A stretch of 64,000 bases of DNA. Origin: Roseimicrobium gellanilyticum. Its GTDB lineage: Bacteria; Verrucomicrobiota; Verrucomicrobiia; Verrucomicrobiales; Verrucomicrobiaceae. The notes under the pieces were generated by a model, which saw only the letters and a program-made list of their open reading frames with translations, searched no databases and had not been told where the DNA came from. A program made the translations under genes and the position numbers. Of the stretch, positions 1 to 64,000 are shown piece by piece. The DNA lies in contig NZ_QNRR01000013.1 of NCBI RefSeq assembly GCF_003315205.1, positions 62,001 through 126,000 on the forward strand. Direction: 5' to 3'. Numbering within the stretch: the first letter of the stretch is position 1; every line of letters begins with the position of its first letter.

Positions 1-815
1 CCAGCTCGAAGGGCACCTTGCCATCCTGACAGGAGACGCGGAATGCGGGCACCTGGAGATAATCCAAATCGTCCGCCTCGCTGTAGCCTTTGAAAGCCAG
101 ACCTTGCAGGAACTGGAGCACTTCCAGCGCACCCCGACGATGAAAGATGAGGACATCCAGGAGACCGTCCGTGTTATTCGCATCGCGGAACACGGGCACC
201 GGTCCGCCGTAGTGCTTGCCGTTTCCAATCAGCACCACCGAGCCGTAGAGCGGAGGCCGGCCAGGGAGCTCGATGGCAAGCTGTGGCGCTTCCTGCGTAA
301 GCACCCGGGCGGCGGTCATCACGTAGCTGAGCGGGCCGAAGCGCTTCTTCATCTCCCACGGAGTCTGCTGCACGATCTCCGCATCCAGGCCGACCCCGGC
401 AAGCTGGATGAAGTACTGCCCATTCGCCTCCCAAAGATCGATTTCACCCAGCCGGCCCCGATTGATGAGGTCCCATCCGGCCTCCAGATTGCGCCCAGGG
501 AGGCCGAGCTCATGGGAAAAGACATTCATGGTCCCCACCGGGAGGATGCCGAGAGCGACGTGCTCTGCCGGGTCCGCCAGTTCCCGATTATGCCTGGCGA
601 GAGCGTTCACCACCTCATTCACTGTGCCGTCCCCGCCCGCTGCGATCACCAGCTTATGCCCATCCCGGGCCAGTCGGGCAGCCACCTCTGCCGCACCACC
701 CACTCCGCCGGTCATATGGAGCTCAGGAGCAGGCTGCAGGGTCCGAATGCGCTCAATCTGAGCCCCGGCCTTGGTGCTGTTCGCCGCAGGGTTGACGATG
801 ACGGGGATGGCCATG
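1..815 (-). CDS. Diacylglycerol/lipid kinase family protein (YegS/BmrU-like), 3' end cut by window
   Basis: Reading the minus strand from the ATG at 815 gives an open frame of about 271 codons that runs off the left edge. It starts MAIPVIVNPAAN and carries the diacylglycerol-kinase catalytic signature GGDGTVNEVVNAL, followed by GILPVGTMNVFSHELGLP, where this family binds nucleotide. Such enzymes phosphorylate lipid substrates (diacylglycerol, sphingoid bases, undecaprenol-like lipids) at the cytoplasmic membrane face; the substrate here cannot be told. Family members are about 290-330 residues, so only the last few dozen residues are missing. It is transcribed divergently from the HNH gene. 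Confidence 0.85.
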
Positions 816-946
816 GACGGAGGGAGCGAAAAAGGGTGAGCCGCCCGTTCTAGCCCGGTTCAGGCCGCTGGCAAGTGAAGTCCTTCAACGCGTTCCATCA
901 AAAACTTGACTCTGTAGCGACTCTCGCGCACCAGTTCCGTCCTGTC

Positions 947-1528
947 ATGAGCGACGTCCTTCATAAGGCGACGGTGCTGGTGTTGAACCGGAACTGGCAG
1001 GCCATCGACGTTAAGACCCCGGCTGATGCGTTTTGCATGATGGCCGCTGGCACTGCCACGGCACTCGACATCGCCAGCGGCGAGAACATGGCTCCCACCA
1101 AATGGGGCGAATGGCTGGATCTTCCCGTACGGGACAGTGACAACGCCGTGAAGACGGTCCACGGCCCCGTGCGTGTGCCCACCGTGCTGGTCCTGGCCAA
1201 GTACGACAAGGTCCCAAAACGACGTCCCAAGCTCAGCGGCAAGGGAATCTGGGAACGCGATGGCGGCGTGTGCCAGTACACCGGGAAGAAACTCTCCCGC
1301 GACGAAGGCAACATCGACCACATCATCCCCCGCTCCCGAGGTGGCAAAACCACGTGGGACAATTGCGTGCTGGCAGACAAGCGCATCAACAGCAAAAAGG
1401 CCAACCACACTCCAGACGAAGTGGGCCTGAGGCTTCAGCGCAAGCCTGTGACCCCCCGGGAGATGCCCGCCACCTACTACATCCGGAATACGCACGGCGT
1501 GCCGGATTGGGAAATGTTCCTGGAATAA
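947..1528 (+). CDS. HNH endonuclease family protein
   Basis: The protein (about 193 residues) begins MSDVLHKATVLVLNRNWQAI, an N-terminus typical of chromosomal HNH proteins in this type of bacterium. Its C-terminal half has the HNH fold: a CQYTGKKL strand, the IDHIIPRSRGG core with the catalytic histidine, and WDNCVLADKRINSKKAN. There are CxxC-like remnants but no full zinc-ribbon pair. An upstream GTG at 875 would add 24 residues of unconvincing sequence, so the ATG at 947 is preferred. A DNA nicking or cleaving role follows from the fold. The biological role is unknown, and no restriction or phage partner sits beside it. Confidence 0.8.
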   Translation: MSDVLHKATVLVLNRNWQAIDVKTPADAFCMMAAGTATALDIASGENMAPTKWGEWLDLPVRDSDNAVKTVHGPVRVPTVLVLAKYDKVPKRRPKLSGKGIWERDGGVCQYTGKKLSRDEGNIDHIIPRSRGGKTTWDNCVLADKRINSKKANHTPDEVGLRLQRKPVTPREMPATYYIRNTHGVPDWEMFLE

Positions 1529-1555
1529 TACGGGACATTTTTCCAGAGTTTTGAA

Positions 1556-2194
1556 ATGCTGGGCGCCATGCGCATCACCGTGTTTTTCTTCGCCCTGCTG
1601 GTCGCTACGACAACGTTCTGCGATGCAGGCGGGAAGAAGGCCGCTGCGCCCAAGACCAGCTACTACCAGCCGCAGGAGGGCGACATCCTTTTCCAGTCCC
1701 TGCCCCACATGCCCATTGTCGACGCCATTGAGGGCTGCACGAAGTCGCCGTTCTCGCATTGCGGCATCGTGCACAAAAATGCCCAGGGTATCTGGGTGGT
1801 CATCGAAGCCATTGGTCCTGTGCGCGAGACCCCGCTGCCGCTGTGGACCATGCAGGGGCGGGAGGCAAAGTTCTGGGTGCGCCGGTTGAAGAGCGCGCAT
1901 CAAAAGCAGATTCCTGCGTTCGTGAAAGCTGCGAAGGTGTACGCAGGCAGGCCCTACGACATTCACTACAAGATGGATGACGAGGCCATCTACTGCAGCG
2001 AGTTGATCTATAAGGCGTATCGAGACGCGACAGGAAAGGGTCTTGGCGTCTTGATGAAACTCGGTGATCTGGATTGGAAACCGTGGACGGCGGTGATCAA
2101 GGAAATTGAGGGCGGCAATGTTCCGCTTGAGCGCGAAATGATCACGCCCAAGTCACTCGCAGAGGCGAACGAGCTTGAGGTGGTGGAGTTGTAG
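1556..2194 (+). CDS. YiiX/YebB-like permuted NlpC/P60 (papain-like) hydrolase, exported
   Basis: This 212-residue protein has an N-terminal hydrophobic export signal (RITVFFFALLVATTTFCDA). A YiiX/YebB-type cysteine hydrolase domain follows: QEGDILFQS, then SPFSHCGIV with the conserved histidine, then GRPYDIHY and YCSELIYKAY with the likely nucleophilic cysteine. In this circularly permuted family the His comes before the Cys, as seen here. Relatives act on amide or ester bonds in cell-wall or lipid substrates; the substrate is not predictable. The start could equally be the ATG at 1568. It converges on lpxA. Confidence 0.75.
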   Translation: MLGAMRITVFFFALLVATTTFCDAGGKKAAAPKTSYYQPQEGDILFQSLPHMPIVDAIEGCTKSPFSHCGIVHKNAQGIWVVIEAIGPVRETPLPLWTMQGREAKFWVRRLKSAHQKQIPAFVKAAKVYAGRPYDIHYKMDDEAIYCSELIYKAYRDATGKGLGVLMKLGDLDWKPWTAVIKEIEGGNVPLEREMITPKSLAEANELEVVEL

Positions 2195-2268
2195 CGCTGA
2201 AACAGCTGTGGTTGCGATCCTCGTCCACGGGATGTGAGTTGGGCTGTAGTGTGTTCAATGCACACCAC

Positions 2269-2289
2269 CACACCCACGTTTGGGGTGTG
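2269..2289. terminator. Hairpin between convergent yiiX-like gene and lpxA
   Basis: CACACCC at 2269-2275 pairs with GGGTGTG at 2283-2289 around a 7-nt loop, in the short gap between two convergent genes. There is no T-run, so an intrinsic terminator is possible but unproven. Confidence 0.3.
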
Positions 2290-2313
2290 ACTCCGCCGCG
2301 GAAGGACGAATGC

Positions 2314-3108
2314 CTACTCCCCCTTGCTCTTCCCCGCACTCACAATGCCACGCTGACTCCCGCTGATGAAGCTGATGAGATGCTCCACTTCCGCCGTCAT
2401 CGTACCTTCGCGCAGCTTCTCCAGCGCCTGCGTTTGATTGAGTCCCTTGCGGTAGAGCACCTTGTACGCATCACGCACCGCGCGAATTTGCTCTTCACCG
2501 TACCCGTTGCGCTGCAGGCCCACAATATTCACACCACGCGCGCGCGCCGGATTGCCATCCACGATCGTGAAGGGAACAATGTCCTGCACAATCTTCGAGC
2601 AGCCACCGGTGATGGAGTGCTTCCCAATGCGGCAGAACTGATGCACCGCCGTGAGTCCTCCGAGAATCACATGATCCTCCACTGTCACATGTCCGGCGAG
2701 CGTGCCGTTGTTGGAGAAGATGACATGGCTCCCCACGATGCAGTCATGCGCGATGTGACTGTAGGCGAGGAAATGATTGTGGCTGCCGACGATGGTCTTT
2801 GTCCCGGGCAGGGTGCCACGATTCACGGTGCAGAACTCACGAAAGACGTTGTCATCCCCGACCTCAAGACAGGTCGGCTCACCGGCATACTTCAGGTCCT
2901 GCGTCTGCTGGCCGATGCTGGCGTACGAGTAGAATTTATTCCCCTTCCCAATCGTGGAGGGACCCATCACGGTCACGTGGTTTTGCAGCCACGTGCCATC
3001 GCCGATGACCACCTTGTCACCGATGACGCAGTAGGGACCAATGATCACCTCCGCGCCGATCTGCGCGCCGGGATCCACAATGGCGGTAGGGTGAATCTGT
3101 GTGGGCAT
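2314..3108 (-). CDS. lpxA: Acyl-ACP:UDP-N-acetylglucosamine O-acyltransferase
   Basis: LpxA catalyses the first step of lipid A synthesis, moving a 3-hydroxyacyl chain from ACP to UDP-GlcNAc in the cytoplasm. The 264-residue protein has the usual family length. Its N-terminal two thirds are left-handed beta-helix hexapeptide repeats (IHPTAIVDPGAQIG, VIIGPYCVIG, VVIGDGTWLQNHVTV). It also has the conserved AYSHIAHDCIVGSHV stretch with the catalytic histidine region, then GGLTAVHQFCRIG and a helical C-terminus. It starts 9 nt after the stop of lpxC-fabZ and is almost certainly co-transcribed with it. The order lpxC-fabZ then lpxA is a known lipid A gene arrangement. Confidence 0.95.
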   Translation of the reverse strand: MPTQIHPTAIVDPGAQIGAEVIIGPYCVIGDKVVIGDGTWLQNHVTVMGPSTIGKGNKFYSYASIGQQTQDLKYAGEPTCLEVGDDNVFREFCTVNRGTLPGTKTIVGSHNHFLAYSHIAHDCIVGSHVIFSNNGTLAGHVTVEDHVILGGLTAVHQFCRIGKHSITGGCSKIVQDIVPFTIVDGNPARARGVNIVGLQRNGYGEEQIRAVRDAYKVLYRKGLNQTQALEKLREGTMTAEVEHLISFISGSQRGIVSAGKSKGE

Positions 3109-3117
3109 GCGGCCTTC

Positions 3118-4431
3118 CTAACGATCCAAGAGGCTGAACATCAGGTCTGCTTCGCTGACGACCTGTCCATTCACAATGCAGCGTCCGCGGGCCTGGCCGA
3201 TGGAGCGTTTCACCTTGAGCAGTTCCGCTTCAATGAGCAGGGTATCGCCAGGCATGACCGGGCGGCGCCACTTCACATTATCGGCGCTCATGAAGTAGCC
3301 AATCTTGCCCTGGTTCCCCGGGGTGCGAAGCAGCAGGATGGAGGCAACCTGTGCCATGGCTTCGAGCTGCAGCACGCCCGGCATCACGGGATGGCCGGGA
3401 AAGTGGCCCTGGAAGAAAGGCTCATTGATGGTGACGTTCTTCACGCCCGTGCACTTGTTTTCGCCTTCGAAGCCCACGATGCGATCCACGAGCAGGAAGG
3501 GATAGCGATGCGGCAGGATGCGCATCACTTCATTGATGTCCAACACGGCTTCGCCAGAGGGAAGGCTGAGCGGCACCGGCACCATGGCGCGCATCTCGCT
3601 GTAGGACTTGTGCAGCGCACGGGTGAGTTCCGCATTCGGGCCGTGACCGGGACGCACCGCAATCACGTGGCCGAGGATGCGACGGCCCAGGAGCGTGAGG
3701 TCGCCCACGATGTCCAGAATCTTGTGCCTCACGAACTCTTCCGCGAAGCGCAGCGGGTGCTTTGTCCACGCGGTCTCTCCGCGAATGACAATGGCGCTCT
3801 CCAGCGTGCCACCCTTGATGAGCCCCTTCTCCATGAGATGGGCGATGTCCTCGTAGAAGGTGAAGGTGCGCGCGGGGGCTACCTCCTTCTCGTAGATTTC
3901 CGGAGTGATCTCCGTGGAGAAGAACTGGGTGGCGCGCCCTTGCGGTCCCACATTCGTGCAGGAGATGCGGAACTTCTTGTCCGGCACCACCGTGAGTAGC
4001 GAGCCATCGCGGGACTCGATGTGAATGGGCTCGCGCACCTCAAACACGCGGCGGCGTTCCTCCTGCGCGACAATCCCCGCCTGCTTGATGAGTTGTACGA
4101 AGGGGAGCGAGCTGCCATCCACAATCGGCGGCTCCTGGGCGTCCATCTCGATGATGGCGTTGTCCACGCCCATGCCGGTGAGCGCACTCAGCACGTGCTC
4201 CACGGTGTGCACGTTCACACCGCCATCGGCAATCGTGGTGGCACGCTCGACCTTCTGCACCTTCTCGATGCTGGCGTCGATGAGCGGCTTGTCCTCGATG
4301 TCCATGCGACGGAACTTGAAGCCAAAGTTCTCCGGTGCCGGCTGGATGGTCAGAGTGACCTTCTCACCGGTATGCAGAGAAGTGCCCTCAATGGAGGCGG
4401 GTTTGGCAAGCGTATGCTGGCGGTCGGACAT
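3118..4431 (-). CDS. lpxC-fabZ: Bifunctional UDP-3-O-acyl-N-acetylglucosamine deacetylase / 3-hydroxyacyl-ACP dehydratase (LpxC-FabZ fusion)
   Basis: The 437-residue product joins two enzymes. Residues 1 to about 285 are LpxC, the committed zinc deacetylase of lipid A synthesis, with HTVEH near 75-79, RHKILD near 235-240 (zinc ligands His and Asp) and GHVIAVRPGH with the catalytic histidine. Residues about 300-437 are FabZ, which dehydrates 3-hydroxyacyl-ACP in fatty acid synthesis, with ILPHRYPFLLVDRI and HFPGHPVMPGV. Both modules keep their key residues. The fusion puts enzymes competing for the hydroxyacyl-ACP pool on one chain; it is known from Bacteroidota and some other diderms. The ATG at 4431 is chosen over a GTG at 4443. 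Confidence 0.95.
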   Translation of the reverse strand: MSDRQHTLAKPASIEGTSLHTGEKVTLTIQPAPENFGFKFRRMDIEDKPLIDASIEKVQKVERATTIADGGVNVHTVEHVLSALTGMGVDNAIIEMDAQEPPIVDGSSLPFVQLIKQAGIVAQEERRRVFEVREPIHIESRDGSLLTVVPDKKFRISCTNVGPQGRATQFFSTEITPEIYEKEVAPARTFTFYEDIAHLMEKGLIKGGTLESAIVIRGETAWTKHPLRFAEEFVRHKILDIVGDLTLLGRRILGHVIAVRPGHGPNAELTRALHKSYSEMRAMVPVPLSLPSGEAVLDINEVMRILPHRYPFLLVDRIVGFEGENKCTGVKNVTINEPFFQGHFPGHPVMPGVLQLEAMAQVASILLLRTPGNQGKIGYFMSADNVKWRRPVMPGDTLLIEAELLKVKRSIGQARGRCIVNGQVVSEADLMFSLLDR

Positions 4432-4512
4432 GGGACGGGTCACTTAGCCGGGTGGGATGGAGCGGTCAACGGGAAGCTAGGGTCCGAAAGAACCAGCCTT
4501 CCTCCTCAGAAA

Positions 4513-5310
4513 TCACAGCTTCTTGAAAGCATCAGCCAGGCTGGACATGGCTCCGGACGCGGGTGGCGCAGGGCTCTTCGGCTCCACGGCACGAATCGCC
4601 TCCTCCTGCAGCTTGCAGATCTCCATGATGCCCTTCTTTCCAAGACCCAGCATCGCGTTGAGCTGGGCTTCGCTGAAGGTGGATTCCTCGCCGCTGCCCT
4701 GGATCTCCACGAACTGGCCGTCCTCGGTCATCACCAGATTGCAGTCCACTTCGGCGTCGCGATCTTCTTCATAGCAGAGGTCGAGCAGTGCCTGATTGCG
4801 GAAGATGCCCACGCTGATTGCGGCCACCTTTTTCTTGAGGGGTTGCTGGGTGAGCACGCCCTTTTGCAGGAGGCGGTTGAAGGCCATCGAAGCGGCGACA
4901 CAGGCGCCGGTGATGCTCGCGGTACGCGTCCCGCCATCGGCCTGGAGCACGTCGCAGTCGATCCACAGCGTGCGCGGCCCGAGTTTCTCCAGATCCACCG
5001 CCGCACGCAGGCTGCGGCCGATGAGGCGCTGGATTTCCTGGCTGCGTCCGTCCAGCTTGCCCTTGCTGATGTCGCGGTCCTTCCGATCCAGCGTGGAGTA
5101 CGGCAGCATGGAGTACTCCGCCGTAAGCCAGCCGCCGGGCACGCCCTGCACCTTCATCCAGCGGGGCACTTCGTCCTGAATGGTCGCGGCGCAGATCACC
5201 TGCGTCTTGCCAAAAGACACGAGCACCGAGCCCGTGGCATGGGGAGCAATGTCGGGCTGGAAGCGGATTTCGCGGAGTTGGTCGGGAGCGCGGTTGTCAG
5301 AGCGGGCCAT
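4513..5310 (-). CDS. rph: Ribonuclease PH
   Basis: RNase PH trims the 3' ends of tRNA precursors by phosphorolysis and works as a hexamer. The 265-residue protein has the family opening RAPDQLREIRFQPDIAPHATGS, then SVLVSFGKTQVICAAT, GWLTAEYSMLPYST, the phosphate-site region GRSQEIQRLIGRSLRAA, LWIDCDVLQADGGTRTASITGA, and the C-terminal VMTEDGQFVEIQGSGEE. A short alanine-rich tail follows the conserved core and makes it slightly longer than the usual 240-250 residues. It lies upstream of lpxC-fabZ on the same strand with an 81-nt gap, so it may share the transcript, and it is divergent from thrB. Confidence 0.95.
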   Translation of the reverse strand: MARSDNRAPDQLREIRFQPDIAPHATGSVLVSFGKTQVICAATIQDEVPRWMKVQGVPGGWLTAEYSMLPYSTLDRKDRDISKGKLDGRSQEIQRLIGRSLRAAVDLEKLGPRTLWIDCDVLQADGGTRTASITGACVAASMAFNRLLQKGVLTQQPLKKKVAAISVGIFRNQALLDLCYEEDRDAEVDCNLVMTEDGQFVEIQGSGEESTFSEAQLNAMLGLGKKGIMEICKLQEEAIRAVEPKSPAPPASGAMSSLADAFKKL

Positions 5311-5463
5311 GGTAGGGAGTCAGGAAGGGATGATGTGGGGAGCCGTGACCAATGAACGGCGCAGGGCGCTTGTCGACCGGGGATTCAAGAATTGCTGCCG
5401 CGACCGGCCCACTTTCGTACATTCGCCATTTGCCCGAAGGGTCACCTTCGCCATGCTATTGGG

Positions 5464-6345
5464 GTGCCCCAATCCGTCACCATTTCCGTTCCAGCCACTT
5501 CCGCCAATCTCGGCCCCGGCTATGACTGCCTTGGCTTGGCCCTGTCCCTCTACAACCACACCACGGTCACGATTTTAGAGGGTGACCGGCCTCACATCGA
5601 GCCGCACCACCCCATGGTGGAGGCCATTTCCGCGCTCTTTTTCCAGCAGCCAGACGTGGAGGAGGCCCCCTTCCCATTTTCATGGAGCATCAAGGGGGAT
5701 GTCCCACAATCCCGTGGACTCGGTAGCAGCGTGACCGTCCGCTTGGGTATCATGATGGGGCTGAACGAACTGTGCGGCCGCCCACTGGACAGAGAGCGAC
5801 TCTACGCCCTCTGCTCCGAAGCGGAGGGTCATCCGGATAATGTCGCTCCCGCCCTCTTCGGGGGCTTCGCCGTGGCCAGCAAGGAGCAGCGTTTCCGCTT
5901 TCCCGTGGACGACCGGCTGAAGGCCGTGATCCTCATCCCGGAGTACGAAGTCCAGACCGCCCACGCCCGCACTGCCCTTCCGGAGAGCGTGCCTCACTCC
6001 GACGCCGCCCGGAACACTTCACACGCCTGCACTTTGGTCTCGGCTTTCGCGACCGGTGAATATGAGCGCATGGGCGCGGCCTTGGAAGATTTCCTGCACC
6101 AGCCCTACCGCCGCCACTTGGTACCGGGCCTGTTTGAAATCGTCGATGCCGGTGTCGATGCCGGGGCCATCGGCGGGTATCTCAGCGGCTCCGGCTCAGC
6201 GGTCGCGTGCCTGACCACCTCCGGCGATCCAGCAGCCATCGCCAGCGCGATGCAGCAGGAACTGGCGAAGACTGGCGCCACCGGCCGCACTATTGTGGTG
6301 ACTGCCGACAACACTGGCGCGAAGCCTCTTCAAGACACCGCCTAG
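5464..6345 (+). CDS. thrB: Homoserine kinase
   Basis: This GHMP-family kinase phosphorylates homoserine on the way to threonine. From the GTG at 5464 it is 293 residues. VTISVPATSANLGPGYDCLG is the substrate/N-terminal motif, and the ATP loop is QSRGLGSSVTVRLG near residues 80-95. EAEGHPDNVAPALFGG and GGYLSGSGSAVAC are the other conserved GHMP blocks. The open frame extends upstream to a TTG at 5392, but only from the GTG does the sequence resemble the family. Its stop is 5 nt before lpxK, so the two are probably one transcript despite unrelated pathways. Confidence 0.92.
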   Translation: MPQSVTISVPATSANLGPGYDCLGLALSLYNHTTVTILEGDRPHIEPHHPMVEAISALFFQQPDVEEAPFPFSWSIKGDVPQSRGLGSSVTVRLGIMMGLNELCGRPLDRERLYALCSEAEGHPDNVAPALFGGFAVASKEQRFRFPVDDRLKAVILIPEYEVQTAHARTALPESVPHSDAARNTSHACTLVSAFATGEYERMGAALEDFLHQPYRRHLVPGLFEIVDAGVDAGAIGGYLSGSGSAVACLTTSGDPAAIASAMQQELAKTGATGRTIVVTADNTGAKPLQDTA

Positions 6346-6350
6346 CCGTC

Positions 6351-7580
6351 ATGAAGGATCGCCTCGAAGAACTGGAGCAGTGGGGCATCGAGGTGATCCT
6401 CCACAACCGTCGCGGTTGGAAGGAGAGCCTCGCACGCGTGCTTGTTCACGGGCTGTCGTACGTCTATGCCGGATTGGTACGCCTTCGTTTGAAGCTCTAC
6501 CGGGACCGCTACATTCACGATCACCATCTCGGCATTCCCGTCATCAGCATTGGCAATCTCACGGTGGGCGGCACGGGCAAGACACCCGTGGCAGAGCTCC
6601 TCGCACGCGCTCTGCAAAAGCGCGGTCGCAAGCCCGCCATCCTCAGCCGTGGCTACAAGAGCAAGCGACAGAAGCGCGTGCGCATCTGGACGAAATGGCT
6701 CGCCCGCATCCGTGGCGAAAAGCTTCCGCAGAATCCTCCTCGTGTCGTGAGCGACGGCGAGCGTGTGCTGCTGGACAGCCACACCGCCGGTGATGAGCCC
6801 TTCATGCTGGCCAGCAACCTCCCCGGCGTGCCCGTGGTGGTGGACAAGGATCGCGTGAAGGCCGGACTGCATGCCATCGAAAAGTTTGGAGCCGACATCC
6901 TGTTGCTGGATGACGGCCTGCAATATCTCCGTCTCAAACACCGGCTCGACATGGTGCTGGTGGATCGTACCGCCGCCTGGGGAAACGGTTATCTCCTCCC
7001 CCGCGGCACACTGCGGGAGCCGCCGCGCCATCTCAAGCGCGCGAGCTACATCTTCCTCACCAAGTGCGATGGCTCGGACAACACCGCAATCATCAAGGAA
7101 CTGCGCAAGTACAACCGCGTCGCGGAGATCATCGAGTGCCGGCACCGCCCCATGCACCTTGAGAACATCTCCACGCGTGAACGCATTCCGCTGGAGCGTC
7201 TTTACGGCACGCACATCGGCGCCGTCAGCGGCATTGCCGTACCCGAGAGCTTTGAGAACGGCTTGCGCAAGCTGGGGGCGAAGGTGGAAGTCTTCCACCG
7301 CTTCGCCGATCATCACCGGTTCACGCTCCGTGAGATCAAGCAGTTCTTCGACCGCTGCGAGCGGCGCGACGTGGAGATGATTGTCACCACGGAAAAGGAC
7401 TTCGTCCGTTTCCCTGAAATCAAGGATCTGGTGGTACCCATCTACTTCCTCCGCGTGGAGATTGAGATCGTGAATGGCAAGGAAGTCTTCGACCGCATGG
7501 TGCGCGTCCTGTGCGAACCACGTGAAGTTCCCAAACCGGTTTACGGCTCCGAGCTCATTGGGCGGGCATTGGAAGAGTAG
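6351..7580 (+). CDS. lpxK: Tetraacyldisaccharide 4'-kinase
   Basis: LpxK adds the 4'-phosphate to lipid A disaccharide at the inner membrane. The 409-residue protein starts [20 protein letters not shown]. It has an amphipathic/hydrophobic N-terminal helix ([18 protein letters not shown]) suited to membrane association, then the P-loop region [20 protein letters not shown] near residues 65-84. [32 protein letters not shown] and [19 protein letters not shown] are all characteristic of LpxK. It is longer than the roughly 330-residue E. coli enzyme through a C-terminal extension. With lpxA and lpxC-fabZ it shows that the organism makes lipid A. Confidence 0.92.
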
Positions 7581-7631
7581 ACACGGCTTGACTCTTGGTC
7601 CCACACATCGGACCTATCCTGTTCCCTCCCC

Positions 7632-8195
7632 ATGCGCCGCAACGAACGCCACGAAGCCCGGGCCAACAAGCACACCGCTGCTGTTGGCGACATCCATTTC
7701 TATGACGAGGGCGACCTGGGCCAACTTATCGAAGCGAGTCCGAATCCCCTGGTGCTGATCCTCGACTGCGTGCAGGACCCGCACAACTTCGGAGCCTGCC
7801 TGCGCACCGCTGATGCTGCCGGGGTATCCGTGGTGGTGGTGCCCAAGGACAAGAGTTCGCCCGTGACCGATACCGTGCGGCGGATTGCTTGCGGCGGCGC
7901 GGAGAACGTACCCATCGCACGCGTCACCAATCTGGCTCGGGCCATGGACAAGCTGAAGGAGCTTGGCGTCTGGCTGATTGGCACGGCCGATGAGGCCGGC
8001 AAGTCCCTCTATGAAATGGATCTCAAAGGTCCCGTCGGCATCGTGATGGGTGCAGAGGGTGAAGGCATGCGCCGTCTCACCGGAGAACGTTGCGACTTTC
8101 TCGCGCAAATTCCCATGAGCGGCAAAGTGCCCTGCCTGAATGTGAGCGTAGCCACCGGCGTCTGCCTTTTCGAGGTCGTCAGGCAACGCCTGTAA
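7632..8195 (+). CDS. TrmH/SpoU family RNA 2'-O-methyltransferase (RlmB-like, short)
   Basis: At 187 residues this is essentially the SPOUT catalytic domain alone; the N-terminal RNA-binding domain of full RlmB is absent. The three SpoU motifs are present: LDCVQDPHNFGACLRTADAAG (motif 1), IVMGAEGEGM (motif 2) and IPMSGKVPCLNVSVATGVCLFE (motif 3, the knotted SAM site). It probably methylates a ribose 2'-OH in 23S rRNA or tRNA, most like position G2251 of 23S rRNA, but the target cannot be fixed from sequence. It follows lpxK by 51 nt. Confidence 0.85.
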   Translation: MRRNERHEARANKHTAAVGDIHFYDEGDLGQLIEASPNPLVLILDCVQDPHNFGACLRTADAAGVSVVVVPKDKSSPVTDTVRRIACGGAENVPIARVTNLARAMDKLKELGVWLIGTADEAGKSLYEMDLKGPVGIVMGAEGEGMRRLTGERCDFLAQIPMSGKVPCLNVSVATGVCLFEVVRQRL

Positions 8196-8280
8196 TCATT
8201 CTTTTTCCTCCGCACGAATCCATAATCTCGACGGAAACGTGCAAAAAATCAGCATGACTTGGTGAAAGTCCTGCGTGTGA

Positions 8281-8309
8281 TTGACACGCTGGGTTCAAAC
8301 CCCTAGCAT
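8281..8309 (+). promoter_or_regulatory. Putative sigma-70 type promoter for the 8329 gene
   Basis: TTGACA at 8281-8286 and TAGCAT at 8304-8309 are separated by exactly 17 bp. The -35 matches consensus fully and the -10 at 4 of 6 positions. It lies 20 nt before the ATG at 8329, leaving a very short leader and no visible Shine-Dalgarno site. Confidence 0.5.
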
Positions 8310-8328
8310 TCGGGTTCCAAATTTTTTC

Positions 8329-9579
8329 ATGCCCCAAACTTCCGCCATCCTGCACCCGGATTCGGACAAGGCTCACTACCTTGCCCAGGGGGTGCTGTGC
8401 GTGCTCGCGGCCTCCACGGTGGCCGGTGTGGCATGGGCGTTCTGGCATGGCGTGGGACAGCCCTCTGCTCAAGCAAACGGCGCCCCCTTGACCGCCACTT
8501 CCGGCATGCCGGCACCGGCCGTCTCGCCCATACCTGCCCCTGCACCCGTCACACTTCCGCCATCCACTCCCCTGCCGCCAGACTCGATGGTGCTCGCACC
8601 GCCCATCCTGCCCTCGGATCTGAGCGCACCCGTGAATCCCACGATTCCCATCATGCCGTTGGAGCGCCCGCCGGCGCCTACAGCTGCGGCGCTTGCGAGC
8701 CAGCCGCCGCCCCCGATGACGAACACCCTGCCTGCGCTGACGGGTGTTGCCATGACGCCCTCCACGATTGCACCGATTGGTGAGCCCTCCTTGGCGCCCT
8801 CCCGGCTTCCGGCACTGCCTCCCGGCAAGGAGCTGAAGAACCCGCAGGCAAGAGAATCGGTCACCGCTGCACGCCACGCACGCAAGCTGCAGGACATGCG
8901 CGCCGCGCTCGACGAACTGCGTACGGCGGATCTGCGGGAACCAAACCATCCCGAAATCCTGGGCGAAATGGCCCTGACCTACGAAGCCATGGGCCTTGGC
9001 ACCAAAGCGCAGGCATCGTGGAAGCAGATCGCTGCTTTGGGTGAGGCTGAGGCAGGCGGCTACTACCTGCTGGCGAAGTCCAAGCTGGATGCCGCCGCCG
9101 AATCGGCGCCGCCTCCCGGCACTCCTGCCAGCCCGGTACGCCTTGGCAACTGCACCGTGGTCCAGGATCCCACCGTGCAGAAAGGCGAGCGCATCACCGT
9201 GCGCGTCCCTGTCATCTCGACTCCCGGTGCCACCATCAATCCCGGAGAAATGGCCATCCATGTCTTGCTCTTTGAGTCCGTCAATAACGGCGAGCGCATC
9301 GAGCAGGTGCGGGCCGCACCTCCGAAAGAAAGCTGGGTATCCGACCCCGTAAACTGGCAGGACGAAACACGCGAGGAACTCGTGGACGTGGTCTACGACC
9401 TCCCTCCTCCCACCGCCGAGCAAATCCGCGATCTCGGCAGGCGCAAATTTCACGGTTATATAGTGAAACTGTTCTACCAGGACAGACTGGTGGGTGAACA
9501 GGTACAGCCTGAGTCACTGCGGGAAACGGCCCGGCGCAACTCGCCCGGTGGCCTGGACAATTCCCTCTTCCCCAAGTGA
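8329..9579 (+). CDS. Membrane-anchored Pro-rich protein with TPR-like region
   Basis: The protein of about 416 residues has one transmembrane segment near its N-terminus (QGVLCVLAASTVAGVAWAF). About 120 residues rich in Pro and Ala follow, probably an extended periplasmic linker. Then comes a helical region from SVTAARHARKLQDMRAALDEL through EPNHPEILGEMALTYEAMG that reads like one or two TPR units. A beta-rich C-terminal domain (LGNCTVVQDPTVQKGERI, VDVVYDLPPPTAEQIRDLG) completes it. No enzymatic motif is seen. Its stop overlaps the GTG start of the next gene (GTGA), so the two are translationally coupled and likely work together. Confidence 0.75.
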   Translation: MPQTSAILHPDSDKAHYLAQGVLCVLAASTVAGVAWAFWHGVGQPSAQANGAPLTATSGMPAPAVSPIPAPAPVTLPPSTPLPPDSMVLAPPILPSDLSAPVNPTIPIMPLERPPAPTAAALASQPPPPMTNTLPALTGVAMTPSTIAPIGEPSLAPSRLPALPPGKELKNPQARESVTAARHARKLQDMRAALDELRTADLREPNHPEILGEMALTYEAMGLGTKAQASWKQIAALGEAEAGGYYLLAKSKLDAAAESAPPPGTPASPVRLGNCTVVQDPTVQKGERITVRVPVISTPGATINPGEMAIHVLLFESVNNGERIEQVRAAPPKESWVSDPVNWQDETREELVDVVYDLPPPTAEQIRDLGRRKFHGYIVKLFYQDRLVGEQVQPESLRETARRNSPGGLDNSLFPK

Positions 9580-11678
9580 ACGAAACTCCTGGCTCAATAG
9601 TGGTGCTGTTTGTGGATCCGGATGCGGAGGTACGCACCCGCCGCGTCGCTACGCTCACCAGCCGTGGTGTCACCGTGCTGGAAGCGGAAGACGCCGAGAC
9701 CGGTGTGATTGTAGCTCAGACACTCAAGCGGCTCGATGTGCTGGTCAGCGAGGGCTACCTCAAGGAGGGCGGCTACACCGGATTCGATCTTCGTGATGCG
9801 GTGAAGCAGAAGTTCCCGCAGGTACGCACGATTTTCACAAGCCGGTACGAACTGACCGGCTACGAGCAGTACTTCGAAGGCTGCCCCCTCATGGTGGAGC
9901 CCGTGAACGAGTCCCAACTTTTCAGTGAAGTGCTCGGCCTCCGCGAATCTGGTGCCGCCAAGCCCGCAACCGCTGTACCGAAGGCAGTCATGTCGGCTCC
10001 TGTGGCAGTGGCTGTTGCCGTTCCTGATGATGGCGTGGCAAAGGCGGTACTCGTGGAAGACGACGAGGAGAACCAGCCCCACAGTCTGGCACCGAAAACC
10101 GACCTCGGAAACTACACGGTCACCGAGCACCTCTATGCGGAACGTGACGCGGAGACCTACCTGGCCATCCAGCGCGGGGTGAACCGCGAGGTCGTGCTGG
10201 TGCTGCTGCGTCCCGATAGGGTGAACCAACCCGGTGCGCTGGATGCCTTCCATGAGCGCGAACGCGTGAAGGCCTCCATCGCACACCCACGCATCGCACC
10301 TCTCTACGAGGCGCTGGAAGTGGGCGGCCGCCATTTCTACACCCGCGAAATGCCCAATGGACGCTCCGTCGAAGAGCTTCAGGAGGCAGGCACCAAGTTC
10401 AAGGAAAAGCAACTGGTCGACATCATCGCCAATGTCGCGGAAGCCATGGGGCACGCCACCGGGCGTGGCCACCACTACCGTATGCTGAGCCCCCGCGATG
10501 TCTTCGTGGATGACGAGGGCCAGGCCAGTATCGTGAACGTCTTCCGTCCTCCCGGAGACAAGCCACGGGATTTCCAGGCGGACACAAAGAAGTTCCTCAT
10601 CATGCTGCGGCTCCTGGCGGACGGCCCTCGTGCCCGGCATCTCATTGATGACCTCGTGCGGGAATCCCACACCTGGGAAAATCTCTCGAGCCGTGCGAAG
10701 GAACTGCAGGAGGAATTTCACGAGCGCAGCCTGCTGAAGCGCGCAGACACCAAGGAGGCTCACGACATCAAGGCCGCGCACGAGCGGTTGAGCGTGCCTG
10801 TCTGGGTGCTTGGCCTCTCCGCCGTGGTGGTGGTGGGTCTGGTAACCGGCATCGTCCTGCGCAACCGCAGTGTGCCACCACCCCCACCGAAGCCACTGCA
10901 GGTAGAAATGGTGGCCATTCCCGCAGGTGAATTCACCTACCAGCAGGAGACGGAGAAGCGGGTGAACAACGCCTTCTGGATCGACAAGTATGAAGTGACC
11001 ATCGGCCAATACGAGGAGTTCCTCGACGCGCTGGCCAAGGATCCCGCGAAGGCCAAAGCTTACGATCACGCCGATCAGCCGGCTGCGAAAAAGGATCACC
11101 TGCCTGACAAGTGGAGCGACTACTTGGACGCCGCACGCACGGCGGGCTACTTCAACAACCAGCCGGTCAACATCAACTGTCCCATCGCGAACATCGACTG
11201 GTGGGATGCCTGGGCCTATGCGAAGTGGCGCGGCCACCGGCTGCCCACGGAGGAAGAATGGGAGCGCGCCGCACGCGGTCGTGAAGGACGCGTTCATCCC
11301 TGGGGCAACGACGACAAGCCGAAGGCTGCAAACCTCGGCGCGGACTACGAACCCAAAGGAAAGGGCGGGACGGTCGATGGCTTCAACTTCTGGGCGCCCG
11401 AGGACAAGATGCCTGACGACGTGAGCGAAGACGGCGCCATCGGTCTTGCGGGCAACGTGGAGGAATGGACGGCCACGCACGCGAACCATCCGGACTACCC
11501 TGACCTCCCCGTGCCAGTGGTACGCGGTGGGCACTTTGCCCTGAACCGGCCTGCCAATGTGCTCACCATCCGTACCTTTGCCGATTCCCCGGAAAACGCC
11601 ACCATTGCCCGCGGCTTCCGTACGGTTAGTGACACCCCACCCCCGGCCACAGCCACCGCCGCCGAGTCCTCCCGCTGA
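9576..11678 (+). CDS. Degenerate receiver + pseudokinase + transmembrane + FGE/SUMF1-like protein
   Basis: The 700 residues split into four parts. Residues 7-120 fold like a response-regulator receiver (VLFVDPDAE), but the phosphoacceptor region reads VLVSEGY and the conserved lysine position reads VEPV. Residues about 178-390 resemble a Hanks-type kinase without the glycine loop, with VVLVLL in place of VAIK and YRMLSP in place of HRDLKP. Residues 408-428 form one membrane span. Residues 443-685 are an FGE-sulfatase domain (MVAIPAGEF, IDKYEVTIGQY, RLPTEEEWERAARG, GLAGNVEEW, RGFRTV) lacking the catalytic cysteines. All three modules seem built for binding, not catalysis. The GTG start at 9576 overlaps the upstream stop. 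Confidence 0.85.
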   Translation: MNETPGSIVVLFVDPDAEVRTRRVATLTSRGVTVLEAEDAETGVIVAQTLKRLDVLVSEGYLKEGGYTGFDLRDAVKQKFPQVRTIFTSRYELTGYEQYFEGCPLMVEPVNESQLFSEVLGLRESGAAKPATAVPKAVMSAPVAVAVAVPDDGVAKAVLVEDDEENQPHSLAPKTDLGNYTVTEHLYAERDAETYLAIQRGVNREVVLVLLRPDRVNQPGALDAFHERERVKASIAHPRIAPLYEALEVGGRHFYTREMPNGRSVEELQEAGTKFKEKQLVDIIANVAEAMGHATGRGHHYRMLSPRDVFVDDEGQASIVNVFRPPGDKPRDFQADTKKFLIMLRLLADGPRARHLIDDLVRESHTWENLSSRAKELQEEFHERSLLKRADTKEAHDIKAAHERLSVPVWVLGLSAVVVVGLVTGIVLRNRSVPPPPPKPLQVEMVAIPAGEFTYQQETEKRVNNAFWIDKYEVTIGQYEEFLDALAKDPAKAKAYDHADQPAAKKDHLPDKWSDYLDAARTAGYFNNQPVNINCPIANIDWWDAWAYAKWRGHRLPTEEEWERAARGREGRVHPWGNDDKPKAANLGADYEPKGKGGTVDGFNFWAPEDKMPDDVSEDGAIGLAGNVEEWTATHANHPDYPDLPVPVVRGGHFALNRPANVLTIRTFADSPENATIARGFRTVSDTPPPATATAAESSR

Positions 11679-11750
11679 CCCCCCCGCCCTCGTTTTTCAG
11701 GTGCCCATTGCCACGGCGCTCGGATTCAGGTACGCTTTTCTTCTGTTATC

Positions 11751-12638
11751 ATGTCCAGCCCCCGCTTTTCCACCCTTTGCCTGCTCCTGCTGCTCTCCGT
11801 TTTTGCAGCAGTGCCAGCACGCGCCCAGTTCGAAACCCAGCTCCGCCTCAACAAGCAAAACTACCTCGTGGGTGAGGTGGTGGAGGCCACGGTGACCATC
11901 ATCAATCGCTCCGGTGCTGACGTGGTGATGGGCGGTCGCAATGGCCAGTCATGGCTCAGCTTCGAAGTGAACGGTCCCGATGGCAGCCAGGTGCCGATGA
12001 TGCGCTCACGCGCGGATGAGACTTTCGTCTTCAAGGCCGGCGCCACCTACCGTCGCAAAGTGCTGGTGACGGATACGCATCCTTTCACCGAGTACGGAAA
12101 CTATGGAGTGTGCGCGCTCATTTATCACCCGAGCAGCCAGCAGACCTACCAGTCCAACCGCATGCGCGCGACCTTCGTGGATTCGAAGGCATTTTGGGAC
12201 AAGACCTTTGGCGTACCCATGGGCATGCCAAACGCGGGACAAATCCGCCGGTACGATCTGGTTCTCGTACGCGACACGCAGCACACCTACCTCTACGCAC
12301 GCCTGGTGGATCAGAACACGAACATCCGCCTCGCCACATACGCCATGGGCCCCTGCATCATGGTGGCCAATCCGCAGATGACGCTCGACTCGAGCAATAC
12401 CCTGCACGTCCTTTTCATGACTGTGCCGCACACCTATGCGCACATGACCATGGACTCGCAGGGCAAAGTGCACCTGGTGGGTTACCACAAGGAGATCAAA
12501 TCCAATCGTCCACAGCTTGTGGTGCAGGCGGACCAGCGGACCATCGGGGTGACTGGTGGCCAGGTTTACGACCCGAATTCGCCGGCCGCCGCAGGCCCCG
12601 CCGTGCGCTCGGTCGGCGATCGCCCGCCCGGACTGTGA
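11751..12638 (+). CDS. Secreted protein of unknown function
   Basis: This 295-residue protein has a clear Sec signal peptide (FSTLCLLLLLSVFAAVPARA, cleavage likely after ARA). The first 110 residues look like an immunoglobulin-like beta sandwich (LRLNKQNYLVGEVVEATVTIINRSG), as in BsuPI/CARDB-like intracellular-proteinase-inhibitor folds. The rest (LVLVRDTQHTYLYARLVDQN, LHVLFMTVPHTYAHMTMD) is not recognised. It lies 72 nt after the pseudokinase gene on the same strand, but there is no functional hint beyond that. Confidence 0.75.
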   Translation: MSSPRFSTLCLLLLLSVFAAVPARAQFETQLRLNKQNYLVGEVVEATVTIINRSGADVVMGGRNGQSWLSFEVNGPDGSQVPMMRSRADETFVFKAGATYRRKVLVTDTHPFTEYGNYGVCALIYHPSSQQTYQSNRMRATFVDSKAFWDKTFGVPMGMPNAGQIRRYDLVLVRDTQHTYLYARLVDQNTNIRLATYAMGPCIMVANPQMTLDSSNTLHVLFMTVPHTYAHMTMDSQGKVHLVGYHKEIKSNRPQLVVQADQRTIGVTGGQVYDPNSPAAAGPAVRSVGDRPPGL

Positions 12639-12704
12639 CGAAGTGTGGCAAGGGCCGCGCATTCGCTTAAAGTCTCCTTTGTCAACGTGTAAAAGGTAGC
12701 TAGG

Positions 12705-14912
12705 ATGGCGGCTCCCCCGCCGCCACCGATGTCCACCACACATGCCGTCCCCAAACTGAAAGACAGTCCCATTCTCGGCAGGGAGAATCTGCCGTCCGAA
12801 GGGGTGCTGCTCATCCCGAGCCAGCTCGCGTATCATGACGTGCTGCAGCTCGAGAAACTATTTCATGGACGTGCCATCGTGTATCTCACGGTGCAAGGCG
12901 CTGCACTCGATGCCCGGGTGAAGAGCCATCTGCATGGTGAAAGTGTGCACGCACTGGAGATCGTGCCGAACTCCACGGATACCAGCGCGCTGCGCAAAGA
13001 GATCCAGGACGAAGTGAAGAAGGGCAGCGTGGTGGTCTACGTTCCCCAGCAGACTGCCACCCAGACCGCACCGCTTTCCTCCGTGCCTGGCACGCGCCTG
13101 GAGTTCCTGATGGAAGCGCATGTGCCGGTGCTGCCGCTGTACGTGCTGCACACCAACGATGTGGCGCTCGCCATCGAATCTCGCAAGGCGGAAGGGGACG
13201 CGGTGTACGCCTTCGGTCCAGTGCTCCGTGATGCGGAGGTCACCGTCGCCAAATATCAAGAGTCCCTCATGCTGCTCAATGAGCAGGCTTTCTCGCAGAA
13301 CCCGACGCTGGATATGAATCTGGCGTACGCCCTCCTGAAGGGCCTGAAGAAGCATGGCTCGCTCACCCTCGTGGACGGCAAAGATGAGAAGGAAACTTCC
13401 ACCCTGCCCTACGACAAGCTCCTCGCCGCGGCCATCGCGCTGAGCAAACACGTGAAGGCGGTGACGCAGAAGCCCCGCGTCGGGGTGATCCTGCCTCCCG
13501 GAGCCGGAGCCATGATTGCGAACCTCGCCGTGCTCTTCGCCGGGAAGGTGCCGGTGAACATCAATTTCAGTGCAGGTCGTCCGGCTGTGGAAAGCGCCAT
13601 CAAGCAGGCGGATCTGGACCACTACCTCACGGCGGATCTCTTTGTCCGGAAGCTACAGACCTTCCCCTGGCCGCCGAACCGCCAGCTCACCTTCATTGAG
13701 CGCACGCTGCCCACCTTGAAGGGCGCAATGACGACCTGGTTCCTGCTTTCGAAGATCCTTCCCGCGAGCGTGCTGGCTTCGATGTTGGGAATCCCCACGA
13801 AGGGCGGCAATAAAGAGGCGCTCCTCCTCTTCACCAGCGGAAGCAGTGGTGATCCCAAGGGCGTGGCCCTCACGCACCGCAACCTCATGGCGAATGTCAT
13901 GCAGTTTGGCTCGCGTCTCGCGCTCAGGCATGACGACAAGATTCTCGGCTGCCTGCCTCTCTTTCACAGCTTCGGCTGTACGGTGACGCTGTGGTATCCC
14001 ATCATCCAGGGCATTGGCCTGGTGACCTACCCCTCTCCGCTGGAGACAAAGAAACTCGCGGAACTCATCGGGAAGCACAAGATCACGCTCTTCATCTCCA
14101 CGCCCACCTTCCTGCGCGGTTATCTCAAGGGCGTGAATCCCGAACTCTTCGCCTCTCTGAAACTGGTGGTCACGGGCGCGGAAAAACTTCCGAAGGCCGT
14201 CGCAGAAGCCTTCGAAGCCCGCTTCGGCAAAAGAGTATTTGAAGGCTACGGCCTCACGGAGACGTCTCCAGTCAGCAACGTCAATCTTCCCGACCCTGAG
14301 ACCACCGGAGACGAACTGATGATACCAAGCTACCGCTTCGGTTCCGTGGGTCAGCTCATTCCTGGTCTCGCGGTGAAGCTCACCGACCCGGAGAGCGATG
14401 AGCCGGTGAGCATCCACGAAAGCGGCATGGTATGGTTCAAGGGACCCAACGTGTTCGAAGGTTATCTCAAGAATCCGAAAAAGACCGAGGAGGTCATCAA
14501 GGATGGCTGGTTCCGCACGGGTGACATCGGCCGCATGGACAAGGATGGTTTCCTGTACATTGAAGGCCGCCTGAGCCGCTTCTCCAAGGTGGGCGGTGAA
14601 ATGGTGCCCCACGAGACCGTGGAAGATGCACTGGTGAAGGCGCTTGGTCTGGAAACAGAAGCCATGCGTCGCATCGCCGTCGTCGGTGTGCCTGATGTGG
14701 AAAAGGGCGAAGCGCTCGTGCTTCTCACCACCCTGCCCGGCGGCAGCGTGCAGCAGGAGATTCTGGACCTGCGCTACAAGCTCCTCGACCGCGGCATGGC
14801 TCCCTTGTGGATTCCCAAGAAGATGGTTCGTGTGCCGGAAATTCCCGTGCTGCCCAGCGGCAAGCTGGATGTGAAAGGCTGCGAGAAGCTGGCGAAGACG
14901 GCAGGGTGGTAA
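12705..14912 (+). CDS. AMP-binding acyl-[ACP]/acyl-CoA synthetase with degenerate acyltransferase-like N-terminus (Aas-like)
   Basis: The 735-residue protein has an adenylate-forming domain from about residue 235: LLLFTSGSSGDPKGVALTHR is the phosphate-binding loop, GYGLTETSP the A5 motif, and WFRTGDIGRMDKDGFLYIEGR the hinge and A8 region. The first 230 residues (GVLLIPSQLAYHDVLQLEKL) follow the layout of the PlsC acyltransferase half of Aas (2-acylglycerophosphoethanolamine acyltransferase/acyl-ACP synthetase), but the HX4D active-site motif is not recognisable. It probably activates fatty acids for phospholipid repair or recycling. A non-Aas long-chain acyl-CoA ligase is the alternative. Confidence 0.82.
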   Translation: MAAPPPPPMSTTHAVPKLKDSPILGRENLPSEGVLLIPSQLAYHDVLQLEKLFHGRAIVYLTVQGAALDARVKSHLHGESVHALEIVPNSTDTSALRKEIQDEVKKGSVVVYVPQQTATQTAPLSSVPGTRLEFLMEAHVPVLPLYVLHTNDVALAIESRKAEGDAVYAFGPVLRDAEVTVAKYQESLMLLNEQAFSQNPTLDMNLAYALLKGLKKHGSLTLVDGKDEKETSTLPYDKLLAAAIALSKHVKAVTQKPRVGVILPPGAGAMIANLAVLFAGKVPVNINFSAGRPAVESAIKQADLDHYLTADLFVRKLQTFPWPPNRQLTFIERTLPTLKGAMTTWFLLSKILPASVLASMLGIPTKGGNKEALLLFTSGSSGDPKGVALTHRNLMANVMQFGSRLALRHDDKILGCLPLFHSFGCTVTLWYPIIQGIGLVTYPSPLETKKLAELIGKHKITLFISTPTFLRGYLKGVNPELFASLKLVVTGAEKLPKAVAEAFEARFGKRVFEGYGLTETSPVSNVNLPDPETTGDELMIPSYRFGSVGQLIPGLAVKLTDPESDEPVSIHESGMVWFKGPNVFEGYLKNPKKTEEVIKDGWFRTGDIGRMDKDGFLYIEGRLSRFSKVGGEMVPHETVEDALVKALGLETEAMRRIAVVGVPDVEKGEALVLLTTLPGGSVQQEILDLRYKLLDRGMAPLWIPKKMVRVPEIPVLPSGKLDVKGCEKLAKTAGW

Positions 14913-14919
14913 CTGGTGG

Positions 14920-14941
14920 TCCGCACAGTCCCTTGTGCGGA
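14920..14941. terminator. Hairpin after the acyl-ACP synthetase gene
   Basis: TCCGCACA at 14920-14927 pairs perfectly with TGTGCGGA at 14934-14941 around a 6-nt loop, 7 nt after the stop and between convergent genes. No T-run follows, so its role in ending transcription is plausible only. Confidence 0.4.
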
Positions 14942-15081
14942 TCGCGTGAAGTCACCCAGCGTCCACCCTCTCCCTTTTGGGTGAGAGAACGGCGTCGTGC
15001 TGCTGGCATGCGTTCGAGGACATCAACATGTCAGAGCGAGGTCACCTTGGCTGACCGCACATGGAATGTGCGAACCCCACG

Positions 15082-17616
15082 CTACGCCTCCTTCTTCCCA
15101 AGCGGATTCCATCCCGTCCGCGTCTGCCAGGCCTCAAACACGAGCATGGCCACAAGGGCGATGAGGAGCCACCGCTGCAAGTCCCGCCACGCGGGTGGCC
15201 GCGGTGCATTCCACACGTCACTCAAGTCCACACGTTCCGCACCACCACTGCGCTGACTCACCGCACGCAACTCCGTGAGGCGTGAGCGATCAAAGCTCCA
15301 TTCCGGATTCACCGCCGAATTGATCGGGCCGAAGGGGAAGGCGGAATCTCCAATCTTCACCGCACCGCGTACATAGTGCTCACCCACGACCTCGAGCGTT
15401 GCACGGAAATGACCAGGCGCGAGGCGTTCCCAATTCACCGGGCGAGCCACCCCGCTGGCTCCTTCTGCGAGCACCAGCTCTGGAGCATGCAATGCCACAC
15501 GATCATTCCATGTCTCATCAAAGAACAAGTCAGCCTTGAGTCGGCTGCCGTCCATTCCTGCGCGAAGTCCCACCCCCGGCGGCACCTGCTCCCCCATGAG
15601 CCAGCGCCCCAGGCTCTGGCAGAAGCTGCCATAGTTTTTCCACGCGCGCGTCTTCTGGGAGTGGTCCCCACCCAGCGGACAGCTCACGGCTGCCACGCGT
15701 CCCGCGCCGCGCTGCCAGAAGGCTACCAGCGGAGCGGAATATTCATCCGACGTCACCGCCGCCTGGGTGGCTCCCGGCCGCAGGTAACTTAGGTTGTATC
15801 CATCCGCCTGCGGCATCCACTCCATGGCGCCCGAGGCCATTTCCATCCAGCCAGGCGTCCCCTTGATGTCCACGGGTTCCTCGACAAATGCGGAACGCGC
15901 CACCGCCACCGTCTCCTGAGCGAAGAGAGCAGGCAGTTCATTGGGGTTTGCGTTGAAAAAGATGCGGCCATTGCCTCGCTTGGCCACGTCCTTGAGAAAG
16001 TCGGCATCGGTGTCCTTTTCCGTCCCCAGACCGATGACACTTACCGTGGTATTCGCCTTCTGCATCTCCTCCAGCAGCTTGATGTATTCACCCGGCTCTT
16101 CCGCATCCGCGGCATCGGCAAAAAGGATCACATGACGCTGCCCCACGCTGGCCATCTGCAGTTGTTTCCACGCAGCCAGGAGCCCCTGGTAAACATAGAT
16201 CCCGCCCCCAGTACTCTCCACACGACGCACGACGTTCTGCAGCGTGCCGCGATTCTGGCCCACAGCCATCAGCGGAGCGATTTCATGCGCCTCGCTATCA
16301 ACCGCAAAGACCGAGACGAAGTCATTGTCCCCCAGCAATTCAATGCCGCGGGCTGCGCCCTCGTTGGCGAGATCCATCTTCTGCATGGACGTGCCGGCCA
16401 CAGTCATGGCCATGCTGCCGGAACGGTCCATGACGATCGCCATCGCCACGGCAAGCTTCCGGTGTTCTTGCTTCAGCTCCATGCTGACCGGCAGCAAAGG
16501 TTCCAGAGGCGAGCCAAACCAACCGCCCGCGGCGAAGCTGTGCTTGCCCCCAATCATCGCCAGACCACCGCCCTGGTGATGCACAAAGAAATCGAGCGCG
16601 CGCACAAACTCCGAATCGATGCGGTACGCAGGGACATTGTTGAGGATCACCACCTTTGCCCCAGTGAGCGAACCTATCTGCAGTTCATTCAGGGCATTGA
16701 TCACCTGCACATCGAAGCCCTGGGAACGCAGCACGTCCGCGAGCGGATCCTGTTCGTAGGCGGTTGCCAGCACGATACGAGGTCCGCCCTGCACCTCCAC
16801 CCACTGGGCTGCCGTGTTGTTTCCAACCAGGGCATCCTCGGGCGGCAGCAGTGTGGCCTGATAACGGAAAGCACCCGCTCCGCTCAACCGGTCCGTGAAA
16901 CGAAGTCGTCCCACACCGTTTACGACCTCCACCTCACGTTTGCCGATACTGGCGCCATTGCGGAACAACTCCAACGGCACCGTACCATCCTGATCCGCGA
17001 GTACCACCACCTCCGCAAGGAAGGCCTCACGCAATTGCACCCGGCGCGGCAGGACGAAGGCGGCAATCCGCCAGTCGTTCTTGGCCTCTTGCGCCGCGAG
17101 GCGGAAATCCATCGGCACGCTCTGGCTGGAAAGCCGATCAGAAAGACCATCGAGCGGCTCAGTGCTGTAGCCATCTGTCAGCACCAGCAGGCGCGAGGCC
17201 CGCTCATGCCGCATCTGCGCCAGCGCGTGGCCTGCGGCGGAATTGATGCGCGTGGCGCGGGTATTGCCGGCGAACTCGGTGCTGCCTGCACGGAGTTGTG
17301 CGCCTCGTGTCACGGCTTCATCAGCGAAATCCACAAAGTGCAGCCGATCCGCCGGCTTCTTGGAGCGCTCAAGAATTGCCTCCCACTCCACGAGCTTGGG
17401 ACTGAGGAGATCTTTTGCGGAATCCGAGCGATCAACCAGCACCCAGAGTTCCAGCCCATCACCATGCCGGCGCACCTGGATCTGGCAGAGCAGCACTGTC
17501 ACCAGCAACAGGCACAGGATCCGCAGGGGCTTCTCCAGACGCAGGCCACGCCAGTACCATCCCGCCGCGGCAAAGAGCGGGAGCAGGAGCAGCCATTCAG
17601 GGTGAAGCAGACGCAT
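15082..17616 (-). CDS. Membrane protein with von Willebrand A and glutamine-amidotransferase-like domains
   Basis: This 844-residue protein is the last gene of the long minus-strand run. Two N-terminal membrane helices (WLLLLPLFAAAGWYW, LRILCLLLVTVLLC) come first. A first VWA-like segment follows (LELWVLVDRSDSAKD), then a class-I amidotransferase-like flavodoxin segment (FVHHQGGGLAMIGGKHSF). A canonical VWA domain comes next, with the MIDAS motif DRSGSMAM near residue 395 and FADAADAEEPGE further on. A last membrane helix lies near the C-terminus (WLLIALVAMLVFEAW). Such proteins bind divalent metal and partner proteins in the periplasm. The neighbours suggest a MoxR/VWA-type assembly or envelope-stress complex. 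Confidence 0.85.
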   Translation of the reverse strand: MRLLHPEWLLLLPLFAAAGWYWRGLRLEKPLRILCLLLVTVLLCQIQVRRHGDGLELWVLVDRSDSAKDLLSPKLVEWEAILERSKKPADRLHFVDFADEAVTRGAQLRAGSTEFAGNTRATRINSAAGHALAQMRHERASRLLVLTDGYSTEPLDGLSDRLSSQSVPMDFRLAAQEAKNDWRIAAFVLPRRVQLREAFLAEVVVLADQDGTVPLELFRNGASIGKREVEVVNGVGRLRFTDRLSGAGAFRYQATLLPPEDALVGNNTAAQWVEVQGGPRIVLATAYEQDPLADVLRSQGFDVQVINALNELQIGSLTGAKVVILNNVPAYRIDSEFVRALDFFVHHQGGGLAMIGGKHSFAAGGWFGSPLEPLLPVSMELKQEHRKLAVAMAIVMDRSGSMAMTVAGTSMQKMDLANEGAARGIELLGDNDFVSVFAVDSEAHEIAPLMAVGQNRGTLQNVVRRVESTGGGIYVYQGLLAAWKQLQMASVGQRHVILFADAADAEEPGEYIKLLEEMQKANTTVSVIGLGTEKDTDADFLKDVAKRGNGRIFFNANPNELPALFAQETVAVARSAFVEEPVDIKGTPGWMEMASGAMEWMPQADGYNLSYLRPGATQAAVTSDEYSAPLVAFWQRGAGRVAAVSCPLGGDHSQKTRAWKNYGSFCQSLGRWLMGEQVPPGVGLRAGMDGSRLKADLFFDETWNDRVALHAPELVLAEGASGVARPVNWERLAPGHFRATLEVVGEHYVRGAVKIGDSAFPFGPINSAVNPEWSFDRSRLTELRAVSQRSGGAERVDLSDVWNAPRPPAWRDLQRWLLIALVAMLVFEAWQTRTGWNPLGKKEA

Positions 17617-17670
17617 GGACGAAGTTCTATGGGAGGGTGTGTGTGATGGGGTGTACCAGTAACGGATATA

Positions 17671-19527
17671 TCACGCGGTCGCCGGGACAGCGGGAGTGGC
17701 TGCGCTGGCGCGAGGCTTGGCACCGCCCTGGCGCCAGGCCCACGCCGCCAGCAGGCAGGCCAGAATCAACAAGACCCACAGTGCGGTGAGAGGGTCCGCC
17801 TCCGTCTGCTTCATGGCCGCTTCCCAGCGGCGCTGCTCCACGGTATCGACCTTCTTGGCACCGGCAAAATCAGCCTCACGAGTATCCGCGAACTGGGCTG
17901 AGCCACTTACCAGCGCACGCTCGCCCTGCCGCACCTGGAAGAATCCTACCATGGCGGGCAGATGGCCGTCATAACGCACCACCTTTCCATCATGATGCAA
18001 TTGCAGTGGTGGCGCTTCGGGCGCTTCATCCGCAGCGACAGGGATATCCTGTCCGGATTCAAAGTTCCCCGACCACGGCTCTGTCATTCCCAAGCGCACC
18101 TCCTCGAGGAAACGATGAATCATCACCAGCATGGCCGGATGCCTCGGAGCATTCGACTGCGTGATGTCCCAGGCGAGAAGCAACCGGCGGGTGGGCCGGT
18201 TCTCGGCTGTACGTCCGCGCCGCACCATCGCGAGCACGCGCTCACCTTTCCAGAGGAGCGGCTCATCCGTCTCGGTTACGGCAAGCTCTGCGGGCCGGGG
18301 CGTGAGCAGGCCCATCCAGTTCATGTCCCGGACCAGGGGATGATCTTCCGCGATGGTCCACGAACCATCCAGTTGCATGCCATCGCCCGTCTCCACCGGG
18401 AACTGGATACCCGCCGTCTCCAGCGGTGTGCCCAATTCTGACACCACCAGATGAGGCTGGCGCAGCGCGCTGCCGGTATCGGATCCCGCGGCTGCGGCAG
18501 CAGCGCTCCCTCGCAAGACAACCTGTTCCGTCGCGCCCAGCATCTTGCGCCAGAGATCTCCGGCCTGACCTCCCAGGCGCACCTCAGCCTCCACCACCCG
18601 GGGGCGGGGCTTTTGAATCGGCAGGCGATCATCCCACACGAACTTGTCGCCACCCAGCAACAGCACCGCACGCTCGACATCCGGAGGAAACTCACCCTCA
18701 AGATGGATGGTCTGTCCGGGCGGAATATCCAGTGTCCGCTTCTGGGGAGCTCCACCTGTGCCTGGGGAAAGGTCGGGATAGTCCACCCACCATTCCTGGC
18801 GCGCGGGCTTGTCTCCATAGTTGCGAACGAGCGCCTTCCATTTCATGCCTCCATTCGTGCCTGCACTGCTGTCCGCGAGCTTCACCTCCGCTCCGGCGAA
18901 TCCGGTATTCTGCAGAGGGTCGCCAGCGGACAACACTGCAACATCTGAGGAGACTTCAATCTCGCGGTCCGTGACGAAGATGACAATGCCATTCGACTTC
19001 ACCAGACCACGGGCAATGAGCAGGGCGTCATCCGGGCGATGTGTGCCCTGGGAGGGCTTCCATTCGTCAAAGCCACGCAGGACACCGGCCATCTCCGCGC
19101 CGGCATAGAGCGTCGGTTTGCGCGCGTCCGACTCCAACAAATGCCACTCCGTGTGAGCAGCGGTACGGGACCAATCGCGAAGTTTCCCTGCCAGCAACTC
19201 GCGTGTTTCATCCTTGAACGCACTCATCGACACCGAGCTGTCCAGCACCACCGCCACCGTTTGTCGCGAGTCCTGGCGAATCCAGCGCGGCTCCACCAGC
19301 ACCCACGCAAGCAACAGGGCCGCCAGCAACTGCAGCCACAGCGGCACCGAATTGCGCAATCTCTCGAAGCGCATGCCTCCCACACTCTCCGGCTTCACTC
19401 GCTCCAGCAGGAAGAGCGTGCTTACACGGACCCTTCGTGACTTCTCCTGAAGGAAATGGATCACGAGAATCGCCGGGACGGCGAGCAGGGCCCAGAGGCC
19501 GGCAGGATTGGCAAGGAGGAGACGCAC
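17671..19527 (-). CDS. BatA-domain / von Willebrand A membrane protein
   Basis: This 618-residue protein starts with GTG (MRLLLANPAGLWALLAVPAI). The two N-terminal helices and the segment IHFLQEKSRRVRVSTLFLLE are the aerotolerance BatA N-terminal domain. A VWA-like domain follows, with a serine-rich MIDAS variant (AVVLDSSVSMSAFKDE near residue 90) and then a long beta-rich region. A C-terminal helix (LTALWVLLILACLLAAWAW) places most of the chain in the periplasm between two membrane anchors. It lies 12 nt downstream of the lipoprotein gene and 54 nt upstream of the second VWA gene, clearly one operon. Confidence 0.85.
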   Translation of the reverse strand: MRLLLANPAGLWALLAVPAILVIHFLQEKSRRVRVSTLFLLERVKPESVGGMRFERLRNSVPLWLQLLAALLLAWVLVEPRWIRQDSRQTVAVVLDSSVSMSAFKDETRELLAGKLRDWSRTAAHTEWHLLESDARKPTLYAGAEMAGVLRGFDEWKPSQGTHRPDDALLIARGLVKSNGIVIFVTDREIEVSSDVAVLSAGDPLQNTGFAGAEVKLADSSAGTNGGMKWKALVRNYGDKPARQEWWVDYPDLSPGTGGAPQKRTLDIPPGQTIHLEGEFPPDVERAVLLLGGDKFVWDDRLPIQKPRPRVVEAEVRLGGQAGDLWRKMLGATEQVVLRGSAAAAAAGSDTGSALRQPHLVVSELGTPLETAGIQFPVETGDGMQLDGSWTIAEDHPLVRDMNWMGLLTPRPAELAVTETDEPLLWKGERVLAMVRRGRTAENRPTRRLLLAWDITQSNAPRHPAMLVMIHRFLEEVRLGMTEPWSGNFESGQDIPVAADEAPEAPPLQLHHDGKVVRYDGHLPAMVGFFQVRQGERALVSGSAQFADTREADFAGAKKVDTVEQRRWEAAMKQTEADPLTALWVLLILACLLAAWAWRQGGAKPRASAATPAVPATA

Positions 19528-19539
19528 GAGGTGGCAGTG

Positions 19540-20145
19540 CTAGCTGTTGGTTGCGGGAAAGGGAACAGGCTCCGGCGCAGGTTTGGGAGCGGCCGGCACC
19601 GGAGTCGGAGCAGGCGGAGAAGAGCCCGGTGCAGGGGCGTTCTTGGGGGCGTTGTTGAGCAGCTTGTCCAGCGCTGCGCGGGTGCCGTCATCCTCACTCA
19701 CGCCACGAGCTTCGAAGCCTTCACCCAGGTCCGGACGGGGCAGTGATTTGATCTTCTGCTCCACTTCCTTCATGCGATTGGCCAGCTCTGCCTTTTGCGC
19801 TTCGTCATTCGTGGCTGCAGCCTTCGCCTGCTGTTCCTTCAGCGCGTTTTGCTCTGCCTGAAGTTTGGCCTTCTCCGTTTCCACCGCGGTATGGCTCACG
19901 GATGTGGATGGAGTGACGACCTCCAGTTCCTCCTTTAGTGGTGCAGCCTTGGGTGGCGCTTCTTTCGCAGGTTCCTCTGCGGTCACAGGAACGGGGGGCG
20001 GTGCGGGAGCAGCCACAGCGGAAGCGCTCTCAGACTTCGGGGCAGTCTTCGATTGCGACGTGGCTGGGGCTTCCTCCTTCGAGCACGAAGCCAGCGAAAC
20101 CGCGAGAGTGGTGACCAGGGTCAGCGTGAGGGTGGGGTTCTTCAT
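19540..20145 (-). CDS. Putative lipoprotein, low-complexity with coiled coil
   Basis: The product has 201 residues, with a lipoprotein signal (TLALTLVTTLAVSLASC-type; the lipobox LASC ends near residue 22). A Pro/Ala/Glu-rich stretch comes next, then a charged helix likely to form a coiled coil (EKAKLQAEQNALKEQQAKAA to MKEVEQKIKSL), and a Pro/Ala-rich tail. There is no recognisable domain. Its place between the DUF58 and BatA genes, 12 nt from the latter, suggests an accessory envelope subunit of the same system. Confidence 0.7.
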   Translation of the reverse strand: MKNPTLTLTLVTTLAVSLASCSKEEAPATSQSKTAPKSESASAVAAPAPPPVPVTAEEPAKEAPPKAAPLKEELEVVTPSTSVSHTAVETEKAKLQAEQNALKEQQAKAAATNDEAQKAELANRMKEVEQKIKSLPRPDLGEGFEARGVSEDDGTRAALDKLLNNAPKNAPAPGSSPPAPTPVPAAPKPAPEPVPFPATNS

Positions 20146-20168
20146 GAATGATCAGGCAAAGTGTTCCT

Positions 20169-21068
20169 CTACATATCAATGCAACCCGATCCCACGGCTT
20201 CCATCCTCAAGGCAGCGAGGATCTCCACCTCTGCGGGCACGCGGGCAAATCCCATGCCATGCCGCACACACTGCTCGCGCCACAGCGAGAAATGGGTGGC
20301 ATACGCACGGTGATAGCGGGTCATGGTATCCTTCTCCACGCGACGCTTGTCACGCAGTGTGGACTCACATTCTTCAAACTCGATGTTCCCCTCCCAATCC
20401 GGCTGGGATTCCTCCTGACAGAAGGGGACCAGGATGACGGCGCGCCCCTTCCCCGTGACGAGCTGATTCGTCACCCGATCCGGTGGCGACTCGCTGAGGA
20501 GATCGCTCAGCAGGATGCGCAAGGAGCCCGTGCGCATCGGAGTGCGATCGATCAAGGAAGGCAGCATCACGCCCGTCAGCTTTTCCTTCAGGGGCCAGTC
20601 ATAGGCGAGCAGCCGATCCACTGGCGTGTCCCGCGACTCATCATCCAGCATGTGCACCCGTGTGGAGGCGCCGAGACGCAGTGCACTCTCGAGGCAGAAA
20701 TACAACAGCTCCCAGGAGCGCGTGGCCTTTTGAGTCGTGAGGAACATGGACGGGCTCGCATCAAACAGAATATCCACCCTCGGCGTCACCTCCTGCCGGT
20801 AGAGTTTCATCGTGTAGTTCCCGGAGCGCGCATAAGCCTGCCAGTTGATGTGGCGCGGATCATCGCCTGGGAGGTAAGGACGCTGGTCCTGGAAATCGAT
20901 GGAGCTCCCGGTTCCCTGCCCCAGTACGCTGCCCGCGGTACCACTCCACTGACCACTGCGCAGAGGAAGTCGCGCCACGCCAGTCACGGCTTTCATGCGC
21001 GCGTGAATCGCCGCCAGGGCCGCAGGGGTGGAAGCTTTGGCAGTGGAGGATGTGACAGCAGCAGCCAT
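20169..21068 (-). CDS. DUF58 domain-containing protein
   Basis: This 299-residue protein contains the DUF58 signature YLPGDDPRHINWQAYARSGN followed by the VWA-like strand VDILFDASPSM. DUF58 proteins are encoded beside MoxR AAA+ ATPases throughout bacteria and are thought to act as MoxR clients or adaptors, although the biochemistry is poorly known. No signal peptide is seen, so it is probably cytoplasmic. It is 26 nt downstream of the second ABC permease gene. Confidence 0.88.
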   Translation of the reverse strand: MAAAVTSSTAKASTPAALAAIHARMKAVTGVARLPLRSGQWSGTAGSVLGQGTGSSIDFQDQRPYLPGDDPRHINWQAYARSGNYTMKLYRQEVTPRVDILFDASPSMFLTTQKATRSWELLYFCLESALRLGASTRVHMLDDESRDTPVDRLLAYDWPLKEKLTGVMLPSLIDRTPMRTGSLRILLSDLLSESPPDRVTNQLVTGKGRAVILVPFCQEESQPDWEGNIEFEECESTLRDKRRVEKDTMTRYHRAYATHFSLWREQCVRHGMGFARVPAEVEILAALRMEAVGSGCIDM

Positions 21069-21094
21069 GATGCTAACGAAGGTGATGTGAGCAA

Positions 21095-22612
21095 TCAGGC
21101 GGCATTCGAAACTACCGGCGTGGGATAATCAAACTCCTTCGTACTCGCCTGCGATTGCTTTTCCAGTTCTGAGATGAAGCGGAACTCACGCATGGCCCGG
21201 AAGCCCAGATATGCGCAGATGATGGCGCAGGCTGGAAGGGTGAACATCGCATAGAAATGCCCCAGCGGACTGGCCGCCCCTTCCTCCATCAGCACGAACC
21301 ACACACTGGTGGGCAACGGCGCGAGCCAGCGGAAAGCATCCTCCGGATCAAGACTGGGCGCATTGCCAGCCACATTGGCGACCACATAGCAAAGCCCGAA
21401 CAGCGCCTGGGACAACACATAAAGCCAGATGGGCTGCCGTGCCCTTGGGAAGAGCAAAATCACCACCACGGGTGAAATGATGGAGGTGAAGATGATGGGG
21501 AACATCAAGCGCGACTCCAGCAGGTAGTCTCCGAGTTCCACCGGTTTGAAGCGCTGAATCACACCCATGCCGATGGCAAACGCCAGTCCGGCAAGCACCA
21601 GGGTAAACACCAGACCCGATGCCCAGCCGGGATACAGCAGACGGCCCGCCAGCCTGCCAAAGAATCCACGCCGGGCAAAGCTGGAGTACAGACTCGGCAC
21701 GTGCTGCGTGCGCTCACTGAGCGATTCCAGCATGACCCACGCAGTGGCAACAGAACAGCAGAGAGTCCAGGTCATGGACGCGTGTTCCTCACCGAACCAT
21801 GCCAACAACACACCTACCGCTCCCATCACAAGAATCACCATGCGCTTCCGTCCGGAGTGATTCTCCGAGATGGGCGCGATGCGCGACGCTGCAATCTCCA
21901 GCAGCAGGTACACGTGCATCACTGCCAGGAGCGGCAGCATCCACAGGAGCCATGTTCTCGATGGGCCGCCTCCCGAGACGAGGTAGGACCGGTCAAACAC
22001 CATCGAGAGCAGAAAGCTCATCGCAAAGAACAGGCCCAGCACCACCAGAATACGGAGGGCGATGTGCGCACTTGAAAGCGCAAGCGCTCCCGCGGTGAGC
22101 ACCATGGAGGCCAGCATCATGATGCCGATGCCGGTGAGATCGGAAACAATATCCACCTCGCCAAAGAAGTACCGCAGCACCGCGTAAGGCAGGATGGCAG
22201 TCACCACGAGGAGCGTCTGGGCAATCAGGGCCACCCACTTGCCCAGCACAATGCGGAATGCCGTGAGATGCGTCAGCTGTACCAAGTCCAGCGTATTCAC
22301 CTTCAATTCCTCACTCACCGCCGTAAGGCCGCGCGCCGGCATCAGGATCAGCAGGGGAATCCAGATGAAGGCGGCGAAGAATCCGCTGAAGCCGTCCGCA
22401 CTGCCGCTGCCTCCGTGCGCCACCTCCAGAAGCTGGAGCCCGGTGATCAGAATCATCACGACCTGGATGAGGATGAAGGTGGTGATGAACATCTTTGTCT
22501 TCAGGCCCTGGCGAAGTTCCTTCACCAGGATGGGACTGAGCCAGTCGGCAAAGTCCATGCCATTCGGAAGAATGCGCTCGGGCGCTCGGGGGGCAACAGT
22601 GGCGGAACTCAT
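21095..22612 (-). CDS. ABC-2 type transporter permease
   Basis: The 505-residue membrane protein begins MSSATVAPRAPERILPNGMDF and reads WLSPILVKELRQGLKTKMFI, the cytoplasmic entry helix found in ABC-2 permeases of this type, then shows about ten to twelve hydrophobic segments. It is a paralogue of the next permease, whose start has the matching WFSPLLVKDLRQGLRSRWFI. Its ATG overlaps the TGA of the upstream permease by 4 nt (ATGA), so translation is coupled and the two probably form a heterodimeric membrane channel driven by the ATPase at 23480. Confidence 0.85.
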   Translation of the reverse strand: MSSATVAPRAPERILPNGMDFADWLSPILVKELRQGLKTKMFITTFILIQVVMILITGLQLLEVAHGGSGSADGFSGFFAAFIWIPLLILMPARGLTAVSEELKVNTLDLVQLTHLTAFRIVLGKWVALIAQTLLVVTAILPYAVLRYFFGEVDIVSDLTGIGIMMLASMVLTAGALALSSAHIALRILVVLGLFFAMSFLLSMVFDRSYLVSGGGPSRTWLLWMLPLLAVMHVYLLLEIAASRIAPISENHSGRKRMVILVMGAVGVLLAWFGEEHASMTWTLCCSVATAWVMLESLSERTQHVPSLYSSFARRGFFGRLAGRLLYPGWASGLVFTLVLAGLAFAIGMGVIQRFKPVELGDYLLESRLMFPIIFTSIISPVVVILLFPRARQPIWLYVLSQALFGLCYVVANVAGNAPSLDPEDAFRWLAPLPTSVWFVLMEEGAASPLGHFYAMFTLPACAIICAYLGFRAMREFRFISELEKQSQASTKEFDYPTPVVSNAA

Positions 22613-23430
22613 GAAGTGGGGGAAGACGTGGGAGTGGAGACAGGCGGGGGTGATGCAGGAATGGCGTGGAACTGCCAGTCCACGGAGCGTCCGTCATTAA
22701 AACGGGACTCCACGATGGCCAGCGGAAGCACAGCCACAAAGATGGCCACCACCAGCCAGATGAGCACGGACATGAAAACGCCGGCGCTCCAGTCGCGACT
22801 GACATTGATCATCATCCAGAGAATGCTTTCGAAAATTGGCAGGCCACCCAGGATCAACAATCCTCCCACTACCGCGCGCCACACGGCCGGCATGATGGCA
22901 AGCAACAATCCCCAGGCCGCGATCACACCGGACGCCACTCCGATCCAGGCGAGCCGCATGAAGTCACCCACGACGTCCACACCGCTGAGGAAATAGCGCA
23001 GCGTGATGTAGGGCAGCATGGTCGTCATGATGAGTCCCACCATGAACATGGTCACCACCAGCTTGCTCACGGCGATGCGCCGCGCCAGCACACCGGTCAC
23101 ACGCAGCAGCGGCAGATTACCGGGCTCCACATCCGCATCGGCAATGAAGATGCCCCGGAGCGGCAGCAGGACATGGAGCACGAGCGTGATGTTCGCAAAG
23201 AACAGGACATCCATCCACATCTTCCCCATGGTTCCCGCACGCCCTCCCGGAGTTTCCATCCCATAGAGCATGTGCACCGCAACGAGTACCACCATGCTGA
23301 ACTGCACCCAGAGGAACAGCCAGATGAACCACCGGCTCCGCAACCCCTGACGCAGATCCTTCACCAACAGCGGGCTGAACCAGTCCGGAAAGTCTGGTGC
23401 TGCGTTGATGGAACTGACGGCGGCGGTCAT
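22609..23430 (-). CDS. ABC-2 type transporter permease (second subunit)
   Basis: This protein has about 273 residues from the ATG at 23430, which lies 50 nt after the ATPase stop. The open frame extends 156 nt upstream into the ATPase gene but that part does not look like protein. WFSPLLVKDLRQGLRSRWF precedes six or so transmembrane helices (FIWLFLWVQFSMVVLVAVHM, FFANITLVLHVLLPLRGIFI, VIAAWGLLLAIMPAVW and others). It is about half the length of its paralogue downstream. Together they resemble the paired permeases of GldA/GldF-like exporters; the substrate is unknown. Confidence 0.82.
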   Translation of the reverse strand: MTAAVSSINAAPDFPDWFSPLLVKDLRQGLRSRWFIWLFLWVQFSMVVLVAVHMLYGMETPGGRAGTMGKMWMDVLFFANITLVLHVLLPLRGIFIADADVEPGNLPLLRVTGVLARRIAVSKLVVTMFMVGLIMTTMLPYITLRYFLSGVDVVGDFMRLAWIGVASGVIAAWGLLLAIMPAVWRAVVGGLLILGGLPIFESILWMMINVSRDWSAGVFMSVLIWLVVAIFVAVLPLAIVESRFNDGRSVDWQFHAIPASPPPVSTPTSSPTS

Positions 23431-23479
23431 GTCGTTTGGAAAAGGCAACTGAAAGCGATGGCTGGGGTGCCGGGAAAAA

Positions 23480-24517
23480 TCAGGTGTGCCGCGTGCTGCC
23501 ATCCACGGAAATCTTGCGCAGCATGTCGACAAAGGCGTCTTCGAGCCGCCGCTCTTCACGGTGAAACTCGATGACTGGCAGACCATCCAGGATCATCTTC
23601 TTGAGTCCTGCTGCCAGCACGAGCGGATCACTGCTTTCCACCAGCAGGCGGGCGCCATCACGCCGCTCTTCCAGCAGGGACCAGAGTGGATTCATGGATG
23701 CCCACTGGGTGAGCATGTCACCGGGTCCGGCCAGCACAATGTCCAGCACCATCTGCGCGTTCCCGTTGGCGCTGTTCCCATGATTGCGGCGCAGGGACTC
23801 CGCGGAACCGTGGTACACCATCTTCCCTCCATCGATGAAGAGCAGGGTGTCGCACATCTCCCCCAGTTCACTGAGGATATGGCTGCTGATGAAAAGCGTC
23901 TTCCCGCGTTGCGCGAGCAGGCGCACGAGATTCTTGAACTCCAGGCGCGCCTTGGGATCCAGGCCCGCAGCAGGTTCATCCAGGATCATGAACTCCGGAT
24001 CCGGCAGCAGCATGCGGCCAAAGCAAAGCCGCTGGCCCATGCCCTTGCTGAGCTTGTTCATGGGACGATCCGCCAGCACGGTGAGATCCGCGAAGTCCAT
24101 CACTTCCTCCACCCGGGTGCGCCGCTGCTCGCGCTTGAATCCGTACGCACGCGCAAAGAAATCCAGGTATTCGAAGACAGTCATGTGCGCGTAGGTGCCG
24201 TAGTGGTCAGGCATCCAGCCAATGAGTCTGCGCACACTGCCCGGGCGCTGTACCACATCCATGTCCGCAATGCGGATGGTGCCGCTGTTGGGCACATCCA
24301 GGGTGGCCATCATGCGCATGGTGGTGGTCTTGCCGGCACCGTTCGCGCCGATGAAGCCCACCACCTGTCCGCGGGCGATATCAAATGAGATGTCCTTCAC
24401 CGCATGCACATTGTCGAAAATGCGGTTCAACCTCCGCACCGTGACCAGCGTCTCCGGCAGCGGAGGTGGCACAGGGGCGGTGGCGGATGCCGTGACGGAA
24501 GCGGGTGATGCAGACAT
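23480..24517 (-). CDS. ABC transporter ATP-binding protein
   Basis: The ATPase of 345 residues has Walker A GANGAGKTT near residue 60, an ABC signature in variant form (KLSKGMGQRLCFG), Walker B FMILDEPAAGLDP and the H-loop ISSHILSE. The C-terminal 110 residues past the ATPase core (DMLTQWASMNPLWSLLEE) match the accessory domain of ABC-2 export ATPases. It energises the two permeases encoded immediately downstream. An Ala/Pro-rich N-terminal 25 residues precede the domain. Confidence 0.92.
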   Translation of the reverse strand: MSASPASVTASATAPVPPPLPETLVTVRRLNRIFDNVHAVKDISFDIARGQVVGFIGANGAGKTTTMRMMATLDVPNSGTIRIADMDVVQRPGSVRRLIGWMPDHYGTYAHMTVFEYLDFFARAYGFKREQRRTRVEEVMDFADLTVLADRPMNKLSKGMGQRLCFGRMLLPDPEFMILDEPAAGLDPKARLEFKNLVRLLAQRGKTLFISSHILSELGEMCDTLLFIDGGKMVYHGSAESLRRNHGNSANGNAQMVLDIVLAGPGDMLTQWASMNPLWSLLEERRDGARLLVESSDPLVLAAGLKKMILDGLPVIEFHREERRLEDAFVDMLRKISVDGSTRHT

Positions 24518-24555
24518 GAGGAAAGAAAGAAAAGGATTCGAGAAAAGAGGGGCTC

Positions 24556-26298
24556 CTAGCGCTTCACATAGGGACCGGCGAGCAACAGACGCTCATGATT
24601 CCACCTGACGGAAGGCAGCGTGCCGATGGCGAATTTGGAAGCATCTGCCGCTTCCGCATAAGCGAAGCCGGGACGCTTCTCCACCTGCTGAAGCAGCGAC
24701 TTCACCATGGGCCCGGATGCCTTGCCGGCGTGATCATGCATCCACTGTTCCAATTCCGCGATGTCGCTGGCCCGCATGGTCGTCTTCTCCCCAGTACCCA
24801 CATCCTCGGCGGCCCACACCTTCCCGGCATCATCGACAATGAACATCCGCTTCAGAGGAGCTTCCACGGTAGAAAGCACACTGGGGGCCGATCCTTCGGC
24901 GGAGAATATCTCAATGCTCGCGCGGCTTGGGCGGATCGTCTGGAGCAAATGCGACTGCAGGGACCGGCTTGCAAACCAGGCTCCGTTGCGATGGCTTTCC
25001 GACTCCTCGACATTGAAGCGCGACTGCCAGTTCGACGACTGGCGGCCGGTACTGTTGATGCTGATGGGCGCCATCAAGTCGGCATCGGCCCGGTCAAAAC
25101 CGCGCCCCAGCAATACGCCCGTCTTGGCCACCTGCTCTTGTGTCACGGCCAGTCGCTTTTGCTCCGGCAGCATCAGGGCAAAGATCGTACGTGCTCCAGA
25201 TCCCCCGATGCCGTCCTGTAGCACCATGAGTACCAGCAGCAGACCGCTCGCCGCCAGCGAGAGGAGCGGCGTGGTCCAGAACAAACGCTGGCGCTGCCCT
25301 GCGCCAGCCAGCCAGAAGAGATTCACCGGCCCCACCAGAAGACCAAAGATCGCGATGAAGCTGAAGATGAGACCTGACTTGATGGTGAGGGGTCCCACGA
25401 TCTCCGCGAGTCCCCACTTCTTGCTGTAGCCCGACATCAGTTCACGACGGCTGGCATCCTTCCCCGCCTTGATATCCGTCACCATGGAGTCCAACGGCAA
25501 AGAGCTGCCGGACCATGATTGGACGTGGATTTCTCCGGCACCCACGCGACGGCGTGAGTCTACCACAGGAGGCAGGCCGAGTTGTTCGAGTCGTGCAACA
25601 CTCGTGTCCCCACACAGCAGATGCACATCGCCTCCCATCGCCACCCATTCCAGCATGGCGGCCTTTGCTGTCGCACTCATGGATGTCCAATCGCCATCAT
25701 CCATCCACAACTGGGCCAACCCTGTGTATCCCCGCCAGTCCTCCGGCGCCGCCGGAATCTCCACCTTGGATCCCTGCAGCGCAGTGCCGGAGTGTGAGCC
25801 GGAGAATTTGTTTTCCAGCGCACTCCATCCCTTGGCATGCAGCCCGGCGCTCATGCCAATGAACTCCGTGCGGCTGCTGCCGTAGCCACCGCTGTTGTGC
25901 AGATTCCCGGCCGATTGATCGGCCACACCGGGCCCCTTCACGCGGAAGTCGATGGTGGTGTAGTAGCTCGACTCAGGATGCAGCAACACCGGCGCATACA
26001 TCATGCGCTCCCCTTCCTTGCCGCCTTCCACCGTGATGTCCACCGAGGAGGTGCCTCCTGTGTTGCACATGGACGTGATGGTCCATGTGTGGGTTTGCTT
26101 TTCCACATTCCGAATGCGAATCCGGATGGGAACCGCTCCCGCTGGCGGGCAACCGTCCAGCCAGCTCTCCAGACGGATGTCGATCCCACTGCCCGCGTCC
26201 ATACGGGGAGACAGCACCGTGGCTGCCGGCGCAATGCCCGCAGCCATGCAGCCAAAAAGCACAAGGGGGAGAAGGCGTCGATGAAGGGAAAGAAACAT
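24556..26298 (-). CDS. Exported membrane protein of the MoxR/ABC operon, unknown function
   Basis: The product has 580 residues from the ATG at 26298, where a signal peptide begins (FLSLHRRLLPLVLFGCMAAG). About 330 residues of beta-rich periplasmic sequence follow, including a flavodoxin/GATase-like patch (MLEWVAMGGDVHLLCGD). Two membrane helices come next (LIFSFIAIFGLLVGPVNLFW, LLSLAASGLLLVLMVLQDG), then a further soluble region. The layout, a soluble N-terminal part with GATase-like character and a central helix pair, recalls GldG-like partners of ABC-2 exporters, but this is inference. It is encoded between moxR and the ABC ATPase gene. Confidence 0.75.
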   Translation of the reverse strand: MFLSLHRRLLPLVLFGCMAAGIAPAATVLSPRMDAGSGIDIRLESWLDGCPPAGAVPIRIRIRNVEKQTHTWTITSMCNTGGTSSVDITVEGGKEGERMMYAPVLLHPESSYYTTIDFRVKGPGVADQSAGNLHNSGGYGSSRTEFIGMSAGLHAKGWSALENKFSGSHSGTALQGSKVEIPAAPEDWRGYTGLAQLWMDDGDWTSMSATAKAAMLEWVAMGGDVHLLCGDTSVARLEQLGLPPVVDSRRRVGAGEIHVQSWSGSSLPLDSMVTDIKAGKDASRRELMSGYSKKWGLAEIVGPLTIKSGLIFSFIAIFGLLVGPVNLFWLAGAGQRQRLFWTTPLLSLAASGLLLVLMVLQDGIGGSGARTIFALMLPEQKRLAVTQEQVAKTGVLLGRGFDRADADLMAPISINSTGRQSSNWQSRFNVEESESHRNGAWFASRSLQSHLLQTIRPSRASIEIFSAEGSAPSVLSTVEAPLKRMFIVDDAGKVWAAEDVGTGEKTTMRASDIAELEQWMHDHAGKASGPMVKSLLQQVEKRPGFAYAEAADASKFAIGTLPSVRWNHERLLLAGPYVKR

Positions 26299-26350
26299 GG
26301 GGAGTGGCGGGAATCCGAAGCCAGAGTGTGTGCGGAAGACGGGAGCGTGA

Positions 26351-27373
26351 TCAGATCTTGGCGGCACGAAGCGTGTTGGGCAGCGGCTTGTCCTGCGCCG
26401 GCACATTTTCCAGCAGCTTTGCGACAATCAGATCCGGAGTGAGACCTTCCAGCTTCGCGCCATAGTCGAGCAGGATGCGATGGCGCAGCACGGCGGGAGC
26501 GACGGCACGCACATCTTCATAGCTGGCGTTCAGACGCTGCTCCATGAGTCCTCGAGCCTTTGCCGCAGCGGCCAGGGCGAGGGCGGCACGCGGGCTGGCG
26601 CCGAACTTCACACCACCGGCATGCGGCTCACCCGGGTGCGTGGCCTTCACGAGGCGGGCGATGAAGTTCGCCACCGGCTGCGGCATGAACATGCGACGCG
26701 AAGCCTCCAGCAGAGAATTGAGTGAAGCGGCATCCATCACCACATCCACCTGGGGCTCCACACCGATCTCGCGATGCAGCACGATCTTCTCCAGCGTATC
26801 CGCATCATTGCTGCGCACATCGAGCTTGAAGAGAAAACGATCCAGCTGCGCCTCAGGCAGCGGGTAGGTGCCTTCCAGTTCAATCGGGTTCTGCGTGGCC
26901 AGCACAAAGAAAGGAGCGGGCAATGCGTGGGATTCGCCCATCACCGTGACGCGGCGCTCCTGCATCGCTTCCAGCAATGCCGACTGCGTCTTGGGCGAGG
27001 CGCGGTTGATTTCATCCGCGAGCACGAGGTTCGCAAAAATGGGGCCCGGCTGGAATACAAAGCGACGGCCATCGGCGGTATCCTGCAGCATGGGGTTGCC
27101 AGTGATATCACCTGGCAGCAGGTCAGGCGTGAACTGGATGCGTTTGGCAACGAGCTGCAGCGTTTTTGCCAGTCCCTTCACCAGCTCCGTCTTTCCCAAT
27201 CCGGGAAGACCTTCGAGCAGCAGGTGTCCACGTGCCAGCAGGCCGGTGATGACATGATTGATCAACTCATCCTGCCCGAAGAGCACTTGCTGCAAGGCCG
27301 CGCGAAGTTTTTCAACTGCTGCTGAGGCGGTCTGAAGTTCGGGCTCGGTGAGTGGTTGGAGGGTGGTGCTCAT
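26351..27373 (-). CDS. MoxR family AAA+ ATPase
   Basis: The product is 340 residues long. The AAA+ core has Walker A GLPGLGKTELVK near residue 57, Walker B LVLADEINRASPKTQ near residue 112 and sensor 1 LATQNPIELEGTYPLPEAQLDRF, all classic MoxR. The C-terminal lid (VKFGASPRAALALAAAAKARG) is the conserved MoxR winged region. MoxR ATPases act as chaperones that mature or assemble VWA-containing partners; two such proteins are encoded downstream in the same run. The ATG at 27373 is preferred to an upstream start at 27433. Confidence 0.93.
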   Translation of the reverse strand: MSTTLQPLTEPELQTASAAVEKLRAALQQVLFGQDELINHVITGLLARGHLLLEGLPGLGKTELVKGLAKTLQLVAKRIQFTPDLLPGDITGNPMLQDTADGRRFVFQPGPIFANLVLADEINRASPKTQSALLEAMQERRVTVMGESHALPAPFFVLATQNPIELEGTYPLPEAQLDRFLFKLDVRSNDADTLEKIVLHREIGVEPQVDVVMDAASLNSLLEASRRMFMPQPVANFIARLVKATHPGEPHAGGVKFGASPRAALALAAAAKARGLMEQRLNASYEDVRAVAPAVLRHRILLDYGAKLEGLTPDLIVAKLLENVPAQDKPLPNTLRAAKI

Positions 27374-27414
27374 GTCTGGAAGATTGAAAAATTGTAACGG
27401 GTGAAGAGATGGTC

Positions 27415-27751
27415 TTAAAAGAGGAACCGCCACATGCGCACATCATCAACATTGGCGAGTAGAAGAAACATTGGGGGGCCGTCCGGCGTCTTGCCAAACA
27501 GCCTGCAACCCACCATGGAGACTTTCATGGTTGCCGCCGTCATCACGCTGTCCCTGCCGGGGTGAACAACCAGCATGAGAGCATGATTTTTCTGTACCGA
27601 TGCGGAGGCCAGCACCATCGCGATTTTGGATTTCCACTCCAGAGGTGCCCTTTCCAAACGGCCTTACAAACAACGCCGCAAGACAAATCACCAGCAGTGA
27701 GCAGCCCCACCACGTCAACGCCCTCCGACTCTGTGCCACCCCGCCGCTCAT
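27415..27751 (-). pseudogene. Possible small membrane-protein gene interrupted by a frameshift
   Basis: The 390-bp gap between moxR and the next gene holds two overlapping minus-strand frames. The first, from 27751, opens with a convincing membrane helix (WWGCSLLVICLAALFV) and then turns into unlikely sequence. The other frame, to 27415, reads as plausible protein (VMTAATMKVSMVGCRLFG, then FLLLANVDDVRMWRFLF at its end). A single-base frameshift near 27640 would join them into a protein of about 110 residues. This may be a real broken gene, a sequencing error or chance; the evidence is weak. Confidence 0.25.
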
Positions 27752-27763
27752 GTCCTGCTGGTG

Positions 27764-29125
27764 TTATTTGAAGTACCTCTTCAGCGCCTCGCGTTCACTG
27801 GGCAGGAGCGAGTTCTGCCACACGGCAGCACCGCCATCACCCGTGTTGGAAATCGTGCCCCCGGCCTGGGGTCCTTTGTAGGCATTCTTGTCCACCTCAT
27901 GCTTGCCATCGCTTACCGTGAGGAGGTCGCCCGGGGCAACACGTTCCATGTCGATCTGAGAGTTCACGGCCTCAGTCTTGGTGGAATTCAGATTGGTTTC
28001 CTCTGAGCTCAAGGTGATCGGCGCGGTACCCGGTCCGCGAGTGATGCCCCCTCGGCCTGGACCATCTTCTCCTTCTCCTTCACCGTCCTTGCCCTTTCCC
28101 TTCCCCCTTCCTTTGCCTTTGCCACTGCCATTGCATCCCTGGCACTCGGTCAGTTTCAGTTCCGGTGAGTTCTTGAGGGCATCCTGCAGCGCCTGGGCAT
28201 TCTTCTGCAGTTGCTTGGCCAGATTTTGCATCTGCTCCTTGCTCATGCCGCCCAACCCCTTGCCGCCCATCTGCTGAAGCTGCTGTAGCAATTGTTCATT
28301 CGGCTTCATGCCTCCAGTGCGCATGGCCTGTGCGGCATTGCCCAGTTCATTCCCCAGGGAATCCTTGGCTTCTTGAGGCAGGGCATCGCCCGCCGCCTGC
28401 AGGGCAGAGGCGGCACGCTCGGCATCCGCAAGATTCTGCGAGAGTTCACGCAGCATCTCCGCGGTTTGATCGCGCAGATTTCCTGCCGCCTCGAGGCTGC
28501 CGTGTTCATACCAGTTCTCTGCGGGACGCTGGAGCAGCTCGGCAATTTTTTTCTCCACTTCCTCCACAGACTCCTCCTCCACGGCCTCTTCCTTCTGGAG
28601 GTTCTCCATCCACTCCTTCACCTCTTTCACTGCGGTCGGCTCCTGGACGATGCGTTTCTTGTCCACTTCACGCTGGGCCACGGGCACCCACGCCGCCAGG
28701 AGGAGCACCATGCCGGACACGGCCAGAACCGTCACGGGACGTTGCCAACGCCACTGCACCGGCCATTTGATTTCCTGGGGCGGTGTGGGCCAATCCCCCA
28801 CCCCGGCCTCAGCGGCGCTGAGACGTGTCTTCAATCCAAGGGCATCCTCCAGCCGGATACGCGCCGCTTGAGGAGTTTCGTAGCGCGAGCGCCCCAGCCA
28901 CCAGGCCAGCACCGCTGCGAGCACAAGCACCGCACCAATGCCACACCATACCCAGCGAAGCTCGACGACCGGCATCCAGCGGACAAACAGGATCGCCACA
29001 GCGCCAACGAGCGCCGCGCCAAGCAGCCAGCCGGTCCAGCTCTCCAGCCACCAGCCGAAGTTCACACGTCTCGCCAGGCTGCGAGTCGCAGCCTGCCAAT
29101 AGCTGGCGGTTTTTTCCGGTGGCAT
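27764..29125 (-). CDS. Membrane protein with coiled-coil region, first gene of the MoxR operon
   Basis: This 453-residue protein has three hydrophobic helices in its first 190 residues (WLLGAALVGAVAILFV, WCGIGAVLVLAAVLAWWLG, PVTVLAVSGMVLLLAAWVP). A long acidic and Gln-rich helical region follows (EEAVEEESVEEVEKKIAELL to MSKEQMQNLAKQLQKNAQAL), probably a coiled coil. A small CxxC element (LTECQGCNGSGKGKG) and a Gly/Lys-rich linker come next. The organisation resembles DUF4175-like proteins encoded with MoxR/VWA genes, but the match is by layout only. It heads the minus-strand run. Confidence 0.75.
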   Translation of the reverse strand: MPPEKTASYWQAATRSLARRVNFGWWLESWTGWLLGAALVGAVAILFVRWMPVVELRWVWCGIGAVLVLAAVLAWWLGRSRYETPQAARIRLEDALGLKTRLSAAEAGVGDWPTPPQEIKWPVQWRWQRPVTVLAVSGMVLLLAAWVPVAQREVDKKRIVQEPTAVKEVKEWMENLQKEEAVEEESVEEVEKKIAELLQRPAENWYEHGSLEAAGNLRDQTAEMLRELSQNLADAERAASALQAAGDALPQEAKDSLGNELGNAAQAMRTGGMKPNEQLLQQLQQMGGKGLGGMSKEQMQNLAKQLQKNAQALQDALKNSPELKLTECQGCNGSGKGKGRGKGKGKDGEGEGEDGPGRGGITRGPGTAPITLSSEETNLNSTKTEAVNSQIDMERVAPGDLLTVSDGKHEVDKNAYKGPQAGGTISNTGDGGAAVWQNSLLPSEREALKRYFK

Positions 29126-29296
29126 GCGATGGGAAGTCTAGCGGTGTGGAGAGGTGCTTGGCAACGCGGAAGTCCCGCTTCACGGCGAATTCATCATGGC
29201 TTCATGGTGTCTTCACACGCAGACACCTGCGCCAGGGAGCGCAAGCATCGTGCCGGGCATTTTGACCGAGATGCGGTCCGGACGTTCGTTTCTGAG

Positions 29297-29824
29297 TCAG
29301 AGATCTGACAGTCCCTTTTTGTGGATCAACCCATTGGCGCGGCGTTCCCTGGCTTCGCGGAAGAAACTTTTCAGCACCATCACGCACTCATCCCCGAGCA
29401 CTCCAGAGACAATCTCACTGCGATGATTGAGGTTCGGAGCCTGAAGGAGATTCCAAAAACCGCCGGCTGCGCCCCCCTTGAGATCCGGGCAGCCAAAGAT
29501 GACCCGCCGCACCCGGCAGTGCATGATGGCTCCGGCACACATGGGACAGGGCTCCTTGGTCACGTAGAGGTCACACTCATTCAGCCGCCAGTCACCCAAG
29601 GCGCTCTGAGCCTGGGTCAGGGCAATCATTTCCGCATGGGCCGTGGCGTCCTTGAGCGTCTCCACCTGATTCCAGGCGCGGGCAATCACATGTCCCTCAC
29701 GCACAATGACTGCCCCAATGGGCACTTCATCTTGCCTGGCGGCCTTGCGCGCCTGGCGCAGGGCTTCCCGCATGAAATGCTCGTCTGTGCTGACAATGAT
29801 GGGCTCGTCCCCCGCCTCTTCCAT
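29297..29824 (-). CDS. tadA: tRNA-specific adenosine deaminase
   Basis: TadA converts the wobble adenosine of tRNA-Arg(ACG) to inosine. The 175-residue protein has the zinc deaminase signature: TAHAEMIAL with the ligand His and catalytic Glu near residues 63-65, and the PCPMCAGAI pair of zinc cysteines near residues 93-96. Typical TadA C-terminal features follow (RVRRVIFGCPDLKGGAAGG, LNHRSEIVSGVLGDECVMVLKSFFR). The length is normal. Guanine/cytosine deaminases of the same fold are less likely given the C-terminal match. Confidence 0.92.
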   Translation of the reverse strand: MEEAGDEPIIVSTDEHFMREALRQARKAARQDEVPIGAVIVREGHVIARAWNQVETLKDATAHAEMIALTQAQSALGDWRLNECDLYVTKEPCPMCAGAIMHCRVRRVIFGCPDLKGGAAGGFWNLLQAPNLNHRSEIVSGVLGDECVMVLKSFFREARERRANGLIHKKGLSDL

Positions 29825-29885
29825 GGCAAAGGCTAGACCGGGTTGGTCACGGGTGCATGCGAATCTTCAAATCCGCAGTCCGGCC

Positions 29886-30197
29886 TCAACTGACAAGGGC
29901 ATGGGCCGCCTTTGCCTTGTTGAGCAGGACGATGGCACCCACCATGAGGATGGCTCCACCGATCAGATACACGAGCCGAATATTCTGCCTCTCCAAGGTG
30001 CCGATGTAATGGTCAATGAAAGAGACCGCGATCGCTCCGACGAAAAACATGATCAGGGGCCAGACCCATTCGCTGCCAAGCTCGATCACGGTGTCTTCTT
30101 CTCCGGGAACGGTGTTTTCAAAACCTTTGAAAGCCCAGAAGGTGAGAACACAAACAATGAAGATGATCAGGCGCACGGGCCCGAAGTTAAAGCTCAT
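29886..30197 (-). CDS. Small membrane protein of unknown function
   Basis: This product of 103 residues has three predicted membrane helices (VRLIIFIVCVLTFWAF, WVWPLIMFFVGAIAVSFI, VYLIGGAILMVGAIVLL) separated by an acidic loop (ENTVPGEEDTVIELGSE). No family was recognised. It lies between tadA and the adaptor gene on the same strand, but with a 134-nt gap from the latter, so a shared job is not implied. Confidence 0.65.
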   Translation of the reverse strand: MSFNFGPVRLIIFIVCVLTFWAFKGFENTVPGEEDTVIELGSEWVWPLIMFFVGAIAVSFIDHYIGTLERQNIRLVYLIGGAILMVGAIVLLNKAKAAHALVS

Positions 30198-30331
30198 GAA
30201 TCAGTGGGGGGTTGAGCTACATCTTATTACCCACGGCGGGCAAAACGCGAGTATCCACTGCAACTTTTCCACCATTCTGAAGCGGCATTCAGGAAATCTT
30301 GCCAATCCACCGTATCAGCGGATGCCAGCAA

Positions 30332-31594
30332 TTACGAAGGTCCACCCTTGGGTGCAGGAACGGGTTTGGTCGCGGTCGCGTCCGACTTGGCCATGCCTAC
30401 CGTGCTGGCTTTGCCATCGATCACCGGATCCACGCGAGCGCCATCTGCCGGAAAGGGAATGGGAGTCAGGCACAGCACTTCACCCTCTTGGGGTGCCTTG
30501 GGAGCATTGGCGGCGATCACGATTTGCTTTTCATCGCTCACCAGAGGCTCCACCAGCACACGACGAAGCGTGTTCTTCGGGGATATGAGGATGATTTCAT
30601 TCCCGGCCCGTACTGCACTGCGAGGGATGACATATACATCCTGGAGCGTTTCCCCGGTGATCTCCGCTTCCACGAACTGGCCCACCTTGAGCGGGGGGAG
30701 TCCATCGCTGCGCTTCGCGTAGGGATCATCCACCTGAGCGACGGCGATGATTTGGCGCGTGCTGGCATCCATGGCGCCCTCCACACGGACGATGCGGCCT
30801 CTCCATGAAGCGAGCTTTCCGTTCATTACAGCGTTCAGGCGGACCTCGGCGTTCGCCGTGGCCGCGGATTCTGAGCCATCACGGTAGTTCTCCGGGAGCG
30901 CCAGGAACCGCATGCCACGCTCCGGCAGGGGCAGGCGGATTTCCACATAGTCGACCGCAAATACCTTGGCGAGCTGCGTGCCGGAGGTGACGAGCTGACC
31001 GACATCCACCAGCTGCTCCAGCACCTGCCCGGCGAAGGGTGCACGGATGGTGGTGCGCTCCAGGTCACGCTCGGCCTTCAATACCTGGGCTTTGGCGGAG
31101 GCGACATCGGCATGCGCCTTGGCGACTTGGGGCTTGCGCATGGCGAGGGCATTCGGCTCGCCAGACCGACCCAGGGCCTTCCAGTTTTCCAGCGCCTGCT
31201 CAGCCTTGGCCAGTTCCTCTGCCAGCATGGACTCCGCCTGTGCCACGGCTGCCTGGGCGACCACGACTGCGGTCTCATAATCCACGGGGTCGAGCTTCAT
31301 CAGCACCTCACCCTTCTCAAAGAAGCCTCCAGGTTTGAAGTTGGAGCTGCTCTCCACGATCTTCGCGGAGACTTCTGGCAGCAGGGTGGTCTGTGTGCGC
31401 GGCTGCACCATGCCCTGCGAGGTGACGACCACGGGAAAAGAGGTCTTCTTCAACCGCGTACCCTCCACCTGCACGAGCACAGGGCGCACCTCCTGCATTT
31501 TTGTCTCCGGACGATTCACGAGCAACCACCATGTGCCCGCGCCGCTGGCGGCGAGGATGGCAAGGGGAATGATGACGCTCAGGAAGCGGATCAT
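30332..31594 (-). CDS. HlyD/RND-type efflux periplasmic adaptor
   Basis: This 420-residue protein is a membrane fusion protein linking an inner-membrane pump to an outer-membrane channel. It opens with a membrane anchor (IRFLSVIIPLAILAASGAGTW). A barrel-sandwich half follows (AKIVESSSNFKPGGFFEKGE), then a helical hairpin rich in Ala (VVAQAAVAQAESMLAEELAK to ADVASAKAQVLKAERDL), and the returning lipoyl strand TTIRAPFAGQVLEQLVDVGQ. Beta-barrel and membrane-proximal domains complete it. No pump gene is adjacent; the outer-membrane factor is encoded 118 nt upstream on the same strand. Confidence 0.9.
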   Translation of the reverse strand: MIRFLSVIIPLAILAASGAGTWWLLVNRPETKMQEVRPVLVQVEGTRLKKTSFPVVVTSQGMVQPRTQTTLLPEVSAKIVESSSNFKPGGFFEKGEVLMKLDPVDYETAVVVAQAAVAQAESMLAEELAKAEQALENWKALGRSGEPNALAMRKPQVAKAHADVASAKAQVLKAERDLERTTIRAPFAGQVLEQLVDVGQLVTSGTQLAKVFAVDYVEIRLPLPERGMRFLALPENYRDGSESAATANAEVRLNAVMNGKLASWRGRIVRVEGAMDASTRQIIAVAQVDDPYAKRSDGLPPLKVGQFVEAEITGETLQDVYVIPRSAVRAGNEIILISPKNTLRRVLVEPLVSDEKQIVIAANAPKAPQEGEVLCLTPIPFPADGARVDPVIDGKASTVGMAKSDATATKPVPAPKGGPS

Positions 31595-31711
31595 GCAGGG
31601 GGCGAATGAGATGTGCGGGGGCGAACCGGAATCCAAGCGTCTCACACAATGATGCACCATGCGAGGGAAAACGGACGGTGGAAGGAACCGGCCCGGGCGC
31701 CCGAAGTTGCC

Positions 31712-33157
31712 TCAAAAATCACCCCCGAGGGCGAGATGCAGATCCGCCCGATTGCGCAGTCGCTGGGCTTTGATCACCGCGAGAGCACTGCGTGCATCAA
31801 ACGCACGCTGCTGGGCATCGAGGAGAGTGAGGATGTCCACCAACCCACGCTCGTACTGGCCGGTGGCAAGCTGTACCGAGCGGGCGGCCTCCGTGGAGGC
31901 ACGCTCAAGGGCGGCCTCCTGCTCCAGCAAATAGGCCTCTGCCGAAAGAGCCGATTCCACTTCCTTAAACGCAGTGGTGGCCGTGCTGGCATACAGCGCC
32001 AGGGCTTCCTCATAACGGGCACGGGCGAGATCGACATTCGCCTTGATGCGCCCACCTTGGAAGATCTGCTGGGCGACATTTCCCGCCACCGTCCAAACCA
32101 CCGATCCCTGGTCGATGAGGAAGCTGAGATCCTCAGTGCTCAGGCCGGTGCCACCGGTGAGATTGAAGCTCGGAAGAAATGCCTTCTTTGCGGCGCTCTC
32201 CTCGCGCAGGGACGCCTCCAGGCGGCGCTCGGCAGCACGGATGTCCGGCCGGCGTAGCAGGACTTCCGATGGGATGCCCGCGGGCACTTTGAGCTTCACG
32301 GTGGGCAACGCCGAAAGACCCGTCTCCTTCCCGCCGGGATAAGCTCCCAGGAGAACCTCAAGGACGCGACGCGCCTCATCTGAGGCACGCTTGCGCAGGG
32401 CGAGGGACTCCTCCGCACGAGCAAGATCCGCACGACTCAGGCTCACATCCAGCGCAGCGCGATCCGAGTCCAGGCCACGTTCCAGCTGCCGCTCGACGAT
32501 CTGCAGGTGGGTGCGGCGGGAGTTCACGTTGTCCTCCGCGAGCCTGACCTGCTCCTTGGATTCCACCAGGGTCACCGCACCTTTCACGACATTCGCCGCG
32601 AGAGAAAGCTTCGCCGCGTGCAGGTCTTCGGCGGCGGCTTCGGCATCCGCTACGGCAGCACCACGCTGATCCTTGATGCGACCCCAGAAATCCACCTCCC
32701 AACTCACATCGAGTCCAAGCTCAAACCGATTGCTCCGCTGTCCCACACCCACGAACCGCTGGCCGGAGGCACTCTGATTGCGGCGTGCGTTGAAATCGGT
32801 CGCAGCCTGCGGCCAGAGATCTGCACCTGCAATGCGCACTTGCGCACGCGCCTGCGTGACCCGTGCCGCAGTGGCCTTCAGATCGGGATTCTTCGCGATG
32901 GCTTCATCCACAAGGCGGGTCAGTTCACCGTTTCCAAAATCAGCCAGCCAGCCAGTCGCCGCCTTGGACGGAATCTTCGGGCCTCGAGACCATTTCTCCG
33001 GCACAGACTGTTCATGCGCCGTGAGATCTCCCTCTTTGCGCGCCTTGCCCCACGTGTCCCGGACTGCACACCCGGGAACCACCCAGGTGAATGCGCCCAC
33101 ACAGCAAAGCTGCGCAATACGGGTGAGGGAAATTCTTGAAGAGCGTTGGCGCAGCAT
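31712..33157 (-). CDS. NodT/OprM-type outer-membrane efflux lipoprotein
   Basis: The 481-residue protein has a lipoprotein signal ending in the lipobox VPGC near residue 30, then two outer-membrane efflux (OEP) repeats. The NodT/OprM features are WLADFGNGELTRLVDEAIAK, NPDLKATAARVTQARAQV, LGLDVSWEVDFWGRIKD and VLLRRPDIRAAERRLEAS. The trimer would form the tunnel through the outer membrane for the adaptor encoded downstream. The upstream lipoprotein gene ends 3 nt before this start, so all three may be co-transcribed. Confidence 0.92.
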   Translation of the reverse strand: MLRQRSSRISLTRIAQLCCVGAFTWVVPGCAVRDTWGKARKEGDLTAHEQSVPEKWSRGPKIPSKAATGWLADFGNGELTRLVDEAIAKNPDLKATAARVTQARAQVRIAGADLWPQAATDFNARRNQSASGQRFVGVGQRSNRFELGLDVSWEVDFWGRIKDQRGAAVADAEAAAEDLHAAKLSLAANVVKGAVTLVESKEQVRLAEDNVNSRRTHLQIVERQLERGLDSDRAALDVSLSRADLARAEESLALRKRASDEARRVLEVLLGAYPGGKETGLSALPTVKLKVPAGIPSEVLLRRPDIRAAERRLEASLREESAAKKAFLPSFNLTGGTGLSTEDLSFLIDQGSVVWTVAGNVAQQIFQGGRIKANVDLARARYEEALALYASTATTAFKEVESALSAEAYLLEQEAALERASTEAARSVQLATGQYERGLVDILTLLDAQQRAFDARSALAVIKAQRLRNRADLHLALGGDF

Positions 33158-33160
33158 TGG

Positions 33161-33685
33161 TCAGGGCTTCTTCAACTCAGGATCGTTGACGTAGTTTCCC
33201 TCAAGGCGTTGGACATGTTGCACGTCGTAGCCGCTGGCGGTCTTCGTGAGCTTGTACTGATGCCTCTCGTAGTCCTTCTTGTACGCCCAACCGGCAGCCA
33301 CCTGAAAAGACTCGCCCCCGGCGCGCTTGATTTCCGCGATCTGGATCTGCACCGGAGCGAGACCGCTGCGGGGATCAATGATGGTCCGATCCGGGTCATC
33401 GCGCATGGTCAGCACCTCTCCGGAGATGAAGGTGAGCTTCAGATCCTCCATGCGGCGGACGAAGTCCATGCTGGTGCTCTTGAGATGCGGGCCCTTCACC
33501 ACCGTGTACACCTTGGGAATCTCCGGATGCACGGGAGGCAACGTCTTGATGACGTGGCGCACGATGGCCTCACCCTCCGGACCTTCGTAGTCATCCAGGG
33601 AAATCTTCCCCCCCTCACTGGAATCACAGGAGGCAAGGAAGGCGGCAATCAATAGAAAAAGGGCGGCTCGGAACGTGCGGGACAT
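33161..33685 (-). CDS. Putative lipoprotein of unknown function
   Basis: From the ATG at 33685 the product has 174 residues, with a signal peptide ending in the lipobox LASC (FRAALFLLIAAFLASC). The mature part (VIKTLPPVHPEIPKVYTVVK, RRMEDLKLTFISGEVLTM, YELHQYK-like end) was not recognised. It precedes the outer-membrane efflux gene by 3 nt, which suggests co-expression. A start at 33724 is open but adds an implausible N-terminus. Confidence 0.7.
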   Translation of the reverse strand: MSRTFRAALFLLIAAFLASCDSSEGGKISLDDYEGPEGEAIVRHVIKTLPPVHPEIPKVYTVVKGPHLKSTSMDFVRRMEDLKLTFISGEVLTMRDDPDRTIIDPRSGLAPVQIQIAEIKRAGGESFQVAAGWAYKKDYERHQYKLTKTASGYDVQHVQRLEGNYVNDPELKKP

Positions 33686-33749
33686 GAAGGTTGGGATGCT
33701 CCATGGTGAGGGGCTCCTGCGCAAGCGTCAACGGCGGGCACGTGTCAGA

Positions 33750-36551
33750 TCAAGCCCCCGTGTCTCCGGACACCAGCACCGCGAAGGGCAGCTCGGCAAA
33801 GAGGTCCGTGAGGGGCGCCGCTCCCACTCTGGCAAACACTCTGCCGGTGAAGACATCCCTCCACCCACTCGCGGAGGAGTCAGGCAGGTCCATCGCGGTA
33901 TCTTCCCAGCAGTCACCGACCGGTGGGAAGCCCAGTGGCCGGGTCAGCCGCGGGACAACCACCACCATGCCAGCCTCGGGAGTGGCGCGACGGAAGGCGA
34001 GGCACCTCTCTGCATGGCGGCCATTCGCCACGAGAGGCTCGTAACTGCCGGAGAAAAACAAAACCGGGCTCGTTTGCCGCAACTGCAGAAGTCGTTTGAT
34101 GAGGAAGAGCTTGATTCGTCCATCCTTCCAGTTGGCCAGCAAGTTTGCTGGAGAGGCGGAAGCGAGTGACTGTAGTGAGTGCTGTCGGGCCACGTAATCC
34201 ACCGGTCGGCGATTGTCCGGATCCACGAGACTGAAATCCCACATCTCTGTACCCTGGTAGAAATCCGGAACGCCGGGCGTGGTCAGCTTGAGCACGGTTT
34301 GCGTCATGGAGTTCACCGCCCCCAGCTCAGCAATGCTGGCTGCGAGGGGCTCAAACAAGGTGAGGAATCGATTCTTGGATCCCGGCGTCAGAATGCGCTC
34401 GACGAATGCCTCCACGGCCTTGTCCCAGGCTTCGTTGGGATCAATCCAACTGCTGTTCACCTTGGCCTCGTGCAGGGACTTGGTCATGTACTCCTGAAGA
34501 CGTTTCAGATAGACGCCGCGTTCCTCGTCATTCATCGGCTGCAGTGGCCATGAGCCAAGAAGCGTCTGGTACAGGAAAAACTCCTCATTCGCATCGGGGA
34601 CCAGCACGCCATCCAGAGTTTCCTTGTGCTTCCGATTGACCGTATGCCATTTGCGCACGGCTTGCGACCATTCCACGGGCATCTCACTCAGGGCGAGAAT
34701 ACGGGCCCGGACATCTTCGGAGCGCTTGGTATCATGAGTTGAAGTCGCCAGGAGATTGCCCGGCCAATCGGCCTGCCGCGCGGCACACTGCTTGTGAAAG
34801 CTCTCCAGGGGAGTTCCGTAGATGCCCGGGTTGCCCCCCACTTCATTGAGCGCCACGAGCCGGTTGTAGACATAGAAGGCTGTGTCCTCCACCCCTTTGG
34901 CCATGATGGGACCAGTGCACTGCTGGAACTTCACCACAAAGGCACGCCGTACTTCCTCATCCAGCGGATGCGGATTCTCTGCAGGCGGCAGCAACACGAT
35001 ACGAATGAACTCAAACACCGAGCGCTCCAGCGCGGGATTCCTCCGCCGCGCCAGCGCGATGGCCTGCGAAATCACCGTCGCATCCGCATCCCCCACCGGA
35101 TGCTCCGGGTCAATGTACGAGCGATACACGGGAAAGCTGGCGATGACCTCGCGAATGGCCGTGGTGAGCGCATTGACAGTGAAGTCGCGGTACCATCGGT
35201 GCATCTCCGCCAGACGGCTGAGCATGGTGCCAAGCACATTCACCTCACTCGCCATCGTGAGCTGCATGATGAGGCGCTTGCTCTGGCAGACCATTTCCCG
35301 GTAGTCAGCATGGTCGCCGAGAAACTTTTCATAGCACTGCGTGAGCCTCCTCTCGCTCGCGCGGTCCACGAGGACATGCATGGCTTGCGTGGCGAACTCA
35401 TACCCCGTGGTCCCATCTGTTTGCCAGCCAGACCGCAATTTCTCGCCGGCACCCAGAATCTTTTCAACAAACACCCACCCCGGAGTATTTCCACTCGTGG
35501 CCTCCGCAATTTTCTGCCTCAGGGTTTCCAGATACTGCGCAGGACGCGCAAGGCCGTCAATGTGATCGATGCGCACACCATCCAGGCTACCGTTGGCAAA
35601 GAGCTCCAGCAGGAGGCGATGAGTCGCATCAAACACCTCCGGCAGTTCCACCCGGATGGCAGCCAGCGAATTTACGTCGAAGAACCGGCGATAGTTGATC
35701 TCTTCCGCCGCGACGCGCCAGTAGCTCAGACGGTAGGGCTGCTCCGAGATGAGTGCATCGAGGCGATCCAGATTCTTGGGATCGCTGCCATCCTGCCACA
35801 CCTCCACGGCCGCTTGGATGGCCTGGTGCACCTCGGGTTCCATTTCGCAGAGCCGCACGAGACGCTCACGGATGACACGTTTTTCGCGCACGCGCTCTGC
35901 AATCCTGGCCGGGTCTGTCTGGTCGCGTGTGGGAAGATTCTCCAACGCCGTGATGATGCTGTGCAATTCATCGGGCGCCTCTCCCAGATTCTCCGCCGCC
36001 CTCTGCAGCAACGGCCTGGTCGTGCGGGTCGCGATGGGCAGCACCGCACCGGGGCACTCCAGTTTGAAGGCACCATGTTCATACTTCAGCCGCAACTCCC
36101 CGCGCTCCAGCACACGACCGTATTGGTCTCCAAGAATGGGCAGCAGGACCTTGTTCTCCAGAGCAGGCTTGAGCGGATGCCACTCCACATCGAAGTAGCC
36201 CGCATAAGGCGACGCCGGGCCGTTCTCCAGCACATTCATCCACCACTCATTGTTCGGATCACTGATGCCCATGTGATTCGGCACGAAATCCGCGATGAAT
36301 CCCATGCCATGCCGGTGCAACTCGGCGACCAGGGCGTCAAATTCCTCCCGGGTGCCGATCTCCGGGTTGATCTCATTGTGATCCGCCACGTCATAGCCAT
36401 GGAGACTGCCCGGACTGGCGCGGAAGATCGGAGAGGCATACACGTGACTGACTCCAAGAGCATGCAGATACGGTACCAGAGCCAGGGCATCACGAAACGT
36501 GAATCCCTGGTGATACTGCCAGCGGTAGGTGGCGAGGAGCGCAGCCTTCAT
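33750..36551 (-). CDS. treY: Malto-oligosyltrehalose synthase
   Basis: TreY turns the reducing end of a maltodextrin into a trehalose unit. From the ATG at 36551 it has 933 residues, within the family range. The GH13 regions are all visible: [11 protein letters not shown] near 85-95, [13 protein letters not shown] near 325 with the nucleophile Asp, WVFVEKILG with the acid Glu shortly after, and [14 protein letters not shown] near 605. TreY-specific sequence includes [15 protein letters not shown] at the start and [15 protein letters not shown]-type sequence near the end. Its usual partner TreZ is not in the window. It is divergent from treS across a 283-bp gap. Confidence 0.94.
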
Positions 36552-36834
36552 GCACGAGGAGCGTTGCCGGAAGGAACCGGGTGTTTCATGCGGCCAACTC
36601 CAGCGGGCATTGCGAACTTCAAGCAGATGGCCACCAGCGCAGCACTCCCACCATGAACGGGCATCCACCACTCCATCCCGGGCTTCACTTGCAGGGAGTT
36701 CTGTTTCGATATTCTTTCCTTCATTCGGAGTCGCTTCGACTTGCTCGCAACGAAGACGCGTGCCGCCTGCCGTTGCCCATCTCCTAATCGCGATACACCC
36801 CCTTTCCGCGCTCAACCGCCTTCCACCCGCTCAC

Positions 36835-39800
36835 ATGAATGATCCCCTCTGGTTCAAGGACGCCGTCATTTACGAACTCCACGTCAAGACTTTCCAGGAC
36901 AGTGATGGCGACGGCCTTGGCGATTTCCGCGGCCTCATCACGAGACTGGACTACCTGGCGGATTTGGGTGTGACGGCGATCTGGCTGCTGCCTTTCTACC
37001 CATCTCCACTCAGGGACGATGGCTATGACATTTCTGACTACTTCGCCATCAACCCCACCTACGGAACACTCGAAGACTTCCACCAACTCCTGGAAGAGGC
37101 ACACAAGCGAGACCTGAAGATCATCACCGAACTGGTGCTGAATCACACCTCTGACCAGAACGTGTGGTTCCAGCGTGCCCGCAAGGCGCCCGCCGGATCA
37201 CCCGAGCGGGATTTTTACGTATGGTCCGACGATCCGCGGAAATACAAGGAGGCCCGCATCATCTTCAAGGATTTCGAAACGTCCAACTGGACCTGGGATT
37301 CGGTGGCTAAGCAGTACTTCTGGCACCGCTTCTACTCGCACCAGCCGGATCTGAACTTCGACAATCCGGCGGTGCATGATGCGCTTTTCAAGGTGATCGA
37401 TTTCTGGCTCGAAATGGGAGTGGATGGCGTGCGCCTCGATGCGGTTCCCTACCTCTACGAACGCGAAGGCACCAACTGCGAGAATCTGGACGAGACGCAT
37501 GCCTTCCTGCGCAAGCTGCGCCAGCATGTGGACGGCAAGTTCCCCGGACGCATGTTGCTCGCGGAGGCGAATCAATGGCCGGAAGATGCGGTGGCGTACT
37601 TCGGCAAGGGGGACGAGTGCCACATGGAATTCCACTTTCCGCTGATGCCGCGCATGTTCATGTCGCTGCAGATGGAGGATCGCTTCCCCATCATCGACAT
37701 CATGGACCAGACGCCGGCCATTCCGGACAACTGCCAGTGGGCCATCTTCCTGCGCAACCATGATGAACTGACCCTGGAGATGGTGACCGATGAAGAGCGC
37801 GACTACATGTACCGTGTGTACGCCAAGGATCCGCGTGCCCGCATCAACCTGGGCATCCGTCGTCGCCTCGCCCCACTGCTGGGGAACAACCGTCGCAAGA
37901 TCGAACTCATCAACTCCCTGCTCCTCTCACTCCCCGGCACACCGGTGATTTACTACGGCGATGAAATCGGCATGGGAGACAACTTCTACCTCGGCGACCG
38001 CAATGGCGTGCGCACCCCGATGCAGTGGAACGCGGATCGCAATGCTGGCTTCTCCAAGGCCAATCCGCAGCAACTCTTCCTGCCTGTCATCATCGATCCC
38101 GAGTATCACTACGAGTCGGTGAACGTGGAGAATCAGCAGGGAAATCTTTCCTCGCTTTTCTGGTGGATGCGCCGCGTGCTTGGTGTGCGTCGTCAGTCCA
38201 GGGCCTTCTCCCACGGCAACCTGGAATTCCTGCATCCCGACAATGCGAAGATCCTCGCGTTCACCCGCAGGCACGAGGACGAGATTGTGCTGATCGTGGC
38301 AAATCTCTCCCGCTTCACGCAGTACGTGGAGATCAACCTCGCATCATATGCAGGCCTGGTGCCGGAAGAAATGTTCGGTCACACACGATTCCCGGAGATT
38401 CGCCAGACACCCACGCCATTCACGATAGGGCCACATGGATGCCTGTGGTTCACGCTAAAGCCATCCATGGCGTCCATTGCCGGAGAGGCTTCATGGATCG
38501 CGCCGGAGTTCGAAGAAGATCCTGAGTGGGGACCTTCGCTCAGAAAAGAGATCGAGCGCGAGCTTCTCCCAGGATTCCTGCCCTTGTGCCGCTGGTTCGG
38601 TGGCAAGGGACGTGTCGTGCGTGAGATGAAGGTCGTGCACCTCGTGCCGACCGACGTGCCGGAGGTTCGACTGGTGGTGGTGGAAGTCAGCTACACAGAA
38701 GGTCTGCCGGAGCGCTACCTCATGCCTCTCTCCATCACCGGAGGAGAGGAGGCACGCCAGATGCTGGACAACCTTCCCGCTGCCGTGCTGGCAAAATTCA
38801 AGAGCGGCGAAGTGCTCGCAGATGCATTCCACCTCGCGTCCTATCGCCTCTCGCTTCTGAATGCCATCACAAAAGGAACCAGAGGCAAACCGAAGGAGGA
38901 CGTGTGCATTGTCGGCTCCAGCGCCGGCTCGGTGGCTTCGATGTTGGATGAGGCTACCACGCACACACGCGTGGTGAGCATCGAGCAATCGAACACCTCC
39001 ATCGTATACGGAGAGAAACTGTTCCTCAAATTCTTCCGGAAGTACGAGGCTGGCATTCATCCCGACCTCGAGATGACACAGAAGCTGCAGGAGGCCGGCT
39101 TCGAGCAGGTCCCTGCCTACCTTGGCTCCCTGAAGCTTCAGGAGAATGGAAGCAGCGGCGCCGTGGCCATGCTGGGCAACTACATCCAGAATCAAGGCGA
39201 CGGCTGGGCCTTCGCGCTTGATGCCGTGATGCGCTACTTCGACCGCGTGCTGGAAGCCAGGGCCACCTCTTCCCAGGCCACCACGGATGACTTGATAGGC
39301 GGCGTCTTCCCCGGACGCGCCGGTCAGCTCGGCACCATGACCGCGCGCATGCATCTGGCGCTGCTGGCCTTGGGTGAGTCATCGGAAGATTTCGCTCCAG
39401 AGCCCTTCAGCATGCTCTACCAGCGCTCGCTTTATCAGGCGATGCGCGGCGCGGCGGGACGAGTGCTGCGCAAGATGCAGATGTGCGGCAACGAATTGCC
39501 GGAACATGTGCGTGAGGATGTGCAATTCATCCTCGCCTCCAAGGACACCCTGCTGAATGCGCTTTCACAATTCCTTGAGCACAAGATCTCAGCACTCAAG
39601 ACACGCACGCATGGCGACTTCCATCTTGGCCAGGTGCTCAACACCGGGAAGGAATTTGTGGTGATCGACTTCGAAGGGGAGCCGAGCCTCTCGATGGGCG
39701 AGCGCCGCCTGAAGCGCTCACCGCTACGTGATGTGGCGGGCATGCTGCGCTCCTTTGACTACGCAGCCTCCACCGCGCTAAAACAGGAACGCGAGGACGA

Positions 39801-40065
39801 CGCCCGCTACCTGGCGTCTCACGCACGCACCTGGGTGAAGCACGTGAGCAATGAATTCCTCCGGTGCTATTTCAAGACTGCCGAAGGGGCTGCCTTCCTG
39901 CCTCCGGAAGAGAAGGACACACGCCTCATGCTCCGCATGTACATGATTGAGAAAGCCGTCTACGAAATCGGGTATGAAATCAGTTACCGCCCTTCCTTCG
40001 TGGACGTGCCCATTGGCGCAGTGAGGAGGATGCTGGAGGAGGAGACTGGAAATGACACCGATTGA
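36835..40065 (+). CDS. treS: Maltose alpha-D-glucosyltransferase (trehalose synthase) fused to maltokinase
   Basis: From the ATG at 36835 the protein has 1076 residues. The first 545 are TreS, which interconverts maltose and trehalose: [20 protein letters not shown] at the start, [21 protein letters not shown] near 200 with the nucleophile Asp, and [13 protein letters not shown] near 305. From about 560 a Pep2/Mak maltokinase follows ([12 protein letters not shown]), with the kinase catalytic block [11 protein letters not shown] near 924 and [17 protein letters not shown]. The fusion couples trehalose to maltose-1-phosphate, the donor used by GlgE for alpha-glucan. The open frame reaches back to 36529, but the extra sequence is not homologous. 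Confidence 0.95.
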
Positions 40066-40107
40066 TGAAACAAGGTAGTTTGAGCTACGCTCGATCCCCT
40101 GCATAAA

Positions 40108-40341
40108 ATGGGCTACGACGAAAACAAAATCGATGAGATGGTGCTCGCTCTACTCTACCTCACCTTGCATGAAGGTGATCGCGCCTGGAAAGGTCACGAC
40201 TGGGATGCTCTCGACCGATTGCACAAGAAGGGAATGATCCATGACCCTGTGGGAGAGGCAAAGTCCGTGGTGCTGACTGATGAAGGGCTGAAGAAGTGTG
40301 CGGAGTTGTTTCAAAAGCACTTCGGGAGTTCGAACGGCTGA
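40108..40341 (+). CDS. DUF6429-like small protein
   Basis: This 77-residue protein, MGYDENKIDEMVLALLYLTL, continues with GHDWDALDRLHKKGMIHDPV and KSVVLTDEGLKKCAELFQKHF. The pattern matches the short DUF6429 family found in many environmental bacteria, which looks like a small winged-helix fold. Function unknown. It starts 42 nt after treS. Confidence 0.75.
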   Translation: MGYDENKIDEMVLALLYLTLHEGDRAWKGHDWDALDRLHKKGMIHDPVGEAKSVVLTDEGLKKCAELFQKHFGSSNG

Positions 40342-40383
40342 CGAGATTCATCAGACGTTGTTGGGGAGAACTGTCAGTGCTTT

Positions 40384-40647
40384 TACGCCGAAGGCGTTGA
40401 ACATTGTCTAGCCCAAGGTCAGCCTGCGAAGCAGGCGCCACCTTGGGTGAGTGGAAGAACCATGGAAACTCTGAAAGAGTTTCACAAAGACGCTGCCACG
40501 CCAGTTAAGACACCTTCTCCCCCGGCAGCGCATTTCTGTGGAACGCTTCCAGCGTTCGAGGATCTCTATGTCGCAACCCAAGGTGGCGCTTGCCGCTTTG
40601 CGGCGCAGCTTACCTTGGACTAGACAATGTTCAACGCCTTCGGCGTA
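40384..40647. repeat. 36-bp inverted-repeat element (MITE/REP-like) in a 371-bp gene-free stretch
   Basis: The left arm (40384-40419) and right arm (40612-40647) are inverted copies with one mismatch in 36. Each ends in the short palindrome-rich motif CGCCGAAGGCG. The inner part repeats the motif CCAAGGT in both directions, as in AAGGTCAGCCTGCG on the left and CCCAAGGTGGCGC on the right. The whole could fold into a long stem. No transposase frame exists inside, so it looks like a non-autonomous element or a REP doublet. The gap 40342-40712 holds nothing else that I can support. Confidence 0.7.
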
Positions 40648-40712
40648 TTCCTGAGCTTGGCTCCAATTTTAGCTAGGATGGATCAAGCCCGGTGGAATTT
40701 TGGAAACTGACC

Positions 40713-41141
40713 TTAGAGTTCCGCATGCGTCTCCGCGATCTGGACCATGATCTCCGGTCCGCGCACTGGATTGCGACGCGAGGCATCGAAGCCAGGCCAG
40801 GTTGGACAACGCTGTTTGAGGTAGTTCCAAGATTCCTCACAGCGCTGGTAGTCCACACCTTCATACTGTTTCCCCGTCAGAAGGTACAACCGGTACAAAA
40901 AAGGATCATCCACCCGTTCATTTTTAGCTCGCAAGCATCCCATGACGATCTCATCAAACCCTTCGTCAGACCAGAATGGCGTCCCGCGGCACAGTTCCAC
41001 GTTCATGAACGCCTCCTCCTCCTTCTGCAAACCGCGCGTGCTGGGGATCACTGCTGCCGGGTATAGCGGTGCTTTCCATCCCACCAGAGCCAGCAGCCTT
41101 TTCAGCACGGCACTCTTCGTGTTTACCTCACCACCTCGCAC
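40713..41141 (-). CDS. Hypothetical protein
   Basis: The product is 142 residues long. The central part (FMNVELCRGTPFWSDEGFDE, MGCLRAKNERVDDPFLYRLY, YQRCEESWNYLKQRCPTWPG) reads as a real soluble protein, though no family is recognised. The GTG start at 41141 overlaps the end of the upstream lipoprotein gene by 19 nt, suggesting coupling; an internal ATG at the FMNVEL segment is an alternative start. Confidence 0.55.
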   Translation of the reverse strand: MRGGEVNTKSAVLKRLLALVGWKAPLYPAAVIPSTRGLQKEEEAFMNVELCRGTPFWSDEGFDEIVMGCLRAKNERVDDPFLYRLYLLTGKQYEGVDYQRCEESWNYLKQRCPTWPGFDASRRNPVRGPEIMVQIAETHAEL

Positions 41142-41776
41142 TTCACCACCAGCGTGCTCTTTCCATCTTGCAACGCAATGCGGTGCTCGCTGGTGGGAAG
41201 GCCCGCGGAGTAGATCAGGCTCTCCGTGGTCTTGAACTCCGGCTGCAGCACCTTGTTATCGGTGAGGATGCACTGCTTCTTGGCGTCACTGATGGGTGAA
41301 ACGGCTTCCGCCCTGCTGCGACTGGTGAGGCTGGCGCTGGTGGTCGAGAGGGAACCCTGAAGCTCCAGGAAAGCGCCTTTGGGCTTGGCGGAAATTTTCA
41401 GCACGTCACCAATATCACGCGTGGCAAACGCCTTGGGTGTGGAGGGTGTCACTGGAAAAGCACCGCTCTTGCTGCCATCGCCCTGCCCCTCCTCCGGCCT
41501 CAAAGTCTCTGGGAGATCAAATTCCGTGGGGTAGATGAACTCACGCGTGGCGTTCACCACCACAACGCGCCCCGCCTTCGCAGTCACGGTGCCGAACTCG
41601 GTCAGCTCGCCATTCTCCTTCTCCAGGTGGGCGGTGATGCGGAACTGACGCGCCTTGAGGGGCGGGCCGTATTCCCACGCCTTGTATTGTTCGATGCTCA
41701 CCGTACTCTCCGGCAGCGAAGAGCAGCTGCATAGGGTGAGCGCAAACGCGACAGCGAGACATGCGTGGAATTTCAT
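41123..41776 (-). CDS. Putative lipoprotein of unknown function
   Basis: This 217-residue product has a signal peptide ending in the lipobox-like TLCSC (FHACLAVAFALTLCSCSSLP). The mature part has KARQFRITAHLEKENGELTE and FGTVTAKAGRVVVVNATREF, then EFDLPETLRPEEG. This layout resembles the short secreted domains that precede secretin/pilotin-like or bulb-type proteins in this phylum, but no family can be named. It sits alone apart from the overlapping downstream gene. Confidence 0.65.
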   Translation of the reverse strand: MKFHACLAVAFALTLCSCSSLPESTVSIEQYKAWEYGPPLKARQFRITAHLEKENGELTEFGTVTAKAGRVVVVNATREFIYPTEFDLPETLRPEEGQGDGSKSGAFPVTPSTPKAFATRDIGDVLKISAKPKGAFLELQGSLSTTSASLTSRSRAEAVSPISDAKKQCILTDNKVLQPEFKTTESLIYSAGLPTSEHRIALQDGKSTLVVKCEVVR

Positions 41777-41933
41777 GGGAGACTTGAGTGGCCGGACTGC
41801 AATCAGGGATCATCGAATCAGAAGCGCCGCGCTCCTTGCGAGCCGCCGTTCTACCGGACAAGCCTCCTTTTGTCGACACCAATCACTTCGCGCCAATCCA
41901 GCCCATCCGTGCCGCAGAATGAGCCAATTCATC

Positions 41934-42161
41934 TCAAACCAGACGGGCGGCATAGTCACCGCGCACACGCTGGTTGATGTAGGTGGCAAGCCCCTTTCCC
42001 CCTGTAGCCAGCTCTTTCATGGCTTCCACGTGTTGGGCGCCAGTCTTGGCATAGGTATAGCGATAAGTACTGCCGTCTTGGAACCGGATCGTGATGGATC
42101 TCGGCCCGGATTCAAAGGCCGCCACTCCCGTCTTTCCTCCCCGATGCACATAGCGTTTCAT
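41934..42161 (-). CDS. KTSC domain-like small protein
   Basis: The product has 75 residues. SITIRFQDGSTYRYTYAKTG followed by ATYINQRVRGDYAARL matches the KTSC pattern, a short domain with a conserved YRY core and a C-terminal Asn-x-x-Ile-type helix. KTSC domains occur alone or fused to lysyl-tRNA-synthetase-like and phage-related proteins; function unknown. It is divergent from mcsB, with the palindrome pair at 42171-42206 directly upstream of its start. Confidence 0.6.
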   Translation of the reverse strand: MKRYVHRGGKTGVAAFESGPRSITIRFQDGSTYRYTYAKTGAQHVEAMKELATGGKGLATYINQRVRGDYAARLV

Positions 42162-42170
42162 ACTGGCCGA

Positions 42171-42206
42171 CTGGTATGCCAGTGGAATCGCAAACTGGCA
42201 TGCCAG
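42171..42206. promoter_or_regulatory. Pair of CTGGyATGCCAG palindromes, candidate operator
   Basis: Two 12-bp dyads, CTGGTATGCCAG at 42171-42182 and CTGGCATGCCAG at 42195-42206, lie 24 bp apart start to start, so on the same face of the helix within about two turns. They sit between the divergent KTSC gene and mcsB-clpC, 51 bp upstream of the putative mcsB -35 box. The second dyad is a perfect palindrome. They differ from the known CtsR and HrcA (CIRCE) sites. Confidence 0.45.
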
Positions 42207-42257
42207 CGGGTGGCTTGGCCCTGCCTTTTTCTGACCCGCAATTTCCCAGCAGAATCA

Positions 42258-42286
42258 TTGACCTCGCTGCGCCAGATCTTCACAAT
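42258..42286 (+). promoter_or_regulatory. Putative sigma-70 type promoter of mcsB-clpC
   Basis: TTGACC at 42258-42263 and CACAAT at 42281-42286 have a 17-bp spacer and lie about 50 nt before the mcsB ATG. Match to consensus is 5 of 6 and 4 of 6. Confidence 0.4.
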
Positions 42287-42337
42287 TTCCTTTGAACCTC
42301 AAAGCCATTCTTGATTTCCTAATCGTAAGCAAGATTG

Positions 42338-43463
42338 ATGCCCATGCGCTTCTCCACCCTCCTCAAAAACCCCGCTGACTGGATGCAGGGAACCGGTCCC
42401 CACTCGGACGTGGTGATGACCTCCCGCATTCGTCTGGCACGCAACCTGCGAAACTGGTCCTTCCCGGGCTGGTCCTCGGAGCGGCAGCGGGTGGATTTGA
42501 TGAATGAAGTGCGCCCCGTAGTGGCCACGCTTCCGGAAATGAAAGACGGCTTCAACGAAGAGTACACCAATCTCACCAAGACCCGGAAACAGGTCCTGGT
42601 AGAGAGGCACCTCGTGAGCCGCGAGCACGCCGCCCGCTCCACCGGTTGCGCGGTGGTCATCGACCGGAAACAGAGCACCTCCATCATGATCAATGAGGAG
42701 GACCACTTCCGCATGCAGGGCATTCGCCCCGGGCTGGACCTGCGCACGGCCTATGAAATCGTGAATCGCGTGGACACCGAGTTGGAGGCCCACCTTCTCT
42801 ACGCCTTTGACCAGCGGCTGGGCTACCTGACGGCCTGCCCCACGAATGTGGGCACCGGCATGCGCGCCTCTGTGATGCTGCACCTGCCGGCTCTCGTCCT
42901 CACGGAGCAGATCAAGCAGGTGATGAATGCGGTGAGCAAGATCGGGCTGGCCGTGCGCGGCCTGTACGGCGAGGGCACCGAAGCCCTCGGAAATCTCTTC
43001 CAGGTCTCCAACCAGCACACTCTGGGCGAGACTGAAGCGGAGCTTATCAACCGCATCGAAGGCGTGGCCGAGCACATCGTGCAGGCTGAGGTGAGCGCGA
43101 GGGACAAGCTCCTGCACGAAAGCCCCACCAATTTGCGCGACCAAGTGGGCCGCGCCTATGCCACGCTGCGCTTTTCACATATTCTGAATTCCAAGGAAGC
43201 ACTGAACCACCTCTCCATGCTGCGCCTCGGGGCGGACATGGACCTCGTCACCGGCTGCGACCGCGGCTTGGTGGACATGCTTCTCCTGGCCATCCAGCCG
43301 GCGCATTTGCAGCTGGCGGCGGGCCGTGACCTTTCACCAGAAGACCGGGACATACGGCGGGCGGAAATCACCCGGCGCGTCTTGCAATCCGTTCCTGAGC
43401 CTCTTAACGTATCTATTGATAATGACCAAAGTGCGGATCCGTCCGCACCATCCCCTGACTCCG

Positions 43464-43474
<11 letters not shown>
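42338..43474 (+). CDS. mcsB: Protein arginine kinase
   Basis: McsB phosphorylates arginines on proteins, which tags them for ClpC-ClpP in Firmicutes. The product of about 378 residues has the ATP:guanido phosphotransferase core: VVMTSRIRLARNLRNWSFPG, STSIMINEEDHFRMQGIRPG and YLTACPTNVGTGMRASVMLH. The C-terminal domain (RDLSPEDRDIRRAEITRRVL) is of the extended McsB type that binds phosphoarginine. The TTG at 42335 and ATG at 42344 are alternative starts. The stop lies inside the first codons of clpC. Neither mcsA nor ctsR is beside it, unlike the Bacillus operon. Confidence 0.9.
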
Positions 43475-45992
<2,518 letters not shown>

Positions 45993-46026
45993 GCTCTCTC
46001 AGTAAGCAACAAAACAATTCACAGTG

Positions 46027-46056
46027 AAAAAGGCACCGGGTAACCGGTGCCTTTTT
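46027..46056 (+). terminator. Rho-independent terminator of mcsB-clpC
   Basis: A stem of eleven or more pairs (AAAGGCACCGG with CCGGTGCCTTT, 4-nt loop GTAA) followed by a T-run lies 35 nt after the clpC stop. It is the clearest intrinsic terminator in the window. Confidence 0.9.
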
Positions 46057-46111
46057 CTTTGGGCTGAGAGTGCAACGACAGGGCACGCGGCTTGCCGACC
46101 GGTCACTTGCT

Positions 46112-46738
46112 ATGCAGACTGATGATACTCCACCTCGCAGGCGAAATCCCTTCATACATCTCATGGCATTACCCAACACCATTCCAGCTCGCCTTGTCGC
46201 TGCGCTGAGTGAGGAGAACAGATGGCGCTTCGGCCTGGCCTGCTTTGTCCGCCAGTGTCCTACACTTCTCTATTTCGACAGCCTTGGAGTGGAAATCCCC
46301 ACACACGAAGTCTCCAGCATGCGCTCATCCTCTGTTGAGCTTCTCTCGACTCCCGGGCAGAAACCAGACTGGCTCCCGGAATGGGCGCGAACTCTGGTAC
46401 GTCAACTTGAAGAGAGCATGCCAGACCTGTCTGAAGGGGATCACCCGGCCTATGCCTTCACCGCTCTGTACTCCCAGGCAGCCGCAGTGGACGCCCTCAA
46501 ACTCTCCTTCGAGATGAACCGGGACTCCATCAGCAATCTATGGTCTGCCACCGAGCAGGTAGTGGCCAGCTACCTGTACCAGGTTCTCCAAGTTAGCGAG
46601 GACGAGGAAGAGCATCCTTGGCTGGCCCGAGAAGCAGATTGGATGCTGGAGGTCGCGGAGGCAATCAATACTCCCAAGGCAGTGGCTCCGCTCCTCGTTC
46701 GTGCCAATGGCTTGCATCTGCATGCCCAGCCATTCTGA
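46112..46738 (+). CDS. Hypothetical protein (possibly DUF416-related)
   Basis: The product has about 208 residues. LPNTIPARLVAALSEENRWR and FGLACFVRQCPTLLYFDSLG followed by an all-helical stretch (YSQAAAVDALKLSFEMNRDS, ATEQVVASYLYQVLQVSEDE) is loosely like the DUF416 (YjaG) helical proteins, but I am not sure. The start is uncertain: ATGs at 46112 and 46163 are both open, and a GTG at 46070 lies implausibly close to the clpC terminator. Confidence 0.6.
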   Translation: MQTDDTPPRRRNPFIHLMALPNTIPARLVAALSEENRWRFGLACFVRQCPTLLYFDSLGVEIPTHEVSSMRSSSVELLSTPGQKPDWLPEWARTLVRQLEESMPDLSEGDHPAYAFTALYSQAAAVDALKLSFEMNRDSISNLWSATEQVVASYLYQVLQVSEDEEEHPWLAREADWMLEVAEAINTPKAVAPLLVRANGLHLHAQPF

Positions 46739-46804
46739 ACCGGGCCGCTCCAACGCCCCGGCATTCCCCTTGCCACATCTCCCCGCACCTCCCAACATCG
46801 CGAC

Positions 46805-47560
46805 ATGCTTCCTTTCTCCTTGGAAAATCAAACCGCCATTGTAACGGGTGGTGGCACCGGCCTCGGTCTTGGCATCACCCGCTGCCTCGCACAGGCAGGT
46901 GCAAAGGTGGTGATCACCGGACGCCGTGAAGAGCTCCTTCAGCAAGCAGCGGCAGCGATTGGACCGCAAGTCATCCCGATGGCTGTGGATGTCACTGATA
47001 GCGCTGCACTGCCGCCCTTTGTGGATCGCGTGACCAGGGAAGTGGGAGCACCGGACATCCTGGTGAACAACGCTGGCATCCACGTGAAGAAGCCCGCACT
47101 GGAAATGACGGACGAGGATTTCAACAGCGTGCTGCACACCCACCTCACCGGTGCCTTCGCCCTCACGCGTGCCACCGCACCCGGTATGCTGGAGCGTGGC
47201 AAAGGAAGCATCGTCTTCGTGAGTTCCATGACGGCCTACATGGGCATGCCTCTGGTCGCTGGCTACGCGACTGCAAAGAGCGGCGTCATCGGGCTCGTGC
47301 GCACACTTTCCGCCGAGTTCGCTCCCAAAGGCGTGCGTATCAATGCCGTGGCTCCCGGCTGGATTGATACTCCCATGCTGCGCCGTGCCGTCAGCGCCGA
47401 CTCGGAGCGCGAGCGCAAGATTCGCGGCCGCATTCAAATCGAAGGCTTCGGCGCCCCCGAAGACGTGGGCTGGGCCGTGGTGTATCTCTGCTCAGAAGCC
47501 GCCAAGTATGTGACCGGTGTCATCCTGCCGATTGATGGCGGCGGGCATGCGAGTTTTTAA
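46805..47560 (+). CDS. SDR family oxidoreductase
   Basis: This classic short-chain dehydrogenase has 251 residues. The NAD(P)-binding TGGGTGLGLGI lies near residues 15-25, NNAGIH near 87, a catalytic serine in IVFVSSMTAY near 138, and YATAK near 155. PGWIDTPM follows. It most resembles gluconate 5-dehydrogenase or 3-oxoacyl-ACP-reductase-like sugar/alcohol oxidoreductases; the substrate is not determinable. It is followed on the same strand by a zinc dehydrogenase, a pairing typical of sugar or polyol breakdown. Confidence 0.9.
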   Translation: MLPFSLENQTAIVTGGGTGLGLGITRCLAQAGAKVVITGRREELLQQAAAAIGPQVIPMAVDVTDSAALPPFVDRVTREVGAPDILVNNAGIHVKKPALEMTDEDFNSVLHTHLTGAFALTRATAPGMLERGKGSIVFVSSMTAYMGMPLVAGYATAKSGVIGLVRTLSAEFAPKGVRINAVAPGWIDTPMLRRAVSADSERERKIRGRIQIEGFGAPEDVGWAVVYLCSEAAKYVTGVILPIDGGGHASF

Positions 47561-47711
47561 CATATCCCCGATTCTCGTATCACCTCGCGAACACGTTTGG
47601 TCCGACCATCGAGTATCGCCTCCGGGAGTGAGCCCTGGGAGCGCTGGCCTCTGGCCGGCGGCAGCTTGATTGTTCGTGCCATTATCGCCGTTAACCACTC
47701 ATCACGATTCC

Positions 47712-48731
47712 ATGCTCGCCCTCTCCCTCACCTCCGCACGCCAGTTCGCCTTCATCGAGCAGGAGGAGCCGACCTCACCCTCGGCAAATGAAGCTCTCAT
47801 CCGTGTGCACGCCGTTGGCGTCTGCGGCACGGATGTGAGTGGTTATCTGGGCAAGATGCCGTTCATCCAATTTCCGCGCATCCTCGGCCACGAACTCGGC
47901 GTTGAAGTCGTCTCCGTGGGCGAAGAGGTGACCCATGTACACCCCGGCGATCGCTGCTCCGTGGAACCTTATCTCAACTGCGGCGCCTGCGCTCCTTGCC
48001 TCGCTGGCCGTACCAATTGCTGCGAAACACTGCAAGTACTCGGCGTGCACTGTGATGGTGGCCTCCGTCCGCTCATCAAGGTACCCGCGCACAAGCTGCA
48101 TCCCGCGAACGACCTCGCCTTTGATCAACTCGCGCTCGTGGAGACACTCGCCATCGGCTGCCACGCGGTGAATCGTGGCGCTCCTCAATCACACGAGACA
48201 GTCCTCGTGTTGGGTGCGGGTCCCATCGGTCTGAGCGTCATCGAATTCGTCCGTCTCACAGGCGCCAGGCTGCATGTCATCGAACCCAACCCCGCACGAC
48301 GAGCCTTCCTGCAAACAAACTACGGCATCGATGCGGCCCATGCCCATGCGCTTGTCGAGCCTGATGCCTTCTTCGGCGCCAATAGTGGTCGCGGCGCGGA
48401 TGTCATCTTTGATGCCACCGGTCACCCCGGCAGCATGAGCCGCTGCTTCGAGTATGGGGCTTTCGGCGCTCGCCTCGTGTATGTGGGCATCACCTCCGAA
48501 CCTGTCACGCTGCCTGACCCACTCTTCCATCGTCGTGAGCTTACCCTCATGGCCACACGCAATGCGGTGCCTACGGACTTCACACGCATCCTCGGGCTCA
48601 TTCGCGATGGGCACATCAAGACCTCACCATGGATCACCCATCGTACTGGTTTCAGTTCCGTGCCGGATCAGTTCGACGCCTGGCTGCGCCCAGAAAGTGG
48701 TGTGGTGAAGGCAATGATCGAGATGGAGTGA
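47712..48731 (+). CDS. Zinc-dependent medium-chain alcohol/polyol dehydrogenase
   Basis: The 339-residue MDR-family enzyme has GVCGTDVSGYLG near residue 36 with the catalytic zinc Cys, and ILGHELGVEVVS near residue 60 with the GHE motif. Structural-zinc cysteines lie in YLNCGACAPCLAGRTNCCET, and the Rossmann loop VLVLGAGPIGLSVIEF near residue 165. It resembles threonine/sorbitol/galactitol dehydrogenases; the substrate is unknown. The ATG at 47712 is chosen over 47670. With the SDR gene 151 bp upstream it may form a small carbohydrate catabolic pair. Confidence 0.9.
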   Translation: MLALSLTSARQFAFIEQEEPTSPSANEALIRVHAVGVCGTDVSGYLGKMPFIQFPRILGHELGVEVVSVGEEVTHVHPGDRCSVEPYLNCGACAPCLAGRTNCCETLQVLGVHCDGGLRPLIKVPAHKLHPANDLAFDQLALVETLAIGCHAVNRGAPQSHETVLVLGAGPIGLSVIEFVRLTGARLHVIEPNPARRAFLQTNYGIDAAHAHALVEPDAFFGANSGRGADVIFDATGHPGSMSRCFEYGAFGARLVYVGITSEPVTLPDPLFHRRELTLMATRNAVPTDFTRILGLIRDGHIKTSPWITHRTGFSSVPDQFDAWLRPESGVVKAMIEME

Positions 48732-48741
48732 GCCTGTCGCA

Positions 48742-49851
48742 CTACCACCAGCTAGAGCACGCTTTGAGCAGCAGCAGCACGCTAAGCACTGCCAGCTTTC
48801 CCAGCCACGGAGAGAGGACTGGCCACCACTCGACCTTGTCGTGGTTCGCGAGCCTTTGAGCGGCAGCGTCCAGCTTCGCCCTTTCTCTCGCCGGCACGAG
48901 TGCGCGGATGACTTCGTAGCCATCCCACGAGGTGCCGCGATTCTCTCGCACCCATGACAGCGCCCCCTGCGCAGCGCGGCCATCCCAATCAACCGTCTCA
49001 GCGGCATCGGTCTTCTGCATGACCTGCCGCCAGAAGAGCTTGTGCGCCTCCGGCACGTCTTGAAAAATTCTTCCTCGTGCGAGGTCATCCTTCAATTCCT
49101 CCCGCAGCTTCTTCGCTTCAGCCTTCGGGATGAGTTCGCAAACCAGATCCACCATGTCCTTCGCCAGCAGCGCATCCCAATACACCACGGCGCGTGCGAG
49201 CTGCTGTACCACTCCCAACGCCTCCTCCCACGGCACCTGGCGCATCTCCATCACCAGCTCCTCCGCGAGCGCGATCAGGCGCGCCGTATTTCCCTCAGCA
49301 TCCCAATGCGCGATGATTGCCGAAGGGATCTCCGCCAGCCCCTGCTCCATGCAACGCACCAGCCACGAGGAGGTCACAAAATCAGCAAACCATGCTGCGT
49401 CTTTCCCGAAGACCTCCCACACGGTCGCCGCCTCCTGATGCATGGGCATGCGGTCCACACGACTTTGCCGCACAAACGCCTGCCAGGCTGACTGCACGCT
49501 CTCGTGCCGGCCATCCACTTCAATCGCCTCACGCAGGCGATGCAACGCAGCATCCCATCCCACACTGGTCTGCTGATCCACGCGCTTCGGCATGCGTGGA
49601 CCTGGCAAATCCTTGGGAAGCGACTCCCCCGCCTCCCCATGCACACGCCGCGTCTCCATGCCATCCTCAGGAATACCATCCACTTTTCGGATGCCATTCA
49701 GCGCCCGCTCATACGCCAGCCTCACCCGCCGAAACCCCTCGGGATCCTTATCCGGTCGATGGACCTTCAGCAGCCGCGCATAAGCAGCCTTCACATCCCG
49801 CTCGGTCGCGGTGTGCCGGTCCAGCACCAGTATCTGCCAGGGGTCTTCCAT
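48742..49851 (-). CDS. J-domain-like protein with C-terminal membrane tail (DjlB/DjlC-like)
   Basis: The 369-residue product starts MEDPWQILVLDRHTATERDV, and AAYARLLKVHRPDKDPEGFR is the J-domain helix II and loop, where the usual HPD reads RPD with the His one residue earlier. A long helical region follows without recognised domain. A hydrophobic tail (LAVLSVLLLLKACSSWW) would anchor it in the membrane. E. coli DjlB and DjlC have a similar layout, J domain first and membrane tail last, and serve the specialised Hsp70 HscC, whose relative is encoded immediately upstream here. Confidence 0.8.
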   Translation of the reverse strand: MEDPWQILVLDRHTATERDVKAAYARLLKVHRPDKDPEGFRRVRLAYERALNGIRKVDGIPEDGMETRRVHGEAGESLPKDLPGPRMPKRVDQQTSVGWDAALHRLREAIEVDGRHESVQSAWQAFVRQSRVDRMPMHQEAATVWEVFGKDAAWFADFVTSSWLVRCMEQGLAEIPSAIIAHWDAEGNTARLIALAEELVMEMRQVPWEEALGVVQQLARAVVYWDALLAKDMVDLVCELIPKAEAKKLREELKDDLARGRIFQDVPEAHKLFWRQVMQKTDAAETVDWDGRAAQGALSWVRENRGTSWDGYEVIRALVPARERAKLDAAAQRLANHDKVEWWPVLSPWLGKLAVLSVLLLLKACSSWW

Positions 49852-49982
49852 GCTTCTTGAGAGAGCAAGTCGAGGTCAGGAAACTCAGACACCAGCCAAG
49901 CGGAATCAGATCAAAATTCCAAGGGCAAAGATATGGCCCCGGGGTGATGAATAACACACCCACATAGGGCGGCATTCTGCAA

Positions 49983-51662
49983 TCACTCCTCCTCCTGGAA
50001 GAATGGTCGCATGAAGGCATCCAGGTCTTCGCCAGCCTCATGGATCTTCGCGGCATCTTGTGTGTGCAGCGCGGCTTCGAACCGATCCATCAACGAGCTG
50101 AGTTGGTCCCGCATGCCACCGCTGAGTTCCACATAAAGACGGTTCGCACGCTCGATGCGGGCACGATTCGGCGGTGCCTCACGAGGATGCACCTTCAGGG
50201 GCTGCAGCAGGCGGATGGCCTCCGCGATCTGCTCTTTGCTGAGTGTTCCGGGCCGCTGTTCGAAGACTTCATTGAGCTTGCGTCCCGTGGCAGGAATCGT
50301 GACCTCCACCTCCAGGATGCCATTCATGTCATAGCTGAAGCGCACCTCAAACTCACCTGCGCGCGCCACTCCCGGCCGACTCTTCATGCCGTGGAAACGC
50401 ACCTGGCCGATGAGCTGATTATCCTTCGTGAGGCGGCTCTCACCCTGATAGATCTTCAGCAGCACCTCATCCTGATCCGGATGCAGGGTGTGATACACCT
50501 CACTGCGGCTCACGGGCACGGTGGTATTGCGGTCCAGGATGGGCGAGAAATAACCCGGCTCCATATGCCCTGGCAGCAGCGGCTTCGTGACTTCCACACC
50601 CAGGCTATGCGGGCACACATCGGTCAGCACGAGATCGCGCACGGCAGCGTCACCCACGCACAGTGCCTGCTGCACCGCAGCACCCAGCGCGACCACACGA
50701 TCCGGATCCAGCGAAGTATTCGGCGGCAGCTTCAGATCCTCGCGCAACTGATCAATCACCAGCGGCATGCGGCTCGCACCGCCCACCAGCAACACCGCAT
50801 CCAGATGCTGCGGCGTCAGGTTCGCATCGCGCAGTGCACGACGCACCACCGGCCGCAGCCGCGCCGTGAGTTCCACCGTGGCCGTGCGGAAATCATCACG
50901 AGAGATAGGCGCCTCTTTGTCACCTAGTGGAAAGGTCGCATGCTCTTCCTTCGTGAGTTTGCGCTTCAGCATCTCCACCTGCTCGCGCCAGCGGAGTTTC
51001 TCCTCCTCCTTCGGTTTCCAGTGGAATTCATTCTGGATCCACGCGGCAAAAGCGTCCGTGTAATCTTCCCCACCGAGACGGCTCTCTCCGGCAGAGGACT
51101 TCACCTCCACCACCCCCTCGAAGCACTCCAGCACCGTCACGTCGAACGTCCCGCCACCAAGGTCGAAGACCATCAGCGTATTCAGCTCCGTGGTCGCACG
51201 GAAGCCATGGGCCAGCGCCGCCGCCGTGGGTTCATTCACCAGGCGGTCCACTTTGAGCCCGGCAATCTTCGCCGCCTCCACCGTGGCCTGACGCTGCTGG
51301 TCATGGAAATACGCCGGCACCGTGATCACCGCGCTCTCCACCGGCTTCCCCAAGCGCAGCTCGGCGATGCGTTTCATCTCCTTCAGCACCACCGCACTGC
51401 ACTCCACCGGCGTCCAGCGACGCCCACCAAAGCGATAACTCGCCGCCGTGCCCATCTCCCTTTTGAAAAAAGCACGCCCCGATTCCGGCGCCACGATGAG
51501 GCGATCCTTCGCCGCACGGCCCACCAGCAGCGCACCATCCTCAGCCACCGCCACCGCGGAGGGCGTCAGGTCCTCCCCCGCCTCATTGGCCAGGGTCACG
51601 GGAACGCCATCCTTCATCACAGCCACAAGGCTGTTCGTGGTGCCAAGGTCGATGCCAATCAT
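49983..51662 (-). CDS. hscC: HscC-type Hsp70 chaperone
   Basis: This Hsp70 of 559 residues is about 80 shorter than DnaK. It has GIDLGTTNSLVAV near residue 4, AVITVPAYFHDQQRQAT, AAALAHGF, FDLGGGTFDVTVLE near 170 and LVGGASRMPLVID near 300. The substrate domain (GVEVTKPLLPGHMEPGYFSP) lacks the DnaK linker LLLD-type signature and the lid is short. HscC is a specialised Hsp70 known from E. coli that works with DjlB/DjlC; a matching J-like protein is encoded 131 nt downstream. No grpE is adjacent. Confidence 0.88.
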   Translation of the reverse strand: MIGIDLGTTNSLVAVMKDGVPVTLANEAGEDLTPSAVAVAEDGALLVGRAAKDRLIVAPESGRAFFKREMGTAASYRFGGRRWTPVECSAVVLKEMKRIAELRLGKPVESAVITVPAYFHDQQRQATVEAAKIAGLKVDRLVNEPTAAALAHGFRATTELNTLMVFDLGGGTFDVTVLECFEGVVEVKSSAGESRLGGEDYTDAFAAWIQNEFHWKPKEEEKLRWREQVEMLKRKLTKEEHATFPLGDKEAPISRDDFRTATVELTARLRPVVRRALRDANLTPQHLDAVLLVGGASRMPLVIDQLREDLKLPPNTSLDPDRVVALGAAVQQALCVGDAAVRDLVLTDVCPHSLGVEVTKPLLPGHMEPGYFSPILDRNTTVPVSRSEVYHTLHPDQDEVLLKIYQGESRLTKDNQLIGQVRFHGMKSRPGVARAGEFEVRFSYDMNGILEVEVTIPATGRKLNEVFEQRPGTLSKEQIAEAIRLLQPLKVHPREAPPNRARIERANRLYVELSGGMRDQLSSLMDRFEAALHTQDAAKIHEAGEDLDAFMRPFFQEEE

Positions 51663-51776
51663 GTACGTGCGGAAACGATATGCAAAACCCTACGCTCACG
51701 CACCAGTAAAAAGTAGCGCAAACAGGGGAATTCACGAACCCCCATCCCTCTCACGCACAGGTCATCTGAGATAACC

Positions 51777-51793
51777 GTCCCGCGAAACGGGAC
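51777..51793. repeat. Short hairpin related to the dispersed intergenic repeat
   Basis: GTCCCG at 51777-51782 and CGGGAC at 51788-51793 form a stem, with the downstream sequence AGAAAGCAAAAAAGGG. A related string (CCGTCCCGCGAAGTAGGACA) lies near 53056, so this is probably a stray member of the same repeat family. The rest of 51663-51932 holds nothing else. Confidence 0.4.
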
Positions 51794-51932
51794 AGAAAGC
51801 AAAAAAGGGTTCGGCTCCATTTTCCAAACGACAACTCCACCATTGCAAATCGCCTCTCACCGCCACGGCAGGTGCGTATTCGTACTAGTCGCCTCTTGTC
51901 CCTTATCCCCTTTCCCTTGTCCCTCCCTTCCC

Positions 51933-52847
51933 ATGAGCACCACCATCACCCCCGCCGTGCTGCAGGATCTCCGCACGCAGCACCCGAACCTCCTCCTCCT
52001 CGATGTGCGCCTGCCGGAGGACTTCGCTGAAGGCCACCTTCCCGGCGCGGTGAATCAGTGTGTGTATGAAATGGTCTTTCTCCCGGAGCTGGAGAAGCAA
52101 CAGCTGGCGAAAGACCGGCCCATCGCCGTGTACGGAGCCGCGGAGAGCAGTCTTGAGTCCCAAGTCGCCGCGGAAAAACTCGAGCGCGCTGGATTCACCA
52201 ACGTATTCGACTTCCGCGGCGGCCTCGCAGCATGGGTCGCTTACGGCTTGCGCCTGGAGAATGTCCTGCCCCCAGCCGCGCCTCCTGCCATCAGGAACGG
52301 CACCCACGCCCTCGACCTCACGGAGAGCCGCGTCGTTTGGGTGGGGCGCAACCTCATCAACAAGCACTGGGGTCAGGTGGCCATCCGCAGTGGAGAAGTC
52401 GTGTTTGAAAATGGAAGCGTCGCCCGCGGAGAAGTCGTGCTGGATCTGAAGCGCATCACCTGCAGCGACCTTGCCGGCAGCGACCTCCACGATGTCCTCA
52501 TCGCGCACCTGGAGAGCGATGACTTCTTCGACGTCGAGCGTTTCCCCGAGGCCCGCTTCACCATCGAGCGCACTGAGGTGTGCGCCGACTGCCCCGGCAG
52601 CCGCAATCTCCGACTCCACGGCGCGCTCACCCTGCGTGGCATCACTCACCCCCTCACCGTCGAAGCCGCCGCCGGCCTCACCGATGAAGGCAAAGCCGCC
52701 CTGCAAACCACCTTCACGATCGACCGCACGAAGTGGGGCATCCTCTACGGCTCCGGAAAATTTTTCCAACGCCTCGCCGGACACCTCGTGAATGACGAAC
52801 TCGAGCTCCAGGTGCGTATCCTCACCAAAGAGGCAGTGCAAGACTAA
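51933..52847 (+). CDS. Rhodanese-like domain fused to YceI-like lipid-binding domain
   Basis: From the ATG at 51933 the protein has 304 residues. The first 105 are a rhodanese fold (LLLLDVRLPEDFAEGHLPGA, FDFRGGLAAWVAYGL), but the active-site loop reads VYGAAESSLES with Gly where the catalytic Cys is normally found, so sulfur transfer is unlikely. From about 130 a YceI-like beta barrel follows (LDLTESRVVWVGRNLINKHW, FDVERFPEARFTIE, LTLRGITHPLTV), a fold that binds polyisoprenoid lipids. No signal peptide is visible, so unlike most YceI proteins it would be cytoplasmic. It may be a redox or lipid sensor. Confidence 0.8.
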   Translation: MSTTITPAVLQDLRTQHPNLLLLDVRLPEDFAEGHLPGAVNQCVYEMVFLPELEKQQLAKDRPIAVYGAAESSLESQVAAEKLERAGFTNVFDFRGGLAAWVAYGLRLENVLPPAAPPAIRNGTHALDLTESRVVWVGRNLINKHWGQVAIRSGEVVFENGSVARGEVVLDLKRITCSDLAGSDLHDVLIAHLESDDFFDVERFPEARFTIERTEVCADCPGSRNLRLHGALTLRGITHPLTVEAAAGLTDEGKAALQTTFTIDRTKWGILYGSGKFFQRLAGHLVNDELELQVRILTKEAVQD

Positions 52848-52940
52848 CCGCAAAAAAGACCGGTAGGGGGCTGCTGCGTCGGCCTCCTTACTTTTGCGTG
52901 CGGAGGCGGCGTGGAACTGCCAAGGAATAGCCGCAAAAAG

Positions 52941-53010
52941 ACGCAAAAACACGGTAGAAGGTTTCTCCAGAAGCCTTGCCCCCTCAAGGTTCGGGGACAC
53001 TCTTGTCCCC
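52941..53010 (+). repeat. Dispersed intergenic repeat, copy A
   Basis: A 70-bp unit rich in CGCAAAAAC and ending in the hairpin GGGGACACTCTTGTCCCC (52993-53010; 7-bp stem, 4-nt loop). It is the direct copy of 53082-53150 with few changes. It lies in the 512-bp gene-free stretch 52848-53359, which otherwise shows only related short motifs such as a TTTGCGTTCTTTTGCGG string near 53195. Confidence 0.7.
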
Positions 53011-53081
53011 AGCTCGCCCCATCCGGAAAGCACCCGACAGGCGCCACTCGGAAGAGCCGTCCCGCGAAGTAGGACAAAGCA

Positions 53082-53150
53082 ACGCAAAAACACGGTACAA
53101 GGCTTCTCCAGAAGCCTTGTCCCTCAAGGATCGGGGACACTCTTGTCCCC
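53082..53150 (+). repeat. Dispersed intergenic repeat, copy B
   Basis: A 69-bp near-copy of 52941-53010 with the same terminal hairpin at 53133-53150. A third partial copy in reverse orientation is at 62966-62996. Confidence 0.7.
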
Positions 53151-53347
53151 CGCGCGCGCACGACTCACACCCAGGACCACCCCCCTTTGTGTTCTTTGCG
53201 TTCTTTTGCGGCCATTCCAAATCGCACCGCACCACCCGCCCGCAGCGCCGCGTTCACCCACCGTCGCACCGCTTACCGATCACCGTCGCACCGGACGCTT
53301 CCCATCCCCTCGCGACTCCGCTAAGATAGTCCGCGCACCACCGAACC

Positions 53348-53354
53348 AAGGAGG
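53348..53354 (+). promoter_or_regulatory. Strong Shine-Dalgarno site
   Basis: AAGGAGG lies 5 nt before the ATG at 53360. A perfect site like this is rare among the genes of this window and fixes the start of the secreted-protein gene. Confidence 0.7.
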
Positions 53355-53359
53355 CCCCC

Positions 53360-55015
53360 ATGCACCGCCATCCCACCCGTGCCCTGCCGACTGCTCTTTC
53401 CGCGCTATTGCTCTTGCTCTTCCTGCTCGGCGCCACGCTGGCAATCCCCACCGCCGCCCTCGCGCAATCCGGCCGACGCAGCGTCCAGCCAGCCCAGCCC
53501 GTGCCACCCACCCCAGTGCGACCCGCCACGGCCATCCCCGCCAGGCCCGTCACCATCACCCCGGCCCAGCCGGCCGTGAGTAACCGGGCCACCACCATTC
53601 CCTCCACCTCCGTCATCAAGCCGGGAGGGACCAAGCCCGTCATCCCCGGCGTGACCTACCCGGTCATCAAGCCCACGAAACCCGTCATCACGCCTCCAGT
53701 CGTCACCGGCAATCGCGGCGTCGTGCTTCCGTCGAAGCCGGTGAAGCCCGTCCCACTGCCGCATCCGGTTCCGCACCCGCATCATCCTCATCCTCACTAC
53801 CCGGTCTACCCCTACTACCCGCAGTACCCCATCGTCGTCATCCCCAGCTATCCCTCCGCCTACATCGGACCGGAAATCGTGAGCGTCACCACCTACCCCA
53901 CGGAGGACGAGGGAGCGAATGTCCCCTCTCCAGCGCCACCGCAGGGACAGGGGCAGGGGCAGATGCAACCCGGCGATCCCGCCGCGCTCCAGCGAGACGC
54001 CGCCACACCCCGCCTCATCGCCATCTTGGGACGCATTGAGCGGGTGGAGACCTCCCTGCCCTTGGGGTCCACGGGCGCAGGCGTCGTCGTCACGCAAGCC
54101 ACCGGCCGCGATGGCGACCAGCTCTGCATCGGCGTGGCCACGCTCACCACGTACTACAACCCCGACCCGGACCACCCCCCCGAGGCCATGGCCCGCGGCA
54201 CCTATTTTGGAAGCCGTTGGGATGGCGACACCTGGCACACCTCCGCCACCGGCCTCTGGTCGCGCGGCCCCGTGACCCGCCAACCCATCTTCACCCTGCA
54301 CGAGGTGCTGCCCAGCGCCTTCCCCTTCGAGGTCGCCCGCCCCGGCCACCGCATCACCTCCCTGCGCATGGCCATCGCCCTCGCCAGTGACTCCTCCTCG
54401 TCCTCGCCCGCAACTGCATCCCGAGCTTCCACCACTTCCACTCTTCCCTCCCAGAAACGCCACCTCACCATGGCCGCCAGCCTGCGGCGTCGACTCCAGG
54501 AAAGCACCGAGCCCGTCCCCCTGACCCCTTCCCCCGACCATCTTGCTCCTGCTCCTGCCCTTGCTCCCGGCTCTCCCTCCGAGACCTACCTCGGCAACGC
54601 CCATTCCCCCTTCGGCCAGGCCCTCGCCGACTCCCTCCAGGAACTCCTCACCACCGCCTCCCTCCCGCAGCCCTCAGTCTCAGGCTATCAACCATCGACC
54701 AAAAACCATCAACCAGCAGCCGGCCTCCAACTCCTCGGCTCCGCCGAATGGACCCTCCCCCTCACCGACCTGCGGGACATCATGACCGGCTGCCCTCGCT
54801 TCACCACCATCCCCCTCCCCGCCGATCTCCAAACCGTCCGCACCCGCGACACCTCCCCCAGCCCCGTCTGGGTCCGCCCGTTCCGGATTGAGGTGCCAGC
54901 TCAGTCGGAAGCTTCTTCAGGCCATCAACCATCGACTCTCAACCATCAACCAGCAGCGACCTACCAAGGCGAAGTGTGGTTCCTGATTGTGCCGGATGGG
55001 GCGTTGCGAGGATAG
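53360..55015 (+). CDS. Secreted Pro/His-rich protein of unknown function with inserted repeat peptides
   Basis: The 551-residue protein has a signal peptide (ALSALLLLLFLLGATLAIPT, cleavage after ALA near 36). A Pro/Ala/Thr-rich region follows, then a His/Pro/Tyr block (HPVPHPHHPHPHYPVYPYYP) near residues 134-153 that could bind metal. A folded-looking central domain (ERVETSLPLGSTGAGVVVTQ; TLTTYYNPDPDH) comes next. Two similar peptides, GYQPSTKNHQPAAG and GHQPSTLNHQPAAT, lie near residues 442 and 521 and are translated copies of a dispersed DNA repeat (54683-54724 and 54920-54960). Function unknown. A partial copy of the gene lies at 55921-56016. Confidence 0.7.
   Translation: MHRHPTRALPTALSALLLLLFLLGATLAIPTAALAQSGRRSVQPAQPVPPTPVRPATAIPARPVTITPAQPAVSNRATTIPSTSVIKPGGTKPVIPGVTYPVIKPTKPVITPPVVTGNRGVVLPSKPVKPVPLPHPVPHPHHPHPHYPVYPYYPQYPIVVIPSYPSAYIGPEIVSVTTYPTEDEGANVPSPAPPQGQGQGQMQPGDPAALQRDAATPRLIAILGRIERVETSLPLGSTGAGVVVTQATGRDGDQLCIGVATLTTYYNPDPDHPPEAMARGTYFGSRWDGDTWHTSATGLWSRGPVTRQPIFTLHEVLPSAFPFEVARPGHRITSLRMAIALASDSSSSSPATASRASTTSTLPSQKRHLTMAASLRRRLQESTEPVPLTPSPDHLAPAPALAPGSPSETYLGNAHSPFGQALADSLQELLTTASLPQPSVSGYQPSTKNHQPAAGLQLLGSAEWTLPLTDLRDIMTGCPRFTTIPLPADLQTVRTRDTSPSPVWVRPFRIEVPAQSEASSGHQPSTLNHQPAATYQGEVWFLIVPDGALRG
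54683..54724 (+). repeat. Dispersed TCAACCATCGAC repeat inside the coding sequence, copy 1
   Basis: The string ATCAACCATCGACC, followed by ACCATCAACCAGCAGC, is shared with 54920-54960. A related reverse-oriented string lies at 60958-60996 in a non-coding gap. Its length and phase keep the reading frame of the secreted protein. Confidence 0.55.
54920..54960 (+). repeat. Dispersed TCAACCATCGAC repeat inside the coding sequence, copy 2
   Basis: Near-copy of 54683-54724, again in frame; encodes GHQPSTLNHQPAAT. Confidence 0.55.
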
Positions 55016-55024
55016 TTGGAGCCA

Positions 55025-55282
55025 ACCGCAGATTTCGCAGAGGACTCAGATGGTTCAGAATTCATCTGCGATCTCTGTGTCATCTGCGGTCAGAAGGATC
55101 TTCGAAGCGCTTGGAGCCAACCGCAGATTTCACGGAGGACTCAGATGGTTCAGAACTCATCTGTGCTCTCTGCGTCATCTGCGGTCAGAAGGACCTTCGA
55201 GAGTAATTGGGGCGAACCGCAGATTTCGCGGAGGACGCAGATGGGATCAGAATTCATCCGTGCTCTCTGTGTCATCTGCGGT
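55025..55282 (+). repeat. Three tandem 66-67 bp units with ACCGCAGAT/ATCTGCGGT ends
   Basis: Units lie at 55025-55090, 55120-55185 and 55216-55282. Each begins ACCGCAGAT and ends ATCTGCGGT, a perfect 9-bp terminal inverted repeat, and they recur every 95-96 bp with conserved spacers (TCAGAAGGA..TTCGA). A fourth unit is at 55730-55795 on the other side of the GxxExxY gene. They do not look like CRISPR because the spacers are also repeated. Confidence 0.8.
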
Positions 55283-55666
55283 CGGTCGAGAATTCGACAC
55301 TCGCCGGATGCCGAGTTTGGCGTGTTTGAAGTTGAGAAGAAGGGCAGTTTTCAGTCCCGTGATATTCAAATAGCCGAGCATCTGGGCGATGTGAGAATCA
55401 TTGAAAGCCGTGACGACCTTGGGATCGACGATCAGGCGATTCTCGACAATGAGATCCGGAATGAGAGTGCCAATGAGCTTGCCATCGTAATACACATCGT
55501 GGCTCTTTTGCTGGTCGCACTTCACCCCTTGCTTGCCCAGTTCAATCACCAACGCACGCTCATAGAGCTTCTCGTCCAGTCCCGGACGCAAGGTGTTGAG
55601 CACCTTCATTGCGGCTCCAATCACCACCTGCGTCAGCTCCACATTATCTGCGATCATCTGAGTCAT
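55247..55666 (-). CDS. GxxExxY protein (PD-(D/E)XK-like)
   Basis: The 139-residue product has GLDEKLYERALVIELGKQGV, the GxxExxY signature, then VYYDGKLIGTLIPDLIVENR, VDPKVVTAF, AQMLGYLNITGLKTALLLNF and KLGIRRV, as in the family, which has a PD-(D/E)XK nuclease-like fold. Activity is unproven in the family. The start codon lies in a half repeat unit (ACCGCAGATG), so MTQMIADN is repeat-encoded. The last 16 residues (SNSRPTADDTESTDEF) are mostly encoded by unit 3, and the stop lies within it. The conserved domain therefore fills the gap between two units exactly. Confidence 0.8.
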   Translation of the reverse strand: MTQMIADNVELTQVVIGAAMKVLNTLRPGLDEKLYERALVIELGKQGVKCDQQKSHDVYYDGKLIGTLIPDLIVENRLIVDPKVVTAFNDSHIAQMLGYLNITGLKTALLLNFKHAKLGIRRVSNSRPTADDTESTDEF

Positions 55667-55729
55667 CTGCGGTTAAAATGAGGAATTTGCGCCCATGGAA
55701 CCATTGAAACAAGCGTTAAGTTTGGGACT

Positions 55730-55795
55730 ACCGCAGATGTCGCGGAGGCTCAGATGGGAAGCTGAATCCACTGGGAAATCAGTGTCATCTGCGGT
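55730..55795 (+). repeat. Fourth ACCGCAGAT/ATCTGCGGT unit
   Basis: A 66-bp unit with the same 9-bp inverted ends as those at 55025-55282, in the same orientation, on the other side of the GxxExxY gene. A partial unit ends at 55673. The stretch 55667-56282 has no convincing gene: it holds this unit, a pseudogene fragment and an AT-rich lead into the NACHT gene. Confidence 0.75.
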
Positions 55796-55920
55796 TCATC
55801 CCCTACCCCATAAGCAGGGACTTGGGCAACTGCAGATTTCGGGAAGGGCGCGGATTTGGACGCCGCGGGCGTCGGCGGAATGGATTCACGCTGAGGGCAG
55901 CATGAGCCACTTTAGGGTCC

Positions 55921-56016
55921 GGCTGCCCCCGCTTCACCACCATCCCCTCTCCGCCGATCTCCAAACCGTCCGCTCCCGCGACACCTCCCCCGCCCTCTCT
56001 GGGTCCACCCGTTTCG
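55921..56016 (+). pseudogene. Fragment duplicated from the secreted-protein gene
   Basis: These 96 bp match 54788-54886 of the upstream gene almost base for base (GGCTGCCC..GCTTCACCACCATCCCC to CCCGTTTCGG), with a few substitutions and small deletions that break the frame. It is a decayed partial duplicate on the far side of the repeat/GxxExxY segment. Confidence 0.75.
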
Positions 56017-56282
56017 GTGCCGTCAAATTGAGTATGAGGCTCTCGTCCATCAATTAAATACAGTTTCTCCACCAACTAACATATTTTTCTTGCTGTTTGC
56101 TCCGCAGATGCTCTACAAGACGCCCGACGTAAACGCTATTGGCGGACATCTCCGACATGCCCGAATCGAATAAATATCGCCTTCCCATTCGAACCTAGGG
56201 TTGCTCGGATATGTCCTCGAGTGCCGCAGCCCTCGATCATTGTTTCTCCACACAATAATTCACGTCTACCGCATCCCTTTAC

Positions 56283-59200
56283 ATGAGCTTGGAACTCACA
56301 TTTAAGAATGTCTGTACTACAATCAAAAAGCAGGGAAAGGATGATGCCAAAATAATTGAGGCTGTCGACAACCTCATTGGCCTTGCTCTCATTTGTTCTC
56401 CTGTGGTGCTCGGGCCAGCGGCCGCTGCGCTTTTGCCAACTCTAGCCGTAAAAAATGAGCTCGTGAAAATCGGTAAGAGCGTCTTCGATAAACTCACAAA
56501 GAAAAAAGACGAGGACTACCTGCTGCGCTACGAAACCATGCGTATGGCATACGGTTTGGTGGTGTTCACGTCGTTTTTTGACGCGCTAGACGCTCGCATT
56601 TCCACAGCACTCCGCAAGGAAATCGGACTATTGGATTCTGAAAAAGCGTTTCTAGCAAAAGAAGGTGTGAAGAAATCTTCGACTCACAAGCAGTGCGAAC
56701 TGGTCTGCGAAGCTCATGATTCGCCAGTATCAACAGTAGCGTTGGCATTCCCCCATCCCACAGAAACGCTTGCCGATCAATGCGCGAGGCAGCGCAAACT
56801 CTGGAAGCAAATGTCCCAAGGGTTCCTAGAGTTTGTGCAGAAACTCGCGTTTTGGGAGGATGCCGGAGAAAAGAATCAGGCAGCCCTAGTTGCTGGATTA
56901 GAAAAGCTTGAAGATGAGGCGGCGACACGATTCGAGGCGCAGTATTTCGAACTGGCACGCAAATTCGAAGACTTTGCAGTCTGGGCCAATTTGCAAGCTC
57001 ACAAGGGGACAAAAGCCTTGATTGGTGAACTGTCCGACTATGTGAAGCAGCATGCAAAGATCAGTGCAGGAAGCGAAAAAAGCATCGACGTCGGATTCAC
57101 TAAACTGCGTCATGCAGTCTTAAGTATTCCCGAGACATTGCGAACTGAGCAAGCAACCGAAATAGCTGAGAGCTTCAACAGGCACTACCAAGCGCGAATC
57201 AATGAACCCATCATTGAGGACAAGGACATAGGCGACGAGAATGCGCCACGTCTTTCTTTTCCAAAGGTTTGCGACGCCTTTGTTCCTCAAGCGTTCAGAG
57301 TGCTCCGGCAAGCGAGTAGCAAGACCCGCAGACTTGAGGATGAGGCAACATGGAACGCCTTGCAAAGACGAGGTGACTTGGGTGCATTTTTACTAAGCTA
57401 CCTCACTTCACCATACAGTACCGAAGCACCTCTGTTGATACTAGGGCATCCCGGAAGTGGAAAGTCGCTGCTCACAACGATTCTCTCTGCTCAGTTGATG
57501 TCCCGGCATTTCACCGCGATTCGTGTTCCCCTTCGCGAAGTAAATGCGGACGCCGACATCCAGACTCAGATCGAAGAATTCATCAAGCGAATTAGTGGCG
57601 TGAGCTTTGATTCGTGGATCAAGCTCAGGTCACTTTTCAAAAATTGTCCCCCGGTCGTAATTCTCGACGGCTATGACGAACTTCTGCAAGCGAGCGGACA
57701 GGTGTTCGCGAGCTACATCATGGAGGCACAGCGGTTCCAGCAACATCAAACCGAACAAGGATGGCCGGTGCGAATCATCATAACCAGTCGAGTAACGTTG
57801 ATCGACAAGGCAGCCGTTCCCCCGGGCTCCACCATCGTTCGGCTTTTGGAATTTGACGAGTATCAGCGTGATTGCTGGTCGGTCATCTGGAACAAGGCCA
57901 ATGCAGCCTATTTTCGTGACGCAAAAATAGAGAAGTTCGCGCTGCCCCCTGCGGAAGACAAGGGCGCGGAGAAAATCTTGAATCTCGCAGAGCAACCACT
58001 GCTGCTTCTTATGCTCGCGCTGTATGATTCGCAGGGCAATCAACTTCGAACAAGCAAAGGCCTCGACCGCACGAAACTTTATGATAGCCTATTGCGACGT
58101 TTTGTAATTCGCGAACGCGGCAAGGAAAAAGGCTTCAGTGACGAGAAGGCAAAGGAGCGAGACAAAGCCCTTTCCACTGAAATGCAGCGGCTTGGCGTGG
58201 CTGCCTTGGGTATGTATAATCGTCGAAAGGTTCACATTCTCTCAGCGGAACTTGATGATGATCTTGCGTTTTTTAAGCTTGAGCGCGAGGTGGCAGCAAA
58301 GTCCGGAAAAGCACTGAGCCAGGCCGACCTCCTTCTGGGAAGCTTCTTCTTTGTACACAAATCGAAAGCTCAACATAGCAGCGGCGCAGAGGATACTCAT
58401 GAAGAAACCTCTGCATTTGAGTTTCTTCACAACACCTTCGGTGAGTTCTTGACCGCAGACTTCATAGTTCGTCGCGCTGTCGCCCAAGTCCAAGCCCTGC
58501 GGGCCGCCGAGGCGACTGAAGCCCTTCGATCGATGATGGACAAAATGATGGGAACCGCGGACGGATTTGAAAGGGATTGGTTTGCCAGCTTAGTTTACAC
58601 CCCATTGTTCACCCGCCCAGTTATTCTGGAGATGATCCGCGAATGGGCACCTCATGTGCTGAAGGAACACACCCTATCGGAGGGTAATTTTGTCGAAACA
58701 TTAGATAAAATCGTTTTAAACCAAACCAAGCGTTTGCTTAGCAAACGAGAGATGCCGCAAATCATGCGGAAAGAGACGGCTCAAGAGGGATATCGCGTGC
58801 CGTTCGGAGATCATCCACTGGTGGGGCACGTGGCCATCTACAGCATCAATCTAGTTCTCCTCCGGTTGGTTTCTGGCAAAGCACCGCTTGTTTTTGAGGA
58901 GTGCGAGATTGCAAGCCACGAGGATGGAACCCGACCATGGGACCGACTGGTGCATATATGGCGGTCGTGGTTTTCCTTGGGGAATCTTAACGGACTAACT
59001 GCGCTAATGATCGCGGACCGAAGTGAAGAGAGCATCAAAATTGCGGCCAAAGACAGATTCCAAGCGGCGGAATCGGCAGGCAAACTACAAGAGTTCTACA
59101 ATGTTGCTCTTTCCTTAGGCGACGAAGTGTCGGCGTGCATTGCAGGTTACTACCTGTTCGATCCGATGACTGCATCACCTGAGGAACTAGATAAGCTCGA

Positions 59201-60863
59201 AAGAATGATGCACTCGGAAGGACTAGACCTTGGCATTCGAGCGCTGTTAGCAAAGTTACATTTGTTGGCGCGGCATTTCGATGAGTCGCCTCACGAATTT
59301 TTTGAACAGGGGCGCCGGGCACTAGACCAAGCAATGCGAAGCGGTAGGAATGAGCAGATTGAATCTATTTGTCAGGTTGTTGCGCGCGCAATAGAAGACA
59401 GCGATTTGCGCAGATATCGGGGTATAGAAACCCGCCGGTTTTTTCGCGACTTCTTTGATCCTACTTTTGCGGTGGATCTGGCACTGCGTGATCCGAGAGC
59501 CGCGAGAATTATTTTTGACTTGGGCAAGCGGCTCAACGATTCCAGTTGGGTAATTGAATTCTCCAGGCGTTTCGCGGATCCACGACTCTTATTAGAAGTC
59601 AGCGAGCGCTTTCCAAGGGAAGCGTTGGCCTACTTCCAAATCTTTCGCCAATTAGGTGGCGGGCGCTTCCTCATGGAGTCGGTCAGTCGCCGCATGGACC
59701 CGGAGTTGATTGACCGCTTGTTTCACCCTCGCCATTTGTTGGGACTAATCGAGCGCAACCCTGAGGAAGCGTTGGCCTATCTCCAAGTCCTTCGCGATCT
59801 GGGTGGTGGTCGCGACTTCGAGGAGTTTGTCAGTCGCCGCATGGACCCGGAGTTGATTGACCGCTTGTTTCACCCGCAACATTTGCTGGAACTTACCGAG
59901 CGCAACCCAGAGGGAGCGTTGACCTATCTCCAAGTCTTTCGCGAGTTGGGTTACGGGCGCTACTTCGAGGAGTTTGTCAGTCGCCGCGTGGGCCCGGAGT
60001 GGATAGACCGCTTGTTTCACCCGCGCCATTTGCTGGAACTCGCCGAGCGCAACCCAGAGGGAGCGCTGGCCTATCTCCAAGTCCTTCGCGAGCTGGGTGG
60101 TGGGCGCTACTTCGAGGAGTTTGTCAGTCGCCGCATGGACTCGGAGTTGATTGACCGCTTGTTTCACCCGCAACATTTGCTGGAACTCTCCGAGCGCAGC
60201 CCAGAGGGAGCGTTGGCCTATCTCCAAATCCTTCGCGGGCTGGGTGACGGGCGCTACTTCGAGGAGTTTGTCAGTCGCGGCATGGACCCGGAGTGGGTTG
60301 ACCGCTTGTTTCACCCGCGCCATTTGCTGGAACTCTCCGAGCGCAACCCAGAGGAAGCGCTGGCCTATCTCCAAGTCCTTCACCAGCTGGTTGGTGGACG
60401 CTACTTCGAGGAGTTTGTCAGTCGCCGCATGGACCCGGAGTGGGTTGACCGCTTGTTTCACCCGCGCCATTTACTGGAACTCTCCGAGCGCAACCCAGAG
60501 GGAGCGTTGGCCTATCTCCAAGTTCTTCGCGGGCTGGTTGGCGGGCGCTACTTCGAGGAGTTTGTCAGTCGCCGCGTGGACCCGGGATTGATAGAGTACT
60601 TTTTTAAACCTCGTTTTGTTTGGAGGGGAGCGTATCTCCGGACAGGGCCGGTGGCCGTGAGGTTGACTTTGGTCAGACTTTTAAACTCGAAACTGCTGGC
60701 GGAGAGACTGGCCGAAGCGATCGGAGATGGGCTTCATTCTGGAAGCGTGAACCGCGACCAATTGTCACTCCTTCCGATTTCAGCTCTATCCGACATTCAC
60801 TGGCTGACAGAACAAACTAAGAGTCCCAAGCTCAGGGAAGCTCTCTCTGAAATGCACATCTAA
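56283..60863 (+). CDS. NACHT-type STAND ATPase with C-terminal 49-residue tandem repeats
   Basis: The 1526-residue protein has four parts. Residues 1-110 form a helical N-terminal region with a hydrophobic stretch (LALICSPVVLGPAAAALLPT). Residues 110-380 are a helical linker. The NACHT ATPase has Walker A GHPGSGKS at 388-395, Walker B ILDGYDEL at 460-467 and ITSR at 500-503, then the helical-domain motif FEFLHNTFGEFLTADF near 712-727 typical of NACHT proteins. From about 1095 come seven units of a 49-residue repeat (consensus HPRHLLELSERNPEGALAYL). Bacterial NACHT proteins are anti-phage sensors. The gene is AT-richer than its neighbours, suggesting horizontal transfer. No partner gene is evident. 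Confidence 0.88.
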   Translation: MSLELTFKNVCTTIKKQGKDDAKIIEAVDNLIGLALICSPVVLGPAAAALLPTLAVKNELVKIGKSVFDKLTKKKDEDYLLRYETMRMAYGLVVFTSFFDALDARISTALRKEIGLLDSEKAFLAKEGVKKSSTHKQCELVCEAHDSPVSTVALAFPHPTETLADQCARQRKLWKQMSQGFLEFVQKLAFWEDAGEKNQAALVAGLEKLEDEAATRFEAQYFELARKFEDFAVWANLQAHKGTKALIGELSDYVKQHAKISAGSEKSIDVGFTKLRHAVLSIPETLRTEQATEIAESFNRHYQARINEPIIEDKDIGDENAPRLSFPKVCDAFVPQAFRVLRQASSKTRRLEDEATWNALQRRGDLGAFLLSYLTSPYSTEAPLLILGHPGSGKSLLTTILSAQLMSRHFTAIRVPLREVNADADIQTQIEEFIKRISGVSFDSWIKLRSLFKNCPPVVILDGYDELLQASGQVFASYIMEAQRFQQHQTEQGWPVRIIITSRVTLIDKAAVPPGSTIVRLLEFDEYQRDCWSVIWNKANAAYFRDAKIEKFALPPAEDKGAEKILNLAEQPLLLLMLALYDSQGNQLRTSKGLDRTKLYDSLLRRFVIRERGKEKGFSDEKAKERDKALSTEMQRLGVAALGMYNRRKVHILSAELDDDLAFFKLEREVAAKSGKALSQADLLLGSFFFVHKSKAQHSSGAEDTHEETSAFEFLHNTFGEFLTADFIVRRAVAQVQALRAAEATEALRSMMDKMMGTADGFERDWFASLVYTPLFTRPVILEMIREWAPHVLKEHTLSEGNFVETLDKIVLNQTKRLLSKREMPQIMRKETAQEGYRVPFGDHPLVGHVAIYSINLVLLRLVSGKAPLVFEECEIASHEDGTRPWDRLVHIWRSWFSLGNLNGLTALMIADRSEESIKIAAKDRFQAAESAGKLQEFYNVALSLGDEVSACIAGYYLFDPMTASPEELDKLERMMHSEGLDLGIRALLAKLHLLARHFDESPHEFFEQGRRALDQAMRSGRNEQIESICQVVARAIEDSDLRRYRGIETRRFFRDFFDPTFAVDLALRDPRAARIIFDLGKRLNDSSWVIEFSRRFADPRLLLEVSERFPREALAYFQIFRQLGGGRFLMESVSRRMDPELIDRLFHPRHLLGLIERNPEEALAYLQVLRDLGGGRDFEEFVSRRMDPELIDRLFHPQHLLELTERNPEGALTYLQVFRELGYGRYFEEFVSRRVGPEWIDRLFHPRHLLELAERNPEGALAYLQVLRELGGGRYFEEFVSRRMDSELIDRLFHPQHLLELSERSPEGALAYLQILRGLGDGRYFEEFVSRGMDPEWVDRLFHPRHLLELSERNPEEALAYLQVLHQLVGGRYFEEFVSRRMDPEWVDRLFHPRHLLELSERNPEGALAYLQVLRGLVGGRYFEEFVSRRVDPGLIEYFFKPRFVWRGAYLRTGPVAVRLTLVRLLNSKLLAERLAEAIGDGLHSGSVNRDQLSLLPISALSDIHWLTEQTKSPKLREALSEMHI
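59682..60610 (+). repeat. 147-bp tandem coding repeats of the NACHT gene
   Basis: The start of each unit (GTCAGTCGC) recurs at 59682, 59829, 59976, 60123, 60270, 60417 and 60564, exactly 147 bp apart. A more diverged unit precedes the array (about 59570). Units are nearly identical at the DNA level, including silent positions, which indicates recent amplification or gene conversion. Variation is concentrated in a few codons, for example the HPQ/HPR and LGGG/LVGG/LGDG positions. Confidence 0.95.
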
Positions 60864-61042
60864 ATCACTCGGCTCGCTCATTGAACAAAGCAGATACCCA
60901 CGATTATTTTACTTGTCTAATATGCGACAACGCCTCCCCCGCCGCAAAGGGAACATCTGTGAATGGTTGATGGTGTAGGGTTTGATAGTTGATAGCCCGG
61001 AACGGTTGAGAGTCGGAAATTGAAGGTTGAGTGCCTGAGGAG

Positions 61043-62773
61043 TTACTTGACCAAAATATCATCCGGCAATGTTTCCCCTGCCGGGATGGGCTGTTCTTCC
61101 CAGGTGGCTTGTTTGGTCGCGGGGTCATAGGTCAGCACCCGGCTCTTGCTGCCGGGGACGGGTGGCACGTCGACCTTGGGGAGCCACTGGGCGAGGTCGG
61201 CTTTTTGGGCGGCGTGCTTGGGGTCGCTGGCGAGGTTGGTCCATTCGTTGGGGTCGGACTGTTCGTCGTAGAGTTCCTCGGAGCCATCGGCGTACTTGAT
61301 GTAGCGCCAGTAGCGGGTGCGGATGGTGTGGTTTCCCTGGTTGTGCGTGGTGATGGCGGGGGACTCGCGAGGGGTAGAGGCGTCCTTCAACTGGCGGGCG
61401 AGGCTGTGGCCCTCGAGGTCGGAGCGCGGGGGGAGGCCGGTGAGGTCGAGGAGGGTGGGGAAGACATCCAGCAGCTCGACGGCGGCGGAGCAGCGGGCGC
61501 CAGCGGTGATGCCGGGGCCGGCCCAGATGAAGGGGACGCGGGTGCTGCGCTCCCAGAGGGTATTCTTCCCAGTGATGCCCTTTTCCCCGAGGTGCCAGCC
61601 GTGGTCGCCCCAGACGATGACGATGGTATTCTCCAGCTGGCCGGACTTCTCTAGGGCCTTCAGCAGGCGGCCGGCCTGGCTGTCCATGAAGCTGATGCTG
61701 GCGAGATAGGCGCGGACGAGGGGGCGCCATTCATCGAGGAGTTGGAGGGTCTTCAGCCGGGGCTCGGGGAGGCGCCAGTGCAGGTAGCTGGCGAAGGGGG
61801 GGAGGTCGGCGCGGTCGTCCTCCTTCACGGGGGGCATGACGAGCTTGTCATCGGCGGGGTAGAGGTCGAACCACTTCTTCGACGCGAAGCAGGGGACGTG
61901 GGGGAGGCGGAAGCCGGCGGCGATGAACCAGGGCTTGTCCTTGGGCGCGGACTCGAGCTTGGCGATGGCAGCATCGGCGATCTGCCAGTCGGCCTGGTCC
62001 TCGTCCTTCTCGGGGAAGACGCCCCAGTCCATGGCGGGGTGGCGGCCTTCGATGGTGAGCTTGGCAATGGTCTGGGGAGGCTTCGGCATGCCGGGGGCGG
62101 GGCCGACCTCGGTGAACTCGGGGGGGAGGTTGCCAGCCGGGGCGTTCCGAGTGGCTGGGGCGGCAGGTGAGGGCTTCGCCTTGCCGGAGGGGTTGGCGGC
62201 GTTTTTCTTTCCCTGAGGAGTGGTGGCGGTGACCGCGCCGGTGCGCATGGAGCCATCGTGATACACCTTCCCACACGCATAGGTGTAGTAGCCGTGCTTC
62301 ATGAGCTCCTGCGGGAGGGTGACGTGCTTCCGCAGGCTATCGACGGCGCGGATGCCAGGAGCGAGGCCGTAGATGCCGGTGGAGCTGGGACGCAGCCCGG
62401 TCATGAGGGAGGCGCGGGAAGGATTGCAGAGGGGGGCCTGGCAGTGGGCATTCGTGAAGAGGGTGCCGCGGGCCGCGAGGGCATCGAGATGCGGGGTCTG
62501 CACCTGGGGATGGCCGCCGAGGCAGCCGAGCCAGTCGTTCTGATCGTCGATGGCGATCATGAGGATGTTTGGCCGGGTGGGGGCGGTGGATGAAGAGGGG
62601 AGACCCGGAGAAGACGGAGACGCGGAGGAGGACTGGCTGCCGCGGGAGGGGATGAGCTGGGAGCGGGATGGGGTGGATGTAGATTGGGCGGAGAGGGTGG
62701 CGCCCATGCCCGCGAGGAGTGCGCATGCGAGTGCCAGGAGCGTGGGGAGCGAGCGGGAAGAAGCGGATGTCAT
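61043..62773 (-). CDS. Exported sulfatase (iduronate-2-sulfatase-like)
   Basis: From the ATG at 62773 the protein has 576 residues with a signal peptide (SLPTLLALACALLAGMGATL). The sulfatase core starts at RPNILMIAIDDQNDWLGCLG with the metal-binding DDQ. The formylglycine site is CNPSRASLMTG with Cys at 116. Further metal and substrate residues lie in VWGDHGWHLGEKG. The closest type is iduronate-2-sulfatase-like enzymes acting on sulfated polysaccharides. It needs a formylglycine-generating enzyme; the FGE-like domain at 9576 lacks the cysteines to do this. A long upstream extension to 63079 is non-homologous. Confidence 0.9.
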   Translation of the reverse strand: MTSASSRSLPTLLALACALLAGMGATLSAQSTSTPSRSQLIPSRGSQSSSASPSSPGLPSSSTAPTRPNILMIAIDDQNDWLGCLGGHPQVQTPHLDALAARGTLFTNAHCQAPLCNPSRASLMTGLRPSSTGIYGLAPGIRAVDSLRKHVTLPQELMKHGYYTYACGKVYHDGSMRTGAVTATTPQGKKNAANPSGKAKPSPAAPATRNAPAGNLPPEFTEVGPAPGMPKPPQTIAKLTIEGRHPAMDWGVFPEKDEDQADWQIADAAIAKLESAPKDKPWFIAAGFRLPHVPCFASKKWFDLYPADDKLVMPPVKEDDRADLPPFASYLHWRLPEPRLKTLQLLDEWRPLVRAYLASISFMDSQAGRLLKALEKSGQLENTIVIVWGDHGWHLGEKGITGKNTLWERSTRVPFIWAGPGITAGARCSAAVELLDVFPTLLDLTGLPPRSDLEGHSLARQLKDASTPRESPAITTHNQGNHTIRTRYWRYIKYADGSEELYDEQSDPNEWTNLASDPKHAAQKADLAQWLPKVDVPPVPGSKSRVLTYDPATKQATWEEQPIPAGETLPDDILVK

Positions 62774-62965
62774 GCGCGTGTGGGAACGTGGCGGCGGAGG
62801 GGGAGTTTGCGATTGTTGAACAGTGGCTGAGCGATTGTTGAGCGGTGGTTCGGGGAAGAAGACTGAGGGGTTGGCCGCAAAGAGACGCAAGAGGTACAGA
62901 AGGATCGGGAAATGAATGGGCTGGCAAGGAGCGATGCTCGCAGCAGGAAATCGCTGGCTGCAAGC

Positions 62966-62996
62966 GGGGACAGGAGTGTCCCCGATCCTTGGGGGA
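62966..62996 (-). repeat. Dispersed intergenic repeat, reversed partial copy C
   Basis: Reverse complement of the hairpin end of 52941-53010/53082-53150 (GGGGACACTCCTGTCCCC plus CCCAAGGATC). It lies in the 450-bp gap 62774-63223, which also has CGCAAAGAGACGCAAG near 62877 and a CGTTTCTTTGCGG string near 63185; nothing else was found there. Confidence 0.6.
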
Positions 62997-63223
62997 AGAG
63001 CAATGAGTGCGGGTCCCGTGCTGGTGCTTGAGACGCCGCGAGAGGTGGGGTCTCGGGAGACGTGCAACGGTGACGGCACTAGGCTAGTGCCGCTCCCCTG
63101 CGATCAAGTTCACCATGCTGGGCGATGCAAACACGACCGCGTGCTGCACCACCAAACAGGCAGACCTCTCCTGCGCCTTTTTGCGTTTCTTTGCGGCTAA
63201 ATCCCTCAGTGTTCCTCCACCGC

Positions 63224-63781
63224 TCAATTCATCGACGGATCCGCGGGCATGCGGGCGAGGAGATTGTAGTAGGGGCCGAGATCGGCGAGGATGGTGGTCC
63301 AGAGTTCGCCGGCTTCCGGAGTGGTGAGTACGCTCTTGTCCGGTTTGCAGGCGATCCAGGAGTGCTGCTCGAGTTCGTTCTCGAGCTGGCCTTCGGACCA
63401 GCCGGAGTAGCCGACGAAGCCGCGGACGATGCGACCTTTTTTCAGCTCCTTGATGGCCTGCTCGGTGGAGAGGTGGGTCTGCACCTGGAGGGCACGCTTC
63501 TTGTTGTTCCAATCGAGCGCGGCAAAGGAAAGCTTGTTCGTCCCGACGGGGCCGCCGAGGAAGACGGGCACGTCCGCGAGCGGGCCGAGGTCGCGATCTT
63601 CGAGGAGGTCGGACACCTGCTTGTCCAGCGGTCGGTTCAAAATGTAACCGAAGGCTCCGTCCTCAGAATTGTGCGCCGCGAGGAGGAGCACAGTGTGGAA
63701 GAAATTGGGATCGCGGAGCGATGGGGCGGCCAGCAGCAGGGAACCGCTGATGGACTCAGGGGCGTTTTCAGGCTGTTTCAT
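63224..63781 (-). CDS. YqgE/AlgH family protein
   Basis: The 185-residue product matches the YqgE family throughout: ISGSLLLAAPSLRDPNFFHT, VLLLAAHNSEDGAFGYILNR, VFLGGPVGTNKLS, RGFVGYSGWSEGQLENELEQ and SWIACKPDKSVL. The family is cytoplasmic and widespread in diderms; its role is unclear (linked to transcriptional control of alginate genes in Pseudomonas). The length is normal. The rest of the window (63782-64000) shows no gene that I can support. Confidence 0.9.
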   Translation of the reverse strand: MKQPENAPESISGSLLLAAPSLRDPNFFHTVLLLAAHNSEDGAFGYILNRPLDKQVSDLLEDRDLGPLADVPVFLGGPVGTNKLSFAALDWNNKKRALQVQTHLSTEQAIKELKKGRIVRGFVGYSGWSEGQLENELEQHSWIACKPDKSVLTTPEAGELWTTILADLGPYYNLLARMPADPSMN

Positions 63782-64000
63782 GGCAGGGGTGCAATCCTGA
63801 TACGAACATAACTTGTGCCAAGATGCTGGGCAAGCTTGCAGAAAAGAAGAACGCTGGGGATTGCTGTGGTTGAGTGATGGGTTGTCGCGATGCAGCCGTG
63901 GTTGGGATACAAAGATGAATCGCGGGAGCTACGATCATGCAGAGTGTGATTTAGGCAGTGACGTTCAATCAAGGTGCAAAGTGGACACACGAATTGCGAA

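Follow-up and report, generated by a model that had tools for sequence, protein, structure and literature searches.

The gene at 9576-11678 of the window (the whole stretch of 64,000 nucleotides that was analysed) is the middle gene of a conserved operon, which extends beyond the coordinates covered by the preliminary description, and this represents the main finding of our study. Judging from homologous sequences, its 700-aa product appears to be an old and well-preserved protein whose partner genes stay the same in much of the class. We consider it somewhat more probable than any other outcome (roughly 0.55) that this product works without catalysis, as a bitopic adaptor and middle subunit of an envelope complex of three proteins that is conserved in Verrucomicrobiota and may be linked to peptidoglycan remodelling. 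We infer the complex and its function from folds, residue loss, single copy, operon partners and purifying selection.

Results

Gene structure and domain architecture

The following features were recognized:

8329..9579, + strand: partner 1, TPR membrane protein; N-terminal helix 13-41 (presumed membrane anchor), TPR helices 172-258, beta strands 270-393
9576..11678, + strand: receiver-pseudokinase-TM-FGE protein, 700 aa
9600..9947, + strand: receiver-like domain, residues 9-124; D14 kept, E59 at the phosphoacceptor site, E108 at the Lys site
10086..10721, + strand: putative pseudokinase domain, residues 171-382; Gly-loop, VAIK Lys, HRD Asp, DFG Asp and activation segment all gone, Asn321 at DFG Asp
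10803..10868, + strand: predicted membrane helix, residues 410-431
10893..11645, + strand: FGE-fold domain, residues 440-690; presumed periplasmic, without catalytic cysteines
11751..12638, + strand: partner 2, secreted protein, 295 aa; signal-peptide-like N-terminus read by eye

The open reading frame of the 700-aa protein was confirmed as previously described, with a GTG start at 9576 that shares 4 bases with the stop of the upstream gene. A receiver fold, a shortened kinase fold, one predicted membrane helix and an FGE fold follow each other along the chain. In the Pfam search of this protein, only FGE scored above cut-off (8.6e-37, residues 444-684), while Pkinase (3.9e-4) and Response_reg (0.035) stayed under it; of 30 homologues searched at E 0.001, all contained FGE, 11 contained Pkinase and four contained Response_reg. 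Given these sub-cut-off scores and the few homologues scoring, the kinase and receiver assignments are weak from sequence alone, but they are settled by the structure model and by homologues such as L116, in which Response_reg (5.8e-17), Pkinase (5.1e-13) and FGE (1.2e-40) all exceed the cut-off in a single chain. The AlphaFold2 model has a mean pLDDT of 88.1 and a pTM of 0.48, and thus the single domains are confidently predicted, while their relative placement is not. Taken together, model, alignment and Pfam bear out the earlier proposal of three folds around a single membrane helix, each without its catalytic residues.

Receiver and pseudokinase modules

In the model, residues 9-124 form the alternating strands and helices of a receiver at high pLDDT, and Response_reg matches were obtained for two homologues (5.8e-17 and 3e-12). 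The receiver is missing among the VIA structure matches of the 700-aa protein, which is no evidence against a receiver fold. The phospho-receiver residues are replaced, with E59 in place of the acceptor Asp and E108 in place of the conserved Lys. Considering only proteins of at least 560 aa (83 of the 94 homologues), an intact phospho-receiver was found in 7/83, every one from outside the order, while Glu occupies the acceptor site in 36 of 49 proteins of the order.

Structure comparison of the AlphaFold2 model aligned residues ~171-382 with PknA/PknB (Z ~19, rmsd ~3), and model and alignment revealed a bilobal kinase fold with a shortened C-lobe. In an alignment with ten kinases from the own genome, LYAERDAE stands in place of the Gly-loop, VVLV in place of VAIK, YRM in place of HRD and NVF in place of DFG, which leaves V209, M303 and N321 at the positions of the VAIK Lys, the HRD Asp and the DFG Asp, respectively; the activation segment is lost as far as APE. 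The same alignment contained no catalytic residues at shifted positions; such shifted residues would have refuted the reading of the preliminary description by its own criterion. On sequence and model, the module would therefore be a pseudokinase in the broad sense, a kinase fold minus the residues of the catalytic motifs. In one MAFFT alignment, on which all residue counts rest, neither the HRD Asp nor the DFG Asp occurs in any of the 94 homologues; the DFG Asp site holds Asn in 87/94, and the VAIK Lys is retained in 18/94. These counts include three proteins (L126, L132 and L134) with Gly at the DFG Asp and no adjoining partners, which may belong to another family, and the structure alignment (A4) comprised 84 of the 94 proteins. 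Since both Asp residues are lost throughout, the kinase most simply appears to have lost catalysis before the class diversified. The loss of catalytic residues from all three modules is supported for the protein itself, but not as one event, because the receiver is intact in 7/83 homologues and the kinase is dead in 94/94.

Membrane helix and FGE head

Only a single membrane helix is predicted (410-431), and the topology of the protein is based on a weak charge difference. The FGE part (~440-690) matches EgtB with Z 26.0, the top VIA match, followed by human FGE (24.3), SUMF2 (24.1) and PorK/GldK (22.8). Cys103 and Cys535 are the only cysteines of the protein, and neither lies at the sites of the two catalytic cysteines of the formylglycine-generating enzyme, which are located near the C-terminus. 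The FGE part holds 26 of the 32 columns that are invariant among 30 homologues (473-682). In two small Akkermansia-type genomes (L168, L169) it is decayed, and both partner genes are still there.

SUMF2 (pFGE), the human FGE paralogue, shares this fold and is the best sequence match among solved structures (7.9e-20, Z 24.1); it lacks the two catalytic cysteines and is not known to be fused to signalling modules. EgtB and PorK are likewise FGE folds without the catalytic cysteine pair. The fusion had been called unusual, which stands for the combination of modules but not for an FGE fold without catalytic cysteines, a well known condition represented among our matches by SUMF2, EgtB and PorK. 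Like the 700-aa protein, the sulfoxide and selenoneine synthases EgtB and SenA carry an FGE-fold domain; assignment to them was rejected, as scores of 57.5 and 58.6 bits fall below the respective NCBIfam cut-offs (360 and 420). In PorK/GldK of type IX secretion the fold serves as a structural part; their partners differ from those found here, and GldK was rejected at 42.5 bits against a cut-off of 350.

Distribution and selection

The preliminary description suggested looking for the same fusion in other Verrucomicrobiota, and at E 1e-20 a homologue was found in 54 of the order's 57 genomes (own genome counted). These have one gene each; wherever two matches are listed, they are pieces of a single gene. 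The protein is conserved in much of the class and also occurs in the gut bacterium Akkermansia muciniphila. The wider search gave 113 matching genomes, four of which (G134, G173, G199, G275) match the second half of the profile only, mainly FGE. The genome profile searches scored 4 to 7 candidates per genome, and open reading frames were begun at the first start codon, so that some N-termini are too long. In a contig scan with the single protein as query, 26 stretches fitted the pattern and none was confirmed. dN/dS values of 0.12 for the receiver, 0.06 for the pseudokinase and 0.07 for the FGE part, calculated from one genome pair with dS near 1, indicate purifying selection in all three modules. 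The conservation, the operon partners and the intact receiver of some relatives are observations that go beyond the first reading of this DNA.

Operon partners and neighbouring genes

Neighbourhoods were inspected in 37 of the 54 matching genomes of the order. In 37/37 loci the TPR partner precedes the gene on the same strand, with an overlap or a gap of at most 180 bp; the secreted partner follows downstream in 30/37 and was not found in seven. The second set comprised 40 loci that we picked to sample the 113 matching genomes broadly, 35 of them belonging to other families of the class and five to family f2 of the order, with the TPR partner in 28 and the downstream partner in 16, and not found in 12 and 24, respectively. 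The third set held 20 loci from 75 matching genomes. No kinase-FGE part is present between the two partners in family f14 (L153, L154), and a TPR relative in family f12 occurs without the kinase-FGE protein; hence, the adaptor is not required everywhere.

The TPR partner has an alternative TTG start at 8281 and also contains a low-confidence Pro-rich stretch. Its TPR part has LpoP as the best structural match with Z 13.3, a value that for a helical repeat may reflect common arrangement only, and Foldseek with the model of this protein gave generic TPR and weak beta-sandwich matches. The secreted partner has no Pfam family above cut-off.

In 11 of 97 loci, representing six families, a peptidoglycan amidase gene lies downstream in the same orientation, and Amidase_3 was confirmed with Pfam in all five amidases scanned. 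The gene was found neither in the other 86 loci, inspected over flanks of a few kb that in some cases ended with the contig, nor at the own locus. Elsewhere, amidase and YjeF genes are often neighbours, so the amidase may be a bystander.

Discussion

In the proposed adaptor, the receiver and the pseudokinase would reside in the cytosol and bind proteins, while the membrane helix would carry the FGE-fold head into the periplasm, where it could meet the N-terminally anchored TPR/beta-strand protein and the secreted downstream protein. Where a relative retains an intact receiver, phosphorylation could determine which state the adaptor takes, while in the own lineage Glu at the acceptor site would lock it in one state. 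A role as a scaffold, already put forward in the preliminary description, or as an adaptor fits the low dN/dS of the three modules and the constant operon partners. Because loci from six families have an amidase gene behind the operon, peptidoglycan or envelope remodelling would be the likeliest process, although this part is more weakly indicated. A further-reaching and doubtful version would be a so far undescribed signalling complex of Verrucomicrobiota that spans the envelope. In it, a phospho-receiver would act on the dead kinase as an allosteric relay, passing through one helix to the dead FGE head, which together with the TPR and secreted proteins would control periplasmic peptidoglycan remodelling; in the own order, the Asp-to-Glu exchange would lock the receiver, with no phosphorylation.

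Sensing of outside ligands, as initially suggested, found no support in our analysis, and an FGE-fold head that binds a sugar, peptide or other ligand while the cytosolic part relays the signal is unlikely. The concentration of invariant columns in the FGE part speaks in its favour, as does a study of other systems in which the FGE domain is a C-type lectin fold, treated as a ligand-binding module and forming the variable part of diversity-generating systems (PMC7159879). However, there is no catalytic output domain on the cytosolic side, and the partners are kept in the two genomes where the FGE part has decayed. Assembly of outer-membrane lipid or polysaccharide instead of peptidoglycan seems less likely still: LpxK lies two genes upstream at the own locus and in the same genus, and five TPR relatives outside the class are followed by what we take, from reading the sequence, to be a WaaE-like glycosyltransferase and one lies near a presumably LpxK-like gene, but linkage to LpxK occurs in only 1/37 loci. 

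A kinase fold with an unusual activity, for instance the transfer of AMP or glutamyl groups known from SelO and SidJ, is improbable. The near-constant Asn at the DFG Asp and the VAIK Lys kept in some homologues could be expected from it, and such switches are known among pseudokinases according to the accessible part of a review (PMC12599244), but the protein itself has neither Gly-loop, VAIK Lys and HRD nor activation segment. That the fusion is a decaying relic without function can hardly be maintained; the loss of all three active sites would agree with it, but simple decay is rejected by dN/dS of 0.06-0.12 across the three modules, and the presence in 54/57 genomes and the constant operon also stand against it. 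A defence system was rejected as well, as PADLOC matches reflect kinase similarity within 166-321 only, with none for the two partners.

Related to known systems, the highest target TM-score among the 50 Foldseek matches listed (0.67) belonged to Rv3910 of M. tuberculosis, which we take to be MviN. The MviN/ActPs3 family has its kinase domain fused to a multi-helix flippase, and membership was rejected on the one predicted membrane helix of our protein. The operon may conceivably correspond to the mucin utilization locus (MUL) complex of Akkermansia; a literature search for Amuc_0544 found no paper. MviN is presented in the relevant section of the review as a membrane-spanning pseudokinase protein that is essential for the synthesis of peptidoglycan (PMC12599244). 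As far as that section goes, the 700-aa protein resembles MviN (ActPs3) and EssB/YukC in a dead kinase by a membrane segment, a degraded Gly-loop, a short or missing activation segment and a scaffold role (PMC12599244). In contrast to them, it bears an N-terminal receiver and a C-terminal FGE head and comes from another phylum, and neither a flippase part nor a type VII secretion context was seen for it. Chlamydial Pkn1, by description only, likewise combines a kinase and a C-terminal FGE in one chain; it is reported to phosphorylate IncG, and the passage concerned mentions no receiver (PMC3581485).

Our literature searches, with most subscription journals outside reach, found no description of a receiver-kinase-FGE fusion, and the recent review of seven bacterial pseudokinase families contains, by term search, neither the word stem Verrucomicrobi nor FGE, formylglycine, sulfatase, receiver or Akkermansia (PMC12599244). 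Bacterial pseudokinases are little studied, and a protein that is single-copy in the order, conserved in much of the class and flanked by two partner genes makes the adaptor readily testable. The series from an intact receiver through a Glu receiver to no receiver, on an already dead kinase, would represent a natural experiment on the conversion of catalytic domains into binding modules.

Conserved operon and gene neighbourhood

The strongest new fact here is a conserved operon, with the gene of a putative adaptor protein in its middle. In the window it consists of:

8329-9579 (+), TPR gene, upstream partner
9576-11678 (+), adaptor gene: receiver (residues 9-124), pseudokinase (171-382), predicted membrane helix (410-431) and FGE fold (440-690)
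11751-12638 (+), gene of the secreted partner, downstream

Among eleven window genes compared, only two accompany the adaptor gene through the order Verrucomicrobiales: the TPR gene, immediately ahead of it and in the same orientation in 37/37 loci, and the counterpart of the gene at 11751-12638, which follows the adaptor gene in the same orientation at a distance of up to about 250 bp in 30 of the 37. LpxK was near the adaptor gene in one of the 37, a locus from the same genus. A distant SpoU relative had one further occurrence (L056), and an acyl-CoA-synthetase-like gene recurred in another genus, where three genomes have it 3-4 kb off and on the opposite strand. A second set of 40 loci has the TPR gene next to the adaptor gene in 28 cases and the downstream gene in 16. 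The TPR protein begins with an N-terminal helix and continues through a long proline-rich stretch, modelled with low confidence, into a TPR block and a domain of beta strands; its best structural match is the LpoP TPR domain, with a Z of 13.3 that is not decisive for helical repeats. The downstream protein has a signal-peptide-like N-terminus, and a Pfam scan of it returned no family above cut-off.

The wider context points to the envelope. A peptidoglycan-amidase-like gene follows on the same strand in 11/97 loci belonging to six families (f3, f4, f6, f14, f42, f45), with a YjeF-like gene next after it in 8 of those 11; Pfam scans found Amidase_3 in all five amidases scanned and YjeF in the one scanned. 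Genes for HtrA-type proteases, two of them Pfam-scanned, are the immediate upstream neighbours, in the same orientation, in L111, L115 and L131; in L112 the gene stands about 2 kb upstream. The genome of R. gellanilyticum itself holds five Amidase_3 matches, none of them at the adaptor locus of the window. One locus of family f14 has no middle gene, and in another this gene encodes only a receiver and DUF4388:

L153:5536-8557, simpler operon: TPR gene, secreted partner, amidase, YjeF
L154:5721-10690, simpler operon: TPR gene, receiver-DUF4388, secreted partner, amidase, YjeF

Because the middle gene is absent or reduced there, either an older partner pair gained the kinase and FGE parts or these parts were lost from it.

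Other neighbours were also recorded. Relatives of the TPR protein outside the class (L158, L160, L163, L166, L167) are followed by a glycosyltransferase-like gene, which we take to resemble WaaE. A chorismate-binding (TrpE-like) gene, Pfam-scanned in one case, precedes the operon in divergent orientation in 18 loci (L048-L054, L056, L058, L061, L064, L068, L069, L074-L076, L146, L148), and is probably a neighbour through chance of ancestry. The window also carries an ORF of 441 aa at 3118-4443 (-), by its sequence presumably resembling an LpxC-FabZ fusion.

Domain identity and loss of catalytic residues

The ORF at 9576-11678 was confirmed as real, with a GTG start that overlaps the stop codon of the preceding gene by four bases, and a product of 700 aa. 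In Pfam, its FGE match is above cut-off and its kinase and receiver matches are under theirs; of 30 homologues, all 30 have an FGE match, 11 a Pkinase match and 4 a Response_reg match. The doubt over the kinase and receiver calls is removed by relatives and by structure. The class-level relative L116 has receiver, DUF4388, kinase and FGE in a single chain, all above cut-off, and structure alignment matched about 171-382 to PknA and PknB (Z about 19) and about 440-690 to EgtB (Z 26.0), human FGE (24.3) and SUMF2 (24.1). In the AlphaFold2 model, built with 84 homologues (mean pLDDT 88.1, pTM 0.48), the individual domains are predicted with confidence, their relative placement is not.

The preliminary description had considered all three modules catalytically degenerate, and this was borne out by the alignment, the receiver residues and the cysteine positions. 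Compared with ten kinases of the same genome, the pseudokinase has the Gly-loop, the VAIK lysine and the HRD and DFG aspartates replaced in register, and is devoid of the activation segment up to APE. The receiver carries Glu59 and Glu108 at the expected Asp and Lys sites and retains Asp14; glutamate at the acceptor site is often taken to imitate phosphorylation. Cysteines are present at 103 and 535 only. Two cysteines within 30 residues ahead of the GFR motif occur in 4/94 homologues (L062, L070, L073, L132), with a spacing to GFR that presumably does not match the FGE catalytic pair.

The losses of the modules seem to differ in age. Residue counts come from a single alignment of 94 homologues, to which the order search contributed 54 and the class search 40 (5 of the 40 from the order's family f2). 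None retains the HRD aspartate or the DFG aspartate, the latter being replaced by Asn (87), His (4) or Gly (3), and 18 retain the VAIK lysine. Most simply, the kinase would have been dead already in the common ancestor, and nucleotide binding may still be possible in some relatives. A complete receiver (both acidic pocket residues, acceptor Asp and Lys) is present in 7/83 proteins, all from outside the order (L111, L115, L116, L118, L120, L122, L130). At the acceptor site, 47 of the 83 have Glu and 13 have Asp, and Glu stands there in 36 of the 49 order-search proteins. Akkermansia-type homologues, at about 511 aa, lack the receiver, and two small genomes of the Akkermansia type keep both partners with a decayed FGE part between them:

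L168:6399-7784, shrunken middle protein, 461 aa
L169:6678-8072, shrunken middle protein, 464 aa

Distribution and constraint

The same fusion was sought in other Verrucomicrobiota and was found in most of the order and much of the class. The gene is present in 54/57 order genomes, own included (E 1e-20); the three without a match are G019, G045 and G036, the last having the shrunken form. At E 1e-40, the gene has matches in 113/236 genomes of the class, in four of which the match is confined to the profile's second half, and all 32 genomes matching at E 1e-60 in a phylum sample of 288 belong to the class. The Akkermansia form is present in records named Akkermansia muciniphila, Akkermansia sp. 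and Akkermansiaceae bacterium. Three long homologues, L126 (1025 aa), L132 (1461 aa) and L134 (890 aa), carry glycine in place of the DFG aspartate, have neither the TPR nor the secreted partner next to them, and are perhaps a sister family. FGE domains are widespread in the order (9/9 sampled genomes); in the own genome, kinase and FGE matches coincide nowhere but at the adaptor gene, and the protein has no second full-length match.

The adaptor protein is under constraint: receiver, pseudokinase and FGE domain have dN/dS values of 0.12, 0.06 and 0.07, respectively, obtained from one genome pair, the window and a same-genus relative (85% identical, dS near 1). The linker, 63% identical in this pair and saturated at synonymous sites, is constrained differently from the modules.

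Proposed role

Kinase-FGE fusions as a type are not new, since such chains are known, for example chlamydial Pkn1 (PMC3581485). The protein studied here differs from them in the added receiver on the N-terminal side, in a kinase that is dead in every homologue examined, and in its constant operon partners. It would work like EssB/YukC and MviN, presented as scaffold pseudokinases in a review (PMC12599244), and we file it with neither.

We think that it is a non-catalytic bitopic adaptor. Ligand sensing, as suggested in the preliminary description, is possible by analogy, as other systems use the fold of the FGE domain for their variable ligand-binding component (PMC7159879). In the proposed adaptor, the cytosolic receiver and pseudokinase would offer surfaces for docking and switching, the single helix would cross the membrane, and the FGE head would sit in the periplasm, where it would join the TPR partner and the secreted partner. 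Charges flanking the helix (5 K/R and 4 D/E before, 1 K/R and 2 D/E after) are weakly consistent with such a topology. The three proteins may form a complex, switched through the receiver and tied to peptidoglycan.
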